Below are positions 1 through 64,000 of a stretch of 64,000 nt of DNA, piece after piece. Numbering within the stretch: the stretch's first letter is position 1; every line of letters starts with the position of its first letter. The DNA comes from Corallium rubrum (taxonomy: Eukaryota > Cnidaria > Anthozoa > Scleralcyonacea > Coralliidae): contig OZ036016.1 of assembly GCA_964035015.1 (NCBI GenBank), forward strand, positions 195,001 to 259,000, in the 5' to 3' direction. Made by a program: the position numbers and the translations under genes. The notes below the pieces were generated by a model. It was given only the letters and a program-made list of their open reading frames with translations, did no database searches and was not told the DNA's origin.

Positions 1-404
1 GATAAATTTTTCGGCTGTCTCGGTCGGTAACTTTAGTAGTAGCTTTAGTTTACCGCGCAATTATTTAAATTGAAGATAGGATGTCGTCTATCATTTGTTC
101 TTCCGTAAATACATTACAATAACATGGCATTAAAGACTCATTATAACTCAATGTTGTAAAGTTGTGTTGCCTTACGTATCCCGAAGTATTTGGCCGAAGT
201 ATAAATAAATGCCGAAATACGAGTGATTCAATAGTCGAGTTCGCCGCCCATGGAGTAATGTGATTCCTATTAACATCTCTTGATTTTAATATGTATTGTT
301 TATACCGTTACAGTATTTAACATTTTTTTCTCTTTATATAGAACCTCACCGGATCCCCCTAAAATGTAGACCACAAAAACCTTGACTAACACAAAAAAAA
401 CAAC

Positions 405-419
405 CTAGATCCGCCCCTG
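405..419. mobile_element. Right terminus of a hAT-like element (fragment)
   Basis: The sequence ends in GATCCGCCCCTG, the inverse of the CAGGGGCG terminus typical of hAT elements. The related locus at 5760-5817 lacks this piece, so it looks like an insertion abutting the relic gene at 420. The left end is not found and may lie outside the window. Confidence 0.35.
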
Positions 420-655
420 ATGTACGCTATCAATCAGTTAAACTGGTGTTTACTGAAACAACACTCTAGTTCGTAGAATCAGATCGGCAAACCGCGAGAA
501 AAACCGTACGATACAGAAATTGACACAGAAAAACGCTTAGCAACGCTCAATATGAATATATTAAAACACGCCTGAATTCGTCTATCTATGAACGATTGCG
601 TGGGGTCATTAAGGAGATTAGAGACCAAAAAGAGCACGTGTATTTTGCATAATTC
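420..655 (+). pseudogene. Relic ORF A, copy 1 (unrecognised)
   Basis: Conceptual translation gives YQSVKLVFTETT and, further on, KTLSNAQYEYIKTRL, interrupted by at least two stop codons, ending near 650. The same peptide is encoded on the minus strand at 5600-5817, where it is open. I do not recognise the family. It converges on relic ORF B at 747-1170. Conservation of peptide between the two copies shows it was once coding. A multigene DNA element such as a Polinton is one possibility, but no polymerase, integrase or ATPase is visible. Confidence 0.4.
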
Positions 656-746
656 AAAGATTCAGTTTAAAATATTTATTTTTGGTTTAAACTTATAAAT
701 GTCAATAAAATAAATTACGGTTACATACAAATAGTTTAAAACGTTT

Positions 747-1170
747 TTAATAAGGTTGGCTTCTGTTATTGTATCCAGGCATTCGCACTTTATAAGGCAC
801 TTTATAAGGATTTTGAGGGTCGTTCCTGGGGCAGTGTAATGTATAAAGAGTTAGGGTCTTGACGATTATCATCTTCTGTTTCGCACGTGTCTTCTCCACC
901 TTTTTATCAGAATTGCCGTTGTTTTGACGACCATAGTTATATGAGTCGGCTTCCGAAATTTCTTGTTCGTCCAAGTCGTTTTCACCGGAATCGCTTTCAT
1001 CCCCAGTTAACCATTTTTGCAAAGGTTTCGGCTTTGGGTATTCAACAGTCGGAGGAGGAGTTAGAAAATATGGTTTAGGTACGCTACGTCCAGACGGAGG
1101 ATCTAACGGAAGGTGTTCAATTCGTTGAGGTTCAGGTTTTTGAGGTTTCTGTGGGGGTCTCTTTTAGTAG
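747..1170 (-). pseudogene. Relic ORF B, copy 1: Pro/Gln-rich then acidic protein
   Basis: Read on the minus strand the frame is Gln-rich (around 1170-1230), then proline-rich (PKPYFLTPPPTVEYPKPKP), then acidic (GDESDSGENDLDEQEIS). The 91-residue open part is 747-1022; upstream coding similarity continues to about 1170 with a frame break near 1150. A second copy on the plus strand at 5320-5608 keeps the same order. No family recognised. It lies tail-to-tail with relic ORF A. Low-complexity composition limits identification. Confidence 0.4.
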
Positions 1171-1343
1171 CTGCATTTGAAGATTAGTTTGAACTTGATG
1201 CTGCTGGTTCTGCAGCTGTTGTCAGAAGGTCAGAAAACGATCGAGTTGATCAGAATATAGGATGTTCTTTTTATCGGGTGTTAAAATATCATTAATAATG
1301 CATGAGAAAATTCAAAAGAAATGAATGTTTAAACAGGTGTTGG

Positions 1344-1392
1344 AAATCGGATACAGCATTGATTAATAAAACATCAATGCTGTATCCGATTT
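1344..1392. repeat. Perfect 20-bp-arm hairpin
   Basis: Arms 1344-1363 and 1373-1392 are exact inverse complements with a 9-nt AT-rich loop. It lies between relic frames B and C. It could be a small foldback insertion; nothing links it to transcription termination. Confidence 0.6.
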
Positions 1393-1490
1393 ACAGCATA
1401 CTAATTAGGACCGATTGGCTCAAATTGAGCTTTACTTTCCTTGTCTAAATAATTTGTTTTTGCCTTTTCTATAACTGCTAAACAAAGTAT

Positions 1491-1745
1491 TCATGATATA
1501 AACTCATCGTAGTTTAAGTAAGATTCGGCGAGCCATTGTAAATCCCATACAGTTCGGACGCGAATATTGTATCTATTACTTAACTGTGGTGTTTGTACAA
1601 TATCTCGCATTAGCTGTTCTGTATTGTACATAGCATTGACGATTGGAGGTAGCTGATACGATTTCTTTTGAATATATCTGCTTATGTTCTCCGGCAAGAC
1701 GTAGCTATTTTTGTCAGGTAAAACGTTCGTCTTGAAACGATATTG
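1491..1745 (-). pseudogene. Relic ORF C (unrecognised)
   Basis: A minus-strand frame of 68 residues (1491-1697) reads through LPENISRYIQKKSYQLPP and ends WLAESYLNYDEFIS. Similarity-like coding continues upstream to about 1790 (GYLMLDLKPTT) with a frame shift. Amino-acid composition looks like real protein rather than chance, but no domain is recognised. It probably belongs to the same decayed element as ORFs A and B. Confidence 0.35.
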
Positions 1746-2040
1746 TTCGTCGTTGGTTTCAGATCAAGCATTAAATAACCGTGTGGGCGACTCGTTGCTT
1801 CTCCATAGGCTTGCATAAACTCTTGAACATGTCCAAGATTCACTTGTCATGCCAAAATAGAAATTTGTTGTTTATCCCTCGGAGATTTGAAGGCCACATA
1901 GTGGGCGTTGAGGCTGATGTTTCTTGTTTCTTTGCCTTGAATCAGAGGAGGCTGGACAGCTGCCGCAATGCATCATGGTCCTAACGCTAAAATTGATAAA
2001 TTATTGATTCATTTGCATCTGACCGCCGACGAGGAATGAA

Positions 2041-2390
2041 CTATGCCCGGTGGACTAGATGCGCAAAAACGTTTGAAAACTCGTCACAGTTGATCCAGAA
2101 TTGTTAAATCTGGTGGTCAGAAAAATACAAGAACAATTCGTGGTTATCATGGACAATTAATATGATCAGATTGTGCTTTATTTGGCGGCGTATATTCGTG
2201 ACAATGGCGTTATGGCGGATGGGCATTCAAGACTACTCAAGTTCCTTCGGATTCGACGCATTTTATGTTACAAATAATGGAACAAATCAGAAACGAACTA
2301 GATGTTTACAACAGACAAGGATTTGGTTGTACTGTGCAACGTGTGATTCGTTACAACTGGAGAAAAGCGTGAGGTGAGAAATCAACATTA
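2041..2390 (+). pseudogene. Possible relic ORF D (unrecognised)
   Basis: Plus-strand frames give MPGGLDAQKRLKTRHS then, in other frames, DQIVLYLAAYIRDNGVMADG and a C-terminal FMLQIMEQIRNELDVYNRQ followed by RVIRYNWRKA and a stop. Several shifts separate the pieces. It would be divergent from relic ORF C. No family recognised. Confidence 0.25.
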
Positions 2391-2399
2391 TTTGTTGTT

Positions 2400-3000
2400 T
2401 AGTGGTTAATGATTTCCCTCTCAAATTTTTCCTATTCTAATGTTTTGCATTCTGCAGTATTACTGTAAACTTCTATAACTGTTGTGTGTAGCAATTATCG
2501 GGACAATTAGATACAACTATCATCCTTGTGGTTTCCCCCCGATTTTTTAACAGTCTTGTTTCCTTTTATACTTACTGTACTTGTATCCCAAATTTTATAA
2601 AATTGTGAATAAAGCTAGCTTAAAATTTATTATTCAATAACAATCTTGTATTTTTCTTTATGATTAAGGTGAATTAAAAATCGAGAAACTTTATTGGATT
2701 GCCTCCAGAATCTATTGATAAATTTGGTATAACTGGACTGGTCAAATGTTCAAAGTTTACAATATTTCCTGTATCCTCAATATATATGTAAATAAGGAAC
2801 TTGAATAAAATTAAAATGTTTTGTCTCAATATTGATCTTGGTTACTTCTAAAGCACCACTGTATTGACACTGATACAGGTATTCAATCAGGGGCATTGTT
2901 AACATTTTAACATTGGTCCAACATTTTTGCAGTGAAGCAACCTGCCCCCTCCCCTGCCAAGAAAACATTTAGAGAGGCCATCAGAAATGTTACTGTATTT
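2400..3000. other. No feature seen
   Basis: AT-rich sequence with no convincing coding frame, inverted repeat or target duplication. Confidence 0.5.
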
Positions 3001-3044
3001 AGACATGTGAATGAACTATAAGACAGACAAAGTCCAGCCAGTCC

Positions 3045-3221
3045 AGTGTCTGTCTTAGACATAGTTCACTGTAGGTACATGCAGTAGCCAGTAGCACTCA
3101 AAGGCAAAGGGATGAATAATATCCAGGCATCTGTCTTAGACATAGTCACTGTTTATCAGTATGTACATGCAAATAGCCAATAGCACTCAAAGGCAAAGGG
3201 ATGAATAATATCCAGGTATTT
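3045..3221. repeat. Tandem duplication, unit about 87 bp
   Basis: Two adjacent diverged copies share CTGTCTTAGACATAGT at the start and GCACTCAAAGGCAAAGGGAT near the end. A local duplication; no coding content. Confidence 0.7.
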
Positions 3222-3225
3222 AATT

Positions 3226-4680
3226 AGGCTTTGAGACCCAGCATTTGGATTGTATAATAATATGCAAGACAGTACTTCTGTGTTAAAGTTTTAATAGTTA
3301 TGTCCACAATTATTATGCATTGCCTTATGTAATTATACAACATGATAACATGCAAAACTTCAAACTACATATTATTTGAATTATGTTTTTTAGTAAAAGA
3401 AAATCCATGAATTTATCATTGTAAAAATCCTGTTCAGATTGGTCTGACATCTGTGCTGTATCTCTTCACTTCCTGTAAAAAATACAATGGAGTTATTATT
3501 AACTCTTTCATGTCTTAAGAGTTGACTGTACAGCCATGCCTAACTATTGTATTCACTTCATGGGTGTACAAACCAAGGGGTGGACACAGGGCACATGCCA
3601 CACCCCACCCCACCCCACATCATTTACTTCTCCACCCTATCAGCTTGCTTCCTGGGGCGAAAGGGATAATAAATATTTGTATACTGAAAAACAATACGAA
3701 CAACAACAAATTATAACAAATTAGCAAAAAATAAAAAAATACTACAATTATAATATATTACTCACAATAACAATTACCAATAATAAACTACAAATAATCC
3801 ACACATCAATTTTAATAATCATACTGCTGTCATAAATTAATATCTATACATATCAGGCCTATATAGCAGATCTTTAAGAAAGTTAAGTACATTCTGTAAT
3901 AATATTTACAGAATGTATGTGGGCCTGGCATGTATACAATTTTTCCAGAATGATGGTGTTTTTATACAGCGACGTTAGCGTTTTGGACCATAAAAACAGA
4001 CAAATACCAAATTTTACTCTTTAATAATTGTCCACCACTCATTCTACACTTACTCTAAAGAATAAAGCTCAAAATATTACGAAACTCCCAAAATTCTTGA
4101 GAAAAAAACAGGCTTTAGTGGCGAGAGGCTCTCTTAAATTATTAGGCGCCATCTTAGCAAAAGCCGAAATAGCATGGTCGGTTCAACGGCGAATATCTCG
4201 AAAGCGGTTGCGGGGGCGAGGGGGGGCGTCCGGATAGAATCCAAGATTAGACATTTCTTCAACTTATTCCGCAAAAATTGGAGAATTTGAACCATGGGAA
4301 TTCGAGATTTGTTGCTTTGAAGATTGCTAACAAACCGGAAGTGGGGTCTTCGCTTAGCGCGACACGACCCACATAAACGATCAAAACAAAGTAGAAAAAA
4401 TACATTTACCTTGCAAAATCCTGCAGATATGGATCGTCCAACAATATATGAAGCGATATCACTGCTTTTTTAAAGAAAAAAATGAATGACAACAGCGTAA
4501 TATTCGGTATTCTAAGTCGAATGCAAAATTTTCAGCCGATCAACGATAAGAAAATAGCGCAATTTCATTGGTCGACAATATCACGTGACAATCACATGAC
4601 AGCTGTCCGGTCTCCTCTGCCTTGAATTACGTATTCGGTGTTTTATGCAAAATACGCGTGCCCTATTATAACTATTGATT
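3226..4680. other. No gene seen; short C/A-rich patch
   Basis: Contains a CACCCCACCCCA patch at about 3600-3622 and otherwise unstructured AT-rich DNA. Short open frames here have no recognisable similarity. Confidence 0.4.
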
Positions 4681-5300
4681 TTTGATTTTGATTTTTTTCT
4701 CCTCTTCCTCTTTCTCCTCCTCCTCCTCCTCTTTCTCCTCCTCTTTCTCCTCCTCCTCTTTCTTCTCCTCCTCTTGCTCCTTCTCTTCCTCTTTCTTCTT
4801 CGCTTCCACCATTTTCTCCTTCTCTTCCACTTTCTTTTCCTTTTCTCCCTCCTCCTCCTCCTCTTTCTCCTTCTCTGCCTTTTTCTTTTCCTCTTTCTCA
4901 TCCACACCCCCCTTCTTCTTCTTCTCTTTTTCCTCCTCCTCTTTCTCCTCCTCTTCCTCTTTCTTTTCCTTTCCCCCTCCTCCTCCTCTTTCTCCTTCTC
5001 TTTCTTTTTCTTCTCCTCTTTCTCGTCTTCCTCTTCTTTCTTCTCCTCCTCCTCTTTCTCCTTCTCTTTCTTTTTCTTCTCCTCTTTCTCGTCTTCCTCT
5101 TCTTTCTTCTCCTCCTCCTCCTCTTTCTCCTCCTCTTTCTCCTTCTCTTCCTATTTCCCCTCCTCCTCCTTCTCTTCCTTTTTCTTCTCCTCTTTCTCTT
5201 CCACCTCCTCTTGCTTCTCCTGCTCTTTCTCCTCCTCTTCTTTCTTCTTCTCTTCCTATTTCCCTTCATCCTCCCCTTCATTCTCCTTCTCTTCCTCTTA
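4681..5300. repeat. Long polypyrimidine tract (CTT/CTC)n
   Basis: About 620 bp composed almost purely of C and T on the plus strand, in irregular CTTCTC/CTCCTC units with an internal duplicated block near 4975-5110. All six frames stay open because the strand has few possible stop codons, giving false Ser/Phe/Leu, Arg/Lys and Glu/Lys proteins. Such homopurine-homopyrimidine DNA can form triplex (H-DNA). Confidence 0.95.
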
Positions 5301-5319
5301 TAAGGAACCAACAGCATTA

Positions 5320-5608
5320 AATTCAAACTAATCTTCAAATGCAGCGACTAAAAGTTATAAAACATTTGACAGAAATCCCACAGAAACCTCAAAAACCTGA
5401 ACCTCAACAACCTGTACACCTTCCATAGTCCCAAGAGAATAAGTATAGTAAAGTTGCAACCATATTTCCTGACTCCTCCTCCAACTGTTGAATACCTCAA
5501 TACCCAAAGCCGAAACCTTTACAAAAATGGATAACTGGGGATGAAAGCGCTTCCGGTAAAAACGACTCGGATGAAGAAGAAGTTTCGGAAGCGGACGCAA
5601 ATTGTTCA
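5320..5608 (+). pseudogene. Relic ORF B, copy 2
   Basis: Second copy of the Pro-rich/acidic frame seen at 747-1170, now on the plus strand: QTNLQMQ, a proline-rich stretch, then KWITGDESASGKNDSDEEE. Frame breaks occur at about 5375 and between 5500 and 5515. Relative to copy 1, the sequence corresponding to 602-948 is missing, so ORF B joins ORF A directly near 5600. Confidence 0.4.
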
Positions 5609-5817
5609 TAGACCGACGAACTCAGACGTGTCTTAATATATTCATATTGAGCGTTGCTAAGCGTTTTCTGTGTCAAAATATTCACAAACGTTCCAACGCT
5701 TGTATCGCACGCTTTTTTCTCGCGGTTTGCCAAACTGATTCTATGAACTAGAGGTGTTGTTTCAGTAAACACCAGTTTAACTGATTGATAGGGTACACCA
5801 TGATTGAGTAACCACAC
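5600..5817 (-). pseudogene. Relic ORF A, copy 2
   Basis: Minus-strand frame (open 5497-5817) encoding VPYQSVKLVFTETTP and later LSNAQYEYIKTRL, as in 420-600. The C-terminal part of the open frame, below 5600, is the antisense of relic ORF B and is a fusion created by deletion, not original sequence. Function unknown. Confidence 0.4.
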
Positions 5818-6023
5818 CGCTGAAATGAATACATTAATATAAGACCATCAAGATAGGATCGAAAGATCCACCCGTCTGAGAACGCTTCCTCCCTATACTA
5901 TTCACAAGTATCAGATTTCCGATCACGGTCTGGATAAGTTATAAACAAAACTCGCTACGGCAAAGATCTGATCGTTTGAAGAAATTTAGTTTTCGAATTC
6001 TATATCGAAATAAACCGAAACGT

Positions 6024-6738
6024 ACAAAGGACTAGCCTGCCAAAACAGACCGCGCCCTGAGAAAATGGACGCGAGAGAAGAGTCTACTATTTAACACCGC
6101 TAATTGTGTCCCGTCAAGTTTATGCAAATTAGTTATATTTTAACTAACCGGACGAGTGTTGTTATGTGAAATTTGTTTAGTCGAAAGCTAATATTTTAAA
6201 AAGTTTAGTTTCAAACTTCACGAAATTTACAAAAAAATATTGTTTTGACTATATTCTTTCTGTCCGAGGAAATAAGTGTGCGTGAAAGTCAGTGTAATAA
6301 GCAGTTAAGCTAAAGCATAAGAGAAATTAAATATTGTAAACAAAAGCTCATACAGCCAAGCAGGGATTGTCTGAACTTAAGTTTACTTAAAAGTTAATTT
6401 TTCGCATAGTACAGCTTAGAACTTTACGAAATTCACGAAGACTGGTATTTTGAACGTGTTCTTACTGCTCGTGTAAATGAATCTACGTGAAAGATTTTGA
6501 AAAGACTACAAGTGTCGGCGAAATGTATCTAACAGATAATAAATTTTACCGAGAATGTCTGGCCATGCCTGATTGCATAATTAATTTGATTCTTTTCAGT
6601 AGCCAATGAGACACAACTAGCAAAATCTGGCAGCATAATCGGGACACAATTAGCGGTGTTAAATAGCAGACTTTTCTCTCGCGTCCACTTTCCCAGGGCG
6701 CGATGTGAAGAGTCTATATTAGCAGGCCGACAAAGGAC
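6024..6738. mobile_element. Mutator-like non-autonomous element with 9-bp TSD
   Basis: Element 6033-6729 (697 bp) starts TAGCCTGCC and ends AGCAGGCCG, with inverted arms of about 85 bp that share CGGGACACAATTAGCGGTGT in inverse orientation. It is flanked by a perfect 9-bp direct repeat ACAAAGGAC (6024-6032 and 6730-6738). A 9-bp duplication is characteristic of Mutator-type (MULE) transposition. There is no transposase inside. The element at 60010-60404 shares the TAGCCTGC terminus. Confidence 0.75.
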
Positions 6739-7042
6739 AATCCTGTAACGAAATTATAACAATGGGAGTATACTAAATATTAAAAACTGAAAGGGGATTT
6801 GACTCGTACTATTATTTCAGCTATCATTCCTTCAGTAAGCCTCGCTTGTCAATTGCAAACCAAACTCGCCTATGCAAATTGTCAAATAAAAAGCAGCGGC
6901 TCTGAACGTATATTCGGAGGGCGAAAACGCAACAAAGTCCGAAATCGTTTTTAGCTCAACGACCTACATCAGCTAATACATAGAACTTCAAAACCACTTT
7001 TTGTCAGTGCCAAAAAAATCGGGACCTTTTGGTGAGCCCAAT

Positions 7043-7432
7043 TTCAAGACCGTATTTAACAAAATACTAGAATACCCTGGAAATGAGTACGAGCTTGGAT
7101 TCAAATACCGAAAAAAACTGACGGCACAGGAGACAACCAACAACTCTACTCACATGAAGCTAAGTTGGTCATCCATCCGAGTACTAACCGCATTTGATCA
7201 GACTTAACTTCTGTGAAGAGAGGTAGTGCACTAACAACTTGTACCACCCATGCCTCCCACATGCTCCCAACTTCACCTTGTGGCTCAGTCGGTAGAGCAT
7301 TGGACTAATAAACTAAACGTCGCGGCTTCGACTCCTAGCCAGTCTTTCTCTAAATGAATATTAGTTTTGCATGCCACAACGTCATTTTATAAATTAATCT
7401 TCATTAGAAAATCAAAAACCATACTACAGTAT
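7043..7432. repeat. Composite SINE: 5S-like (-) joined to tRNA-like (+)
   Basis: On the minus strand 7150-7235 resembles the internal promoter part of 5S rRNA (inverse of CATCCGAGTACTAACC). On the plus strand 7268-7345 resembles a tRNA, with A box TGGCTCAGTCGGTAGAGC and a decayed B box. A 3' tail (TCTAAATGAATATTAG...) is shared with 58850 and 60505. The two polymerase III-type modules read away from each other. Confidence 0.6.
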
Positions 7433-7765
7433 ACGCAATTGTTTTCTTTACTGAAAAGAAGAGTAGTCTTGTAATTTCTTAAAATACCTGGGACATCTTT
7501 AGACTCAGATTCCTGCACCTCGCTCTCGAGTGAAGAAATGAAAGCCTCGTCTAGAAAATTAAGAGAAACAAATATTTTCAATGAGGAAGCTTGAATAACA
7601 AATAACCAAAACAAAACTTATTACAAAAAGCATCAAATTATCTATAAAAACAATAAAAGCATTTAAGCATGATTTTTTTTATATAAACATTTTATTTAAT
7701 AGCATTTACCCCAAGAGCAGACCTGCTTATCTAGGGGGTACACGCGAACATTTAAACCTGATTTT

Positions 7766-7767
<2 letters not shown>

Positions 7768-7818
<51 letters not shown>
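7768..7818. repeat. (TA)n microsatellite
   Basis: Uninterrupted AT dinucleotides directly abutting the left arm of the foldback at 7820. Confidence 0.95.
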
Positions 7819-7823
<5 letters not shown>

Positions 7824-7850
7824 TAAAGTTCAAAGACTCAACAGGTTTGA

Positions 7851-7922
7851 TTAGACATTTTTATTACTATTTAGTTTCGTGCCACACGTATTGTGTGGTA
7901 CTCTTCAGATAAAATGGTCTAA
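7851..7922 (-). ncRNA. Type I hammerhead ribozyme candidate (left arm)
   Basis: Exact inverse complement of the plus-strand motif at 8093-8164, so it has the same core and helices on the minus strand. See that entry for the fold. Confidence 0.6.
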
Positions 7923-8092
7923 TGACTAAGATGTAGTTACAGAGATGATTATATAAGTGTCTAGGTTAGGGATTGTTTGGAAATTCTTAACGTTCATTCG
8001 TTAGTTTGAATATTCAAAGGTTTTTGACCGTTTTCTTAGTGATATAGTATGTACATGGATATATATCCATCTCTGTAACTACATCTTAGTCA

Positions 8093-8164
8093 TTAGACCA
8101 TTTTATCTGAAGAGTACCACACAATACGTGTGGCACGAAACTAAATAGTAATAAAAATGTCTAA
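8093..8164 (+). ncRNA. Type I hammerhead ribozyme candidate (right arm)
   Basis: Core CUGAAGA (8107-8113, fits CUGANGA) and GAAA (8137-8140). Stem II 8114-8136 pairs GUACCACAC with GUGUGGCAC with one A-C mismatch and a 5-nt loop. Stem III is short: A8140-C-U pairs with A-G-U8149 around loop AAAU. Predicted cleavage is after A8150 in a GUA triplet. Stem I pairs 8093-8106 with 8151-8164 (12 of 14 pairs, with a central 2-nt internal loop as needed for loop contacts). A very short stem III is usual in Penelope-type hammerheads. Seen by eye only; not folded by computer. Confidence 0.65.
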
Positions 8165-8248
8165 TCAAACCTGTTGAGTCTTTGAACTTTAACTATAATA
8201 TGCTCTGGATTCCCATCGAGCACTCTGCCAAAGGTTTTTACAACATAT

Positions 8249-8444
<196 letters not shown>

Positions 8445-8449
8445 TTAAA

Positions 8450-8935
8450 ATTAGTTGGAAAAATTATTTAGAACTTGAAAATTTCAAATTTAAAAAAATA
8501 TTCAAATTTTTAAAAATTTCATTTTTGCACGTATTTAGCGCTATATCGAGAAAAAAATTAATAATTCTCTGTCCCAGTCCTCGGCCGGAGGACACTTAGT
8601 CTACTTCATGTAGCCTGAACGAAACTGTTCATACGGTAGGGATAGAGAGGGATGTCATTCACTCCATTTACAAATGTGGATAATTAGACTACGGAAAATG
8701 GCCGTCTGCGTCGAAATAACGAGCACTGATTGGACAAAGACAATAGAGGTACGTCGGAAGTAGTGCGAGTACATCGGAAGTAAAATATTTTGACGTTCTT
8801 GGCTTTTGATTGGCTAGCAAAGGATATTTTGACGTACACAGACTACGGCATAACTAAGCTGCCTGAGCCACAGGGAGCCCATCTTAGCAGAACGTGGGCA
8901 CTGTGGCACACTCGATCGTGGTGTGTTTAGGAAAA
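8450..8935. other. No gene seen
   Basis: Unstructured sequence, somewhat richer in GC after 8690. No repeat or coding frame recognised. Confidence 0.4.
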
Positions 8936-9377
8936 TAATAAAGGGATGAAACACGAATTCCTCCTTGTTTTGAACATCGTTTTAAGCGCCTATAGGTATT
9001 AAAATTGTAAGACAATTGAGCGAAGTAGTTGTGATAATGATTCATTTATCAAATATAAATCAAAATGATGCAAAATCTCAACTTTTAGCCGTGATTTTGC
9101 AGCTAAATTACATATCGTATTTTCGGGAGATGTGTTCCGCAAGTAGCTAGGACACTGCATCATCGTTGACACTTCGGATAGCTACGAAATCCTACGATAA
9201 GCTTTTCGGATAAAGCGGGAAGTCTCAGGATTATTGATTTATCGCACATTCATCTGACTCTGAGTTTCAGTAGGTTTCAGTATTCCAACGGTGGCTCCCG
9301 ACGATACGAGATGTCCTGGCTACTTGCGGAACACATTCCACGTTGAACGTTTGGTGTTTCATCCCTTTTATTTTTTC
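8936..9377. repeat. Imperfect inverted repeat
   Basis: AAGGGATGAAACAC at about 8940-8954 recurs inverted at about 9359-9377. A second inner inverted pair, GTTCCGCAAGTAGCTAGGAC (9133) and its inverse (9312-9332), lies inside. Could be a decayed foldback element; no target duplication found. Confidence 0.35.
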
Positions 9378-9629
9378 CTCTCCCTCCCCCCCTTTCTTCC
9401 TCGCTTCCGGTAACCGTTTTCCGTATTTTTTTAAATCCCCTGCCACAGTCCCCCGCGCGTCTTTCGAGTCCGACAGGTAGATGGGCTCTGTGCCTGAGCC
9501 AGCAGTCAATCTTCTGCTTGAGTTAAACGATGACTTGTCGAAGACGATCTGTTGCGATATGACATGAGAAACTCCAATCGTGTGGTTTCCTCGTGGGTCA
9601 AGAGTTTTCGGCGCAGATTGGCAAGACAT
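9378..9629 (-). CDS. Possible small coding exon (unrecognised)
   Basis: A minus-strand frame open from ATG at 9629, starting MSCQSAPKTLDPRGN, with higher GC and more balanced composition than its surroundings down to about 9378, where it enters the inverted repeat. No domain recognised, and no clear splice donor found. It could be chance. Confidence 0.15.
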
Positions 9630-10370
9630 TACTCGGGTGATCGGGATATCGACGCGGAGGCATATATTCCTCAGTATGCTAAAGCTGTTTCTTGAAAGAA
9701 AGTTAAGAAACGTTGTATTGCTTTAAGGTGAGTAGATACTATCTTAACTTTAGTTCCTCAGACTTGTGCAACCGTGAAAAGCGTAAATTATTTAAGTTAG
9801 ATGGGATATGTAGAGCTCTCAAGTATATTTATGAATAATTCATCATATAATTATTAAGATAATGAGATGTGTTACAAATATATTACAGTAATCCAGCACT
9901 GAATATTATAATTAAATAATCTTACTGTAGCCGAAAGTTTGGAACAATTTTAGATCAATAGAAACAGAATGTAAATTTAAAAAAAGTTAAAAATTAATTT
10001 ATTAAAAAAAGGCAGCAATTAGGTTTATATACTATTTCATCATCATTATATATACAATATATGTGAAGTAGCAATTTTCTAGGCTATACTGTACCAACAA
10101 TGTTATATTATTAAGTTATTTAATATGACAGTAAATACCTTCTTGGGCTTACTATGCAACATCGATAACTTAGATGTTGTGTAGTGGGCTTGAGGGGGTA
10201 TATATTGTCCATAGTTTGTTAATTATTAATGTATGTACTAGTTCTCAATAAAAGGGATCTACACCAAACAAGCAAATTTTGCTTTCTTGTAGATTCCCCA
10301 TCACTAAATTATTATGTTCTTCTTTCATATCTATTTGTACTATCTATATTATCTTGTGTGATGAAATAAA

Positions 10371-10373
<3 letters not shown>
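9630..10373. other. No gene seen
   Basis: AT-rich sequence with no strong structure; small TATA-rich patches only. Confidence 0.4.

Positions 10374-10412
<39 letters not shown>
10374..10412. repeat. (TA)n microsatellite
   Basis: Uninterrupted TA repeat followed by short GTATATAG variants. Confidence 0.9.
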
Positions 10413-10416
<4 letters not shown>

Positions 10417-10519
10417 TATAGTATATATATTTCTGGGTGGGAAAAGAGAAAAAAAATATACTTGGTAGTTACTAGTAGTATGAGTATGACTTGGGATGAT
10501 GTAGAGAGATGAGCTTCTC

Positions 10520-10822
10520 TATGTCCATGAAATGTCCCATGGATGTGGTCTATTGATACTAAAACTTCTTCTAATCAGACAGTGTTTGGCTGGATAGAGG
10601 TATTAAGGCGAGTATCTGGTGCCTCAAAACCAGACAACTCAGGGTAAATAAGGGGTAAAGTATTAGGTAGTTAAAAATTAAGATGACTAGGATGCCCATG
10701 AAATGTCCAATATGGTCTATTCATATTCATAACATAATGCTTCTTCTAATCAGACAGTGTCTGGCTGGATAGAGGTATGTGTTAAGGCGAGTATCTGGTG
10801 CCTCAAAACCAGACAGCTTGGC
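10520..10822. repeat. Direct duplication of a ~120-bp unit
   Basis: CTTCTTCTAATCAGACAGTG and GCGAGTATCTGGTGCCTCAA occur in order at 10565-10630 and again at 10740-10807, with CATGAAATGTCC before each. A diverged tandem duplication. Confidence 0.75.
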
Positions 10823-11086
10823 AGCTAAGGGATTGCAGCAAGTGGCTGCGATTGACCTTACAAAATATTTTGGAGCCTTGGCTGTCCATGTCGAATTCAC
10901 TGTACAACAGTGATTCCTAGGCATGCTGATGAGCTCTGACATGGAGTAAAACAGTCCTAAAATGTTGTCTCCAATAATGATAAAAAAATGCAAAAGCCAA
11001 GTCCTTAAAAAATCATAAAACGTTGTATAAAAAACACAAGTTAAAACTGTAAGATTTTGCTAAATAGTCTTGTCAGAATGCAGGAA

Positions 11087-11193
11087 ATTCCATTTCAGGG
11101 AACCAAATTTTAAAAATTTTCCGGGGGGCAATTTCCCCCAGAACTAATATTTCCGGGTTTGACGTACTCTGAAAAATTGCTGGATCCGCCCCT
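11087..11193. mobile_element. hAT-like fragment (right end)
   Basis: Contains GCAGGAAATTCCATTTCAGG and CCGGGGGGCA, shared with copies at 36340, 37400, 41770 and 48900, and ends GGATCCGCCCCTG, a hAT-style terminus. The left terminus is not seen. Confidence 0.45.
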
Positions 11194-11276
11194 GGGACAA
11201 ATCGCGATCTGGTTCGTTTTAATGACATGCGAACTTCATACTCGAAGTCACAAACACGTCGGTAGTCTGGTAGTAA

Positions 11277-11682
<406 letters not shown>

Positions 11683-11689
11683 AGGGATA

Positions 11690-11874
11690 ACGGAATAGGT
11701 GGCTAATCAGCGGCTGAATTGCGAAGATTGCAGATCAATGTGGCCATGTCGAGGCATATCAAAGGCACTCCGGGCAGATGCCATACGACACAGTTCAGAC
11801 CACGGATCACAGCTAAGATCAAGCTGTCACCCATCCAAGTACTAACCCCGTCTAACCAGGCTTAACTTTTTGGT
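11690..11874 (-). repeat. 5S-like SINE fragment
   Basis: The inverse complement carries TTAGTACTTGGATGGGTGAC, the 5S rRNA internal promoter region. The upstream part (CATACGACAC, ATCACAGCTAAGA) is shared with the copy at 57184-57470. It is cut at 11874 by the next element. Confidence 0.65.
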
Positions 11875-12119
11875 GAGCATGCACTGGATTATATAAGTTT
11901 TGACATACATAAATTAAAATATTTAAATATTATACTTAAAAAAATCCAGTTGATTGAGTCCTCTAGGAATAAAAGAGTCCTATTTATATGTCCAAAATCC
12001 TTCAAGTGCAGTCGGGTCATTAACATTGGTCTGATCTATTATGGTTACAGATAAATCAGAAAGACCCTGATGGTCTTCACTGAATAAATTAGCATACAGA
12101 TGCTCATGCACCATATTAA

Positions 12120-12245
12120 ATATATAATTCCAGTAGAATCGCAATCGAAATGGTAAGTTAGGGTTAGAGAATACTCACGTGCGCTCTATGGGATATGACT
12201 CTATATTCCATAGGGCACGAGTGACCATTCTCTAACCGTCTTAGA
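12120..12245. repeat. Small hairpin inside the long-armed element
   Basis: TTAGAGAATACTCACGTGCG around 12156 is partly inverse to GGGCACGAGTGACCATTCTC around 12212, making an imperfect foldback. Confidence 0.5.
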
Positions 12246-12530
12246 GTGAATGCTTGCAACCACGAAGAAATTTCAATTTTAACTATAAATGTTAGGGGGT
12301 TTTTTCCGTCTAGCATGTTTACCGGAGAATTTACTATATTGAGACTACAGTAGTGACTCTATTGAATTCATTAGTGACTATATAGAGAGCTCACTGTTGC
12401 TATAAAGATCACTGCTCTATATAGAGCTCATTAGTATGTCTAATCTGGATGAATCAAAACACTATGGAATATAGAGCGTTGAAATTTTCGATATGGATTG
12501 GCTGAGTGGGTGCAACCATTCTCTAATTAA

Positions 12531-12957
12531 TGAAAAACGTTTGCTCAGATTTACAATCACTGAAGGTACGCCCACCTGAGACAAACTTGCAGATTTGGCA
12601 CCTGCTTTTGCACAAGCGTGCATGCCAACAGATCTCTGGGGATCCTGGCTAGAAGGAAGCTTCGCTTTAACCAGATGATCTTTCAAATTTCGAGGTCGAC
12701 GAAAGGACACGATCGGCTTCTCCAAGAATACTTCACTAGTATTAGAGCAATTAGAAAGAATAGGCCGAAGTTCGGTCAAAATAGAAGAAACCATGCAAAG
12801 AGAGGGATGAAAGGATCAAAGGGACTTTAAGTTCCCTGTCGAAATGCTCAAACGGCCTAGGGTGGTGCACTTCACGCCGAGATTTACGTTTGGCTTTATC
12901 AATTTGCGAATCAATAAAATTGGCCTTGTAGCCCTTCTTAAGAAACCAAGATTTCAT
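12531..12957 (-). pseudogene. Penelope-like reverse transcriptase C-terminal remnant
   Basis: Minus-strand frames 12751-12957 (WFLKKGYKANFIDSQIDKA) and 12462-12794 (KPIVSFRRPRNLKDHLVKAK) together read like the region after the reverse transcriptase fingers and palm in Penelope-like elements, up to the Cys-rich linker before GIY-YIG. The first frame must shift to reach the second, and the linker cysteines are mostly lost. After about 12531 similarity ends. It is non-functional. Confidence 0.55.
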
Positions 12958-13328
12958 TTCTCCAGTCCTTTTCTTAAAGTTGTGTAGTAGGTGGTACTAT
13001 TACTACATTTCGCAAGCAGTTTAACAATCATAAGAGCAGTCTTTTGAGCTATGGTATGGGCCACAGGAATATACACAGTGAGCATCTATTTGCTCATTTA
13101 TTCAGTGAATACCATCAGGGTCTTTCTGATTTATTTGTAACCATAATAGATAAGACTAATGTTAATGACCCGACTGCACGTGAGGGATTTGGGACATATA
13201 TACAAACTCTTTAATTCCTACGGGACTAAATCAACGGGATTTTTTTTAGGTAACAACCTTATTGATTCTTGTTAATATAATATTTTAATATTTTAATTTA
13301 TGTACGTCAAAACGTATATAATCCAGTG

Positions 13329-14173
13329 CATGCTCCCAGGGGCGCTGGAGCCACGGGGGCGGTGGGTGCAGCTGCCCCCCTGCCCTCACAGCATGGGGCA
13401 GCACGGGGGCAACCAATTGCCCTTTCTCGTCAGAGGAATGTTTTCTACAGGAATTGCCATTTGTATTATTGTATTAAATGACTTTTGTGTTAATACCTCA
13501 AAATCTCAAATGACTCACAAGCTAACTTATTACTGCAGACCACACTTAGCTGCGTCCAACCTCGTTCTCGGGAGTTTTTTAAATTTAGAGAGTGGGAAAA
13601 ATAAATTAGCAATTTATGCAAAATCATTCTGAGTAATGACAGCCCCTTGGGAGAAGTTCATTGTAATGGCGGTCCTATTTGTCCCGTTGGCGGTCCCGTT
13701 TATGAAGCTATTTGATCATAATTGGCACAAAACTATCATAAATGCTTAAATGTTTCACGAGGAATGTTTAAAAAAAACAATCAAACAATGAAAATACCGA
13801 ATCCAACAGTCGATGCCAGAACCTTTTCCCACCTTACCAATTTCAAAAACGCCCTGCATGAGAACGAGGTTGAGCTGTGTCTTGTGCCCAGGCCTTTTTC
13901 ACTTGGCGGGTGTTTTCTGAATCATTAAAGTTGCCATGTTTTCTTAAGTGTAAATAGAAATGTAGCATCAATATGTACAACTCAGTAGTTGAATTTTCTT
14001 TCTCAATACATTGTCATTCATTATATTATATCGTTATGCTTTTTGGTTATTTCATGCTATAGAGCAAAATTGGCAAACATTATTTACCACGTACAAAAAT
14101 TAATGAAAAAAGTGCCCTTTTTACATAGCTGCCCCCTCCGCATTACGTATCTTCCGGCGCCCCTGCATGCTCC
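13329..14173. mobile_element. Non-autonomous hAT element with perfect 8-bp TSD
   Basis: Element 13337-14165 (829 bp) begins CAGGGGCGC and ends GCGCCCCTG, flanked by CATGCTCC at 13329-13336 and 14166-14173. CAGGGGCG-type ends and an 8-bp duplication are hallmarks of hAT transposons. It landed in the right arm of the element ending at 13335. No transposase frame inside. Confidence 0.85.
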
Positions 14174-14186
14174 TCATATTGTTGTA

Positions 14187-14230
14187 CCTGAAGAAGGGAA
14201 AGTGCCCTGAAACGTTGTTAATAAAGATGT
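14187..14230 (+). other. Hammerhead-like signature (incomplete)
   Basis: CUGAAGA followed by AGGG/CCCU hairpin and GAAACGUUGUU. Core bases match, but no proper stem III or stem I pairing is visible. Probably a terminal-repeat relic of a Penelope-type element. Confidence 0.3.
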
Positions 14231-14289
14231 TTTAAAGACAAGCTTCTCGTGTTGCTTTTTATATTTACATATATATAAATGATATTGGG

Positions 14290-14680
14290 CATTTCACTCG
14301 ATTACATAGCATGTTCTAAGGATTTAGGGTGAAGGAAAATTCGAGTGTAGAATATATACATTTTAAGACCAAACCGAGAGCAGTTGCGAAAAATGCAACT
14401 ACACAGGCCCTCCGGCAGGAATTGAACCCACGACCTTGCGATTCTAGTGCAATGCTCTGACCACTGAGCCACGGAGGCCGTTGCCGAGAGCTTGATCGCG
14501 AGTTCTGTATATATAATAAGGTGGTAATGCCAGGAGAGAATTGGGTATATTATAAATGATATTGGGCATTTCACTCGATTACATAGCATGTTCTAAGGAT
14601 TTAGGGTGAAGGAAAATTCGAGTGTAGAATATATACATTTTAAGACCAAACCGAGAGCAGTTGCGAAAAATTCACCCTAA
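14290..14680 (-). repeat. tRNA-like SINE of the 277-bp family (minus copy)
   Basis: Same unit as the tandem at 29229-29850, here on the minus strand; the tRNA-like core is 14405-14479. The end of the unit (CCTAAATCCTTAGAACATGC) is repeated inverted at 14677-14696, so the right edge forms a small palindrome before the TA array. Confidence 0.75.
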
Positions 14681-14693
14681 ATCCTTAGAACAT

Positions 14694-14951
<258 letters not shown>

Positions 14952-14999
14952 ATGTTGTGATACAAACAAAAAAAAGTAAACAAAGAAAAAATTTACAGA

Positions 15000-16320
15000 C
15001 AAAAAGATCACAATGAGCTGAATGAGGGTCGATCACAACAGAGTGAGGCTCCAATCTGGGTGAACGCCATGGATATATACATTATACAAACTAGAATTAT
15101 AATACAGAATTAGCACTTAATATGCATTAAACAGTAAAAAGCAAAATTAAAATAACCATTAGTGTTAGTGTTAGTGTTAATAACAACATCGTTTCAATTT
15201 TGTTAAAGGCACAGTGTCACCATGACGCAAACTTGAAAAACTTTGCGGACAAATTCAACTTGACATGATTAAAATTATCATGAATATCACACACGTCAAA
15301 ACTGGGACTAAATAGTCCGTAAGAAAACGCACTAATAGCTTACTCTTTTAGCGTTTAAAGAATATCATTCCTTTCCTTTGTACACAAATATAATTTTTGT
15401 CTCGCGCAAAACTATTAATTAAGCGGTAAGTTAATACCTGACGCTGCGCCTTTAAATGTCAAAATTGCGACGAATATGATTTCGAAACCGGAAATCGGAG
15501 ACGATCCACGATCATCGATGGTGATTATCACAAGAACAAAAAAAAATTGTTTCCCCAGATGATCGCCATCTGTCACCAACGAATTAAGACAAGCAAAACA
15601 AATGAAAATTGAAATCCGATGGCATAAAACAAATTAGAACCTATCCTCTAGAAGAAACCAAGCACTTCAAACACACCCAACGTGTAAAACTGCATTGATT
15701 CTTCCCTTGTCTCAAATATTTTTCACCCCCAAAACCTCTTCTTTCTATATTTCTTACGCCACAGGAGCCTTTCATTTTTCAGCAACAGCGCTATGACGAG
15801 TAATAACTTGGTATGTAGCAATAATCTGTTGTTTATAGTGGCGCCCATTTTGAAAAAAAAATATATTATTTTCCCGCCTTGCTCGGCGACCGTCAGCGAT
15901 TGTCTGGGATAATTTTTTGGTTCTTGCGATTATCACCAATCGTCCCCGACTGCCAGTTTTCATAATCCTAATTCGTCGCAATTCATCCCAAAGCTATATC
16001 GGCAATGAATTACCATATATGGAAAATAGGCTTTAATGCTTTAAGAACATTACTTTAAAATGGCTTAGTCATTTACAAACCGAACAGCCCAGCAAAGACC
16101 AGAAAGATATAGGCCATCTTTTTCTCAGTTACTATATTTTGGGTTAATCTTACGTCTGTTGTTTTGGAAACTTCCTGTTTTGAGTTTGACTGGTTTTTGA
16201 AAACTTGTCAATGCCAATTAAAAATTAACTTTTCGAAGTCTTTTAGCAATTGGCTTAACGCAACTAATTATGAAAAAAATATTTTGAATTTCCAAATTTC
16301 TGTAGAATAGAGCTAGACTA
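15000..16320. other. No gene seen
   Basis: AT-rich sequence with a short TTAGTG run near 15164-15180. Nothing else recognised. Confidence 0.4.
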
Positions 16321-16328
16321 CTATTATA

Positions 16329-17505
16329 CTCTGAGACAACAGAGCTGCAATTTGTCTGCGCATGCGCGGGTATGAGGAGAAAAATCATCGGAACCGCGTG
16401 GGTCTGGGTGCGAGAATGGAGAAAAATTGCAAACAAACGATGGTTCGGCAAAGGCAGATTTCGAAGGACTTGTTTCTATTATGGATTTAGACGGTTACAA
16501 TGCCGTTTCCTTCGTCCTGATTTACGTGAAGACCATTCCATTATTTTATAGAATAATTTTCGACTTTATTTGCGAAATAAGCTATAAATATTGCGTTGAG
16601 TAATTTGTCGCAATTAGTGTTTTATACCTTGTTGTATTCCTGTCAACTTTGATTTTGATTTTCTAAAAATCGGTACATGTGAACTAATTTTTTATTTTCT
16701 ATATATTATTTACACAATGCCTGAGCTACAGGCTGGTTATATACAGAATGTCAGGAAAATTCGAGGTAGTCTCTTACATTTGAAATATTGGATACGCACA
16801 GGTGCCAGCCATCTACGGGAAGATGTTTAGATAACATGACAAAATGATATTTTTATGGAATACTGGTAGGTATTTTACCGGGTTTTTAGACTGAAATGAC
16901 AATAATGAAATGCTTCTTCAGATTTTTTATGTTTGCTAAATAATCCACTGACTTAATCTTTGCAAAATACTAAATTACACTACTGCATTCGATTAAGAAG
17001 AAATCTTGACACCATAAAATAATGCAATAGACAAAAATCCAATTTTCTGAAAAACTGTACCTGCGAACATCCTAATTTTTGGATATGTTGTACTTTAGTC
17101 ACTGGAAAATACCGTTTAGTTTCACACGTGTTTGTAAAAATTCGAGAACTATAGTTAAACGACCCGGCAATTCGACAGTTGAAGACGGGACCAACGGCTA
17201 TTCATAAACACCGTACTCCGTAGCGACTCGCAAGGAAGAACTGGCAATTCCACTAGAAGAAAGCTTCTTTCTTGATACTTCCTCTAGCATATATATACTT
17301 GTAAGTGTACATCTGTATAATTGACCAAAAAGGAAGAAAATACAACATTCCAGAACGTTTAAACATCATGACTCATCGAACCGCTTTCTTCAGCGCCATG
17401 TTGTTAAAGTTATCGGCCACGTGTTATTCTTTAGAAAGAGACTGGGTCGAGCCTACAGACTAACGCATGCGCAGACAAATTGCAGCTATGTTCTCTGAGA
17501 CATCT
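16329..17505. repeat. Inverted repeat pair around 1.1 kb
   Basis: GCTGCAATTTGTCTGCGCAT at about 16346 recurs inverted at about 17466-17487; outer bases (TCTGAGACA) also match inversely. The 1.1 kb between has no coding frame. It may be a decayed terminal-inverted-repeat element; no target duplication could be fixed. Confidence 0.4.
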
Positions 17506-18050
17506 ATTTCGTTAATTTGCCTTTGGGGAGATGCCTACTATGTAGTGAGACATTCACAAGTGTTGTGGTGACTTCAGAAATACAAAACTTGACTGGATTA
17601 CACTTTAAACCTGAGTAGCACTATACAACATGTCTTATCCTTTGCCTGGTTTCCCACAAAAAAAGCTTAATATAAAAAGCTTAAAGTTAAATTATTAACT
17701 TATTTTCGCTCGTTTAAATATCCCTATTCCTTCTCTAACTCTTAAACTATTTACCTGTCATTTTTTTCTTGTGTAGATTTTTTCCGAAAGCCAACAAAAC
17801 CAATTAGTCTCCCTAAAACACAATAATGTCAATGTCAACATGTTTTACTAAATTTTAAAGCATCAAAGTCAGGCTCACTTTGAAATGAAGGTGGTGAACT
17901 ATCTGCAAATATTAATATTCAATATTACCTTAACTTTCCTTCAACTTTGTCCTCAGATACATCACTGAATTTAACTGAATTTCACATTCTGCTACTGAAT
18001 TTCACTAAAAAGCATAACGACGTCAATTTAACTCAAATGCTTAAATTACA
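17506..18050. other. No feature seen
   Basis: Unstructured AT-rich sequence. Confidence 0.4.
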
Positions 18051-18052
18051 TG

Positions 18053-18314
18053 TACAATCATTGACAAAATTCTTGAAACGAAGCTAATATGAAATGGTTT
18101 TAATGTCCCCCCTTCCACCCACTTCAATCTTGTGTAGCTCAAAACGTGTGTAATTTGCACTCAGTCATCTACCATTACATTTACATATTTAGAGTAACAA
18201 CAATGAAAAAGGGGGGTGGGGGACGGAGGGATAGCAATTTATGCAAAAAATAGGCTTAGCAATTAACATGGCATGATTCGCTCAAGTCGTTTCAACTAAT
18301 TTTAACAAGGATTA
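18053..18314. mobile_element. TA-flanked MITE, family H copy 1
   Basis: About 258 bp, starting CAATCATTGACAAAATT, collinear with 48051-48305 over the full length. The right terminus is mutated (AATTTTAACAAGGATT). TA dinucleotides flank it. A Tc1/mariner-type non-autonomous element. Confidence 0.7.
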
Positions 18315-18441
18315 CAGTTAAAGAGTAACAAGACCACAAAAAGTAGCCAACACTTTTTGAGTTAAAAAGAAAGTATTTGCTACCAGTTTCACAAATGTTA
18401 GGTTTCACAATTACATCAGATTAGTTTGTATCAGAGGTTAA

Positions 18442-18594
18442 AGTACAGTACAGCACAATGCAGTACAGTGCAGTACAGTACAGCAGTACAGTACAGCAGT
18501 ACAGTGCAGCAAAAAGCAATACAGTGCACTAATAGTACAGTACAGTACAGCACAGCACAGTACAGCAGAGCGCAGTACAGTATAGAACAGTACA
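18442..18594. repeat. CAGTA-type minisatellite
   Basis: Irregular array of CAGTACAGTG and CAGTACAGCA units; open frames on both strands are by-products. Confidence 0.9.
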
Positions 18595-18745
18595 TTGTGA
18601 AATTCATGAATAATTAATGAGGTTGAGAAGCAATCAAAACGTAGCATTCTCAAACTCATTAATAATTCATGAGATAATCAATCAATCAGAAGCGCTGAAT
18701 TGCACCACGTGAAGGGACTTGAAATACCAGGGAAGTACTGGGCAG

Positions 18746-18799
18746 AGGACTTGAAATATTATTTCCAGTCCTTGGACTGGAAATAATATTTCAAGTCCT
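18746..18799. repeat. Perfect 26-bp-arm hairpin
   Basis: Arms 18746-18771 and 18774-18799 (GGACTTGAAATATTATTTCC and inverse) are separated by only TT. A third partial unit follows at 18801-18819. The near-zero loop would extrude as a cruciform. Confidence 0.85.
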
Positions 18800-18896
18800 T
18801 GGACTTGAAATATTACTTCACACAATCGGTTATTCATCCATACACTAATTACTAATGCACTAATTCATTTTGGGAATACACTAAGTGATTTTGAGA

Positions 18897-19022
18897 AGTC
18901 ATGTAAAGGCCTCCAATTCGGACTAGACCGGGTTTTCAAGTACGAGGCGAAGCCGAGGACTGGAACGAATTCCGAGTACTTGAAAACCCGGTCTAGTCCT
19001 CATTGTCGGCCTTTACATATTA
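18897..19022. repeat. Foldback element, GCGAAGC-centred family
   Basis: Arms around GGACTAGACCGGGTTTTCAA (18913) and its inverse (18985-19004), with outer TGTAAAGGCC and its inverse. The centre is GAGGCGAAGCCGAGG. No coding. Confidence 0.65.
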
Positions 19023-19179
19023 CTTCAAGTCGCATGTATACGTCTATAAATCCCAATAAAGATAATCTTTTGGACAAAGTGATCTGTATCAAAAGTTAAG
19101 AATACTAATTAGTCTTCTTGGTGATCTTTATGAAAAGTTATGAATACTAATTAGCTTCATTCTATTGTTTCATTTCACA

Positions 19180-19293
19180 AGTACGATAAAGCATTCGCGT
19201 CCGATCTGTTTAGGGATTTACTTCGGCTCGACTGCGGCTCGCTTTGTAAATCTCCATACAAATCGGCCGCTCATGCTTTATCTATTACGTACA
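19180..19293. repeat. Foldback element, related family
   Basis: GATAAAGCAT...CCGAT...GATTTAC on the left and the inverse GTAAATCTCC...ATCGG...ATGCTTTATC on the right, around a GGCTCGACTGCGGCTCGC centre. Confidence 0.5.
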
Positions 19294-19552
19294 GTACAGA
19301 AAATATATGTACTTTCAAAGTATCACTAGTTGAAAGCTCCAAATAAAGTCTCCAGAACTTAGTTATAAACACGATTGCAATTACAGTTCAAATAATTGTG
19401 TTCAAAAAAGTAAAAGCCTAATCATTCAAACAACAAAAGAACAAGACTGAAATCACATTCTCTCAGGTGTATTAAATTAATCCAGTAAATTATATACAGA
19501 ATAAACCTTTATGTCATTACTATAACAAGGCTCAAAATGGCTTATGATATTT

Positions 19553-19714
19553 TGCGAAACGAAACAGATTTGCGAAGCGGGAACTTGCGAAATGAGAATT
19601 TGAGAAATGGGAACTTGCGAAATGAGAATTTGCGAAACATGAATTTGCGAAACAGGTGTTTTCAAAACATGAATTTGCGAAACAGGTATTTGCAAAACGG
19701 GAATTTGCGAAACC
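19553..19714. repeat. TTGCGAAAC minisatellite
   Basis: Nine or so variants of an approximately 18-bp unit built from TTGCGAAAC plus GGGAA or ATGAA. A short related patch lies at 23745-23785. Confidence 0.9.
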
Positions 19715-19719
19715 GTGAA

Positions 19720-20220
19720 AACATTTTAAATATCTCTAGTGAATGACACCATGTAAATCTTACCGGGATTTCTGCCCATCAAAATAAGGAAAAAGCCCCA
19801 ACTTCTCTTTTTATACACGTATAGTGACATTCAGTTCGGAGCGTGCATAATTTACCAGCATTATATCTGAATAAAGAACTTATAAGTTACTAACTTTTAA
19901 CTTTTGATAGTTTGACAACTTTTGTCCTTAAAATTGCAAGTAAATACCATATATAATTCATCCAGTCCTATATTGTAGTCTTAGTCCCAGGTAATAAGGT
20001 TGTTTACTTGGCCAAGATATTCAAAGGGTGAGTACTGCTTTAACTAGACTTCAAAAACTCATTAATAATTCATGAGGAAAAAAACAAAAGAAAATCATGA
20101 CCGTATCGTATCTTAAAATGTGATAAAGATTTCTCCTGATTTACATAAACTTTAGCTTTGATTTTCTCGGCTTAGACAAGGTTATTTTTCAAACTAACTC
20201 CGCCAATCAACTTACCAAGT
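19720..20220. other. No feature seen
   Basis: AT-rich, unstructured. Confidence 0.4.
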
Positions 20221-20234
20221 GGTTCGTGTTTGAA

Positions 20235-20345
20235 GCCGTATAATAAACTCGCAGTTCGTGTTTTATCAGATATAAAAACACTCGGCTTTGCCTCGTGTCT
20301 TTATATCTGATAAAATACTCCTGCTCGTTTATTATACAGTACTAA
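20235..20345. repeat. Foldback element, GGCTTTGCC-centred
   Basis: GTATAATAAAC...TTTTATCAGATATAAA on the left pairs with the inverse on the right around CTCGGCTTTGCCTCG. It resembles the foldbacks at 18897, 19180 and 60597 in layout. Confidence 0.6.
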
Positions 20346-21080
20346 AACTATATGGGCTATTTAGTTTGGTATATTTTCTTTGGTATAAGTTACTAGATTT
20401 AAACTTCTTAGACAAATTTTGTGACTAAACAAAACCTTCAAACATAATTTGACTTTTTAACAACACATGCAGTTGAAGTGTCTTACAAGATAACTTGAAT
20501 GTATTTTCAAGTTGACATTCTTGTATTTCTTGTACTGTTGATATTTTAAGCCTGTTTAAATACAGTCATCAAATGATATTTTTGTTGTTTTCTTGTTCAC
20601 AAAGCCACCCTTTCTAATCTAGTTTTTGGACTTTTTGTCCATTACTTTGGAACGTAAACTGTTATAAAGTTTGAGAAGTATATAATGTTCTTGTGTTCGT
20701 TTTTGACAGCCTAGTTTTCTATCTGTAACTGTTTTTATAACGTATACTAAAATAGAGGAGTACATGCATCGGGAGTCTCTATATCAAACCAACACTTCTA
20801 GTGTTTCAGAGAACTTTGGGCGCTACTGTAGTTCCTACATGCACAACGCCCCGACTATGTGCGGTTTCAGCTAGCAGAAGACTATGAAAAGGTTTGCAAG
20901 GTAACAGTATTGGAGCAGAATCAAATGATTTTTTGGAGTGGGACCATCAATATAGTTATCCCCTCGTGTTCGTGTGGTTCGCGAAGCGGGCCTCGCGACG
21001 CGAGGGTACTAATCTCGCGGAGTGGGCGGTAAGTCCGGTCGGGGATTGTACCCATGTTGGCGGTTTGGAGTATCCATTTG
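20346..21080. other. No gene seen
   Basis: Unstructured to about 20900; then a GC-richer patch with GCGGGCCTCGCGACGCGAGG (20986-21006), a short hairpin. Confidence 0.4.
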
Positions 21081-21199
21081 TGTGTATATATATATATATT
21101 TATTTATTTATTTACTTATATGTAATGATCCACGGAGACCATGTTAGGGATCCGTGGGGTGATGGTGGTTAAAAGGGTACACGTGTTCCAGTGTAGTTT

Positions 21200-21630
21200 T
21201 TTACGTCAAAAACATCATTTTCGTTCGAGTTTGAGTACAAAACTACAAAAGTTCGGAGTAGAAAAAATGTTTATAGGCTACCTAGAAATGTTGAGACGTA
21301 TTCAAGGGAAAGACAAGAGAAAGAAACAAGCGAACGAACGAAGGGAACTGGCCGAACAGCACTAGGCCAGAGCAAGATACAAGGAGAACTACAGTAAAGC
21401 GACTTGAGGAAAACAAAACACAGCGTCTGAAATTACATCAGAGTTTATAGTCGAAGAAACGAAAAGAGCGACTCGCAGTATTAAGGCTAAACACGGTGTC
21501 TAGAACTACATCAGCGGAGAGAGGAACAGTGAAGAGAGGCTAGAAATTATGCCAGAAAACACAGCAAAAAGAATAGCACAAGAGAAAGAGACAGACAGCG
21601 AAGAGAAAAACTTGGATTCGTGACTGAGAG
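21200..21630 (+). pseudogene. Possible relic of a charged, coiled-coil-like ORF
   Basis: Purine-rich sequence whose frames repeatedly give Arg/Lys/Glu-rich peptides (IQGKDKRKKQANERRELA; KRLEENKTQRLKLHQSL; SEERLEIMPENTAKRIAQEK) broken by stops and shifts. Such repeats occur in some transposon proteins, but no domain is recognised. Low-complexity purine bias is an alternative. Confidence 0.25.
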
Positions 21631-21898
21631 ATGGTACGAAGGTACACAGAGATATTTTTTAAAACATTTATTTATTAATAACAAAAGAAAACGTATTTAA
21701 ACAATATATCTCTGTGTAGGAATTGTTGGTGGCATACATGTACTGTACAATCATGTATATATTTGACATTTTTCATACATTCACTGTACTGCACAGTATG
21801 TATATTTATGATTTATTACTAGAAATTACTATCGCAAGTGAAGTGCTGCCTACTCCACAGGCAACTCTATGTAGTCTGTGGCCAATGTGACACCCCCT

Positions 21899-22032
21899 TG
21901 CCCACTCTACCCAAGATTGCCCACTCCACCCGAGTTTACCCACTCCACAAAAGTTTACCCACTCCACCCAAGATTGCCCTCTCCACCTGAGTTTGCCCAC
22001 TCCACCCAAGTTTACCCACTTCACCCAAGTTT
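21899..22032. repeat. CCCACTCCACCCAAGTTTAC minisatellite
   Basis: About seven units of 19-21 bp. Open frames on both strands reflect the repeat. Confidence 0.95.
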
Positions 22033-22049
22033 TTCTCACCTCTTCCCAG

Positions 22050-25000
22050 CAGGACACTGGAAAGTCCAAAAATTTAATATTAATTACAATAGAGTATTTA
22101 CACATTTCTTCTATATTTTTTAATTATAAAATTGAAAACTACAAGTTACTATAACTTATCGCTTGACATAATATGGCAAGGGTTTTGACAGGATATACAC
22201 ACAATAATATACAAATATTAAATAATCATGCCTCTTGCTCTAATGCCAATGCAATTCCAAGTGCTTAATTATGTTTTGACAAATCTAGAGCTTTAATAAA
22301 ATTATACACAGTACAGCAAATTATGTAGTCAGAATGTTGATCAGCACAAACACAATGAACCCACGCCAATATACATTGTACACCTAAAAATAGAAGAAAA
22401 CAACCATGAAATTTCCTAGCAAGGAACAATTGTCAGTTGTAGAAACTGATATCTTACCTCGACAAGATAAACTCTCCTCACCGAGATTGTAATAAGACAG
22501 TTCACAACTTAGTGTGTCGTGGCATTGACATTTGCCAATTTAGAAAATCCATCGCCGCCGTGGTGTTGACAACTTCTGATCGACATGTCTCAATGGACGA
22601 GTTCTTTGGCTTGTCTACTAACCAACGGCAACAAACAACAGTTTGTTCAGCGACAGAAATCTCTCATGAGGAATGAGATCATGGTTGTCGATCCACTCGA
22701 TAGTTTGTGCTGTTAACAGCGCTGACAAACTCATGAAAGAGCACTGCTTTCCTCGAGACTGGCCACTGAAACCTTCATGACCTTGATGAATAATACTTCA
22801 ACGAGAAAGTAAAGACATGATGTATTTGTTCTTATCGTGAATGAAGCTGAGTGAACGGTAGCGGAACATGCATGCGCACTGAGTCACATCAGCTCATATA
22901 TGGATGACGTAATGCCGACAGACAAACAAACGCAAAATTTAACAAATAGAGATCTTGGTCGACTATACATAGCTCGGAAAAAGGACTGGGCACGAGGCAA
23001 CGTCAAGAATAGTGTGCTGCCTCGCTGACGCTCGGCAGCAATAAAATATCAATTTTGGAGTAATGCCTAGCTATTCCTCCCTGGAATAGCAGACATAATT
23101 TGCAAACTTTTTATGCCTGGGAGTGGGGCATTTATCTACAGTACTGTTTGAGGTACAGTTTACCTAAAGCTGAAAAATTTCTGGTTGCTAATTTAGTCAC
23201 ATACTTGGTATAATAAGCCAATTAAACAGCAATGCAGCTGGGTTGTCAAAATATTGTGTTTTGTGCAAAAAGACAATATAATTTGTACTGGTATGCTACA
23301 ATGGGAGGTACGGGACTCCCATATGTTGACTATGCAGGGATGTGCCACTGGAAAGGGAATGGTTTTCATTTTTAGTTTGGAACAGGGTACTGGTGTAATA
23401 ATTATCACACCTTTGATCTGGTGCAAGGTCTGTTCTTATATGCTGGCAGTCATTTACTCCTTTCTTTCAGTTTGAAACAGGGTACCATTTTTAGCCATTT
23501 TGTGTGAAGCCAATTCCTTTGTCTGGAGTAACCAACATAATTTAAGGGTTCAGTGGTATGCCCCTGGGATTGAAGGCAGAGTGCATTAATAATAATAAAC
23601 AAATCAATGAACATGAGGGGTTTGCATTAATGTATTTCTAGTTGTAGACTTTTACGTGAAGGGCCAGGGCTTATTGGATGGGAGGCTTGATTGAGAGGGG
23701 ACTTAATAGAGGAAATACGGTACTAGGGATATTTGAGACGTTTTCGCCGTTTCGCAAATTCCCGTTTCATTTCGCAAATACCATAAGTCCCACAAAACAA
23801 CTCTCCGTAATACACCGATTCATTCTGACTGGTAAAAACTGAAATTTGCCAGTCAAAGATAACTTCTTACTGGTCACCTCTCGTTTTTCTTTTCTTGCTA
23901 CCTATTTCTACAAGGTTACAATTTCCCACTTAAATCTTTGACACAATCTACAGTATAACGAAACACTTGTTCCACGATCGGAAATTGCGGCTGTCGTGGC
24001 TCGCGAAATACGGGCTGACCTGTATTAGCTGCGCATGCGTAGAACGAATATCTTGCGTGGAAACGTCATCAATACACGCCAGACCAAGCGAGGCTGGCGC
24101 GAGATGAATGAGGAGCGAAGGAGCGTTGTGCTACATGTGGGTTCATACGATAAAATTAGGAAGATAAAGGACAAGAATGGAACGATTGAAGAGGATACTA
24201 GGGATATTGTAGGATAACAAGTATTTCCTGACTTGAAATCAAATATGGCGGGAAAATAGACGGAGAACAAAGGTGCGATATAGCATCGTAAACTTCCATG
24301 TAAAATGACCAAAATCTGTTGTTTGTTGGCCGTTTACTACCCCCAAAAGAAGTCGGGTTGTTTTTTTGCGAAGATGTGTGTACCCAATTGGCCTTTAAAA
24401 CGGATTTTAAAGTTCGAATCAGTCGTGGAAAGTGTACTGTACTTGATGACTGACGAAGTGACGAGTTGGCATAAAACAAACCCAATCCACTATGGAAAGA
24501 GAATAAAGATCTCAACTATCAGACAACTTTGATTGATTTTTTCTCTGTCTTGATTTTGTTTTTGGCTATATCTGGACAGTTCACTTGCTATTGTTTTGTA
24601 TGTGTGTGTGTGTTTAGAATTTAGTAAATTTCATCAAGCTCGGCCGAATGCCGACAACTAATCTTGACGTCAGCACGGTCAGATTATCCGGCACAGAGTA
24701 CTTAATGTTCCTCCTCCCGGGGAAAACGGAAAACCCGTAAAGCAAACAACACGCAGATGCCGGTTCGTCAGTTTAGTTTTCACTGTTTAACAACAAATAC
24801 AGTCAAAAGATGGCAAGTACAGAACACGAGATATTGTTAAGGCATTAAGATTACTATAACGGTACAATTTAAGACTTGGGATTGATGTCTTCGTAGATTT
24901 TAGACTGTTTTTCAGTTTATATTATCGTGAAGTTTCTTCGTTGTCGGCACTGAAGAAAAACAACGAAATTTACAGCTCAGTAATAGAAACAAATGCAAGA

Positions 25001-25727
25001 AATTAGCGCCTTAAACATTGAGTACTTCTTGTGTCCTTACATTCGTTTAAATTCTTACAATAACTATTTTTGTCTTTTTGTCTGAACTTTAGTGGCGCCC
25101 ATCGCAGGTAGCGGTCACGTCATCCTACATGTACAGCTGACACGCTAAATTCGGCCCTATGTCCTATCCAGTTTTATTGAGATCAGTGCGTTCACCACAT
25201 GCTTTCGCAATCTTGAAAACATTACATGTAGTTGGCAGGTGTTTCTCCTCTTTCCACCTGCATTTTTTCCACCTGTGCAAATAAAAATGCCTGCGAAGGA
25301 GGTAGTGTAGATATTATTGGAGATTGAGCTTATACCGATAAAGCAGAACTGTAACTGCATGGCTACATCATTGTGCTAAAACATTTTAGAATTTAGGTTT
25401 CCTTAAAAAGAAGAGAATTCACATTTTCCTTTCTTGAATGTACACTACATTCCACTTCAAGAAGCTAAAGCCACTAAGACCTGGAGAAAAGACATTAAAA
25501 TGACAAAGAAAGAAAAAATTTCAAAATCCCCAGACAATTATCACACAGCACAAGTTAATTCTGGTAAAATTGCGTGACACATCACATGCCAGTCAATTAT
25601 TTTCCGTAATAAGCTGGTTTAGATTACGCATTTATCAGGCCTTTTGTTGCCAACAACAAAAGTACAAAGAAATCTTCGAAAATCTGAATACGTTTAATTA
25701 AAACAGCAACTTAAGAACTAAATCATA
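22050..25727. other. Long stretch without recognisable gene
   Basis: Unstructured sequence with a TTTCGCAAAT patch at 23750-23785 and a TG run at 24600-24612. Small open frames near 23250, 24050 and 24300 have no similarity I recognise. Confidence 0.4.
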
Positions 25728-26505
25728 TACAGTGGAACCTCGTTAATACGACCACCGTCGGGCCAAAAAAATGTGGTCGTAATAATGGGTGGTCGTATTA
25801 ACGGAGGAGTATTACACTACTTAGAATGTATTCAGGCCAGTAAAAAGTGATCGTAATAACGTGGTGGTCGTATTAACGGGGGAGTATTACACTACTTAGA
25901 ATGTATTCAGGCCAGTAAAAAGTGGTCGTAATAACGAGGTGGTCGTATTAACGGGGGAGTATTACACTACTTAGAATGTATTCAGGCCAGTAAAAAGTGG
26001 TCGCAATAACGAGGTGGTCGTATTAACGGGGGAGTATTACACTACTTAGAATGTATTCAGGCAGTAAAAAGTGATCGTAATAACGAGGTGGTCGTATTAA
26101 CGGGGGAGTATTACACTACTTAGAATGTATTCAGGCCAGTAAAAAGTGATCGTAATAACGGGGTGGTCGTATTAACGGGGGAGTATTACACTACTTAGAA
26201 TGTATTCAGGCCAGTAAAAAATGGTCGCAATAACGAGGTGGTCGTATTAACGGGGGAGTATTACACTACTTAGAATGTATTCAGGCAGTAAAAAGTGATC
26301 GTAATAACGGGGTGGTCGTATTAACGGGGGAGTATTACACTACTTAGAATGTATTCAGGCCAGTAAAAAGTGGTCGTAATAACGAGGTGGTCGTATTAAC
26401 GGGGAAGTATTACACTACTTAGAATGTATTCAGGCCAGTAAAAAGTGGTCGTAATAACGAGGTGGTCGTATTAACGGGGTGGTCATATGGCGGAGTTCCA
26501 CTGTA
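25728..26505. mobile_element. pogo/Tigger-like MITE carrying a tandem array
   Basis: Element 25730-26503 begins CAGTGGAACCTCGTTAATAC and ends with the inverse GTTCCACTG, flanked by TA on both sides. CAGTGGAACC ends with TA duplication fit the pogo/Tigger branch of Tc1/mariner. Nearly all of its interior is the 75-bp tandem array listed separately. No transposase frame. Confidence 0.75.
25791..26463. repeat. Tandem array, nine units of 74-75 bp
   Basis: GGTCGTATTAACGG recurs at 25791, 25866, 25941, 26016, 26090, 26165, 26240, 26314, 26389 and 26464. Units differ at only a few positions; the 74-bp units lack one C of GGCC. The unit includes part of the terminal inverted repeat sequence, so the array grew from the MITE itself. 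Confidence 0.97.
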
Positions 26506-27120
26506 TAAGTAAGATAATGAGCAACCAGAAAGTAAGTTTTACAACCCACAAGCAATTACAACCAAAGAACAACCTTGACTAAATGACGAGTTTATGTCAT
26601 GGCAGTCACTCATATAATAAACCTCTTATTAACTTCACCTGCTTGGTCATCACAGAAAATATCAGACCTTGGTCTTTTATGTACAAACCTCACCCTGCAA
26701 GCTTAGTCTGTACTGTCAAGACCTCTGTCTGATACTTTCCCATAATGACCACACTCTCAGTTAGTAGGATGATGTGTAGCAAAAACCGACGCTGTTCCAC
26801 CACGGTTCCACACAGGCATTTTAATAGCCAGGATTTCCAAACATGAAAAAAATAAGCACACCATGTGTCCATGTGACTACCGGCTACCACCATTGCAACA
26901 CTATATTCAGCTTATAATTTCAAATCACTATTTTTATGTTTATTTCTTGGCTTATTTTATTAACATACCCTGTAATTATAATCTGTTTACACTTATAGTT
27001 TATCTTATTAATGTAAATTCCATTGCATGAGTTTTATTCTTTAATTAGTATATACATATAAGCAACTGAACAATTAGGTATTTCAGGCACTTGTATCCAC
27101 TTGTAAATTAGTTAACCGTT
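26506..27120. other. No feature seen
   Basis: AT-rich, unstructured. Confidence 0.4.
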
Positions 27121-27124
27121 TATC

Positions 27125-27185
27125 TGTACTGAAGATGGCATAAGTTTTGCTGAAACATGTCTACAATTAAAAAATTTGTTATAGT
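27125..27185 (+). ncRNA. Weak hammerhead-like candidate
   Basis: CUGAAGA (about 27138), then a bulged U, a GGCA/UGCU stem II, GAAAC, a minimal AC/GU stem III and a GUC cleavage triplet. Stem I has four pairs, a 2-nt internal loop and four more. The extra base after the core and the tiny stem III make activity doubtful. Confidence 0.3.
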
Positions 27186-27565
27186 TTATCTTAACTATAA
27201 AACATAGAATCAGATATAGAGGCAGGCCTGGATCACGATATATTTAACAATTAGATTAGATTAGTAGGTTTGAAAGTTCTGAGTTAATAGTTGATGAGGG
27301 CACAAGGCCAAGTCAACTATTATTTCATTGAAATAAAGAGTGAATAAGCTAATTGTTTTAGTAGAAACTAACTTGTGTACCTTAGTTCATGAAGATTATT
27401 TTAAAAACATGAAGCATGGTCACTGACTTGTTTCTGTGGAAACTGTGGTAAAATAGACATCCACTCCTCAGTCGCCTAAATGTGTGGCATGACCATGCAG
27501 GCCCTGGTACTCTATCTCTCCTACTCACTATCTACAGTATCGATAATTAGTATCAACCAACTAGT

Positions 27566-28275
27566 GGTCTATTCAGGGTCTTAGCCTGGATCTGGAACTT
27601 GGGTGTCCAAATTGCCAATCAGGCAGTGTACTTCCTGGCAAAGCTGCAACTCCCTCCCCCCCCCCCCCCCCCCCCCAAGGGGTATTATTTTAAAATTTGG
27701 GAAGTAACCATAATGCTCACTGTCAATGTCATCAGATTCGACTGAACAGAAGAAATCTGACAACTTTCTTTGTTCAGTTTGTTGACTTTTATGTCTCATA
27801 ATTCTCCTCCATTATTCATGACACGAGGCATCGAGGCACAAGTTTTGTTTATATAATATCTGGTGCAGACTCCTAGAAACTAGAGGGGTTGCCTGCTATT
27901 GTTAAATGTGCGTGCACCCCCTAGCATTATCCAACAATTCGAACAATGGGGCAATGCATCCTAGGCTCAGATTCCAGCCATTGGGTCTGGGATCGCGGAT
28001 GTACAGAGACAACAACTACTGGAATCTGAGCCTGGTTGTGAATGTCAAAATACATGTTTTGTGCACAATAATTGTTTCGCTGATGGCCGATTAGTGCCAC
28101 CAAAAATACTAGAATAATGAAAGGTGCCCTTTAGATTCTTTCTTTACTGGCTGTCCAAAAGGTGTCAATATAATAAACAGCCGTCCAAAAGCCATCTATC
28201 AACTGGCCGTCTTAATCGAAACAGGCCATCTAAAAGATGGCTGGACAGCTGGCTGGCTAAGACCCTGGGTCTATT
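27566..28275. mobile_element. Non-autonomous hAT element with perfect 8-bp TSD
   Basis: Element 27574-28267 (694 bp) starts CAGGGTCTTAGCC and ends GGCTAAGACCCTG; both sides carry GGTCTATT (27566-27573, 28268-28275). It contains a 21-C run at 27656-27676 and an internal hairpin (AGGCTCAGATTCCAG near 27963 and its inverse near 28018). No transposase. Confidence 0.85.
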
Positions 28276-29228
28276 ACAAATTCAGCTTCCAGTTTGGCTG
28301 AGCTACTAAGTGGTCTATTGGTGATAGGCCACTAGTATTTGTTATCCAATGACAAACCTTATTTAACTGGAATATTCCTATTTTAACTAATCAGAAGCCA
28401 CAACATATTCACACCACAAGCAAAACCTGGAAACTAGGCCAAACATGGCAACCATTAAAATTTATATATGAATGATGAAATACATTGGTCTAAATGGAAA
28501 TTGTTCAGTTTGACATTTTCAAATAAGAAAATGAATTCACTTATGCTTATGGAGTATATCTACACTGTACAGAAAATTTGAAACAAAGTAATTACAATCT
28601 CATGCAGTTGTGAGCAATTGTTTACCATATCCCATCAAACTACTTACGGAAAAGTTGTTTATGGTTGACACTAAAACAATTAGACAACTCACCCTCATTT
28701 TTTACAAGCAGATAGTCAACTTGGCTTTCCCTCAATAGAAAACTTGGGCTGGTTGTCTAAATAGATATTGAGTAATCAGATTGCAGCATTTGCAATAGTA
28801 TACAGTACTAATAAGTTTAATTTGCCATTGCTACTAGTTAATGATTCACCACTACAACATGTGTATAAAGTCAAATTATATGTTCTCTCATTTACTGATA
28901 CCATAGCAGAAATATCTAGAAATAGAGAAAATCAAAAATTTTCCAGGGAGGCATGCCCCCAGATTCCACAAGCCCCCCTAACCTGAAACATCCAAATGAT
29001 CAATATCTGAAATATATTTAAAGATTACAGCAGTTAAAGATACAACACCATTACATTGCCACATTTTTTGTTAATTTCCCCCCATTGTCGTCATCAAACT
29101 TTGATATCCTTGACTAAAATCAAAACAGTTTCAAATAGATTATTTCATGAAGAACCTGGAACAATAGACCTATTTTTTAAAGTAAAAATTATTTTGAATT
29201 TTGCACATGAAAATGAGTTATATTCTAC
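28276..29228. other. No gene seen
   Basis: AT-rich. A patch at about 28940-28975 (GGGAGGCATGCCCCCAGATT) resembles the interior of the hAT-like repeats at 36310 and 41810. Confidence 0.4.
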
Positions 29229-29372
29229 ACTCGAATTCTCCTTCACCCTAAATCCTTAGAACATGCTATGTAATCGAGTGAAATGCCCAATATCATTTAT
29301 AATATACCCAATTCTCTCCTGGCATTACCACCTTATTATATATACAGAACTCGCGATCAAGCTCTCGGCAAC

Positions 29373-29446
29373 GGCCACCATGGCTCAGTGGTCAGAGCAT
29401 TGCACTAGAATCGCAAGGTCGTGGGTTCAATTCCTGCCGGAGGGCC
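29373..29446 (+). repeat. tRNA-like core, unit 1
   Basis: Cloverleaf-like: TGGCTCAGTGGTCAGAGC A box, anticodon-like loop CTAGAAT in a TTGCA/CGCAA stem, and GGTTCAATTCC B box. The first acceptor strand (GGCCACC) no longer pairs well with CGGAGGGCC. Confidence 0.65.
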
Positions 29447-29649
29447 TGTGTAGTTGCATTTTTCGCAACTGCTCCCGGTTTGGTCTTAAAATGTATATAT
29501 TCTACACTCGAATTTTCCTTCACCCTAAATCCTTAGAACATGCTATGTAATCAAGTGAAATGCCCAATATCATTTATAATATACCCAATTCTCTCCTGGC
29601 ATTACCACCTTATTATATATACAGAACTCGCGATCAAGCTCTCGGCAAC

Positions 29650-29723
29650 GGCCTCTGTGGCTCAGTGGTCAGAGCATTGCACTAGAATCGCAAGGTCGTG
29701 GGTTCAATTCCTGCCGGAGGGCC
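29650..29723 (+). repeat. tRNA-like core, unit 2
   Basis: As unit 1, with GGCCTCTG at the 5' side pairing better with CGGAGGGCC. Putative anticodon AGA in loop CTAGAAT. Tandem context argues for a SINE head rather than a tRNA gene. Confidence 0.65.
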
Positions 29724-29855
29724 TGTGTAGTTGCATTTTTCGCAACTGCTCCCGGTTTGGTCTTAAAATGTATATATTCTACACTCGAATTTTCCTTCAC
29801 CCTAAATCCTTAGAACATGCTATGTAATCGAGTGAAATGCCCAATATCATTTATA

Positions 29856-31020
29856 AAAGAATATTAATTTGGCGACCATTTGGGAATATATTTAAAAGGT
29901 CTATACCGAAGATCAAACGAAGTTATGTTAACCTCGTTCCATAAAGTTATCTCTCTACGACTGCTTATTAAAGGTTATCAAATGTAGAAGACAAACCACG
30001 ATGCCTTTTAACGTTGGAAATAACATTATGTATTAGCAAGTAAAGTGACTCATGAGTGAGCACAACACACAGTTCAACCAGAGTTAAAACGATTTTATAC
30101 ATCACAATTGATTGAATCGAAATATAGTTAGGTTAGATAAATGCCGAAACAAGGCCCTCGAACGTTTAAAGACTCCCAACTATATTTCGATTGTTGTTTC
30201 AACACTGCCTACGCAGCACGCTACTTTTATTTCACTATTTTGATTTATACATCACAAGTTTGAAAGTAATACTTCTCACCTTGTAACTGAACAAAGATTT
30301 AGAGCGAGAGAAAACAATCCCAACACGAGGTTCACAAGCTACTTCATCACTATCTGATTCGGTTGGATATGCGCATGCTCGTGTAAGTCGTGTTGCTTCA
30401 CCTAGAAGGCTTGTTAATTTAACGGTTTGCCGCATACAAATCAACAAAGTTTTTAGTTTTTATCGGTTTTCTATTTGGTACAATGTTTATACCATTCGGG
30501 CTTTCGGGAAATTAGCATTTTGCCTTAACGGTAAGTTATATATGTATTACTAAAGGGTATTGGCAATAAAAATTAAGTTTGTCACATTTGAAAGAACTCG
30601 TCAAATGGTATAAGAAGACCTTTTACAATTTTTCCGTATCTGTTTTGGTTTTGGAAATATTTCGACCAAAGACAGTGTGCTGTCCGACATCATAAGCAAG
30701 GGCAAAGTGAAATTTTTATCTTGCCAACCTTATGACATTATGAGCTAGAAACTCGATTTTTTTGTTGCGGTATTTCCATTTTAAACTGACCCACAACATT
30801 TAAAAAGCTTTCCGTGGAAATTTGGTCACGCACGGAGTAGTTTCCTCAAGTTAATTACCAATTAGACCCAATATACCACAACAAGATGGTGGACAGCACG
30901 CTGTCACGTGTGGCTAAATGGAGGAATTGCTCCGAGCTGTGATTGGACAATAAAAATAGTAAAGCGGTTAGAGTTAATTAATACTCCAACACTCTTATTA
31001 GATATCTATCAAAATGCTAA
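29856..31020. other. Mostly featureless; small inverted repeat
   Basis: ATCGAAATATAGTT at about 30117 recurs inverted at about 30178. Otherwise unstructured. Confidence 0.4.
30285..30447 (-). CDS. Possible small exon with splice-donor-like end (unrecognised)
   Basis: A minus-strand frame from ATG at 30447 reads KLTSLLGEATRLTRACAYPT and runs into CAAG|GTGAGA, a good donor consensus, at about 30284. No domain is recognised and no partner exon is found, so it may be chance. Confidence 0.15.
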
Positions 31021-31273
31021 TAGGCGAGTTTCGGGGTGTTGCGCGCGCATCGTTTTGGAAAGGAATTGGCGGGCTGTAGGTCTTGGCGGGCTCTCTACAA
31101 AGTAAGCAATGGCAAACAGACTTGCTAGCGAGTCAACAACAGCAGAATAACAGTGTTAAATATCCAGAAACTGTAACTATACTTTGTTTATTTTAAATAG
31201 TACGTTTACTTTGAGTGGAGCTTGCCAGTTGTTTTGAAAAATGATGCGCGCGCAACACCCTGAAACTCGCCTA
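31021..31273. mobile_element. TA-flanked foldback MITE
   Basis: Element 31023-31271 (249 bp) has inverted ends GGCGAGTTTCGGGGTGTTGC / inverse, extending through GCGCGCATC, with TA at 31021-31022 and 31272-31273. Tc1/mariner-type duplication. Confidence 0.7.
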
Positions 31274-31383
31274 TGGAGACCGACAAATACACAGTATGAA
31301 TTGCAGAACCATCCTCAGAGAAACATGAGAACATTGTTCATGATTTCTACTTACACTGCTAAAGTCAACCGAAAAATTTCGTC

Positions 31384-31457
31384 TGACTCGAGCGGGGTTT
31401 GAACTCACACCTTCGGGATACCGATCCGCCGCTCCACCTGTCGAGCTATCGAACCAC
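31384..31457 (-). repeat. tRNA-like sequence
   Basis: On the minus strand: GGTTCGATAGCTCGACAGGT with an A-box-like GATAGCTC and a B-box-like AGTTCAAACCCC, 72-74 nt in all. The arms pair poorly; likely a SINE remnant. A real but degenerate tRNA gene cannot be excluded. Confidence 0.4.
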
Positions 31458-31951
31458 ACAGGGATTAGAGGCGAGTTTTATCCAACTTAAGTGCACGAGA
31501 TATTAATTGAAACACAGTATTAAAACCATGTGTTTTACTCGTAATATTAAAGAAAGATTGGTTTTCTGTTTATGTATTCCTACGATCACTATAAAAATAT
31601 TGGAAACGTATTTAATAAAGCATGAAAGAGATTTATACATGGGACTGGTCTGTCTTGACTTTCAACGCGTGTTAAACTAATGATGGTGAATTCATAGATA
31701 ATGGAAGGGAACTGGATAGGAAACTTAGACCTGTGATAAACGGCGTATTTTTCATGCGCCGTATAAAATATAAGCAGTGGTGGATTACCTATGGAGCAAA
31801 GAGGGCATTTGCACCCGGCCCCAGATTCTGACCGGCCCATAAAAATGAGTGAATAAAAAAATTATGCAGTTTCTCTTTGAAAGTCCGAACTACAGGCCTC
31901 CTTCTGTTTGAAAGCGGGAGGGGACTGGCGCCTGAGGCGGCCTAAGTACGA

Positions 31952-33224
31952 ACCCCGAACAGTGAACTCTATATATACCTGGAAGACTGACTCCATTCAA
32001 TCAGGTCGAAAAAAGTGAGGCAAAACATGGCGGACATGGGGAATTTTTGGACGTCAGTCTCAGGCCCCACGCGGTCATCTTGGATGTCAGTCTAAAGCAT
32101 GTTTTCCACTAGGCGACTTTTTTCACGCGAAGCGACTTTTTCTTTTGTCTCATGAGCTCTGAGCTGGAACTAATCAGAAATCTATTGAATTCGAACAAAA
32201 GAAAGTCGCTTCGCGCGAAAAAAATCGCCTAGTGGAAAACCGGCTTTAGTCTTTTTTCTCGCGGCCGAACCACTAATTTACTTTCAAGGGAGCTGCGTAT
32301 GTTGGCCGTTGGCACAAATTGACATGGAATATCACTATAAAATGCATGAAATATATACCAAGACCCATAGAAATTTCACATAAATGTTCTTGACTTGCTT
32401 CTGCTTAATTTCTATTTGTTGATGCTTGTGTTTTTCTGACTTCCGAGTCGAGTTTCAGCTATATTTCGACGAGATGTTCACTCACGGTTAAATATAACCT
32501 CTTCAGACTTCATGCTAAAAATAAGGAAAGGCTGGCAATTACTTTCAATTGAGAATATTTAAGACGACCCTCATTTAAAGCTCCGTAAAATACACAAAAA
32601 CTGCTTGATCTTGCGAAAATTGCCGTAGTATATTCGTGAAGCTAGAACTCGGCTTTCGGTTCATTGCTCTTCATCTTCTATGCAGCTTGACTGAAATATA
32701 AAAGCTCTTACCATATGCGTATATACGAAAGGCCGGTGTCACCTCAATTTGTAGAAACGGAGTTTCTCGAGCTGCAAAGATGAACGTTGGGGTCAAGAGA
32801 GCAGTGAACTGAAAGTCAAGTTCTTGACAAATGTATTGATGGCAATTTTAGCGAGATCCAGCAGAGTTTTGTGGATTTTACGGAGCTTCAACTGAGGGCC
32901 GTCTGAAATATTTCTTTGTTTAAATTATATATTCTCTGTCTAAATTTATTTCGAATTTCTATACCCTGGTCCCAGAAGTTTTTCTTGTAATCAAAACAAA
33001 TGCAAGTAAACACAAAAGGAACACAACACTGCTCGCGCTCAAGAGGGTGTACGTTTGGACCCCTGTGCACGTGGTTCGGCCGCGAGAAAAAAGACTGACA
33101 TCGAAGATGACCGCGTAGGAGCCTAGAACTGACGCCCAAAAATTCCCCATTGCCACCATATTTTACCTCACTTTTTTATTGGGAGCCAGCCTTCCAGGTA
33201 TATATAGAGATCACTGACCTCGAA
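31952..33224. mobile_element. Element C copy 1: hAT-like, inside B
   Basis: Element 31960-33216 starts CAGTGAACTCTATATATACC and ends with a diverged inverse (ATCACTG). Flanks ACCCCGAA (31952) and ACCTCGAA (33217) differ at one base, an aged 8-bp duplication. Arms include GACATGGGGAATTTTTGGAC. A cleaner copy lies at 58915-59809. Element D sits in its left arm. Confidence 0.7.
32093..32248. mobile_element. Element D copy 1: Harbinger-type MITE, inside C
   Basis: Element 32096-32245 (150 bp): AGCATGTTTTCCACTAGGCG at left, inverse of AGCCGGTTTTCCACTAGGCG at right, internal inverse CGCGAAGCGACTTTTTCTTT. Flanked by TAA and TTA. Its absence from element C at 59060 confirms insertion. Confidence 0.8.
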
Positions 33225-33793
33225 TGATCCGATCAACCTACACTGTACGCTTTCAGTTCACCGTACTCCGGGGATGGCTCTCAGTTTGTGACCGGCCCTA
33301 AAATATTTTTGCCCCCGGCATTTTATTCATGCGCCGAACAAAATACAAATATTAAGTTAAAATATGATAATACATTTCCTACCCATAATTCATGTTGATA
33401 ACGTCATTTCCAGGTCTACGACTCGAGAACTTGTAAAAAGTTCGACTTATTGAAGGCCCAGTGGAAGATTAGCTTTGCTAAACTCGTACATTTTTGTAAA
33501 TGTTTATGTAAACCTTCTGTAAATAAAGTTTATTATTATTATTATTATTAAATACGCCAAAAATACGCCATATAACTCAAACGGAACAATTTCATAATTT
33601 TGGTCGACCCTAATAAGTATTTTATACGGCGCATGGAAAATACGCAGTTTGTCACAGGCCTTACTAAACCGAAAACGATGTTTGCAAAACTTGCTATGGT
33701 AATTATCCACTTATAAGGGAGCTAATCGCGTAACGGGTGGGATCAGCTATTTCTGAAACAATAGTGTAATATTCTTAAGTTCAGCAGTGTCTA

Positions 33794-33968
33794 AAACCGC
33801 GTTTACCGATACCGGTGCAATTTGAAAACGGAACAAAATCATGCCGTTTAGGCCTTGCGTTTACACGATACCGGCACAAAAATAACATGAAATGTTATAT
33901 GCTGTATTTGCATACCGGTATGATTTTGTTCCGTTTTCAAATTGTACCGGCATCGTGTAAGTGGGGCC
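33794..33968. mobile_element. Element E copy 1 (foldback MITE), inside A
   Basis: Inverted ends around CCGCGTTTACC and GTAAGTGGGGCC, with inner CGGAACAAAATCATGCCG and its inverse. The intact element A copy lacks it. The 3-bp duplication is unclear (CTA/TGA). Confidence 0.65.
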
Positions 33969-34079
33969 TGATATTAGCCATGTGAGACCACCCGTTAGGT
34001 GCATTAGCTACTTATTAGTTGATAATTAATTACCATAACAAGTTTAAACAAAAGGTCCGCTATGCGTACATGTATCTGC

Positions 34080-34215
34080 GCAAACCCGCCACTGTGAGAA
34101 TCATGTCAAGATCTTGTGTGATCTTGGAAAATCTTGTAAGATCTTATAAAAAATCTTAAGATTTTTACACGTAGATCTTATTAGATTTTAGCGAGATCTT
34201 ATAAGATCATTAAAG
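34080..34215. repeat. AGATCTTATAAGATC-type short repeats
   Basis: Clustered variants of AGATCTTATAAGAT and AAATCTTAAGATTT, partly self-inverse. Confidence 0.6.
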
Positions 34216-34439
34216 AGAAAGTACACGTTCTCTGACCTTAATAATTTTTTATCATGACTCATCATGACTCACAAAAACGGTGATAGATCACACTCACAAG
34301 TTTACTATAAGTCACGTTAAAAATACTTAACCAGTTTATCAGCAATATCCCCTGTCTCCGAAATGTTTTTGTGCAAAACTTTGTCGGAAATATAGAATTT
34401 AACGGCTAACTGCTAGAAGATATATCCCAATGGCCAATA

Positions 34440-35410
34440 ATACGGCTACCGCGGGTCTAAATACCCCTGAATCGTCTGTAGGTTTGTGCCATGTATGTAG
34501 GGAGAAAAGGCTATTTGAACTGAGATGAGCGCAAATATCAAATTGCATTATTTACGCTATTTACTTGGCCTACGGTCAAACGCGGTCATATTTAAAGTAA
34601 ATCAATCGTCTGTAGGTTTGTGCCATTTGGGAAACTTGCATGGTTAGATAGAGCGTTAAATTCTGTACAACATATGTGAATTAGAACAAATCGTATAGAA
34701 TAGCAACTAAGAAAAATATATCAGTTGAACTGAGATGAGCGCAAGTATCAAATTGCATTATACGGCGTACGGTTGAACGCGGTCATATTTAAAGTAAATC
34801 AATCGTCTTTAGGTTTGTGCCATTTGGGAAACTTGTACGGTTAGATAGAGCGTTAAATTCTGTACAACATATGTGAATTAGAGAACATGGTATAGGAAAA
34901 CAACGGAGAAAAGGCTATTTGAACTAACATGAGCGCAAATATCAAATTGCATTATTACGCTATTTACTTGGCGTACGGTCAAACGCGGTCATATTTAAAG
35001 TAAATCAATCGTCTGTAGGTTTGTGCCATTTCGGAAACTTGCACGGTTAGATAGAGCGTTAAATTCTGTACAACATATGTGAATTAAAACAAATCGTATT
35101 AGAATAGCAACGGAGAAAAATATATTTGAACTGAGATGAGCGCAAATATCAAATTGCATTATTACACTATTTACTTGGCGTACGGTCGAACGCGGTCATA
35201 TTTAAAGTAAATCAATCGTCTGTAGGTTTGTGCCATTTGGGAAACTTGTACGATTAGATAGAGCGTTAAATTCTGTACAACATGTGAATTAGAACAAATC
35301 GTATAGAATAGCAACGGAGAAAAATCTATTTGAACTGAGACGAGCGCAAATATCAAATTGCATTATTATGCTATCACTTGGCGTACGGTCAGACGCAATC
35401 ATTTTAAAGT
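34440..35410. repeat. Satellite-like array, unit 194-210 bp
   Basis: TTGAACTGAGATGAGCGCAA or close variants begin at 34515, 34725, 34919, 35126 and 35330. Each unit also holds CAATCGTCTGTAGGTTTGTG and GATAGAGCGTTAAATTCTGT. Units differ by a few percent and by short indels. Confidence 0.93.
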
Positions 35411-36048
35411 ATCCCTGAATCATACTACTCCAATCATACAGCATTGCAATTGACTTTCTTCGAAAATAATGTTGTTCTTCGTCTCGCTCCTTGGTTCATA
35501 CAACATGGCGAGGAAATATAAACAGTCACACTACTGCACACATTACAGGTCAGCGTTTACACCAAAAAGTTAACAAACACACACACACACACACAACACG
35601 ATAGCAATATATCTACGCGTTGCGCAGATACAAAAAACAAACATCGTTTGCAAACATCGTTTCCGGTTTCGTAGTTTCCTGACTACGTGACCAGCATGTT
35701 TGATGTTTCTTTTCGGTTGATGCTTGGAAGTGTTTGATCAGTCATTTATCATTTATGCGGCTGGCAAGAATCTTGTTTATAAACTTCTCCGCCGGTGTTT
35801 ACAAAACGTTTTCGAGCCCCGCAGAAGCTGTTGCATCGAAGTGGCAACCGACGACATTGGGTCTGGAACTGGACTACAACCGACAACGATATCAGTATAT
35901 TTTTCTCATGGCTACTACAACGTTGAGGATCAAACCGTTAACATTCTGTAGCTTTATATACTGGCCTTTCTGATGCCTTTGGACGAGCAATTGCAATGTT
36001 CATTGGTTAATTTTCTACATGCTTCAGAACACAAGGAACATTCACTGA
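35411..36048. other. No gene seen; (CA)n and element A fragment
   Basis: CA repeat at 35577-35595, then CAAACATCGTTTCCGGTTTC at about 35653, matching the right arm of element A. Open frames at 35724-35973 have no recognised similarity. Confidence 0.4.
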
Positions 36049-36185
36049 TGAGACCCCGTTTACACGATGCCGGTATGGCAAACACAGCATATAACATTTC
36101 ATGTTATTTTTGTGCCGGTATCGTGTAAACGCAAGCCCTAAACGGCATGATTTTGTTCCGTTTTCAAATTGTAAACGGGGTCTAA
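36049..36185. mobile_element. Element E copy 2 (foldback MITE)
   Basis: Element 36052-36182 (131 bp): GACCCCGTTTACACGATGCC at left, AAACGGGGTC at right, flanked by TGA and TAA, close to a TWA duplication. Interior shared with 33794-33968. Confidence 0.7.
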
Positions 36186-36207
36186 TGACAGACTTTGAGG
36201 AAACAAT

Positions 36208-36719
36208 TTGTTGACCATAGGCGTAGAGTTTTGTTTTCGTCTACGGTGGCTGAAGTGCTGAACAAGGCCTTTCTAAGAATTTTCTCGTGGGGGGTGTTTA
36301 CAAAAAGGGACTCTTCTAGGGGGTTCAGGAGCATGCCCCCCGGACATTTTCGAAATTTAGAGTCTTGGAAATGCCATTTCCTGCATTCTGAGGGGTGATT
36401 TTTAAGAACACTGAAAGTCATGAAATGTCATAAATGTCATAGTTAAAATACAACACATTTCAACAATTTTTTGATGTTGTGTTTACTGGGTTGACTTATC
36501 ACTGTATATGGGTGCTTTCGGCTGACAGGAATGAGGCTGTAACAGTTACTTTAGCCTGACGAGTAGCCTATAATTTGTGAATGGTGATTGATGAGTCAGT
36601 TGCTGCAAAATTTCTGGGGGGGGGCTCAGCCTCCACATTGAGATTTCTCCGGGGGCTAAAGCCCCTCATTCCCCCCTCCCCCCCCCCCCCCCCCCATACT
36701 CTATGCCTATGTTGTTGAC
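36208..36719. mobile_element. Non-autonomous hAT-like element with perfect 8-bp TSD
   Basis: Element 36216-36711 (496 bp) starts CATAGGCGTAGAGT and ends ACTCTATGCCTATG; TTGTTGAC flanks both sides (36208-36215, 36712-36719). Interior includes GAAATGCCATTTCCTGCATT and a long C run (36671-36695) shared in type with other hAT-like copies. Confidence 0.85.
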
Positions 36720-37320
36720 ATTGACCGTATCTTTATATTTTTTGCATTATTATTAAGTGCTTTATTACTAAACGAGTTTTATATTTGTTATGCTGAGTAT
36801 AGGAAGCTTGTACACACATGTATTGTTGTTCTATGTACCATTTGTATTTTTACTGACTGTTGCTTGTCGCCTTGTCTTTGAGTTTCAGATTGACAATGGA
36901 CAGTAGCTATAATGTAGCTTTATTGATCCATTAATAGGATTTATATTCACAATGTTGCAAGTGCTTTGAACAACCATGTTTGAACCTATGAGTATGTCAT
37001 TTTGTCACAAGTATGTTATCCATATCTTGATGTTCATTTTGATATAAATTTTGATGCATAAATTGAGTGAAAATATATTCATAGAAACAACTTTGGACCA
37101 GCAATAGTTTAGTAATGACATATTGGTCATTATAACATCAACAGCCAAGTGTGTGTTATTACCTATAATTATGCTGATGGTACCAAAATCTACAGAGAAA
37201 TTACAGTGCTGCAGATTTAAAGAGCTTCCCAACATGCTCTAAAGCAAAAACATTGGATTACCATTTGCATATTTGCTAGTGCATCTATACCTGGCCTACA
37301 CACGTTATGTTTGGGCACCT
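36720..37320. other. No gene seen
   Basis: AT-rich, unstructured. Confidence 0.4.
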
Positions 37321-37460
37321 CAGAAAAAATTCTAGTCTCCGCATGTGGGGGGGGGGGGGGGTGGGCAAAATGTTTAGGGGATTATTGAAATCTAGAGTCT
37401 CTGAAATGCCATTTCCTGCATTTTAGGACAAGGATTTACAGAATTCTAAAGGTCCAAAAA
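37321..37460. mobile_element. hAT-like repeat fragment
   Basis: G run at 37348-37361 followed by AATCTAGAGTCTCTGAAATG and CCATTTCCTGCATTTTAGGA, inverse to 41760-41800 and related to 36340-36400. Confidence 0.5.
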
Positions 37461-37680
37461 CATCATAAAATACTCAAAGGACAACACTTTTCCAGATATT
37501 GAATATCTGCATTCAAATTTCTTTATAATATCTTTATTCAAAGTCGTGGGTTAGCTAGGGTTAGTATATTGTGTTGGGTCAGGCTTACAAGAGGTATATT
37601 TAAAAACAGAATTCAATGTATAAAATATATGGTATGTATGAAAATTGTTTTCTTGTTGATTTTGTTAATCATAACTTTAT

Positions 37681-37888
37681 TACTGGCCTTGTTTATTACT
37701 GGCCTTGTTTATTACTGGCCTTGTTTATTACTGGCCTTGTTTATTACTGGCCTTGTTTATTACTGGCCTTGTTTATTACTGGCCTTGTTTATTACTGGCC
37801 TTGTTTATTACTGGCCTTGTTTATTACTGGCCTTGTTTATTACTGGCCTTGTTTATTACTGGCCTTGTTTATTACTGGCCTTGTTAAA
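37681..37888. repeat. Minisatellite, 13 units of 16 bp
   Basis: TACTGGCCTTGTTTAT repeats exactly from 37681 to 37873. Open Leu/Val/Tyr/Trp frames are by-products. Confidence 0.97.
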
Positions 37889-38373
37889 AAGTTGGGGGGC
37901 CCAAACATATTCTGCCCCTCCCACCACCACCAACCTCCCCCCCCCCTCCTGGGGGCCACCGCTTCCGACACCCCTGTGTGGGACAGGGAAGTCCCCTAGG
38001 CTTCAGGATACACCTAAATTCTAGACACTTTCACAATTCAGGATAATCCTTTTCACCAATGTGAAAGTATGCACCACATTGAGCCTTCGATCTGAACTTC
38101 CTCGGCCCACTCCCACCTCTTTGCTCGTGCGTTATAGAGACCTCCGCATTTTTTCAGTAGCCTGAGTGAACCCCTGGGTCAGGCGTCTTGTTATAGTTCG
38201 TTGCCATGTAAATATTTTTAAAATTCTCTTGTTTGTGATATAAATATCGTAATTGCAAATCTGCTGATTGCTGGACGACAAGCACAGGGAAATTTAATTT
38301 TGGCAAGTATTTTAGATAGGAATTGCAGCCAATTTGCAAATGTGATCTGCAACAGTTTTCGTAGTTTGTATGG

Positions 38374-39757
38374 GATCTAGTCTAAAAGTCCACACGAGTC
38401 AGAACACGAGTGGAACTCAAGCGGAACACGAGTGAACACACGAGTCTTACATGGACCCATACCGGGATACGAGACAGAGGGGGCCAATTCCCCCTGAAAT
38501 TTGCTAAAATGGCATAAAATATGCTAAAATAGCATAATAACATTGCATTTTAAGAGATATTTCAAAGTAGAAATTTAAAAGAACTTAAAGATTCTAAAAT
38601 AGGGCCCCCAGACCCATCTTCTGGCTGTTCGACACAGAAAATATTTCCCCCCTCACCATAGATAATCGAAGGGGAACTGGATAGGAAGCTTAAAACGATG
38701 TTAAGAAACCGGAAACAATGTTTGCACAACTTGCTATGGTAATTATATACTTATAAGGGGCTAATGCACGGAACGGATGGTCCCACATGACCAGAATCAG
38801 CTATTGCTGAAATTAAACAATAGTGTAATATTACTTAAGTTCAGCAGTGTCTGATTTTAGCCATGTGGGACCACCCGTTAGGTGCATTTAGCCTCTTATA
38901 AGTGTATAATTACCATAGCAAGTTGTGCAAACATCGTTTCCGGTTTCGTAAGTTTCCTATCCAGCTCACCCTTCTATCATCTATGCCCTCACCGCCCCCT
39001 ACAATTGATCCCTCGATACGGGCCTGTAATTACGATTGAAAACATTAACACGACTTAACTCAAGTAAATTCAATGAAAAGTCTACCCACATTTGGGGTAG
39101 AAATTATCTGATAGTATGTTGTTTTTAATCTTGTTATAATTGTATATTACCCTTTGGTAAACCTTGTGATGCTTTGGCATGAGGTGACATTCCAGGCTTT
39201 ATTTCCCAAAAGGACATATGAAGCCTGTTTAGAGGGCCGTCTCAGGGGGTTGCACCTTTGGTGGTAGTGGCGAAAAGGGGCGTCGCATGCCATCTGTAAT
39301 CCTCATAATTAATTTTGCAATAGATAACACAGATTATTTCAAACTTCGCCTATGTATATTCTCAGAAAAAAACAGAAAAATATAGTTATGAAACTATAGC
39401 CTTGTCACACAGGCAAAACTTTGCTCAAAGCAGCGCTCGCAATTGTAGAAAAAATCCGAGTAGTACTTACCGTTATATAACACCTCTGATTGGCTGGTTG
39501 GGAAAATAATTTACGATACGCTTGGCCACGCTTCCAAATCTCCGCAATCGTTGGTGAAAGTTCATTGGTTTGAACTTTCGGCAACGGCTGTGGGAACTTT
39601 GCGTTGCCGTCGCGAGGCCAACCCCGCCAATGACCCCAATACAACGTCGCGAGGTCGATCTCAACATAACGTCGCAAGATCATCTTCCACTTGCGGTTCA
39701 CTCGTGTTCTCTTGTGTTCATTCGTGTTCCGATTCGTCTGGACTTTTAGACGAGATC
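38374..39757 (+). mobile_element. Element F1
   Basis: Ends GATCTAGTCTAAAAGTCC / GGACTTTTAGACGAGATC, with GAACACGAGT short repeats just inside each end. Interior segments (e.g. CCACCTTTGG-type 39250 region, GCAGCGCTCGCAATTGTAGA at 39431) reappear inverted in F2. Interrupted by element A copy 2. No recognisable protein. Confidence 0.7.
38650..38993. mobile_element. Element A copy 2, intact, inside F1
   Basis: 328-bp foldback (38658-38985), ends ATAGATAATCG / ATCATCTATG, arms sharing GGATAGGAARCTTA and CCGGAAACRATGTTTGC. CCCTCACC flanks both sides (38650-38657, 38986-38993). The matching F2 site (40949-40960, inverse) has a single copy, which confirms the insertion. The 8-bp duplication is hAT-like. 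Confidence 0.85.
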
Positions 39758-39897
39758 AATAAGAAAACTCAAGTCTTCCATGAGTTCACTCATCAATGGG
39801 GTTTGTAAAATGACGTCTCTCTTTGAAAGATGCATCGTCAAAGTCATACTTGAATTTCTCTTCTTTCAAATGACAGAAATCTAATCTTATATGGTCG

Positions 39898-39898
<1 letters not shown>

Positions 39899-39947
<49 letters not shown>

Positions 39948-39985
39948 GTATGTATGTGTGTGTGTTTCCGTGTGTGTGTGTGCAG
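39899..39985. repeat. (TG)n microsatellite in the F1-F2 spacer
   Basis: TG dinucleotides with GC and TA interruptions. Confidence 0.95.
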
Positions 39986-41032
39986 CGAGAACTCCGAAAC
40001 CACTTGATATATTGCGACCAAACTCTAGGGCTACATTACGCGTATGGCCACGTTGACGCAGAGTAGAAATTGGCGACAGGAAAAATTAAAACGAATGATT
40101 TCTGATAAACTGTTAAAATGATCTAGTCTAAAAGTCCACACGAGTCAGAACACGAGAGAACACGAGAGAACACGACAGAACACGAGTGAACACGAGAGAA
40201 CACGAGAGAACACGAGAGAACACGAGTGAACACGAGAGAACACGAGTGAACACAAGTGGAAGATGATCTCGCGACGTTATGTTGAGATCGGGGTTGGCCT
40301 CGCGACGGCAACGCCAAGTCCCCGCAGCGGTTGCCGAAAGTTCAAACAATTGAACTTTCAGCAACGACTGCGGAGATTTGGAAGTGTGGCCAAGCCTATC
40401 GTAAATTATTTTCTTAACCAGCACTGGCTGAAGTTGTTACATAACGGTAAGTACTAGTACTACTCGGGTTTCTTTTGATTTTTTCTACAATTGCGAGCGC
40501 TGCTTTGAGCAAAGTATTGCCTGTGTGACAAGGCTATAGTTTTATAACTATATTTTTCTGTTTTGTTCTGAGAATATACACATGTTTAGCATAGGTGAAG
40601 TTTGAAAATAATCTATTATCTATTGCAAAATTAATTATGAGGATTACACATGGCATGCGACGCCCCTTTTCGCCCCTACCACCAAAGGTGCAACCCCCTG
40701 AGAGGGCCCTATAAACAGGCTTCATATGTCCTTTTGGAAAATAAAGCCTGGAATGCCACCTTATGTCCAAGCATCACAAGGTTTACCAAAGGGTAATATA
40801 CAATTATAACAGGATTAAAAACAACATACTATCAGATAATTTCTTCCCCAAATATGGGTAGACTTTTCATTGAATTTACTTGAGGTAAGTCGTGTTAATG
40901 TTTTCAATCGTATCAATTACATGCCCGTATCGAGGGATCAATTGTAGGGGGTGGTGAGGGGAAATTTTTTTCTATGTCGAACAGCCAGAAGATGGGTCTG
41001 GGGGCCCTATTTTAGAATCTTTGAGTTCCTTT

Positions 41033-41494
41033 AAAGTACCTATGAAACGAAAATTAAGTTTGTCTTATTTAAAAGAACATTTAAAATGATAGAGTAACAT
41101 CTTTTGAAGTTTTTCGTTTCCTTGCTTCGTTCTTGAGGTATTCCAGTTTGTTTGATATGCAAATTAGAGATTTGTGCATAATAAGTTATTGAAAAAAGTT
41201 ATATAGCTTTGCTATTATCAAACCAAAATAATTCGAGGGAAGCATGTGCGTGTGTTTCGCCCAGAACACTAAACGTGTAGATTTTCAAGTGATTATATTT
41301 GACAATAGCAAAGATATAGAACGTTTTTCGATAACTCATTATGCACGTGTGACGTCGCAACACGCGATATTTACAACAAACAAACTGAAATATCTCAAGA
41401 ACGAAGCAAGGAAACGAAAAACTTCAAAATATGTTACTCTATCATTTTAAGTGTTCTTTCAAATAAGACAAATTTAATTTTCGTTTCATAAATT
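41033..41494. mobile_element. Element G: long-armed foldback inside F2
   Basis: Arms share GAAACGAAAATTAAGTTTGT with the inverse near 41466, and TCTTTTGAAGTTTTTCGTTT with the inverse near 41410. The F1 counterpart at about 38575 is uninterrupted. TAAA flanks both sides. Confidence 0.7.
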
Positions 41495-41632
41495 TCTACT
41501 TTGAAATTTCTCTTAAAATGCAATGTTATTATGCTATTTTAGCATATTTTATGCCATTTTAGCAAATTTCAGGGGGGAATTGCGCCCCTCTGTCCCGTAT
41601 TCCGGTACGTGCCTATCTGACTCGTGGTCACT

Positions 41633-41900
41633 CGTGTTCCTAGGGGCATCGGAAGGGGGGGGGGGGGTCCTGGCCCCCTCCACTTTTTTGGTGGGACCAG
41701 AATATGTTTGCCCACCCCCCTACCCTAGCTAACGCACGACTTTGATTAAATACTTGTCCTAAAATGCAGGAAATGGCATTTCAGAGACTCTAGATTTCAA
41801 AATTTCCGGGGGGAGCATGCCCCTGGACCCCCTTAAAAACTTTTGCCGCCCCCCCCCCTCCGCCCACCTTTAGTGTCGCTCCGACGCCCCTGCGTGTTCC
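41633..41900. mobile_element. Small hAT-like element inside F2, 8-bp TSD
   Basis: Element 41641-41892 (252 bp): TAGGGGCATCGGA at left (first base mutated), TCCGACGCCCCTG at right; CGTGTTCC on both sides. Because the target is itself a CGTGTTCC-rich minisatellite, the duplication could be coincidental, but the terminal match supports it. Contains a G run and CAGGAAATGGCATTTCAGAG. Confidence 0.65.
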
Positions 41901-42260
41901 ACTTGTGTTCACTCGTGTTCCACTTGTGTTCACTCGTGTTCCACTTGTGTTCACTCGTATTCACTCGTGTTCCACATGTGTTCCACTTGTGTTCACTCAT
42001 GTTCGCTCGTGTTCGCTCGTGTTCTGACTCGATCTGGACTTTTAGACTAGATCGTTTGTATGGAGTCCATGGGATGACAACAAAAGATTTTCAAAGCCTT
42101 TTAAAAATCGTTTTTGCGGTTCATGATCGTCGATTTACCCCGAGCCCCGAGGAGCCACTAGTGTCTAGTGACGGACCAGTGAGCACCCTGTTCGGAGGAC
42201 AAATAATCCTCTTCGGAGGAAACAAAATAAGTCTCTTATGAGGAAAATTGAACTTCGCCT

Positions 42261-42620
42261 TTGATCAGGAAGCCTTTTATGAGGACTTCTATAAATGATA
42301 AAACTAAATGTAAGTTTGCTGTCAAGCCACAATTTGCGAAACCCGTTGCAGTTCACGAGCAAAATAAAACTAGAATTATACATGTAAAAGAGGTTGACAG
42401 TACTGTTATTAGTTATAGTTTAGATCTTTGTTCAAATCGCTACAGGTCTTCTGTTAGAAAATTAATCAAACAGTCAAATGTGAGACGATATAGAGACCGC
42501 GAGCCTTCTAGAATACCTGTCAAAAAACTTATGGTCAGCCATGAAAAAAAGGGAAAATCGAGAAACTATTTATAAGAATGTTTTTAGAAGGTCTACTCAG
42601 TCATGTATTTTAAATAAGTT
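42261..42620 (+). pseudogene. Relic ORF upstream of the 2A/OTU region (unrecognised)
   Basis: A 104-residue frame (42261-42575) rich in Arg/Lys and Ser, including VRKLIKQSNVRRYRDREPSR. It stops shortly before the 2A-like motif and is in a different frame. It may be the N-terminal part of the same transposon protein. Confidence 0.3.
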
Positions 42621-42775
42621 AGCGAAAGAAGTTTAAAGAAGTTTACGAATTACAAAAAAATGTTTTTTTAAATTTGTGCACAAGCAACATTTTGCCACAT
42701 TCATTGCCCCCATGATGTAAAGAGTCCATGTATGACTGTCAATTATAATTTTGCCAAATATGAGCAATTTTGCAT

Positions 42776-43250
42776 GTTTCAGACAAAAAGCTTTTAATGT
42801 CTGGTGATATTGAATTAAACCCAGGTGCTGTGCAAAACAAAAACAATCAAGCATTCATTACACTACCATCATATTGTACGAGTAGACTAGAACAAAGGTC
42901 ATAACTATTTCACTTGAGGCCACTTGGTGTTGGTGGTGCAGGTGATTGCTTTTTCGAGCTGTGTCTCATCAGCTATATGGTGACTGTGGTCACCACTTAG
43001 ATATTAGAGCTGTTGGTATTGCATATATGAGGGAGAATCCTCAGAGACTTATTGAAAGTAATACCGAGTATTCTTGGTTACAATATCTTTTAAAATAACA
43101 TGTCTATATGCAAGGGACATGGTGTGATGGCTTGATTATACAAGCTGTTGTTGACCAACTTAATTTAAGAATTTTTATCACTGAGTCGCATAAACATTTT
43201 CGTGAGTTCAGTATAATAAGAGCAGCATATTCAACACAGGTGGTGTGCAG
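42776..43250 (+). pseudogene. 2A-like peptide followed by OTU-type cysteine protease relic
   Basis: At 42800-42829 the frame reads SGDIELNPGA, the 2A ribosome-skipping motif except that the final Pro is Ala. After a stop at about 42900, another frame gives LRPLGVGGAGDCFF with the OTU catalytic-Cys motif (Cys codon 42947-42949), then after a one-base shift SHQLYGDCGHHLDIRAVG, GTWCDGLIIQAVVDQLN and further. A TAA interrupts near 43096. OTU domains occur in some transposon proteins, Helitrons among them; 2A peptides occur in several invertebrate retroelements. Parent element class is not proven. Non-functional. Confidence 0.6.
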
Positions 43251-43259
43251 GGCAAACTC

Positions 43260-44311
43260 AGTTGAGGGGAGGGAAACTCAGATTTAAATCATGATCGACT
43301 TACCACACTGACAACGTTTTAATTAATTTCGGCTGGAAATCGTAAGCTGTCGTTTCAGCTTCTGGTCATTGATTGGCTAACCGACTTCTAACCGAGTTAA
43401 CACTAACAAACCGAAGCTAACAAACAACACAATAAAAATATAAGCTCTTAAAAGAAAGTCAACAATACGCAATCAAAATTGCTATGGTTTGGACAAATAT
43501 AAAGAAAATACATAAGAATCCCAGGTTTAAAATGAAGAATTTGTTTACAAAAACAGTTTAAATTTCTCAAATCCAGTAGGAAAAACCAAACAAAATGCAC
43601 GTTACCGGGCGTTATTAATACAGCTCTGGAGTTACTCTTCGTACAAAAAAATGTCAGATTTCGCATTTGCACAACTGAAACTTAAGTTAAAGCTTTTTTT
43701 TTATTTTATTACGGCATGACAACCTTCAAACGTTTGAGATAACAAAGAAAAATAAGAAAAACCTGCATTTTCCGTACAAGTTTCGGACTCGAATTTTCCT
43801 TTTGTTCGGCAGATATTTCGTCGTTCAATCCATTTTCGGAGGTAGAAATTGTTCAGGTACAAGGCCGATAAATTCAATACGTACTAGCTTCTTCCTTATC
43901 ATCTCTAAAAAACTTCAGGTGTAAAAAATTGTAAATTTTTTGCTTGTTTTTTGCAGCGAGTTTTCAGTTTTTCGTTGTGAACTTTATACGTTCTATTGAC
44001 GTTCATGGCTACCCCCAGCGGCCGGAAGTTTGGCTTCATCCAATCATAGGGCCTGTCTTATGGAGTTAGCAGTTTACTTATTAGAGTTCAATGGGTCACA
44101 CTCTCACTGACTTTATAACGTTCATGTAACATAACGAACTGTTCAGAGTCTCTAGTCCTTGATAAAATGCACTCTATTACAAAACGCAGGGGGTGATTCT
44201 TACACTTACCTTTACAAAGTACAAGTATACATCTTTCGTCGCGGTTCAACGCATGCTACTGAGCATGCCATATAGCTAAACCTAAAATTATTCGAAACAT
44301 ACAGTTCCATG
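43260..44311. other. No gene seen
   Basis: AT-rich and unstructured; small open frames at 43448 and elsewhere are not recognised. Confidence 0.4.
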
Positions 44312-44498
44312 TTAAGGTGGATTTCCATTCAGTGCATTTTATCGCGCGATCGACCTTTTGCGATCGCTTTCTTTTGAATTGTGGGTTGTCAAGCGGAATG
44401 CATTTCATTAGCTTTGGTTGAATACACACATTTCAAAAGAAAGCGATCGAGAAAAGTCGATCGCGCGACAAAATGCACTGAATGGAAATCCAGCTTTA
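44312..44498. mobile_element. Element D-like MITE with TTA duplication
   Basis: Element 44315-44495 (181 bp): AGGTGGATTTCCATTCAGTG at left, inverse ending GGAAATCCAGCT at right, internal CGCGCGATCGACCTTTTGCG; TTA on both sides. A diverged subfamily (CATTCAG instead of CACTAGG). Confidence 0.75.
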
Positions 44499-44548
44499 GT
44501 GAACTCCAACGAAGTGTCCTGGATGAAATGACGTTGGTAACTGGTGCA

Positions 44549-44620
44549 CAGGGGCGTAACTTTGGCATAAACATTAGGAGGGGTGAGTTTTTTGCTGGAT
44601 AAAAAAGGTCCGGCCCTTTT
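44549..44620. mobile_element. hAT-like left end (fragment)
   Basis: CAGGGGCGTAACTTTGGCAT is a typical hAT terminus; no partner end found downstream. Confidence 0.35.
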
Positions 44621-45079
44621 GCCAGATTAAATTAGCCTACGCGTACCGGTACATCGGTACAAGGCTACAATACGCAAGTGTTACATCGCATAACTCAGCT
44701 GGTCACATCCTGCACAATTTCACGAACAGCCAAACACAAGTAATTCGAACAGGACAAAACCAGGACCAAAAGGCAAAACGCAATCTCGAGGAAAACGTAA
44801 AAGGTTTGTGCTTTGAGCCCGCGCTAAATTATGCACCAAACCAACACTCAGCTACTTCATGTACAATCCCACGAACAGAAACCGTGTAATCCAGGGTTTG
44901 ACCTTGTCTTCGCTCCCCCTCCGTTATCCAACTTTATATATGGCTGTGGTGGTGAATGTTATGTAAGTTAAGAGGATTGACTTGGCTTCGCTACATTATG
45001 ACTTTTAATATGTCAGCCATGTTTTTCACAACACACACACTCTCGGGCTTCCACAGATAGCCCAATACTACATCTTCTT

Positions 45080-46300
45080 TTCTTTAACAAATTAACATAA
45101 AATAAACTGTAAACTTTAAAGTAACAAGTTTTCCTCGCGATCCTCTGAGAACGTCTTGGAACCTGATCCTCTGGTAGATGTTTGTCATCTTGAGGAGGAT
45201 CCGGCTGTGGCTCCATCTCCAGGTTCTGTTCCCTGTTCAGGTAGGACATCCGGTGACGGTTCCGTTGAGCTCCTCTGGCTTGGTTGCACTGTGAGCACGT
45301 GACTGAGGTTTTAGACACCATACCCCTGTGATACGTGGGGGGATTCATTACTAAGGACCCTCTTACCATTCGTCGATTCTTTCTCACTTGACTTTTAAAG
45401 GTCTGTATGATGAGTGACCTTGCATGGGTTTCATGGTGCCTGATCAGTGTTCCCTCTGTCTGCATGTCTGGTATACAAACTTTATCGCCTGCTGACATCT
45501 CTTCTCCTTCTACTGCTCTGTGTCTATGGATGGCTGTAATATGTTTGCATGTTTCTTCTGTATGCAAACTCTTTCTTTGGCAATACTTCATAGTCCGGAA
45601 CGCTGGACTTCATCAACGCTGGACTAGTTCATTTGGATGGCATGGAACTCTAAGCCTGTCTTGACCTTTCTACTCATGCTGAGCTGTGCAAGGGAGTATC
45701 CGTTGTGGAGTGGGGTATTCCGGTAGTTTCAAAGTGCCAAGTACTCAACATTTCATGATCATCTTCATCGTTTCCACAGCCCTTTCTGCTTCCCCGTTGG
45801 ATTGGGGGTAAATTGAAGAGGAGGTGATGTGTTCACTAAATCCCCAAGTAGATGAAAACCTTTTGAATTCAGCTGAGTAGAGCTGTTGTCCATTATCAGT
45901 AATAAGGATGTCGGGGATCCCATGTCGGCTGAAGGCGTTCTTCATCTTCGCTACAGTGTCTACTGTTGTAGCATTCTTGGTCACGGTGTTGATTTCTACG
46001 TCTCGTGAATAGTAATCCACAACAAGAAGGTAGAATTTTCCTTCATATTGGAAGAAATCAACTGCAATTCAAGGCCGGTCTGAGAATTCTGTTCCTTTCA
46101 TGGGCTCTATATATACGTTCTTTGCGATACTTCTCGCACATGGCACAGTTGCGAACCATTCTCTCAACCGAACGTCGCGTGAAATCAGTAGCCACCAGGC
46201 GGACGATGCTGCGTTGTTTCGCGTCTTTGTGACCCCATGGTGCCCGTTGTGCAGGTTTTTTAAAATGTCTGGTCTGAGTTTTGAAGGGACCACAAGTCGT
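45080..46300 (-). pseudogene. Ty3/Gypsy integrase remnant
   Basis: Minus-strand pieces in order: zinc-binding region (46069-46293; NLHNGHHGVTKTRNNA, second Cys of the CxxC lost), core (45745-46020; VDFFQYEGKFYLLVVDYYSR just upstream, LITDNGQQLYS, YPQSNGEAERAV) and C-terminal pieces (45100-45591; AGDKVCIPDMQTEGTLI, then a Pro-rich tail with PRRSQRIARK). At least two frame breaks and a stop separate them. It is a different, older lineage from the element at 50834. No LTRs recognised. Confidence 0.75.
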
Positions 46301-46375
46301 CGTTCTCTCGTTAGTTATATATAGAGCTCACTGCGTTGCGGCAGTAGAATTCATGATTGTGAAATTTGAAGGAAT

Positions 46376-46740
46376 TAAAACCCAACCTCCTCCCCAAACC
46401 TGATCCTAACCCCACCTCTAATACTGACCCTAAACCTAATCACAACCCCACGGCAACACTAAAACCTAACCACAACCCTCCAGCAACCCTAAATCCTAAC
46501 CACAACCCTCCAGCAACCCTAAATCCTAACCACAACCCTCCAGCAACCATAAATCCTAAATCCTAACCACAACCCTCCAGCAACCCTAAATCCTAACCAC
46601 AACCCCAGCAACACTAAATCCTAACCACAACCCTCCGGCAACCCTAAATCCTAAATTCTAAGCACAACCGTCCAGCAACCCTAAATCCTAACCACAACCC
46701 GCCGGGAACTCGAAATCCTAACCACAATCCCCCGGAAAGA
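46376..46740. repeat. Minisatellite, ~30 bp, CCCTAAATCCTAACCACAAC
   Basis: About ten irregular units with CCTCCAGCAA between. It contains CCCTAA words but is not a telomeric (TTAGGG)n array. Confidence 0.9.
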
Positions 46741-46744
46741 AAGG

Positions 46745-47390
46745 TTACCAAAGCGCATGTGCTAAAGAGCGGTGCCATGTGTGGCGTCAAAAACGTCGCT
46801 TGCATTCTCGTTCCCAGCGCCCAGGTCTAGCGTATACGATTCCGTCAGATACCCAGGATTTTAAGCTACCTAATAAATCGTCAGGGCAGTCACTGGCTTG
46901 TCAGGGCTCTGCAATTGGGCTTACCTGCGGAATGCCTCGCTTCACGCTAGAGATCGTCAAAAAACCGCCAAAATAAATCGCGTCAAAAACGTCGCTTCCA
47001 TTCTCAATGCTGCAATGCCAGAGCCCATGACGTTTGTGTGGCTGTGGCATCAATTATTCTGCAAACTTACAAGCAAATTTTAAAGCTGACTGACGAGCTA
47101 TCCACCAGTGGAATGCTCAATGATTTTCTTTACAAACATGATGTCGTCAAAAAGCCTGCCAAATCCTTAGCGTGAAAAACATCGCTTGTATTCTCGCTCC
47201 CAGAGCTTACGTTTCTGTTTCCGTGGCCCACGGTTACCACAAAAATGTGATACGCAGAATATAAAGCTCTAAGAAACAACAATAATTTCAGATCCTTTTG
47301 CGGGATCGATGAAAACTTTGCCAATAAGGGTTACGAAATAATTTAGTTCTCTAGATTAAGTTTAAGGATGCAGATATGCCTTAATAATAT
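46745..47390. other. No gene seen
   Basis: Two related segments (GCGTCAAAAACGTCGCTT at 46780 and 46980, and CGTGAAAAACATCGCTTGTA near 47170) suggest an old duplication of about 190-200 bp. No coding. Confidence 0.4.
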
Positions 47391-47394
47391 CGTT

Positions 47395-47442
47395 ATTATA
47401 CTATTACTATTACTGTTACTGTTACTGTTACTGTTACTGCTG

Positions 47443-47474
<32 letters not shown>

Positions 47475-47575
47475 ACTGCTACTACTACTACTGTTACTAT
47501 TACTGTTACTACTGTTACTGTTGCAATTGCTGTTGCTGTTACTGTTCCTGTTCCTGTTACTATTACTGTGACCGC
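47395..47575. repeat. (CTG/TTACTG)n trinucleotide-type repeat
   Basis: Mixed CTG, TTA and CTA triplets on the plus strand, so Leu (plus) and Ser/Asn (minus) homopolymer frames appear. Confidence 0.95.
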
Positions 47576-47694
47576 CTGTGACCATGACCCTTACTCTTAT
47601 TACTATTACTATTAATTCTAACCCTACACGTGCTTAATCTTCGACTCCTAGCACCACATGTATATGCATGCACCTTTAGTATTTTACTCTGGGC

Positions 47695-47850
47695 TAAAGC
47701 TGGTTTTCCACTAGGCGATTTTTTTCGCGCGAGGCGACTTCCTCTTGTTCGAATTCAACAGATTTCTGATTAGTTCAAGCTCAGAGCTCATGAGACAAAA
47801 GAAAAAGTCGCTTCGCGCGAAAAAAGTCGCCTAGTGGAAAACCGACTTAA
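47695..47850. mobile_element. Element D MITE with TAA duplication
   Basis: Element 47698-47847 (150 bp): AGCTGGTTTTCCACTAGGCG and inverse GGAAAACCGACT; TAA on both sides. Interior GAATTCAACAGATTTCTGAT is inverse to the copy at 32096. Confidence 0.85.
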
Positions 47851-48048
47851 CACCAGATGATTTTACTCGTCAAGGGAAGACCCCTAACCCAAACTAGTAT
47901 GTGGACCTTATATGAAGTAGTCACTAAAGTGTTGTCGTTCAATGTATATATATATATACAGTACAAACTTTCACTGTATAAAGTATTAATGACTGTATTT
48001 ATTGACTTAATTTACACATTACTCTTTAAGCTACATGGTTTTACTTGC

Positions 48049-48307
48049 TACAATCATTGACAAAATTCTTGAAACAAAGCTAACATGAAATGGTTTCATG
48101 TCCCCCCTTCCCCCACTTCAATGTTGTGGAACTCAAAACGTGTGCAATTTGCACTCAGTCACCTGCCATTACATTTAAATGTTCAGAGTATCAACATTGA
48201 AAAGGGGGGACGGGGGATAGCAATCCATGCATGCAAAAAAAGAGGCTTAGCAATTAACATGGCATGATTCACTCGAGTCGTTTCAACTAATTTTGTCAAT
48301 GATTGTA
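48049..48307. mobile_element. TA-flanked MITE, family H copy 2
   Basis: Element 48051-48305 (255 bp) with perfect ends CAATCATTGACAAAATT and its inverse, flanked by TA. Collinear with 18055-18312. Confidence 0.8.
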
Positions 48308-48750
48308 TGTGCACGTGTAGTGCAATCTTTTTATTACATTAAATAAAAACAATTAAAAAACACGGAAGCATAGACTAGACTTCAATAAGAGAGCCCCATA
48401 CTAACAGACAGATACTTTATATGTACATTTTATTTAATTGCCGAGATTTTTTCAAGCCAGGACTTCACTTTAAAACTTTTGTGAATAGCACGAAAATGTT
48501 TCTCGATTATAATTGGCCAAATTCAGTGCAACCTTTTCACTTTTTCCACGTTTGTATAGTGTTTTTAACTTGAAGTCGCTAAAATTTTGTTTGTTTTTGC
48601 TGTACAAGCTGTCGTAAACTTACAAAAATATTTACCTGAAAATTTAACTGACACAATGTAACTTGTAGCGCAACAAGCACTTGTGACACACGTACGGTTT
48701 CACTCGTTCCCAGGTATAAATATCGTAAACAATCTCGGTCTGTCATTTTA
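48308..48750. other. No feature seen
   Basis: AT-rich, unstructured. Confidence 0.4.
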
Positions 48751-48752
48751 GT

Positions 48753-48820
48753 TCTAGTGACTCAATGGTTAGAGCGTCTGGCTAGTATTTGGAAGGTTGT
48801 GGGTCCGAGTGTTGTCTGGA
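48753..48820 (+). repeat. tRNA-like remnant
   Basis: TAGTGACTCAATGGTTAGAG (A-box-like), GGCTAGTATTTGG and GTGGGTCCGAGTG (decayed B box). Arms pair poorly. Confidence 0.4.
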
Positions 48821-48845
48821 GCTCAGAGTTTTCTTAGTTTAACAC

Positions 48846-49531
48846 AGGCCAGGCAGAAGCTGTGGAGAAGTGGAGCGGCTAGGGGGGGGGGGGGGTATGG
48901 GGGCATGCTCCCCCAGAAAATTTTGAATTTTGCATGTCCCAGAAAGGCATTTTCGGAGAGTTCTGAGAGGAATTTGCGAAAAATCAATCGGCAAGACAAC
49001 GGTGATGTTCAGGCACTTAAAGAGAAAATTCACGATAATTTAAGGCATTTGTTGCATTAAGAAAATTTAATTACGGCTTTTTAACCTGCCGGATTCATTT
49101 GCTAATAGAATGTTTAAGCTTCACCTTGGTACGCCGAACTACAAACTGCAGCCTGCAGGCAAAGGTAAAATTGTTGTTTAAAAAACAATAAAAAGAAAAC
49201 AGTCTTCCCACATTAACTAAAACATAAAATAACCTTCATGACGGGAAAAAGCAAAACGCAAGATGACGAGTGGTAAAAAAAACCTCTACCAATTATATAC
49301 AACTCTCTGAGTAAATTAGCCATAATGTTACGCCGGTGAGGTCACGAGAAGGTAAAACTCGCTGCTTAACTAAGTATTCCTTGACAAATCTCATTCTGGA
49401 CTTTGATATCGCTATTTTTATATATTTTTATATATTTTTATGTATTTTTAAAAGTGCTTATGTCAGCAAAAACATTTGACCAAAAATGGGGGGCGTGGCT
49501 ACCCCTGCCGCCCCAGCTCCGCCGGGCCTGT
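48846..49531. mobile_element. Possible hAT-like element (weak)
   Basis: CAGGCCAGGCAGAAGCTGTG at left is similar to the inverse of CAGCTCCGCCGGGCCTG at right; both are followed by G-rich subterminal DNA (G run 48883-48895). TAACA lies outside both ends, shorter than the 8 bp expected. Confidence 0.35.
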
Positions 49532-50140
49532 AACAACCAACTTACGACAGCTTAGACAGTAAAAACAACTTCAAGATCAAAACACTATTCTAACGTAGAA
49601 TAACAAAACTAAGTTAAAGTGAAATGGCAACAAAAATTAAAATTTTCAATTTATGACCTTCTCATAATAAACATAATCGTGATAAAAATATTAATGCCCA
49701 GCATAAAACACGAAATAAAGTCATATTAATATGAATAATATTTATTAAAAGAGTAGAACTAAGGTCAATTAAAAAAATATTTCTGTTTTTCATCGCCGCC
49801 CGCTCCCAAAAATTCGTCCGCCCCAATTTTCTTTTTTTGATCGTCAGTTATCTGTTAGAAGCCCAAAAATTTGGCGCTGTAATGCCTATTGTTGTTAGAA
49901 AAGAGCGGTAAATCATGTTTTTGCTTTTGCTTTTGTTTGTACCGTCGCGCGTGAGCAAAGTACTGGACAGTAATCGTTAGCTATGCAGGCAAAGCGTACG
50001 AAATAGAAAATATCTCAACTTTTAACCCGTTTTCTGTAAGAAAATGCGCTACTAATAAAAATAATAAATAAAAATAAAATCCGCCCACCCGCCTCAATTT
50101 TTTCATAAAGAGTGATGAAAAACAGAAATATTTTTTTAAT
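49532..50140. other. No gene seen
   Basis: A 40-bp segment at 49768-49800 (AAAAATATTTCTGTTTTTCA) recurs inverted at 50112-50140, suggesting a decayed foldback. Confidence 0.45.
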
Positions 50141-50145
50141 TGGCC

Positions 50146-50405
50146 TATTAACGTTTCGTCGCATCGCGCAACATCATCAGAGTGAGATAAAATACAGTAA
50201 AGAATGAATAAATTAGAAACATATGAGTATTATATGAGATCTCGTGTTGTTTATTCTTTTACGTGTCAATGCTGTACTGCATTGTATGTGGACCAAACGG
50301 CACGCCATTTACACACACGAAGCTCAGATCACTTGAGGGTATCTGCTCTTACTGGTAAGAAACGTGCGAAGCCTCCACAGACCAGAATTGGGCTTGTATA
50401 AAAAG
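50146..50405 (+). pseudogene. Penelope-like GIY-YIG endonuclease remnant
   Basis: The frame 50204-50401 reads SRVVYSFTCQCCTALYVDQT then RHLHTRSSDHLRVSALTG. This matches the start of the GIY-YIG endonuclease of Penelope-like retroelements, which nicks the target. The second motif is YVD where YVG or YIG is expected, and the domain ends at a stop after about 65 residues, before the rest of the fold. A hammerhead-like signature lies just upstream on the minus strand (50151-50190). Confidence 0.7.
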
Positions 50406-50524
50406 GCCGATATTAATTTACTCGAATATCTATTATTAGACGATTCATTCTGATAAATTCTTGTTTACTGATAGCTTTTTAAAGTTTTTACTTTAGCTCA
50501 AAACATTTATTGTCACAAAGTAAG

Positions 50525-50760
50525 GGAGCACGGGTGGCGTGTGCTGTTAGGGCGCTGCCTCTCACCAATAGTTAGCCCAGTCGGACGGTTAGTACTTGAA
50601 ATATGGTATAGTAGGTTAATACTGCCAAAACAGAGAACGTAAGTGGTCTAACGTTTCGAGCGAAAGCCCTTCGTCAGAGAGAAACGTAAAGAGTAAAGTT
50701 AGTACTTGGATGGGTGACCGTTTGGGAATAACCCCGTACTCCGCTGGTTAAATATTATAA
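50525..50760 (+). repeat. 5S-like SINE with a 99-bp insertion
   Basis: Matches 5S rRNA around TTAGTACTTGGATGGGTGAC (50699-50718) and carries the upstream GTGCTGTTAGGGCGCTGCCT also seen inverted at 57455. Not a functional 5S gene: it is shorter, diverged and interrupted at 50599-50697. Confidence 0.65.
50588..50708 (-). mobile_element. 99-bp insertion with 11-bp TSD and hammerhead-like core
   Basis: Insert 50599-50697 is bounded by GTTAGTACTTG on both sides (50588-50598, 50698-50708). On the minus strand it reads CUGACGA, an extra A, GGGC/GCUC hairpin, GAAACGUU. Stem III is vestigial. Size and content suggest a solo terminal repeat of a Penelope-type or retrozyme-like element. Confidence 0.55.
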
Positions 50761-50833
50761 AATTACAGTTTGCTGATAGCCGAGTGCTTTCCACGCTTTT
50801 GAAAGTGTTGTATTGCAATGATATGATACCGAC

Positions 50834-51026
50834 TGTAAGGAAATGTAAATATATACGTGAAGTATATTCCCGAATGACCATTACTTACGTAAATAGCTTG
50901 TAAATAGAATATATAAGGGTGTGGGAATCTTAAATAGGCGAATAAAATTGTTAGTTGTGTGCTCTCGCTTGTCGTTTTCTTGATCGGGGTTTCTTGCTGC
51001 TTGGACGTAGATAAGGAAACATTACA
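50834..51026 (+). repeat. 5' LTR (193 bp)
   Basis: Begins TGTAAGGAAATGT, ends AACATTACA. Differs from the 3' LTR at about eight positions including one or two indels. AATAAAA near 50941 may be part of the core promoter/polyA signal. Confidence 0.92.
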
Positions 51027-51030
51027 TTGA

Positions 51031-51045
51031 TGGCAGCGGTGGGAT
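51031..51045 (+). promoter_or_regulatory. Primer binding site, tRNA-Leu type
   Basis: TGGCAGCGGTGGGAT, four bases after the LTR, is complementary to the 3' end of animal tRNA-Leu(AAG) type, whose 3' sequence is ATCCCACCGCTGCCA. Confidence 0.75.
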
Positions 51046-51068
51046 CCCGTTTTTAAACCGTTGGATAC

Positions 51069-52944
51069 ATGGAGACGCGATCTCAAGCAGCGAAGACCAG
51101 AGAAGTCAACGACGAAGAACAAAATACGAGCGTGGATGATTTATCGCTTCCAGAGGAGAATTTCGGGATGTTATACTCGATGTTGCGACAACAAACGGAT
51201 TTGCTAAAGGAACAGAAGTTGATACAGATTGAGCAAGCCGCGTACACGAAGAAGGTGAATGAAGAATTAGGCAGAGCCCTAGAACAGATCAACAAGAGAC
51301 AGGACAGCTGAGAAGTAAACAAAATGCCGGGGAAGCCAATTTGGCTGTCATAAACGAAGACTTGAAAGTGCTTCAGGGCCAGCGTAAGGAGCATTTCGAG
51401 ATTAAAATGGGCATGGACGCAGTGGAGATACAACTGGAACTTTTCGATGAGCGCCTGAGACATTTGCTCAGGTGTCACGGTCTCAGCGATCCCCCAGTCT
51501 GAGTTATCCCCTAAGACCAATTGAGTTGTTATCAACCATACTTTTATCACGTTCTTTTAAACATTTGGTCGCAAGGTAATCAATATTATAAGTCTAAATA
51601 TAAAACGTCTGTAATACGAATGGCAATACCATGCAACTCGTGTAAATAATAGTTCGCTAAGCTTTCGTCTCGCTAAACTCGATACTTCATCAGAGCATCT
51701 AGGATTCTAATAAGAATAAGTAAATTTAATAAGACATAAGTAGTCTTCGATGCTCTGATGAAGTATCGAGTTTAGCGAGACGAAAGCTTAGCGAACTTTT
51801 ATTTACGTGAGTTACATGGTATTGCCATTCGTAATAATCACAGACGTTTTACATTTATACTTATGATATTAATTTCCTTGGGACCAAATGTTTAAAAGAA
51901 CGTGATAAAAGTATGGTTTCCATGATTATACGTATTTTTTGAGTTAGAACAACGATAATATCAATGCAGAAAAGCAGGGGATAACAACTCAGTTGGTCTT
52001 AAAGGATAACTCAGACTGGCTACAGGGCCAGTCGACACCCGAAGCGATACCAAGATAGAGAATGCCCCAAATGGTCGTAGTGTCCCTACGTCATCGAAGA
52101 ATCCCAAACAAAGTCCCGTACGAGACCATAAGCCAGTACAAAGACCAACGCCGTTCGACGGGTCTGTTTCGTGGGAAGCGTATTATGCACAGTTTGATAT
52201 AATAGCGCATATTAACGATTGGGATGAACAGCAAAAGGCTGCCTATCTTGCGAGTAGTCTGAAGGGCCCGGCATTAACTGTTCTGGGAAATTTGCCGGAA
52301 CAGAGTCGGCAAAATATGGAAGTTTTGGAAGCCGCTTTAGCGAATCGTTTTGGAACGAGCCACCAAACGGAGTTATCGAGGGTTAAGTTCAAAACGCGAC
52401 GAATCGCTAGCTGAATTATCTGGTGATATCGAACGGTTGTCCGAGCTTGCCTATCCAGATGCCCCTTCTACGCCTAACAGACGAGGATACCCGCTTAAAA
52501 CATAAGCAAGAAAGACCCAAGACGTTGCAAAAGTTCCTCGAATTGGCAATGGAGTTGGAATCTTTTCAGCTTGCGTCGCGACAGCAGAGATACCGATTTG
52601 CCCGTGAAATAACCTTTCCAGAGCCTAGAAAGAAGCAAGTGGGGGAGGAGGATGGCTGTGACCGAGCAGTTGGTGCGGTATCTGGAGGAAGGGAAGAATT
52701 CAACTCCTCGAAAATGTTGCAGATGATAGAGCGCCTCGAGAAATCTATGGAGAAGTGTATCGCTGGTGTTGTAGCAGCCGTAACAGAACGACGACGACGT
52801 AACAAAGACCGGCGTCGCCCTGATGGTTGTTGGGAGTGCGGAGATCTTGACCAAATAAGAAAAGATTGCCCGAAACGGTCCGATGCCCCGGCTGCAGGAA
52901 CACCTATGAAGAATGAAGAACCTCACTTCGGAAACGGGAGGTAG
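51069..52944 (+). pseudogene. gag (broken)
   Basis: Starts at ATG 51069 (METRSQAAK), open to a stop at 51309-51311. The adjacent frame continues coiled-coil-like sequence (Gln/Glu/Leu-rich) to about 51490, where a 526-bp foldback interrupts. After it, capsid-like sequence (TPFDGSVSWEAYYAQFDII) runs to about 52400, shifts, and the frame 52423-52944 ends with a zinc knuckle at 52828-52869. The knuckle reads CX2CX4QX4C, so the usual His is Gln. Gag forms the particle and binds RNA; this one cannot be made whole. Confidence 0.8.
51494..52019. mobile_element. 526-bp foldback inserted in gag
   Basis: Terminal repeats CCAGTCTGAGTTATCC and inverse; arms match over almost their full length, including AGAACGTGATAAAAGTATGG. 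Each arm contains CTGATGA...GAGACGAAAG, a hammerhead-like core (plus strand near 51757; minus strand near 51693). Layout parallels the foldback at 7820. No clear target duplication. Confidence 0.8.
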
Positions 52945-52952
52945 CTGGGCCC

Positions 52953-53249
52953 ATGGGGCAGGGTCCAGCTATAAGGATGGAATCAAGTGTCCCTGGAGTG
53001 ATTTTTAAGACAGGGAGCATTGGGGGGTTGGTGGATAGTCTTGTGGTACTTGGGTCTATTGAGAACTCTTCGTGTGAGATGGTAATCGATACTGGATCAA
53101 ATATCACCCTGGTTCGACCGGATGTTCTGCGACGCCTTTCCAGTAAAGTGGACGCGGTGAAATTGGAACACGTGGAATGTCTCTTGAAGACGGCGACTGG
53201 AGAAACCGCGACCGTAAGAAGTCGAGGAAAACTTCGCATAAAGATGTGA
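52953..53249 (+). pseudogene. pol: aspartic protease domain
   Basis: Retroelement protease that would cut the Gag-Pol polyprotein. The active-site motif VIDTGSNITLV has DTG at residues 46-48 of this frame (about 53088-53096). It is in a different frame from gag, so pol would need frameshifting. An in-frame TGA at 53247-53249 separates it from the following frame (53259 on), which continues the same reading frame with IENECIIGLDFL, the C-terminal part of the protease fold. Confidence 0.85.
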
Positions 53250-54660
53250 ACCTTTGAGATGTGCCACGACGTGTGGATTGCGGATATTGAAAACGAATGT
53301 ATAATTGGACTTGATTTTCTAATTCCAAACGGATGCTCGGTGGACGTACCTGGAGCGTATCTTAGAGTTGGAAGCGAGGAGATTCCGTTACACCGAATGG
53401 GTGCGCGAGGGAATCCATGTTGCCGTAGGGTCTTTCTCACAGAAACATGCTCGATACCACCACGAAGTGAAGCGATAATTCTCGGGGAATTATGTGGAGA
53501 TCACAGCTCGAGTGATCTGTGGGGGTGCCTTGGTCCAACAAAGAAAGGAAGATTACCAAACGAAGTTTTAGTTGCCCGAACCGTCGTGGACTTGCGTTAC
53601 CCAAACTTGGCCGTTCGTGTTATGAATTTGTCGGACAGTGCGAAAACCATAGTGAAAGGAACAGAAGTGGCTACTTGCGAGACTATCGAAAGCGTTATAA
53701 GGCTGGTGGAGCCGGGTGACTTGGAGAAAAGCAATGGTGGTAATGAGTTACCGCAGCAAGTTAAAGACCTTTATGAACGAAGTTCCGAAGGGTTAAGTGC
53801 TGCCCAGAAAGAAGAGCTGTATTCCCTGCTGGTAGAGTTTCAGGATGTCTTTTCGAAAGGACCACATAACTTGGGAGGAATTTCGCTGACTAAGCATAAG
53901 ATCAACACAGGCGACGCTGATCCCGCGAGACAACAACCAAGAAGGTTGCCACTGAGCGAGAAAGACGAAGCTTTTAGGTCAGTTAAGCAGATGCACGAGC
54001 AGGGCATCATTGAGCCATCTTCGAGTCCTTGGGCTGCTCCAACAGTATTGGTGAGGAAAAAGATGGGACGCTTCGATTCTGCGTGGACTACAGAAGACTC
54101 AACGAAGTAACGAAGGATTCCTATCCACTTCCCCGAATCGACACGATCCTAGATGCATTTTCTGATTCCACGTGGTTTTCAACGCTCGATCTAAAAAGTG
54201 GGTACTGGCAAGTGGAAATGGATGGCGATGACAAGGAGAAAACAGCATTTACTGCAGGAAATGGCCTCTGGCAGTTCACCGTTATGCCATATGGGCTTTG
54301 CAACGCACCGGCTACCTTCGAGCGACTTATGGAGTTGGTGACGGCTAGATTACCGTGGAATCTCTATCTGGTGTACCTGGATGACATTATTGTGCAGGCA
54401 AAAACGTTCGAACTGGAGATTTGTTACCTCCGAGATGTTTTTGGTCGACTCAGAGGCGCTAACTTGAAGTTAAACGCAAAGAAGTGCGAGCGTTTAAAGA
54501 AGCAGGTATTGTACTTGGGACACATTGTCAGTGCTAATGGCATTTCGACGGATCCAGTCAAAATCGAAGCAGTTAAATCGTGGCCCGTTCCTAAGAATAA
54601 GAAGGAGCTTCAACGTTTTTTACGACTTTCTACATATTACCGGAGATTTGGCATTTGAAC
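53250..54660 (+). pseudogene. pol: linker and reverse transcriptase
   Basis: Copies element RNA to DNA. Frame 53259-54110 covers the linker and RT start (LPLSEKDEAF, GIIEPSSSPWAAPTVLV). A one-base loss near 54060 moves the reading into 54029-54658, which holds palm motifs: first Asp in STLDLKSGYW (residue 54), FTVMPYGLCNAP, and YLDD at 116-119. It ends with YYRRF, after which around 30-40 residues (thumb/connection) are missing and the frame changes. Confidence 0.88.
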
Positions 54661-55133
54661 GACTAAAGGGGAATTTGGTTTCTTCGCCAGTACTGACTAC
54701 TGAGTTACCCCCTGACGGAGTGAAGTTTTACCGTAGACACAGATGCCAGCGAAAATTGAATTGGAGCAGTGCTTTCCCAAACACAGAATGGTACCGAGAG
54801 GGTGACAGCCTATTACAGCGGAAAATTAAGTCGAGCTGAACGAAACTATTGCGTCACACGCAAAGAACTGTTGGCGGTGGTTAAGCAATAGAACATTTCC
54901 ATTACTACGTCTATGGTCGGTCGTTTACTGTGAGAACAGACCACGCCTCGTTGAGGTGGTTACTGAACTTCCGCCGTCCTGAAGGCCAAATTGTACGCTG
55001 GTTGAATAAACTACAAGAATATGATTTTAGCGTGGTTCATAGACAAGGAAAGCGCCACAATAACGCGGACGCACTGTCTCGTCGACCTTGCCTGGAGTAC
55101 GATTGTAAATACCGTCTTCGAATGGAAGAGTAA
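54655..55133 (+). pseudogene. pol: RNase H domain, multiply frameshifted
   Basis: Degrades the RNA strand during reverse transcription. Pieces lie in two of the three frames: LAFERLKGNLVSSPVL, then TVDTDASEN with the first catalytic Asp, a TGA, IGAVLSQTQ and ELLAVVKQ, then a shift to RTDHASLRWL and VVHRQGKRHNNADALSRRP. Stops and shifts at about 54655, 54727, 54751 and 54888 break it; a TAA at 55131 separates it from integrase in the same frame. Confidence 0.82.
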
Positions 55134-55169
55134 GATCTTACAGACTCCGCAGCTGGTGAGACAAACCAC

Positions 55170-56702
55170 TTGAATGCTACAGTCGGACGAACTGTTACTA
55201 GTACCAAACAGGACGGTGAGTCTTTCCAGGGCTGGAACAAGGAGGAATTAGGCAGGAAACAGACTAATGATCCTGATATCGCTCCAATAATGCGATGGAA
55301 AACAAGTGCTCATGACAAGCCATCTTGGGACAAGGTTTCTGCATACAGTTCCACAACAAAGGCATATTGGGCTCAATGGGACTCTCTCAACCTTATTGAC
55401 GGGGTACTATACCGCCGCTGGGAAAACGAAGATGGTTCGAAAGTCAGCTATCTATTGCTAGCTCCAAAGTCTATCCATTGTGAAGTGTTAACTCAGCTGC
55501 ATAACTCTCCCACGGCAGGACATCTTGGGGTAAAGAGAACACTCGCTCGAGTAAAACAACGGTTTTACTGGCTAAAATGCAGAAAATTCGTGGAAGAATG
55601 GTGTCGAAGTTGTAGCAACTGTGGCTCACGCAAAGGGCGCATCCCGAAAGCTAAAGCGCCGATGAGATTGTACAATGTTGGTGCCCCGATGGAGCGAATT
55701 GCAGTTGATGTCTTGGGACCTTTGCCAAAAACTGGATCCGGAAATGAATACATCTTAATTGCACAAGACTATATCACTAAATGGCCTGAGGCGTTCGCAT
55801 TGCCCAATCAACAAGCAATGACAGTTGCAGATGTTCTAGTAAAAGAGTTTTTCAGTCGTTTTGGTGTTCCCATGGAACTTCACTCGGACCAAGGACGGAA
55901 TTTCGAGCCCAATGTTTTCAAAGAAGTGTGTTCTATCTTAGGAATCCGTAAACCAAGGACCGCCGCTTACCACCCGCAATCAGATGGGATGGTGGAACGA
56001 TTTAATCGTACAATAGAAAGTGGACTAGCTATGTTCGTTAACTCCCACCATACAGATTGGGACGAACACATTCCTCTGTTGATAATGGCCTACAGAACGT
56101 CTGTTCATGAGACGACGAAGGTTTCTCCATCCAGAATGATGCTCGGGCGAGAAATGAAGATGTCAATAGACCTTTGGTGTGGTCGTCCCGAAGAAAACCC
56201 AGTGATAAATACGCACTGCGAATACGATCGAAAGCTTGAAGAAAAAATCGACGAGGTACACCGATTTAGACGTAAGAACATATGGAAATCTACTGACGTA
56301 ATAGAACGTTACTACGACTTGGGTTCTTCCCAGCAGAATTATCAAACTGGAACTAGTGTGTGGCTGTACACTCCAACTAAGAAAGGACAATCTGCGAAGC
56401 TGGCGAAACTTTGGGACGGCCCCTGTGGCTATGCCGTGCCTGGCCCCGAATATCTGAAGGATGCGACTGTTCGTATTCAAAAAGGTCAACGTGCCAAGCC
56501 AAAAATTGTGCATGTCAACCGGTTGAAACCTTACCATGTTTTTGAAATTCCAGTTGGCAGTAGTAACAGTCCACCTGAGAGAAATGAGGTATCCAACAAC
56601 CCTCAACGGCCACCAACCCTCCAGAAAAATCCGGTGGAGAAGGATCAGGAGCTACGCCGCAGTACCAGACCACGAAGAGCGCTAAACAGACTCGATGTTT
56701 AA
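55170..56702 (+). CDS. pol: integrase (open, 510 aa)
   Basis: Inserts element DNA into the genome. Zinc-binding HHCC domain: His111, His118, Cys148, Cys151. Catalytic core DDE: Asp180 (RIAVDVLGPL), Asp240 (LHSDQGRNF), Glu276 (SDGMVERF), with 35 residues between the last two, the standard DDX35E spacing. C-terminal region includes WDGPCGYAV and HVNRLKPYHVFE, then a Pro-rich tail. No chromodomain is evident. The ATG used is merely the first in the open part; the domain is really a segment of the pol polyprotein. The only long intact frame in the window. Confidence 0.9.
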   Translation: MNATVGRTVTSTKQDGESFQGWNKEELGRKQTNDPDIAPIMRWKTSAHDKPSWDKVSAYSSTTKAYWAQWDSLNLIDGVLYRRWENEDGSKVSYLLLAPKSIHCEVLTQLHNSPTAGHLGVKRTLARVKQRFYWLKCRKFVEEWCRSCSNCGSRKGRIPKAKAPMRLYNVGAPMERIAVDVLGPLPKTGSGNEYILIAQDYITKWPEAFALPNQQAMTVADVLVKEFFSRFGVPMELHSDQGRNFEPNVFKEVCSILGIRKPRTAAYHPQSDGMVERFNRTIESGLAMFVNSHHTDWDEHIPLLIMAYRTSVHETTKVSPSRMMLGREMKMSIDLWCGRPEENPVINTHCEYDRKLEEKIDEVHRFRRKNIWKSTDVIERYYDLGSSQQNYQTGTSVWLYTPTKKGQSAKLAKLWDGPCGYAVPGPEYLKDATVRIQKGQRAKPKIVHVNRLKPYHVFEIPVGSSNSPPERNEVSNNPQRPPTLQKNPVEKDQELRRSTRPRRALNRLDV

Positions 56703-56718
56703 CAGGGACTGATAAACT

Positions 56719-56742
56719 GGGGGGGGGGGGGGGGGGGAGTGA
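56719..56742 (+). promoter_or_regulatory. Polypurine tract with 19-G run
   Basis: A run of 19 G followed by AGTGA immediately precedes the 3' LTR, the position of the plus-strand primer. Ordinary tracts are mixed A/G; the long pure G run is unusual and may have expanded after insertion. Confidence 0.7.
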
Positions 56743-56936
56743 TGTAAGGAAATGTAAATATATACGTGAAGTATATTCCCAAATGACCATTACTTATGTA
56801 AATAGCTTGTAAATAGAATATATAAGGGGGTGTGGGAATCTTAAATAGGCGAATAAAATTGTTAGTTGTGTGCTCTCGCTTGTCGTTTTCTTGATCGGGT
56901 TTTCTTGTTGCTTGGACAAGATAAGGAAACATTACA
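56743..56936 (+). repeat. 3' LTR (194 bp)
   Basis: TGTAAGGAAATGT to AACATTACA, near-identical to the 5' LTR. Confidence 0.92.
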
Positions 56937-56940
56937 CGAC

Positions 56941-57180
56941 ATTCAGTAAAGACGAACTTCAGACATGGATATACGTATTGGTATAACTAAGTAAAGATTT
57001 TGCTTTACCCAGCTTGTGACGTCAGATGCATATCAGAAAATTGTCCAACATAGTGGATGATAATATTGTTGGTTTTTTTGTCGAAATTAGCGATGTTAAT
57101 AATAATAACATGTAATAATAACATGTATTTATACCGCGCAAATTCAACTTTAAGGTTTTCAAATGCGCTTTACAATAATT
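56941..57180. other. No feature seen
   Basis: Short AT-rich stretch with AATAATAACATG repeats at 57098-57125. Confidence 0.4.
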
Positions 57181-57183
57181 TTT

Positions 57184-57475
57184 GAAATATCCGAGTCGAA
57201 GGCATATTAAAGGCGCTCAGGCAGACGCCATACGACACATATCGGCCAAGGAATTACAGCTAAGACCTAGGTGTTGGTTTTGCGGAGGGAGGAAAACCGG
57301 AGAATCCGGTGAAAAACCCTCGAAGCACAGGAGAGACCAACTAAACTCTACTCACATGAGTCTCAAGCTCGAGAACAGGGTTATTCCCAGACGGTCACCC
57401 ATCCAAGTACTAACCCCGTCCAATCGGACTTAATTATTGGTGAGAGGCAGCGCCCTAACAGCACACGTCAATATT
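57184..57475 (-). repeat. 5S-like SINE, fullest copy
   Basis: On the minus strand: GTGTGCTGTTAGGGCGCTGC, then TTAGTACTTGGATGGGTGAC and GTCTGGGAATAACC, matching the 5S internal control region, then a SINE body ending near 57184. The 5S match covers only the 3' half of a 5S gene. Confidence 0.7.
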
Positions 57476-57782
57476 GTTGTTGATAAGAATCGTTTATGTA
57501 TTTACTTGGATTAATATTACTAAGTACGTTTATTAATCAGAACATCATAAATTGAAAATTTTGAATCTTGTTGCCATTACCTTAATGAATAGTTCGCAAG
57601 TGAGTTTGCCGTCATACTCGACAGATCGTAAAATACTGATTACTGCATGACCTTGGGCTCGTACAAATGTTAAAAAACATGCGATTTATGGCCCGGCCTG
57701 GTACACCCTCTTAATATAGGGGTGGTCACTTAATAGAAAAATTACCACGGCAATGGACAATAGCTGAATCTTTAATGCATGG
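57476..57782. other. No feature seen
   Basis: Unstructured. Confidence 0.4.
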
Positions 57783-57945
57783 TTAAGCTGGATTTCCACT
57801 AGGCGTAAAATGTCGCGCGCTCGACTTTTTTCTTCTGTCTTGTGAGTTTCCATGCGGAACGACGTAGAAATTAAACTATTTAATTTACAGTATAGAGAAG
57901 TCGAGCGGGCGATATTTTTATACGCCTAGTGGAAATCCAGCTTTA
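57783..57945. mobile_element. Element D MITE with TTA duplication
   Basis: Element 57786-57942 (157 bp): AGCTGGATTTCCACTAGGCG and inverse; TTA on both sides. Interior diverged from the 32096/47698 subfamily. Confidence 0.85.
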
Positions 57946-58000
57946 GAGCTTCTCACTAGCGATCAGAAGGTCGGGGGTTGGAGACCCACTTGGAAACTAA
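57946..58000 (+). repeat. tRNA-like fragment
   Basis: CACTAGCGATCAGAAGGTCG and GGGGTTGGAGACCC resemble the anticodon arm and B box of the tRNA-like SINEs. Confidence 0.35.
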
Positions 58001-58185
58001 GAAAGCTCGAAGAGCATTTACATACAATTGCTTCTGAAGGTCATCGAAATGGAAGATGTAGCACTATTAGAAGCGACATGACAGTCGACATAGATAAATA
58101 TTCTAAAAACAAACCAAGTACCAAAAGGTTCGTTGTTCATTGTGAATGCATGAAGTATCCTGACTTCACTTGCTGAGCCAAAGAA

Positions 58186-58424
58186 TCAGTTCTGTTTAAC
58201 TTCACGAAGAGCCTTAACTAGCTGTTCTCTAGTTCCATTTCTTTCGTTGAATCACATGAGCATGGTCATGGTCAAAGCCTTTGACGTTTCCTCTTCACCA
58301 ATTTTGGTGCAACGTATATTTTCAATCTCGTGTTGTTTAAATTGCTTTGTCAGGAGGGCTACTTCTTTCCACAGGTGGGGCATTGCATAGGCTATTCTAA
58401 CTATCTCGTCGCTGTCAAGCCCAC
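58186..58424 (-). pseudogene. Death-domain-like terminal exon with in-frame stop
   Basis: Minus strand. An acceptor-like TTTGATAG precedes 58424. The frame reads DSDEIVRIAYAMPHLWKEVA, IENIRCTKIGEEETSKAL, then TGA at 58252-58254, and continues in the same frame FNERNGTREQLVKALREVKQ to a stop at 58186-58188. The helix pattern (xxWKxVAxxL, then xIExI, then ALxMLxxW, then LxxALRxV) is that of a Death domain, in which the position of the TGA is normally Trp (TGG). One G-to-A change would explain it. Death domains act in apoptosis and immune signalling and are numerous in cnidarians. The rest of the gene is not seen; a retained pseudogene fragment is the simplest reading. Confidence 0.5.
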
Positions 58425-58554
58425 CTATCAAATTGTAAACAAAACAATTCAATAACTGACAGCGTGTTAACTAGACGTAATTTAACATACACTCCTATTG
58501 AACAGAATTTTGGCCCTCACACCTTGATAGAATTGGTCCGTAGAATTAACTGGG

Positions 58555-58906
58555 GAAAGTATGGTATTGATTTTGGAAAGCGGGGAAAACCAGAGAACCT
58601 GGTGAAAACCTATCGAGGAACAGGACAGAATCGACCACTAAACACCCATGAATCTAAGTTGGTCACCCATCTGAGTACTAACCGCACTCGACCAGGACTA
58701 TTATCTTTAGCGGTGAAAGGCAGCGTGTTCACAGCTTGTGCCACCCATGAAACTTGACTTTCTAGCTCAGTCAGTAGTCAGTACAGCGTTGGATTAGTAA
58801 ACTGAAGGTCGCGGGTTCGAATCCCAGCTACAAACGTTCTCTAAATGAATATTAGTCTTGTAGGATGAGCACTGCATGCTGGGTACTTCCAACTGCGGTC
58901 GACTAA
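58555..58906. repeat. Composite SINE: 5S-like (-) joined to tRNA-like (+)
   Basis: 5S-like part inverse of GGTCACCCATCTGAGTACTA (58660-58690); tRNA-like part 58758-58832 with TCTAGCTCAGTCAGTAG, loop TTAGTAAA and perfect B box GGTTCGAATCCCAG; tail TCTCTAAATGAATATTAG. Same order and orientation as at 7043. Confidence 0.7.
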
Positions 58907-59817
58907 CAATTAACCAGTGAACTCTATATATACCTGGAAGGCTGACTCCAGTCAAGCACTGGAGGAAAAAGTGGGGTAAAAAATGGCGGACATGGGGAAT
59001 TTTTGGACGTCAGTTTCAGGCCCCTACGCGGTCATCTTGGATGTCAGTCTGTCTTTTTTCTCGCGGCCATAATAATATCATTATAAAATACATGAATACC
59101 AAGACCCATAGAAATTCGAAATAAATGTTCTTTTCCTCACACAACAAAGATGAATAAGTTTTAGTCCCAAGAGTAATCTTAACGCCGTTCCCGTTCTACA
59201 TACAACGTTATTCAGAACATTTTCACGTCTTTAGGACAACAATTAACTCGTGGAACGGGCCAACGGTAAAACCCGTAGTCGAGTTTGACTTCAAACTATG
59301 CAACGAAATCCTTTTAGAACTATATATTTCGGCGAGTCCCACTCACGGTCAATTAACCGCTTTATACCTGATGACTTACATAGAGAATAGAGAACTTAAG
59401 CAAACTAGGACGACTCCGGCAATGTAGTAAAGTTCAGCATCTAGCAGAAACCACGAATAATTTTCTAGTACGTTGTATTGAATACTAAATTTTTCGACAT
59501 CCAAAACCTTATAGAGCTAGTTCAAACTCGACTCGGAAAGCCACAAGCATAAAAAATACAAAGCAGAAACAAAATTAGAACAACATACGCAGCCCCCCCC
59601 CCCCCCCCCCCCCCCAGCAAATGACAACACTGTTCGCGTGCATTGGCCGCTGTGGTTCGGCCGCGAGAAAAAAGACTAAGACTGACATCCAGGATAACCG
59701 CGTAGGGGCCTAAAACTGACGTCCAAAAATTCCCCATAGCCGCCATGTTTTGCCTCACTTTTTTATTGGCAGCCAGCCTTCCAGGTATATATATATACAG
59801 AGTTCACTGCAATTAAC
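58907..59817. mobile_element. Element C copy 2: hAT-like with perfect 8-bp TSD
   Basis: Element 58915-59809 (895 bp) starts CAGTGAACTCTATATATACC and ends GAGTTCACTG; CAATTAAC at 58907-58914 and 59810-59817. Arms of about 150 bp include GGGGAATTTTTGGACGTCAG. A 23-C run lies at 59593-59615. No transposase frame. Confidence 0.85.
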
Positions 59818-59964
59818 TGAAGGCGGTTTTCCACTAGGCGAAAAATGTCGCGCGAAGCGACGTTTTCTTTTGTCTCGCAAGCGCTCGAGTGGAACTAATT
59901 AGCCAAGACAAAAGAAAAATGTCGAGTCGGTCGACAAATGTCGCCTAGTGGAAAACCGCCTTAA
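59818..59964. mobile_element. Element D MITE
   Basis: Element 59821-59961 (141 bp): AGGCGGTTTTCCACTAGGCG and inverse; flanked by TGA and TAA, close to a TWA duplication. It abuts element C directly. Confidence 0.8.
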
Positions 59965-60610
59965 CTAACCGCATTCGACCTAAAAGCTTGTGCCACCCAT
60001 GCCTCCCACTAGCCTGCGTAGCTGGCGATATTAGGGTTCGGGCGCGGGCGGTAGGCGGGCAAGGGGAAACGCTGCCTGCCCAAAAACCACGTGTTTTTGT
60101 ATTGTCCGTCCGCTAGGTGACGGAGAATTATGATTGGTCAGAATATTGATTTTGATTGACAGCAAATTAGTGTTGGGTCTTTCGCGTCGTTGACTATTCT
60201 TCCACGCTTCAAGGGTTTCATAAATCACATTTCGAAAGTTGTCAAAACATTGACATCGCCATTATTGGCTCACGTTGTGATTAGTTCTCCTAAACAAACA
60301 TATTCGGTGGGCGGAATTCAAAAACACATGGTTTTGGGGCAGGTGGCATTTCCCGTTGCCCGCCTACCGCCCGCGCCCCCTAATACCGCTAGCTACGCAG
60401 GCTAACCTCCTTACGTGCTCCCAACTTGACCTTTCTGGCTCAGTCAGTAGAGCGTCGGACTAATCACCGAAGGTGGCGGGTTCGAATCCCAGACACAGTC
60501 TTTCTCTAAATGAATATTAGTTTTGCAGGCTGAACACTGCATGCCACACTGTCATTTTATAAATTAATCTTCATAAGGAAAGCAAAATCTATACTAACTA
60601 CTTATTGACC
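59965..60610. repeat. Composite SINE (5S-like/tRNA-like) split by an insertion
   Basis: Left part 59965-60009 (CTAACCGCATTCGACC...GCCTCCCAC) and right part 60405-60610 (tRNA-like 60428-60500 with TGGCTCAGTCAGTAGAGC and GGTTCGAATCCC, then the TAAATGAATATTAG tail). Joined they match 7220-7430. Confidence 0.7.
60010..60404. mobile_element. TAGCCTGC-ended foldback inside the SINE
   Basis: 395 bp, ends TAGCCTGCGTAGC and GCTACGCAGGCTA; inner inverse GGGCGCGGGCGGTAGGCGGG / CCCGCCTACCGCCCGCGCCC-like segments. Flanks CCTCCCAC and CCTCCTTAC form an imperfect 8-9-bp duplication. Termini resemble the 9-bp-duplication element at 6033. Confidence 0.75.
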
Positions 60611-60757
60611 GAGCATGAGGTCTGTACTAGTGAAATATTGGACCGATGTTTTTTAGTACGGACGGAGACGAGCGCAGCGAGTTGAGGTCTGTGCAAAAAA
60701 CAGAGGTCCGATATTTCATTAGTACAGACCGAACAAGCGAGGTCAATAAGTAGTTTA
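60597..60757. repeat. Foldback element, GCGCAGCGAG-centred
   Basis: ACTACTTATTGACC at left and inverse at right, with GAGGTCTGTACTAGTGAAAT pairing imperfectly with TATTTCATTAGTACAGACC around GACGAGCGCAGCGAGTT. Confidence 0.7.
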
Positions 60758-62840
60758 TTATATGGCCATAAATGTTATGAACGTTCGGTGAAAACTCGAT
60801 CTATCTTTCTTGCAAATTAAACTAAAATGGCAGACATTTTTCCATTTTTAAAGTACTTTCCGTTGAGCTAGAATCCTGAACTTTCTGCCCCAAATAGTAT
60901 TTTTCAATTGCTTTTGTTTGACATATTGCTCAAGATCGTACGTTAAGTAGTTGAATAAAAAATCATCTGAAATTCTAATACTTGTGAGAAGTAAATATTA
61001 TATTATTACGAACAATGTTACGAACGTTTTAAATTTTTTTTCGTAGTTCGATTCCGAGATAAATTTCCAGCTAAACGGTGTAAACGGGTTTTTTCTATTT
61101 ATTGGCCGGTTTTGATTTTATGACTTATTTTGTCCGAATGTTGGTCGAAAATCAGCGCTTTGTCCAATTTAGTCGTCAATAAAATCAGCAAAACTCGACA
61201 TCTTAAAAAAACGATGACATCGTTTTGCTGGAAATTTATCCTGGAATTAAACTGCAAAAAAGATTTTGAACAAAATTAAACGCTTTTTACTTGAGTCGCC
61301 CCGAGTGAAGCCCTCCGGTTTTAATTTAAAAATTTACAACTATTATTGGTTTGTGTTTATCGCAAATTCACAGACAACATTGTATTCTACAAATTAATAG
61401 CTCTCTAACGATATCTATTTTATTTTTGTAGCATAAATTCGGACGAATTGAGAACGCTTTACAGAAACGACCCTGCAAACCTTAACGAACACCTTCAGGC
61501 CCGTTTACACAGGCAACTCTTTCGCTGCAATTTTTCGTATTCTAACGCATGTGATTGAATGGATGACTCACGAAAGTATTGAACCATAAAGCTTGTCACA
61601 AAAGCTTCAATATACGTGGTAAGTCAATTTGTGATTCATTAATGGCATGTTTCAAAAGAAGATAAATCGCAGCAAATATCCCCTCGGTAAATCTTATAAA
61701 AGAAATGTACCTGGAATATCTGTAGAACAAGATTCCACCACAATGCTGCAAGTACTTGGCTCACTTGCTTCCTCAGCTATTTCGTTTAAGCGTACTTTCT
61801 CTAAAATTAATGAGAGACAACATTGGTCACTGAAGTGCATGTGTACATTTACTAATTCTAAAACTCTATCTTTTCAATTGCTAACACTATCCTCACCATC
61901 CAACCACACACGTTAACCAGTAGTTAGAGATCAGTATAACAGCATATACCTATATAAAACAATTGTCTGTTATAAGATGTGTTCCTATATTGCACGGGCT
62001 ATCTATGGTAGAACGAGTCTAAATTTCGGCTCCGTTTCTGAGTTTTTTCTCCGTCAAAATTGCATTTTTTCCACAATTGACTTCGGACAGCAACTATGCG
62101 TCTGTTGAAACATGTTGTATGCTCGATCTTGCACTGTTGCGACTCGCGAGTTCCTTCACTGTTCTGGATAGCTTTGCCTTTAGTGAAGGTGTTCTTGAAC
62201 GGTAATTGACTGAGGAGTTGATCAGTAATGTGGCTGACAAGTGTCTTGCTCGTCAGAATATGCTCACAATGCTTACAACTGCACACGCCAATCGCGGCAG
62301 ACCTGCAGCTAAATTAGTCCACATCGGTATCAACAACGAAGCAAGTCACTTGAAAAACGAAACTACTAACTCAATCTTCAAACAACGGTGCATTGGGTCT
62401 TACAGAAAGAACTCTCTCTCTCCTCCGCAGAGGCTTCTTTTTTCGAGTAAGGAGTACGTGCGCGGGCAATCATACAGCGCGCGGGAAACGACGGAAAGGA
62501 GGAAAAAGACGAGAAAAGTCTCCGTTAAGGTGGCTCCCTACGGTAATTTTAAGTAGGGACTGGTAACGAGTATGACGTTGGCACATGCGTAAATAGCAAT
62601 CTTGTCGAGTTGATATTCTGTCACGTCAGCAGTCGCCCGAGCGATACAGAGGCCCAAATAGCACACATTTGCTTCCGTAAAATTCTTTAAAATTTTGTGC
62701 ATAAAGAAACAGGGAAAACTTAAACAACAAACTTAGTTTTTAAAAAAATTCATAAGACAGAAGGTTTTCTAATCATTAATTAATTTTCATCATAAATTTT
62801 AATCAATTAGCGAAAAATCCTGACCAGATGATAGGTAGGT
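60758..62840. other. No gene recognised
   Basis: AT-rich. An inverted pair near 61050-61080 and 61220-61255 (ATAAATTTCCAGC and inverse) suggests a decayed foldback of about 200 bp. Open frames at 61647 and 62206 are not recognised. Confidence 0.4.
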
Positions 62841-63036
62841 GATGGTAGGTAGTGACTACACTTTGCACGAAACGCAATGTTTTCTTCAAGATGGTAGGTA
62901 GTGACTATAGTTTGCGCGAAAGGCAATGTTTTCTTCAAGATGGTAGGTAGCGACTATAGTTTGCGCGAAACGCACTGTTTTTTTCAAGATGGTAGGTAGT
63001 GACTATAATTTGCACGAAACGCAATGTTTTCTTCAA
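62841..63036. repeat. Minisatellite, four units of 49 bp
   Basis: GATGGTAGGTAGTGACTA begins at 62841, 62890, 62939 and 62988; each unit contains GCGAAACGCAATGTTTTCTT or a variant. Confidence 0.95.
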
Positions 63037-63039
63037 GAT

Positions 63040-64000
63040 CTAAGTCTATAGAATGTTGTTCTGGATGTTATTCTGTGTTTTCTTATAGAAATCATCTGCA
63101 GAACGGATCAAAAAATTCGAAACGCTCAGGCCAGACTAGCTGACAAACGTTTATTGAACGTTGTCAACTAGCTCAGAAGTTGTCCATGCAGATGAACCTT
63201 ATAAGCAAAGCCAGAAACAGCGCTGGTAATATTCTCGACGCCAACTTTCTACAACATATTGGTAAGATCTATGTTCACAACAGTTTGTCACCTTAGAAAT
63301 CTATGATGAACTTTCTCGGGTAGCATTTGTATATTTCCAAAACTTTAAAAGCGGAAAATCGTGTCCTTGTGTATAGCATTCTCAAGTTGAAAATTGTCTG
63401 GCACCAATTTAAATGTGACTTTTGTTCTCAGTTTAGCGATTTCCAGCTTTTCTGTAGTAGATTTCATTATATTTTGAAATCCCGAGTATTGTTACCCAGT
63501 CTCACGCAATTGTGCCCCATATTGTGTACAATATTTGGCAAAGGTTTTTTTCGTTTCTGTCTTCTCATCGTTCCCTGCAAACAGCCTCCAAAAAAGCCTC
63601 TTCGCTAGAGAGAGGGGAATTTGATCAAAATTCTCAAAACTCGAATGTTCAGGGGTTCGCGCCAACCGTTGGGGGAAGGGGGAGTGATCACAGTAGGAAT
63701 TGACTCGTACATTACCTTTCTATATCTTCACCGTCAAAAGCAGGAACTCTCGTGTTGTCATTCTAAGCTATCCGTTTGTGATGAGGAGAAATCTCTTCAA
63801 TGTTATTATAATAAAATAGAAGCTTATAACGTGTTGATTTTCATTCTTTACGACGTGAAATATTTTTCATCTAGAAATGCAACAAGTAATTACTTTAGTT
63901 TCAAGCACTGCTAACTTACACACCGTATTTCTAGTTTGATTAAAATATTCAAAGAGCTACTATTGCAAATAAGATTATAAAGATGAAGCTGTCGCCTATG
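63040..64000. other. No gene recognised
   Basis: Unstructured; open frames at 63327 and 63621 have no recognisable domain. Confidence 0.4.

Follow-up and report, generated by a model that had tools for sequence, protein, structure and literature searches.

Outward-facing hammerhead motifs in a head-to-head pair of 5'-truncated Penelope-like retroelement copies within (TA)n in Corallium rubrum

The canonical EN-containing Penelope-like retroelements (PLEs), namely Penelope of D. virilis, Poseidon_Ac/PAc, and Penelope of Adineta vaga, are described in the available portions of two reports as carrying reverse transcriptase (RT) and GIY-YIG-like motifs and as inserting into AT-rich targets, with copies that are 5'-truncated and show head-to-head inverted pLTRs, a tail at one end, and a hammerhead near the pLTR-ORF junction (PMC3846280; PMC11167929). 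For the inverted repeats of Penelope, the head-to-head arrangement with the 3' ends outward is given in the portion seen as the most frequently observed one (PMC3846280). That PLEs can carry ribozymes and inverted repeats, with or without a tail on one side, is already known. The family at the locus presented here resembles these elements in each of the above respects and, going by the published descriptions seen, differs from them in several others: its tail is 62 nt rather than 30-40 nt long, its target is (TA)n, and its hammerhead has an internal loop in stem I and a 3-bp stem III closed by a tetraloop, whereas PLE hammerheads are described without helix III or tertiary contacts. Likewise, the PLE literature calls the tail optional, whereas one end is tailed in 24 of 25 pairs of the present family. 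The minimal type I hammerheads of PLEs and Terminons have the type I layout, the core, the very short stem III, and the place in the pLTR in common with the present ones, which are set apart by their CUGAAGA core, their 9-position stem II, and a score of 16 bits in Rfam Hammerhead_1. A review available in part names PLEs as ‘likely candidates’ for the mobilisation of retrozymes and calls the role of minimal hammerheads ‘a mystery’ (PMC7761336). The integration of PLEs, the role of their hammerheads, and the mobiliser of animal retrozymes are the questions that the findings below touch.

The window, that is the whole 64,000-nt stretch of C. rubrum DNA that was analysed, contains an element of this known kind. 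The original prediction, made from the letters of the window, had described a palindrome at 7820-8195 with a hammerhead in each arm, and this palindrome is present base for base; CUGAAGA, GAAA, the stem II with one mismatch, the 3-bp stem III, the GUA triplet, and the internal loop of stem I were all found where they had been placed, and the interpretation proved largely right. The palindrome is made of two 5'-truncated PLE copies lying head to head in (TA)n, with their 3' ends outward and a hammerhead in each (Table 1). It had been taken for an inverted pair of terminal repeats, and the head-to-head inversion stands, but the arms are the 3' ends of two truncated copies and not two LTRs of one element. 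Positions 8060-8069 are common to both arms (a 10-nt overlap), and the junction is itself palindromic (ATGGATATATATCCAT). In a genome search the left arm was 100% identical over 250 nt to the C8 and C15 copies.

Table 1. Coordinates of the palindrome, its flanks, and its parts within the window.
Feature	Positions	Strand	Basis
(TA)n tract, target side adjoining the tail-less (S) end	7769..7819		sequence; the same flank defines the S ends of other copies
Left arm, tail-less (S) end: 250 nt from the 3' part of a 5'-truncated PLE copy	7820..8069	-	arm mapping
Right arm, tailed (L) end: 3' part of a second, more strongly truncated PLE copy	8060..8193	+	arm mapping
Type I hammerhead motif, left arm; minus-strand cleavage predicted after A 7865	7850..7923	-	descriptor and fold
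Type I hammerhead motif, right arm; predicted cut after A at 8150	8092..8165	+	descriptor and fold
Tail, 52 nt (62-nt tail in other copies); begins the next tandem unit	8194..8245	+	sequence
Bulged tail hairpin, UGCUC-inner stem-UC-GAGCACUC	8201..8225	+	sole R1 model match in the window
(TA)n-rich tract, target side adjoining the tailed (L) end	8246..8412		sequence

The identity of the element follows from its other copies in the genome (474 Mb in 312 contigs searched). The first 250 nt of the palindrome have at least 89 matching stretches (40 of 241 candidates scored), and in the first set read, 12 loci with both ends, the ends face outward in all 12 over spans of 0.46-3.9 kb. Among three long copies listed for their ORFs, two (L010 and L011) have coding pieces outward on both sides and the third (L009) is rearranged. 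An ORF piece of 507 aa in L011 matches the RT profile of PADLOC (E 7.2e-06, 24.3 bits) and contains, by regular expression, YRDD and a VIY...YIG...R...H stretch, which are taken here to be reverse transcriptase and GIY-YIG-like motifs. Neither a reverse transcriptase nor a nuclease turned up when the ORF pieces were compared with Pfam, NCBIfam, PHROGs, and PDB, and the putative C-terminal GIY-YIG endonuclease is seen as the regular-expression motif, with no profile match. The full Penelope element carrying the same repeat, for which a genome search had been proposed, thus exists in the sense that other copies of the terminus flank interiors with an RT match and GIY-YIG-like motifs. The family further shows the PLE hallmarks of a pLTR with a type I hammerhead and of 5'-truncated tandem or head-to-head copies with a tail at one end.

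In the right arm, the 5' side of stem I (8092-8106, plus strand) leads into CUGAAGA (8107-8113), stem II (8114-8136; 9 positions with one A.C mismatch and the loop AAUAC), and GAA (8137-8139). These are followed by stem III (8140-8149; 3 bp with the loop AAAU), the cleavage-site A at 8150 within the GUA triplet, and the 3' side of stem I (8151-8165), which pairs through 7 bp, a 2x2 internal loop, and 6 bp; the minus-strand copy is placed in Table 1. A type I descriptor drawn up with the motif already in view (CUGANGA, stem II, GAAA, a 3-6-bp stem III, NUH, stem I) fits exactly two places in the 64 kb with both strands scanned, which are the two arms, and one place in 300 simulated windows with the dinucleotide frequencies of the window. 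By descriptor and fold, the CUGANGA / GAAA / NUH core with three helices is present in the arms. The covariance search with the Rfam hammerhead, on which the prediction was to be checked, turned out less favourably: at the gathering score no hammerhead was found in the window, and at a lax threshold both arms match Hammerhead_1 (RF00163) with 16 bits, under the cut-off of 34, at E 0.66. For a single arm, the hammerhead fold has a predicted energy of -16.3 kcal/mol, 0.2 above a minimum-energy fold (-16.5) that is not a hammerhead; the fold z-scores are -3.5 for 8090-8166, -3.1 for the left copy, and only -0.9 for the longer stretch 8078-8195. The RNA of the whole palindrome has a predicted minimum of about -246 kcal/mol as one long hairpin, against about -16 for one hammerhead. 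It is therefore doubtful whether RNA of the full element, whichever strand it comes from, would cleave itself as expected; cleavage would be likely only for an RNA that holds a single arm. Rfam microRNA matches on the palindrome score far under the cut-off and were attributed to the long hairpin.

The copies end in two ways. At an S end the last element base (CTTTAAC) is followed directly by (TA)n, whereas at an L end it is followed by a tail that can reach 62 nt and then usually by (TA)n. The next tandem unit begins with the tail, which in L028 continues into sequence matching the N-terminal coding piece of L010; a fixed target site was considered for the tail and rejected on account of this continuation. 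Script-based classing of 85 ends in 75 fetched loci gave 34 S, 44 L, and 7 other ends. These loci contain 34 outward pairs, of which 29 have both ends S or L, and 28 of the 29 are mixed, one being L+L and none S+S; for 30 of the loci the tail had served as the search sequence, a choice that favours L ends. Separate genome-wide end lists (at most one mismatch, all places listed, neighbours within 25 kb paired) gave 47 S ends (3 in the reversed control) and 48 L ends (none in the control). Mixed S+L ends occur in 24 of the 25 outward pairs formed from these lists, the remaining pair being L+L, and the number 24 was reached in none of 100,000 shuffles; one of the 24 pairs spans 20 kb, and for 45 of the 95 ends the lists contain no partner. 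As a nearly strict rule, an insertion has one end with a tail and one without.

The two arms of an insertion are also related in sequence. Over the terminal 92 nt, arms of one insertion differ by 0.0158 per base against 0.0275 for random pairs (33 pairs, of which three diverged ones were left out to give 30), a value as low being found in none of 10,000 permutations; when the comparison was extended beyond the shorter arm, 800 of 5,000 permutations were as low. The closeness of the arms at their termini therefore points to one RNA or one source locus for both. Mapping covered 14 elements, of which four (L009, L010, L011, and L013) were set aside as complex, leaving 10 simple pairs, with L015 counted among them despite a small deletion in its right arm. 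The S arm is longer in seven of these pairs, equal in one (L017), and shorter in two (once by 6 nt). At the junctions, the arms overlap by 1-14 nt in eight pairs, while gaps of 1 and 4 nt separate them in the other two.

The copy family, the coding interiors, the (TA)n flanks, the pairing of one S with one L end, the variants shared by the arms, and the junction overlaps were all observed directly, and they are best explained, with a probability put at roughly 0.75, by PLE insertion in (TA)n through two target-primed cDNAs that were joined head to head by microhomology. The PLE would insert into (TA)n, and both strands of the broken target would prime reverse transcription of the element RNA. 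One cDNA would begin internally, immediately 5' of the tail hairpin, and give the tail-less S end, and the other would start about 50-60 nt further 3' in the RNA and give the tailed L end. Both cDNAs would be 5'-truncated (250 and 134-136 nt), and the joining of their 5' ends head to head through the 10-nt common stretch would leave an outward-facing hammerhead in each arm. The purified PLE protein PAc, according to the part of the report available, cleaves both strands, extends them, and initiates at a pair of neighbouring internal RNA sites, which delimit the tail (PMC11167929). Some points count against this explanation, namely the L+L pair, the 45 unpartnered ends, the profile and PDB searches with neither reverse transcriptase nor nuclease, and the PAc starts themselves. 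For these the same part describes no difference in start site between the strands and no homology to the target; in the present family, unlike PAc, both start regions contain UAUA facing the (TA)n target.

Other routes to an inverted pair have to be weighed against double priming. If the element were a DNA transposon or a MITE whose long terminal inverted repeats held the hammerheads by chance, its inverted ends of about 250 nt, its size variants, and its TA flanks would be accounted for. This reading was rejected as scarcely credible in view of interiors that encode reverse transcriptase, arms truncated at different places, ends that differ by the tail in 24 of 25 pairs, and a tail that runs on into coding sequence. 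Self-priming snap-back is the less improbable of the two. One cDNA or antisense RNA would fold back at its truncated end and copy itself into an inverted pair, as was proposed for Penelope of A. vaga on an antisense template (PMC3846280, in the portion available). The palindrome at the junction in the window, the one pair with arms of equal length (L017), and the 11 of 33 pairs whose arms are identical over the terminal 92 nt are all in its favour. However, in the seven simple pairs with a shorter tailed arm, that of the window included, the tailed arm has the tail in addition and lacks sequence of the other arm; neither arm is therefore a plain copy of the other, which counts against a simple snap-back and makes this route improbable beside two target-primed cDNAs.

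A different doubt concerns the hammerheads, which might be decaying relics with no role in the present copies, so that any claim of cleavage would be empty. Among 47 distinct copies, 34 have an intact core and 13 a changed one, with U4 replaced by C in seven. The U4 change occurs in both arms of the C46 pair and of the C12 pair, and copies with a damaged core were therefore still inserted, as would suit relics. This agrees with the in vitro insertion by PAc, which is independent of hammerhead cleavage in the part of that report seen (PMC11167929). Two pairs with two-sided change were counted within the family of the window element, a number attained in 320 of 500 shuffles, and the long hairpin predicted for the whole palindrome would likewise fit a loss of function. 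As evidence against it the original prediction had named the lack of a hammerhead covariance hit together with no cleavage in vitro, or core substitutions without compensating helix changes in other copies. The lack of a hit at the Rfam cut-off and the 13 changed cores, together with a family covariation not above shuffles, bear out this concern in part. Against relics stands the rarity of core changes other than at U4, which amount to 6 of 470 cells compared with 104 of 2256 in the stems and 33 of 611 in the loops, in rows that are related and not independent. Moreover, seven other hairpin-bearing families or subfamilies, the retrozyme included, appear to keep the core and layout with different pairing stems. 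Because of these families, which were compared with no shuffle control, the hammerhead interpretation is still called supported at the level of sequence, and the relic reading is held to be rather unlikely.

The tail contains a bulged hairpin of the form UGCUC-inner stem-U[C/U]-GAGCACUC. A search pattern fixing GCTC and GAGCACTC yielded 10 distinct hairpin forms in the loci, and because of this pattern the outer stem is constant by selection, which the inner stem is not. The 10 forms, among which T1, T3, and T4 are relatives, were aligned with MAFFT under a hand-written structure. Two-sided changes were found in 12 of 80 cells, all in three inner pairs (0 of 500 shuffles), and the covariation score was 0.411 against 0.106 (0 of 500 shuffles), while the number of pairs with a two-sided change, three, was attained in 71 of 500 shuffles. 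The aligned forms suggest that the tail hairpin has compensated, covarying inner stems. The hairpin model (R1), which includes the own sequence of the window family, has only one match in the window, at 34.8 bits; in the loci, which overlap and total 299 kb, it has 97 (E <= 0.5). Forms outside the set from which it was built were found in L026, L044, and L064 (28.3-32.9 bits), twice in a retrozyme (25.2 and 25.1 bits, E 0.002), and in L069, where the outer stem shows an exchange of G-C to A-U (20.4 bits, E 0.03). A strict hairpin pattern has 342 matches in the genome and none in the reversed control. In 5 of 11 loop types, that of the window family included, (TA)n starts mostly 25-38 nt downstream of the hairpin (the usual value being 31), and in the other 6 it lies further off or is absent within 160 nt.

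Hammerheads accompany many of these hairpins. In the 150 nt upstream of 28 hairpins chosen from the 97 matches, overlapping loci included, a C[TC]GANGA core is present in 17 and absent in 11, with junctions or repeats interrupting some of these 11 upstream stretches. The best-fitting hammerhead was parsed in ten rows. In nine of them (the window family, its relative T3, two copies of T2, T5, T7, T11, T12, and the retrozyme) stem I has 4-6 contiguous pairs and stem III 3-4 bp by best fit, with no shuffle control, and the hairpin lies 13-53 nt from the cleavage site; in T8 (L046) stem I is unpaired in the best parse. A U.U mismatch opens stem II in T2, T7, T11, and T12. Across the families the hammerhead stems differ in sequence and yet pair in these best-fit parses. 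Around 1230-1480 of L030 an inverted pair of another family (tail TGCTCTAACTATATGTTATCGAGCACTC) lies in (TA)n; one of its ends is tailed and the other is not, and the family has its own CUGAAGA hammerhead. Tail-type hairpins with no hammerhead core in the 150 nt upstream occur at L068:4774-4874 (minus), L071:4766-4797, and L069:4001-4032, and in L068 two hairpins lie in tandem, as in the retrozyme.

Matches to RF00163 in the genome number at least 60, with at least 40 above the cut-off (74 of 61,716 candidates scored), against 0 of 14 above the cut-off in control genomes. The tail hairpin was found in none of five other Rfam hammerhead loci (L076-L080) within the 360-370 nt read, and therefore the link with the hairpin, which holds for the 231-bp retrozyme, does not extend to all hammerhead families. 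These five loci represent two more families at the Rfam cut-off, one with L076, L078, and L079 (CUGAUGAGACC...) and one with L077 and L080 (CUGACGAGUC...).

The retrozyme is an element separate from the PLE pair of the window. It is a small tandem repeat of 231 bp with a canonical type I hammerhead, found in dimers to long arrays; for example, the minus strand of L064:1872-2195 is a partial dimer with two canonical hammerheads and two tail-type hairpins in (TA)n, and tandem arrays elsewhere in the genome account for at least 114 matches (40 of 498 candidates scored). The non-LTR retrozymes of Metazoa, such as those of Acropora millepora with repeats of 220-240 bp, similarly have canonical type I hammerheads and form dimers to long arrays, and tail-type hairpins and (TA)n ends like those of the L064 repeat are not mentioned for coral retrozymes in the portion of that report available (PMC7229834). 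Within the repeat, the hammerhead is followed after 13 nt by one hairpin and then by a second hairpin of the tail type. The internal junction from hammerhead to hairpin has 277 matches in the genome (control 0), and the insertion ends in (TA)n right after the hammerhead stem, a pattern of end plus (TA)n with 308 matches (control 0). This end mirrors the S end of the PLE.

These features allow a joint reading, which is tentative and put at somewhat less than even odds. The bulged hairpin would act in cis to guide the PLE enzyme to its RNA and to the two start sites; in a dimeric complex one cDNA would begin 5' of the hairpin and the other 3' of it, so that each insertion would have exactly one end with a tail. 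The 231-bp retrozyme, with the same hairpin downstream of its ribozyme and an end in (TA)n at the corresponding place, would then be inserted by the PLE machinery. The literature searched, as far as its texts were available, contained neither a strict pairing of S with L ends, even a nearly strict one, nor a covarying tail hairpin, nor the presence of such a hairpin in a retrozyme and hence in common with PLEs. The common hairpin, the common (TA)n target, and the nearly strict rule of one tailed end make the questions named at the outset directly testable with a purified PLE protein and short RNAs.

Some minor observations concern long pairs and the rest of the window. Two outward S/L pairs, considered as a possible giant element, have their ends about 20 kb apart (G000:C12:10710644-10730757 and G000:C218:11505-31073). 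The flanks read from them have mainly PLE sequence in common, and the left arm of the C12 pair looks split by a long insertion near an internal TA-rich palindrome. In the window, three closely similar tRNA-like matches (14407-14478, 29374-29445, and 29651-29722; 38-48 bits) probably belong to one tRNA-derived SINE family, and a stretch similar to them lies in the right flank of L015.
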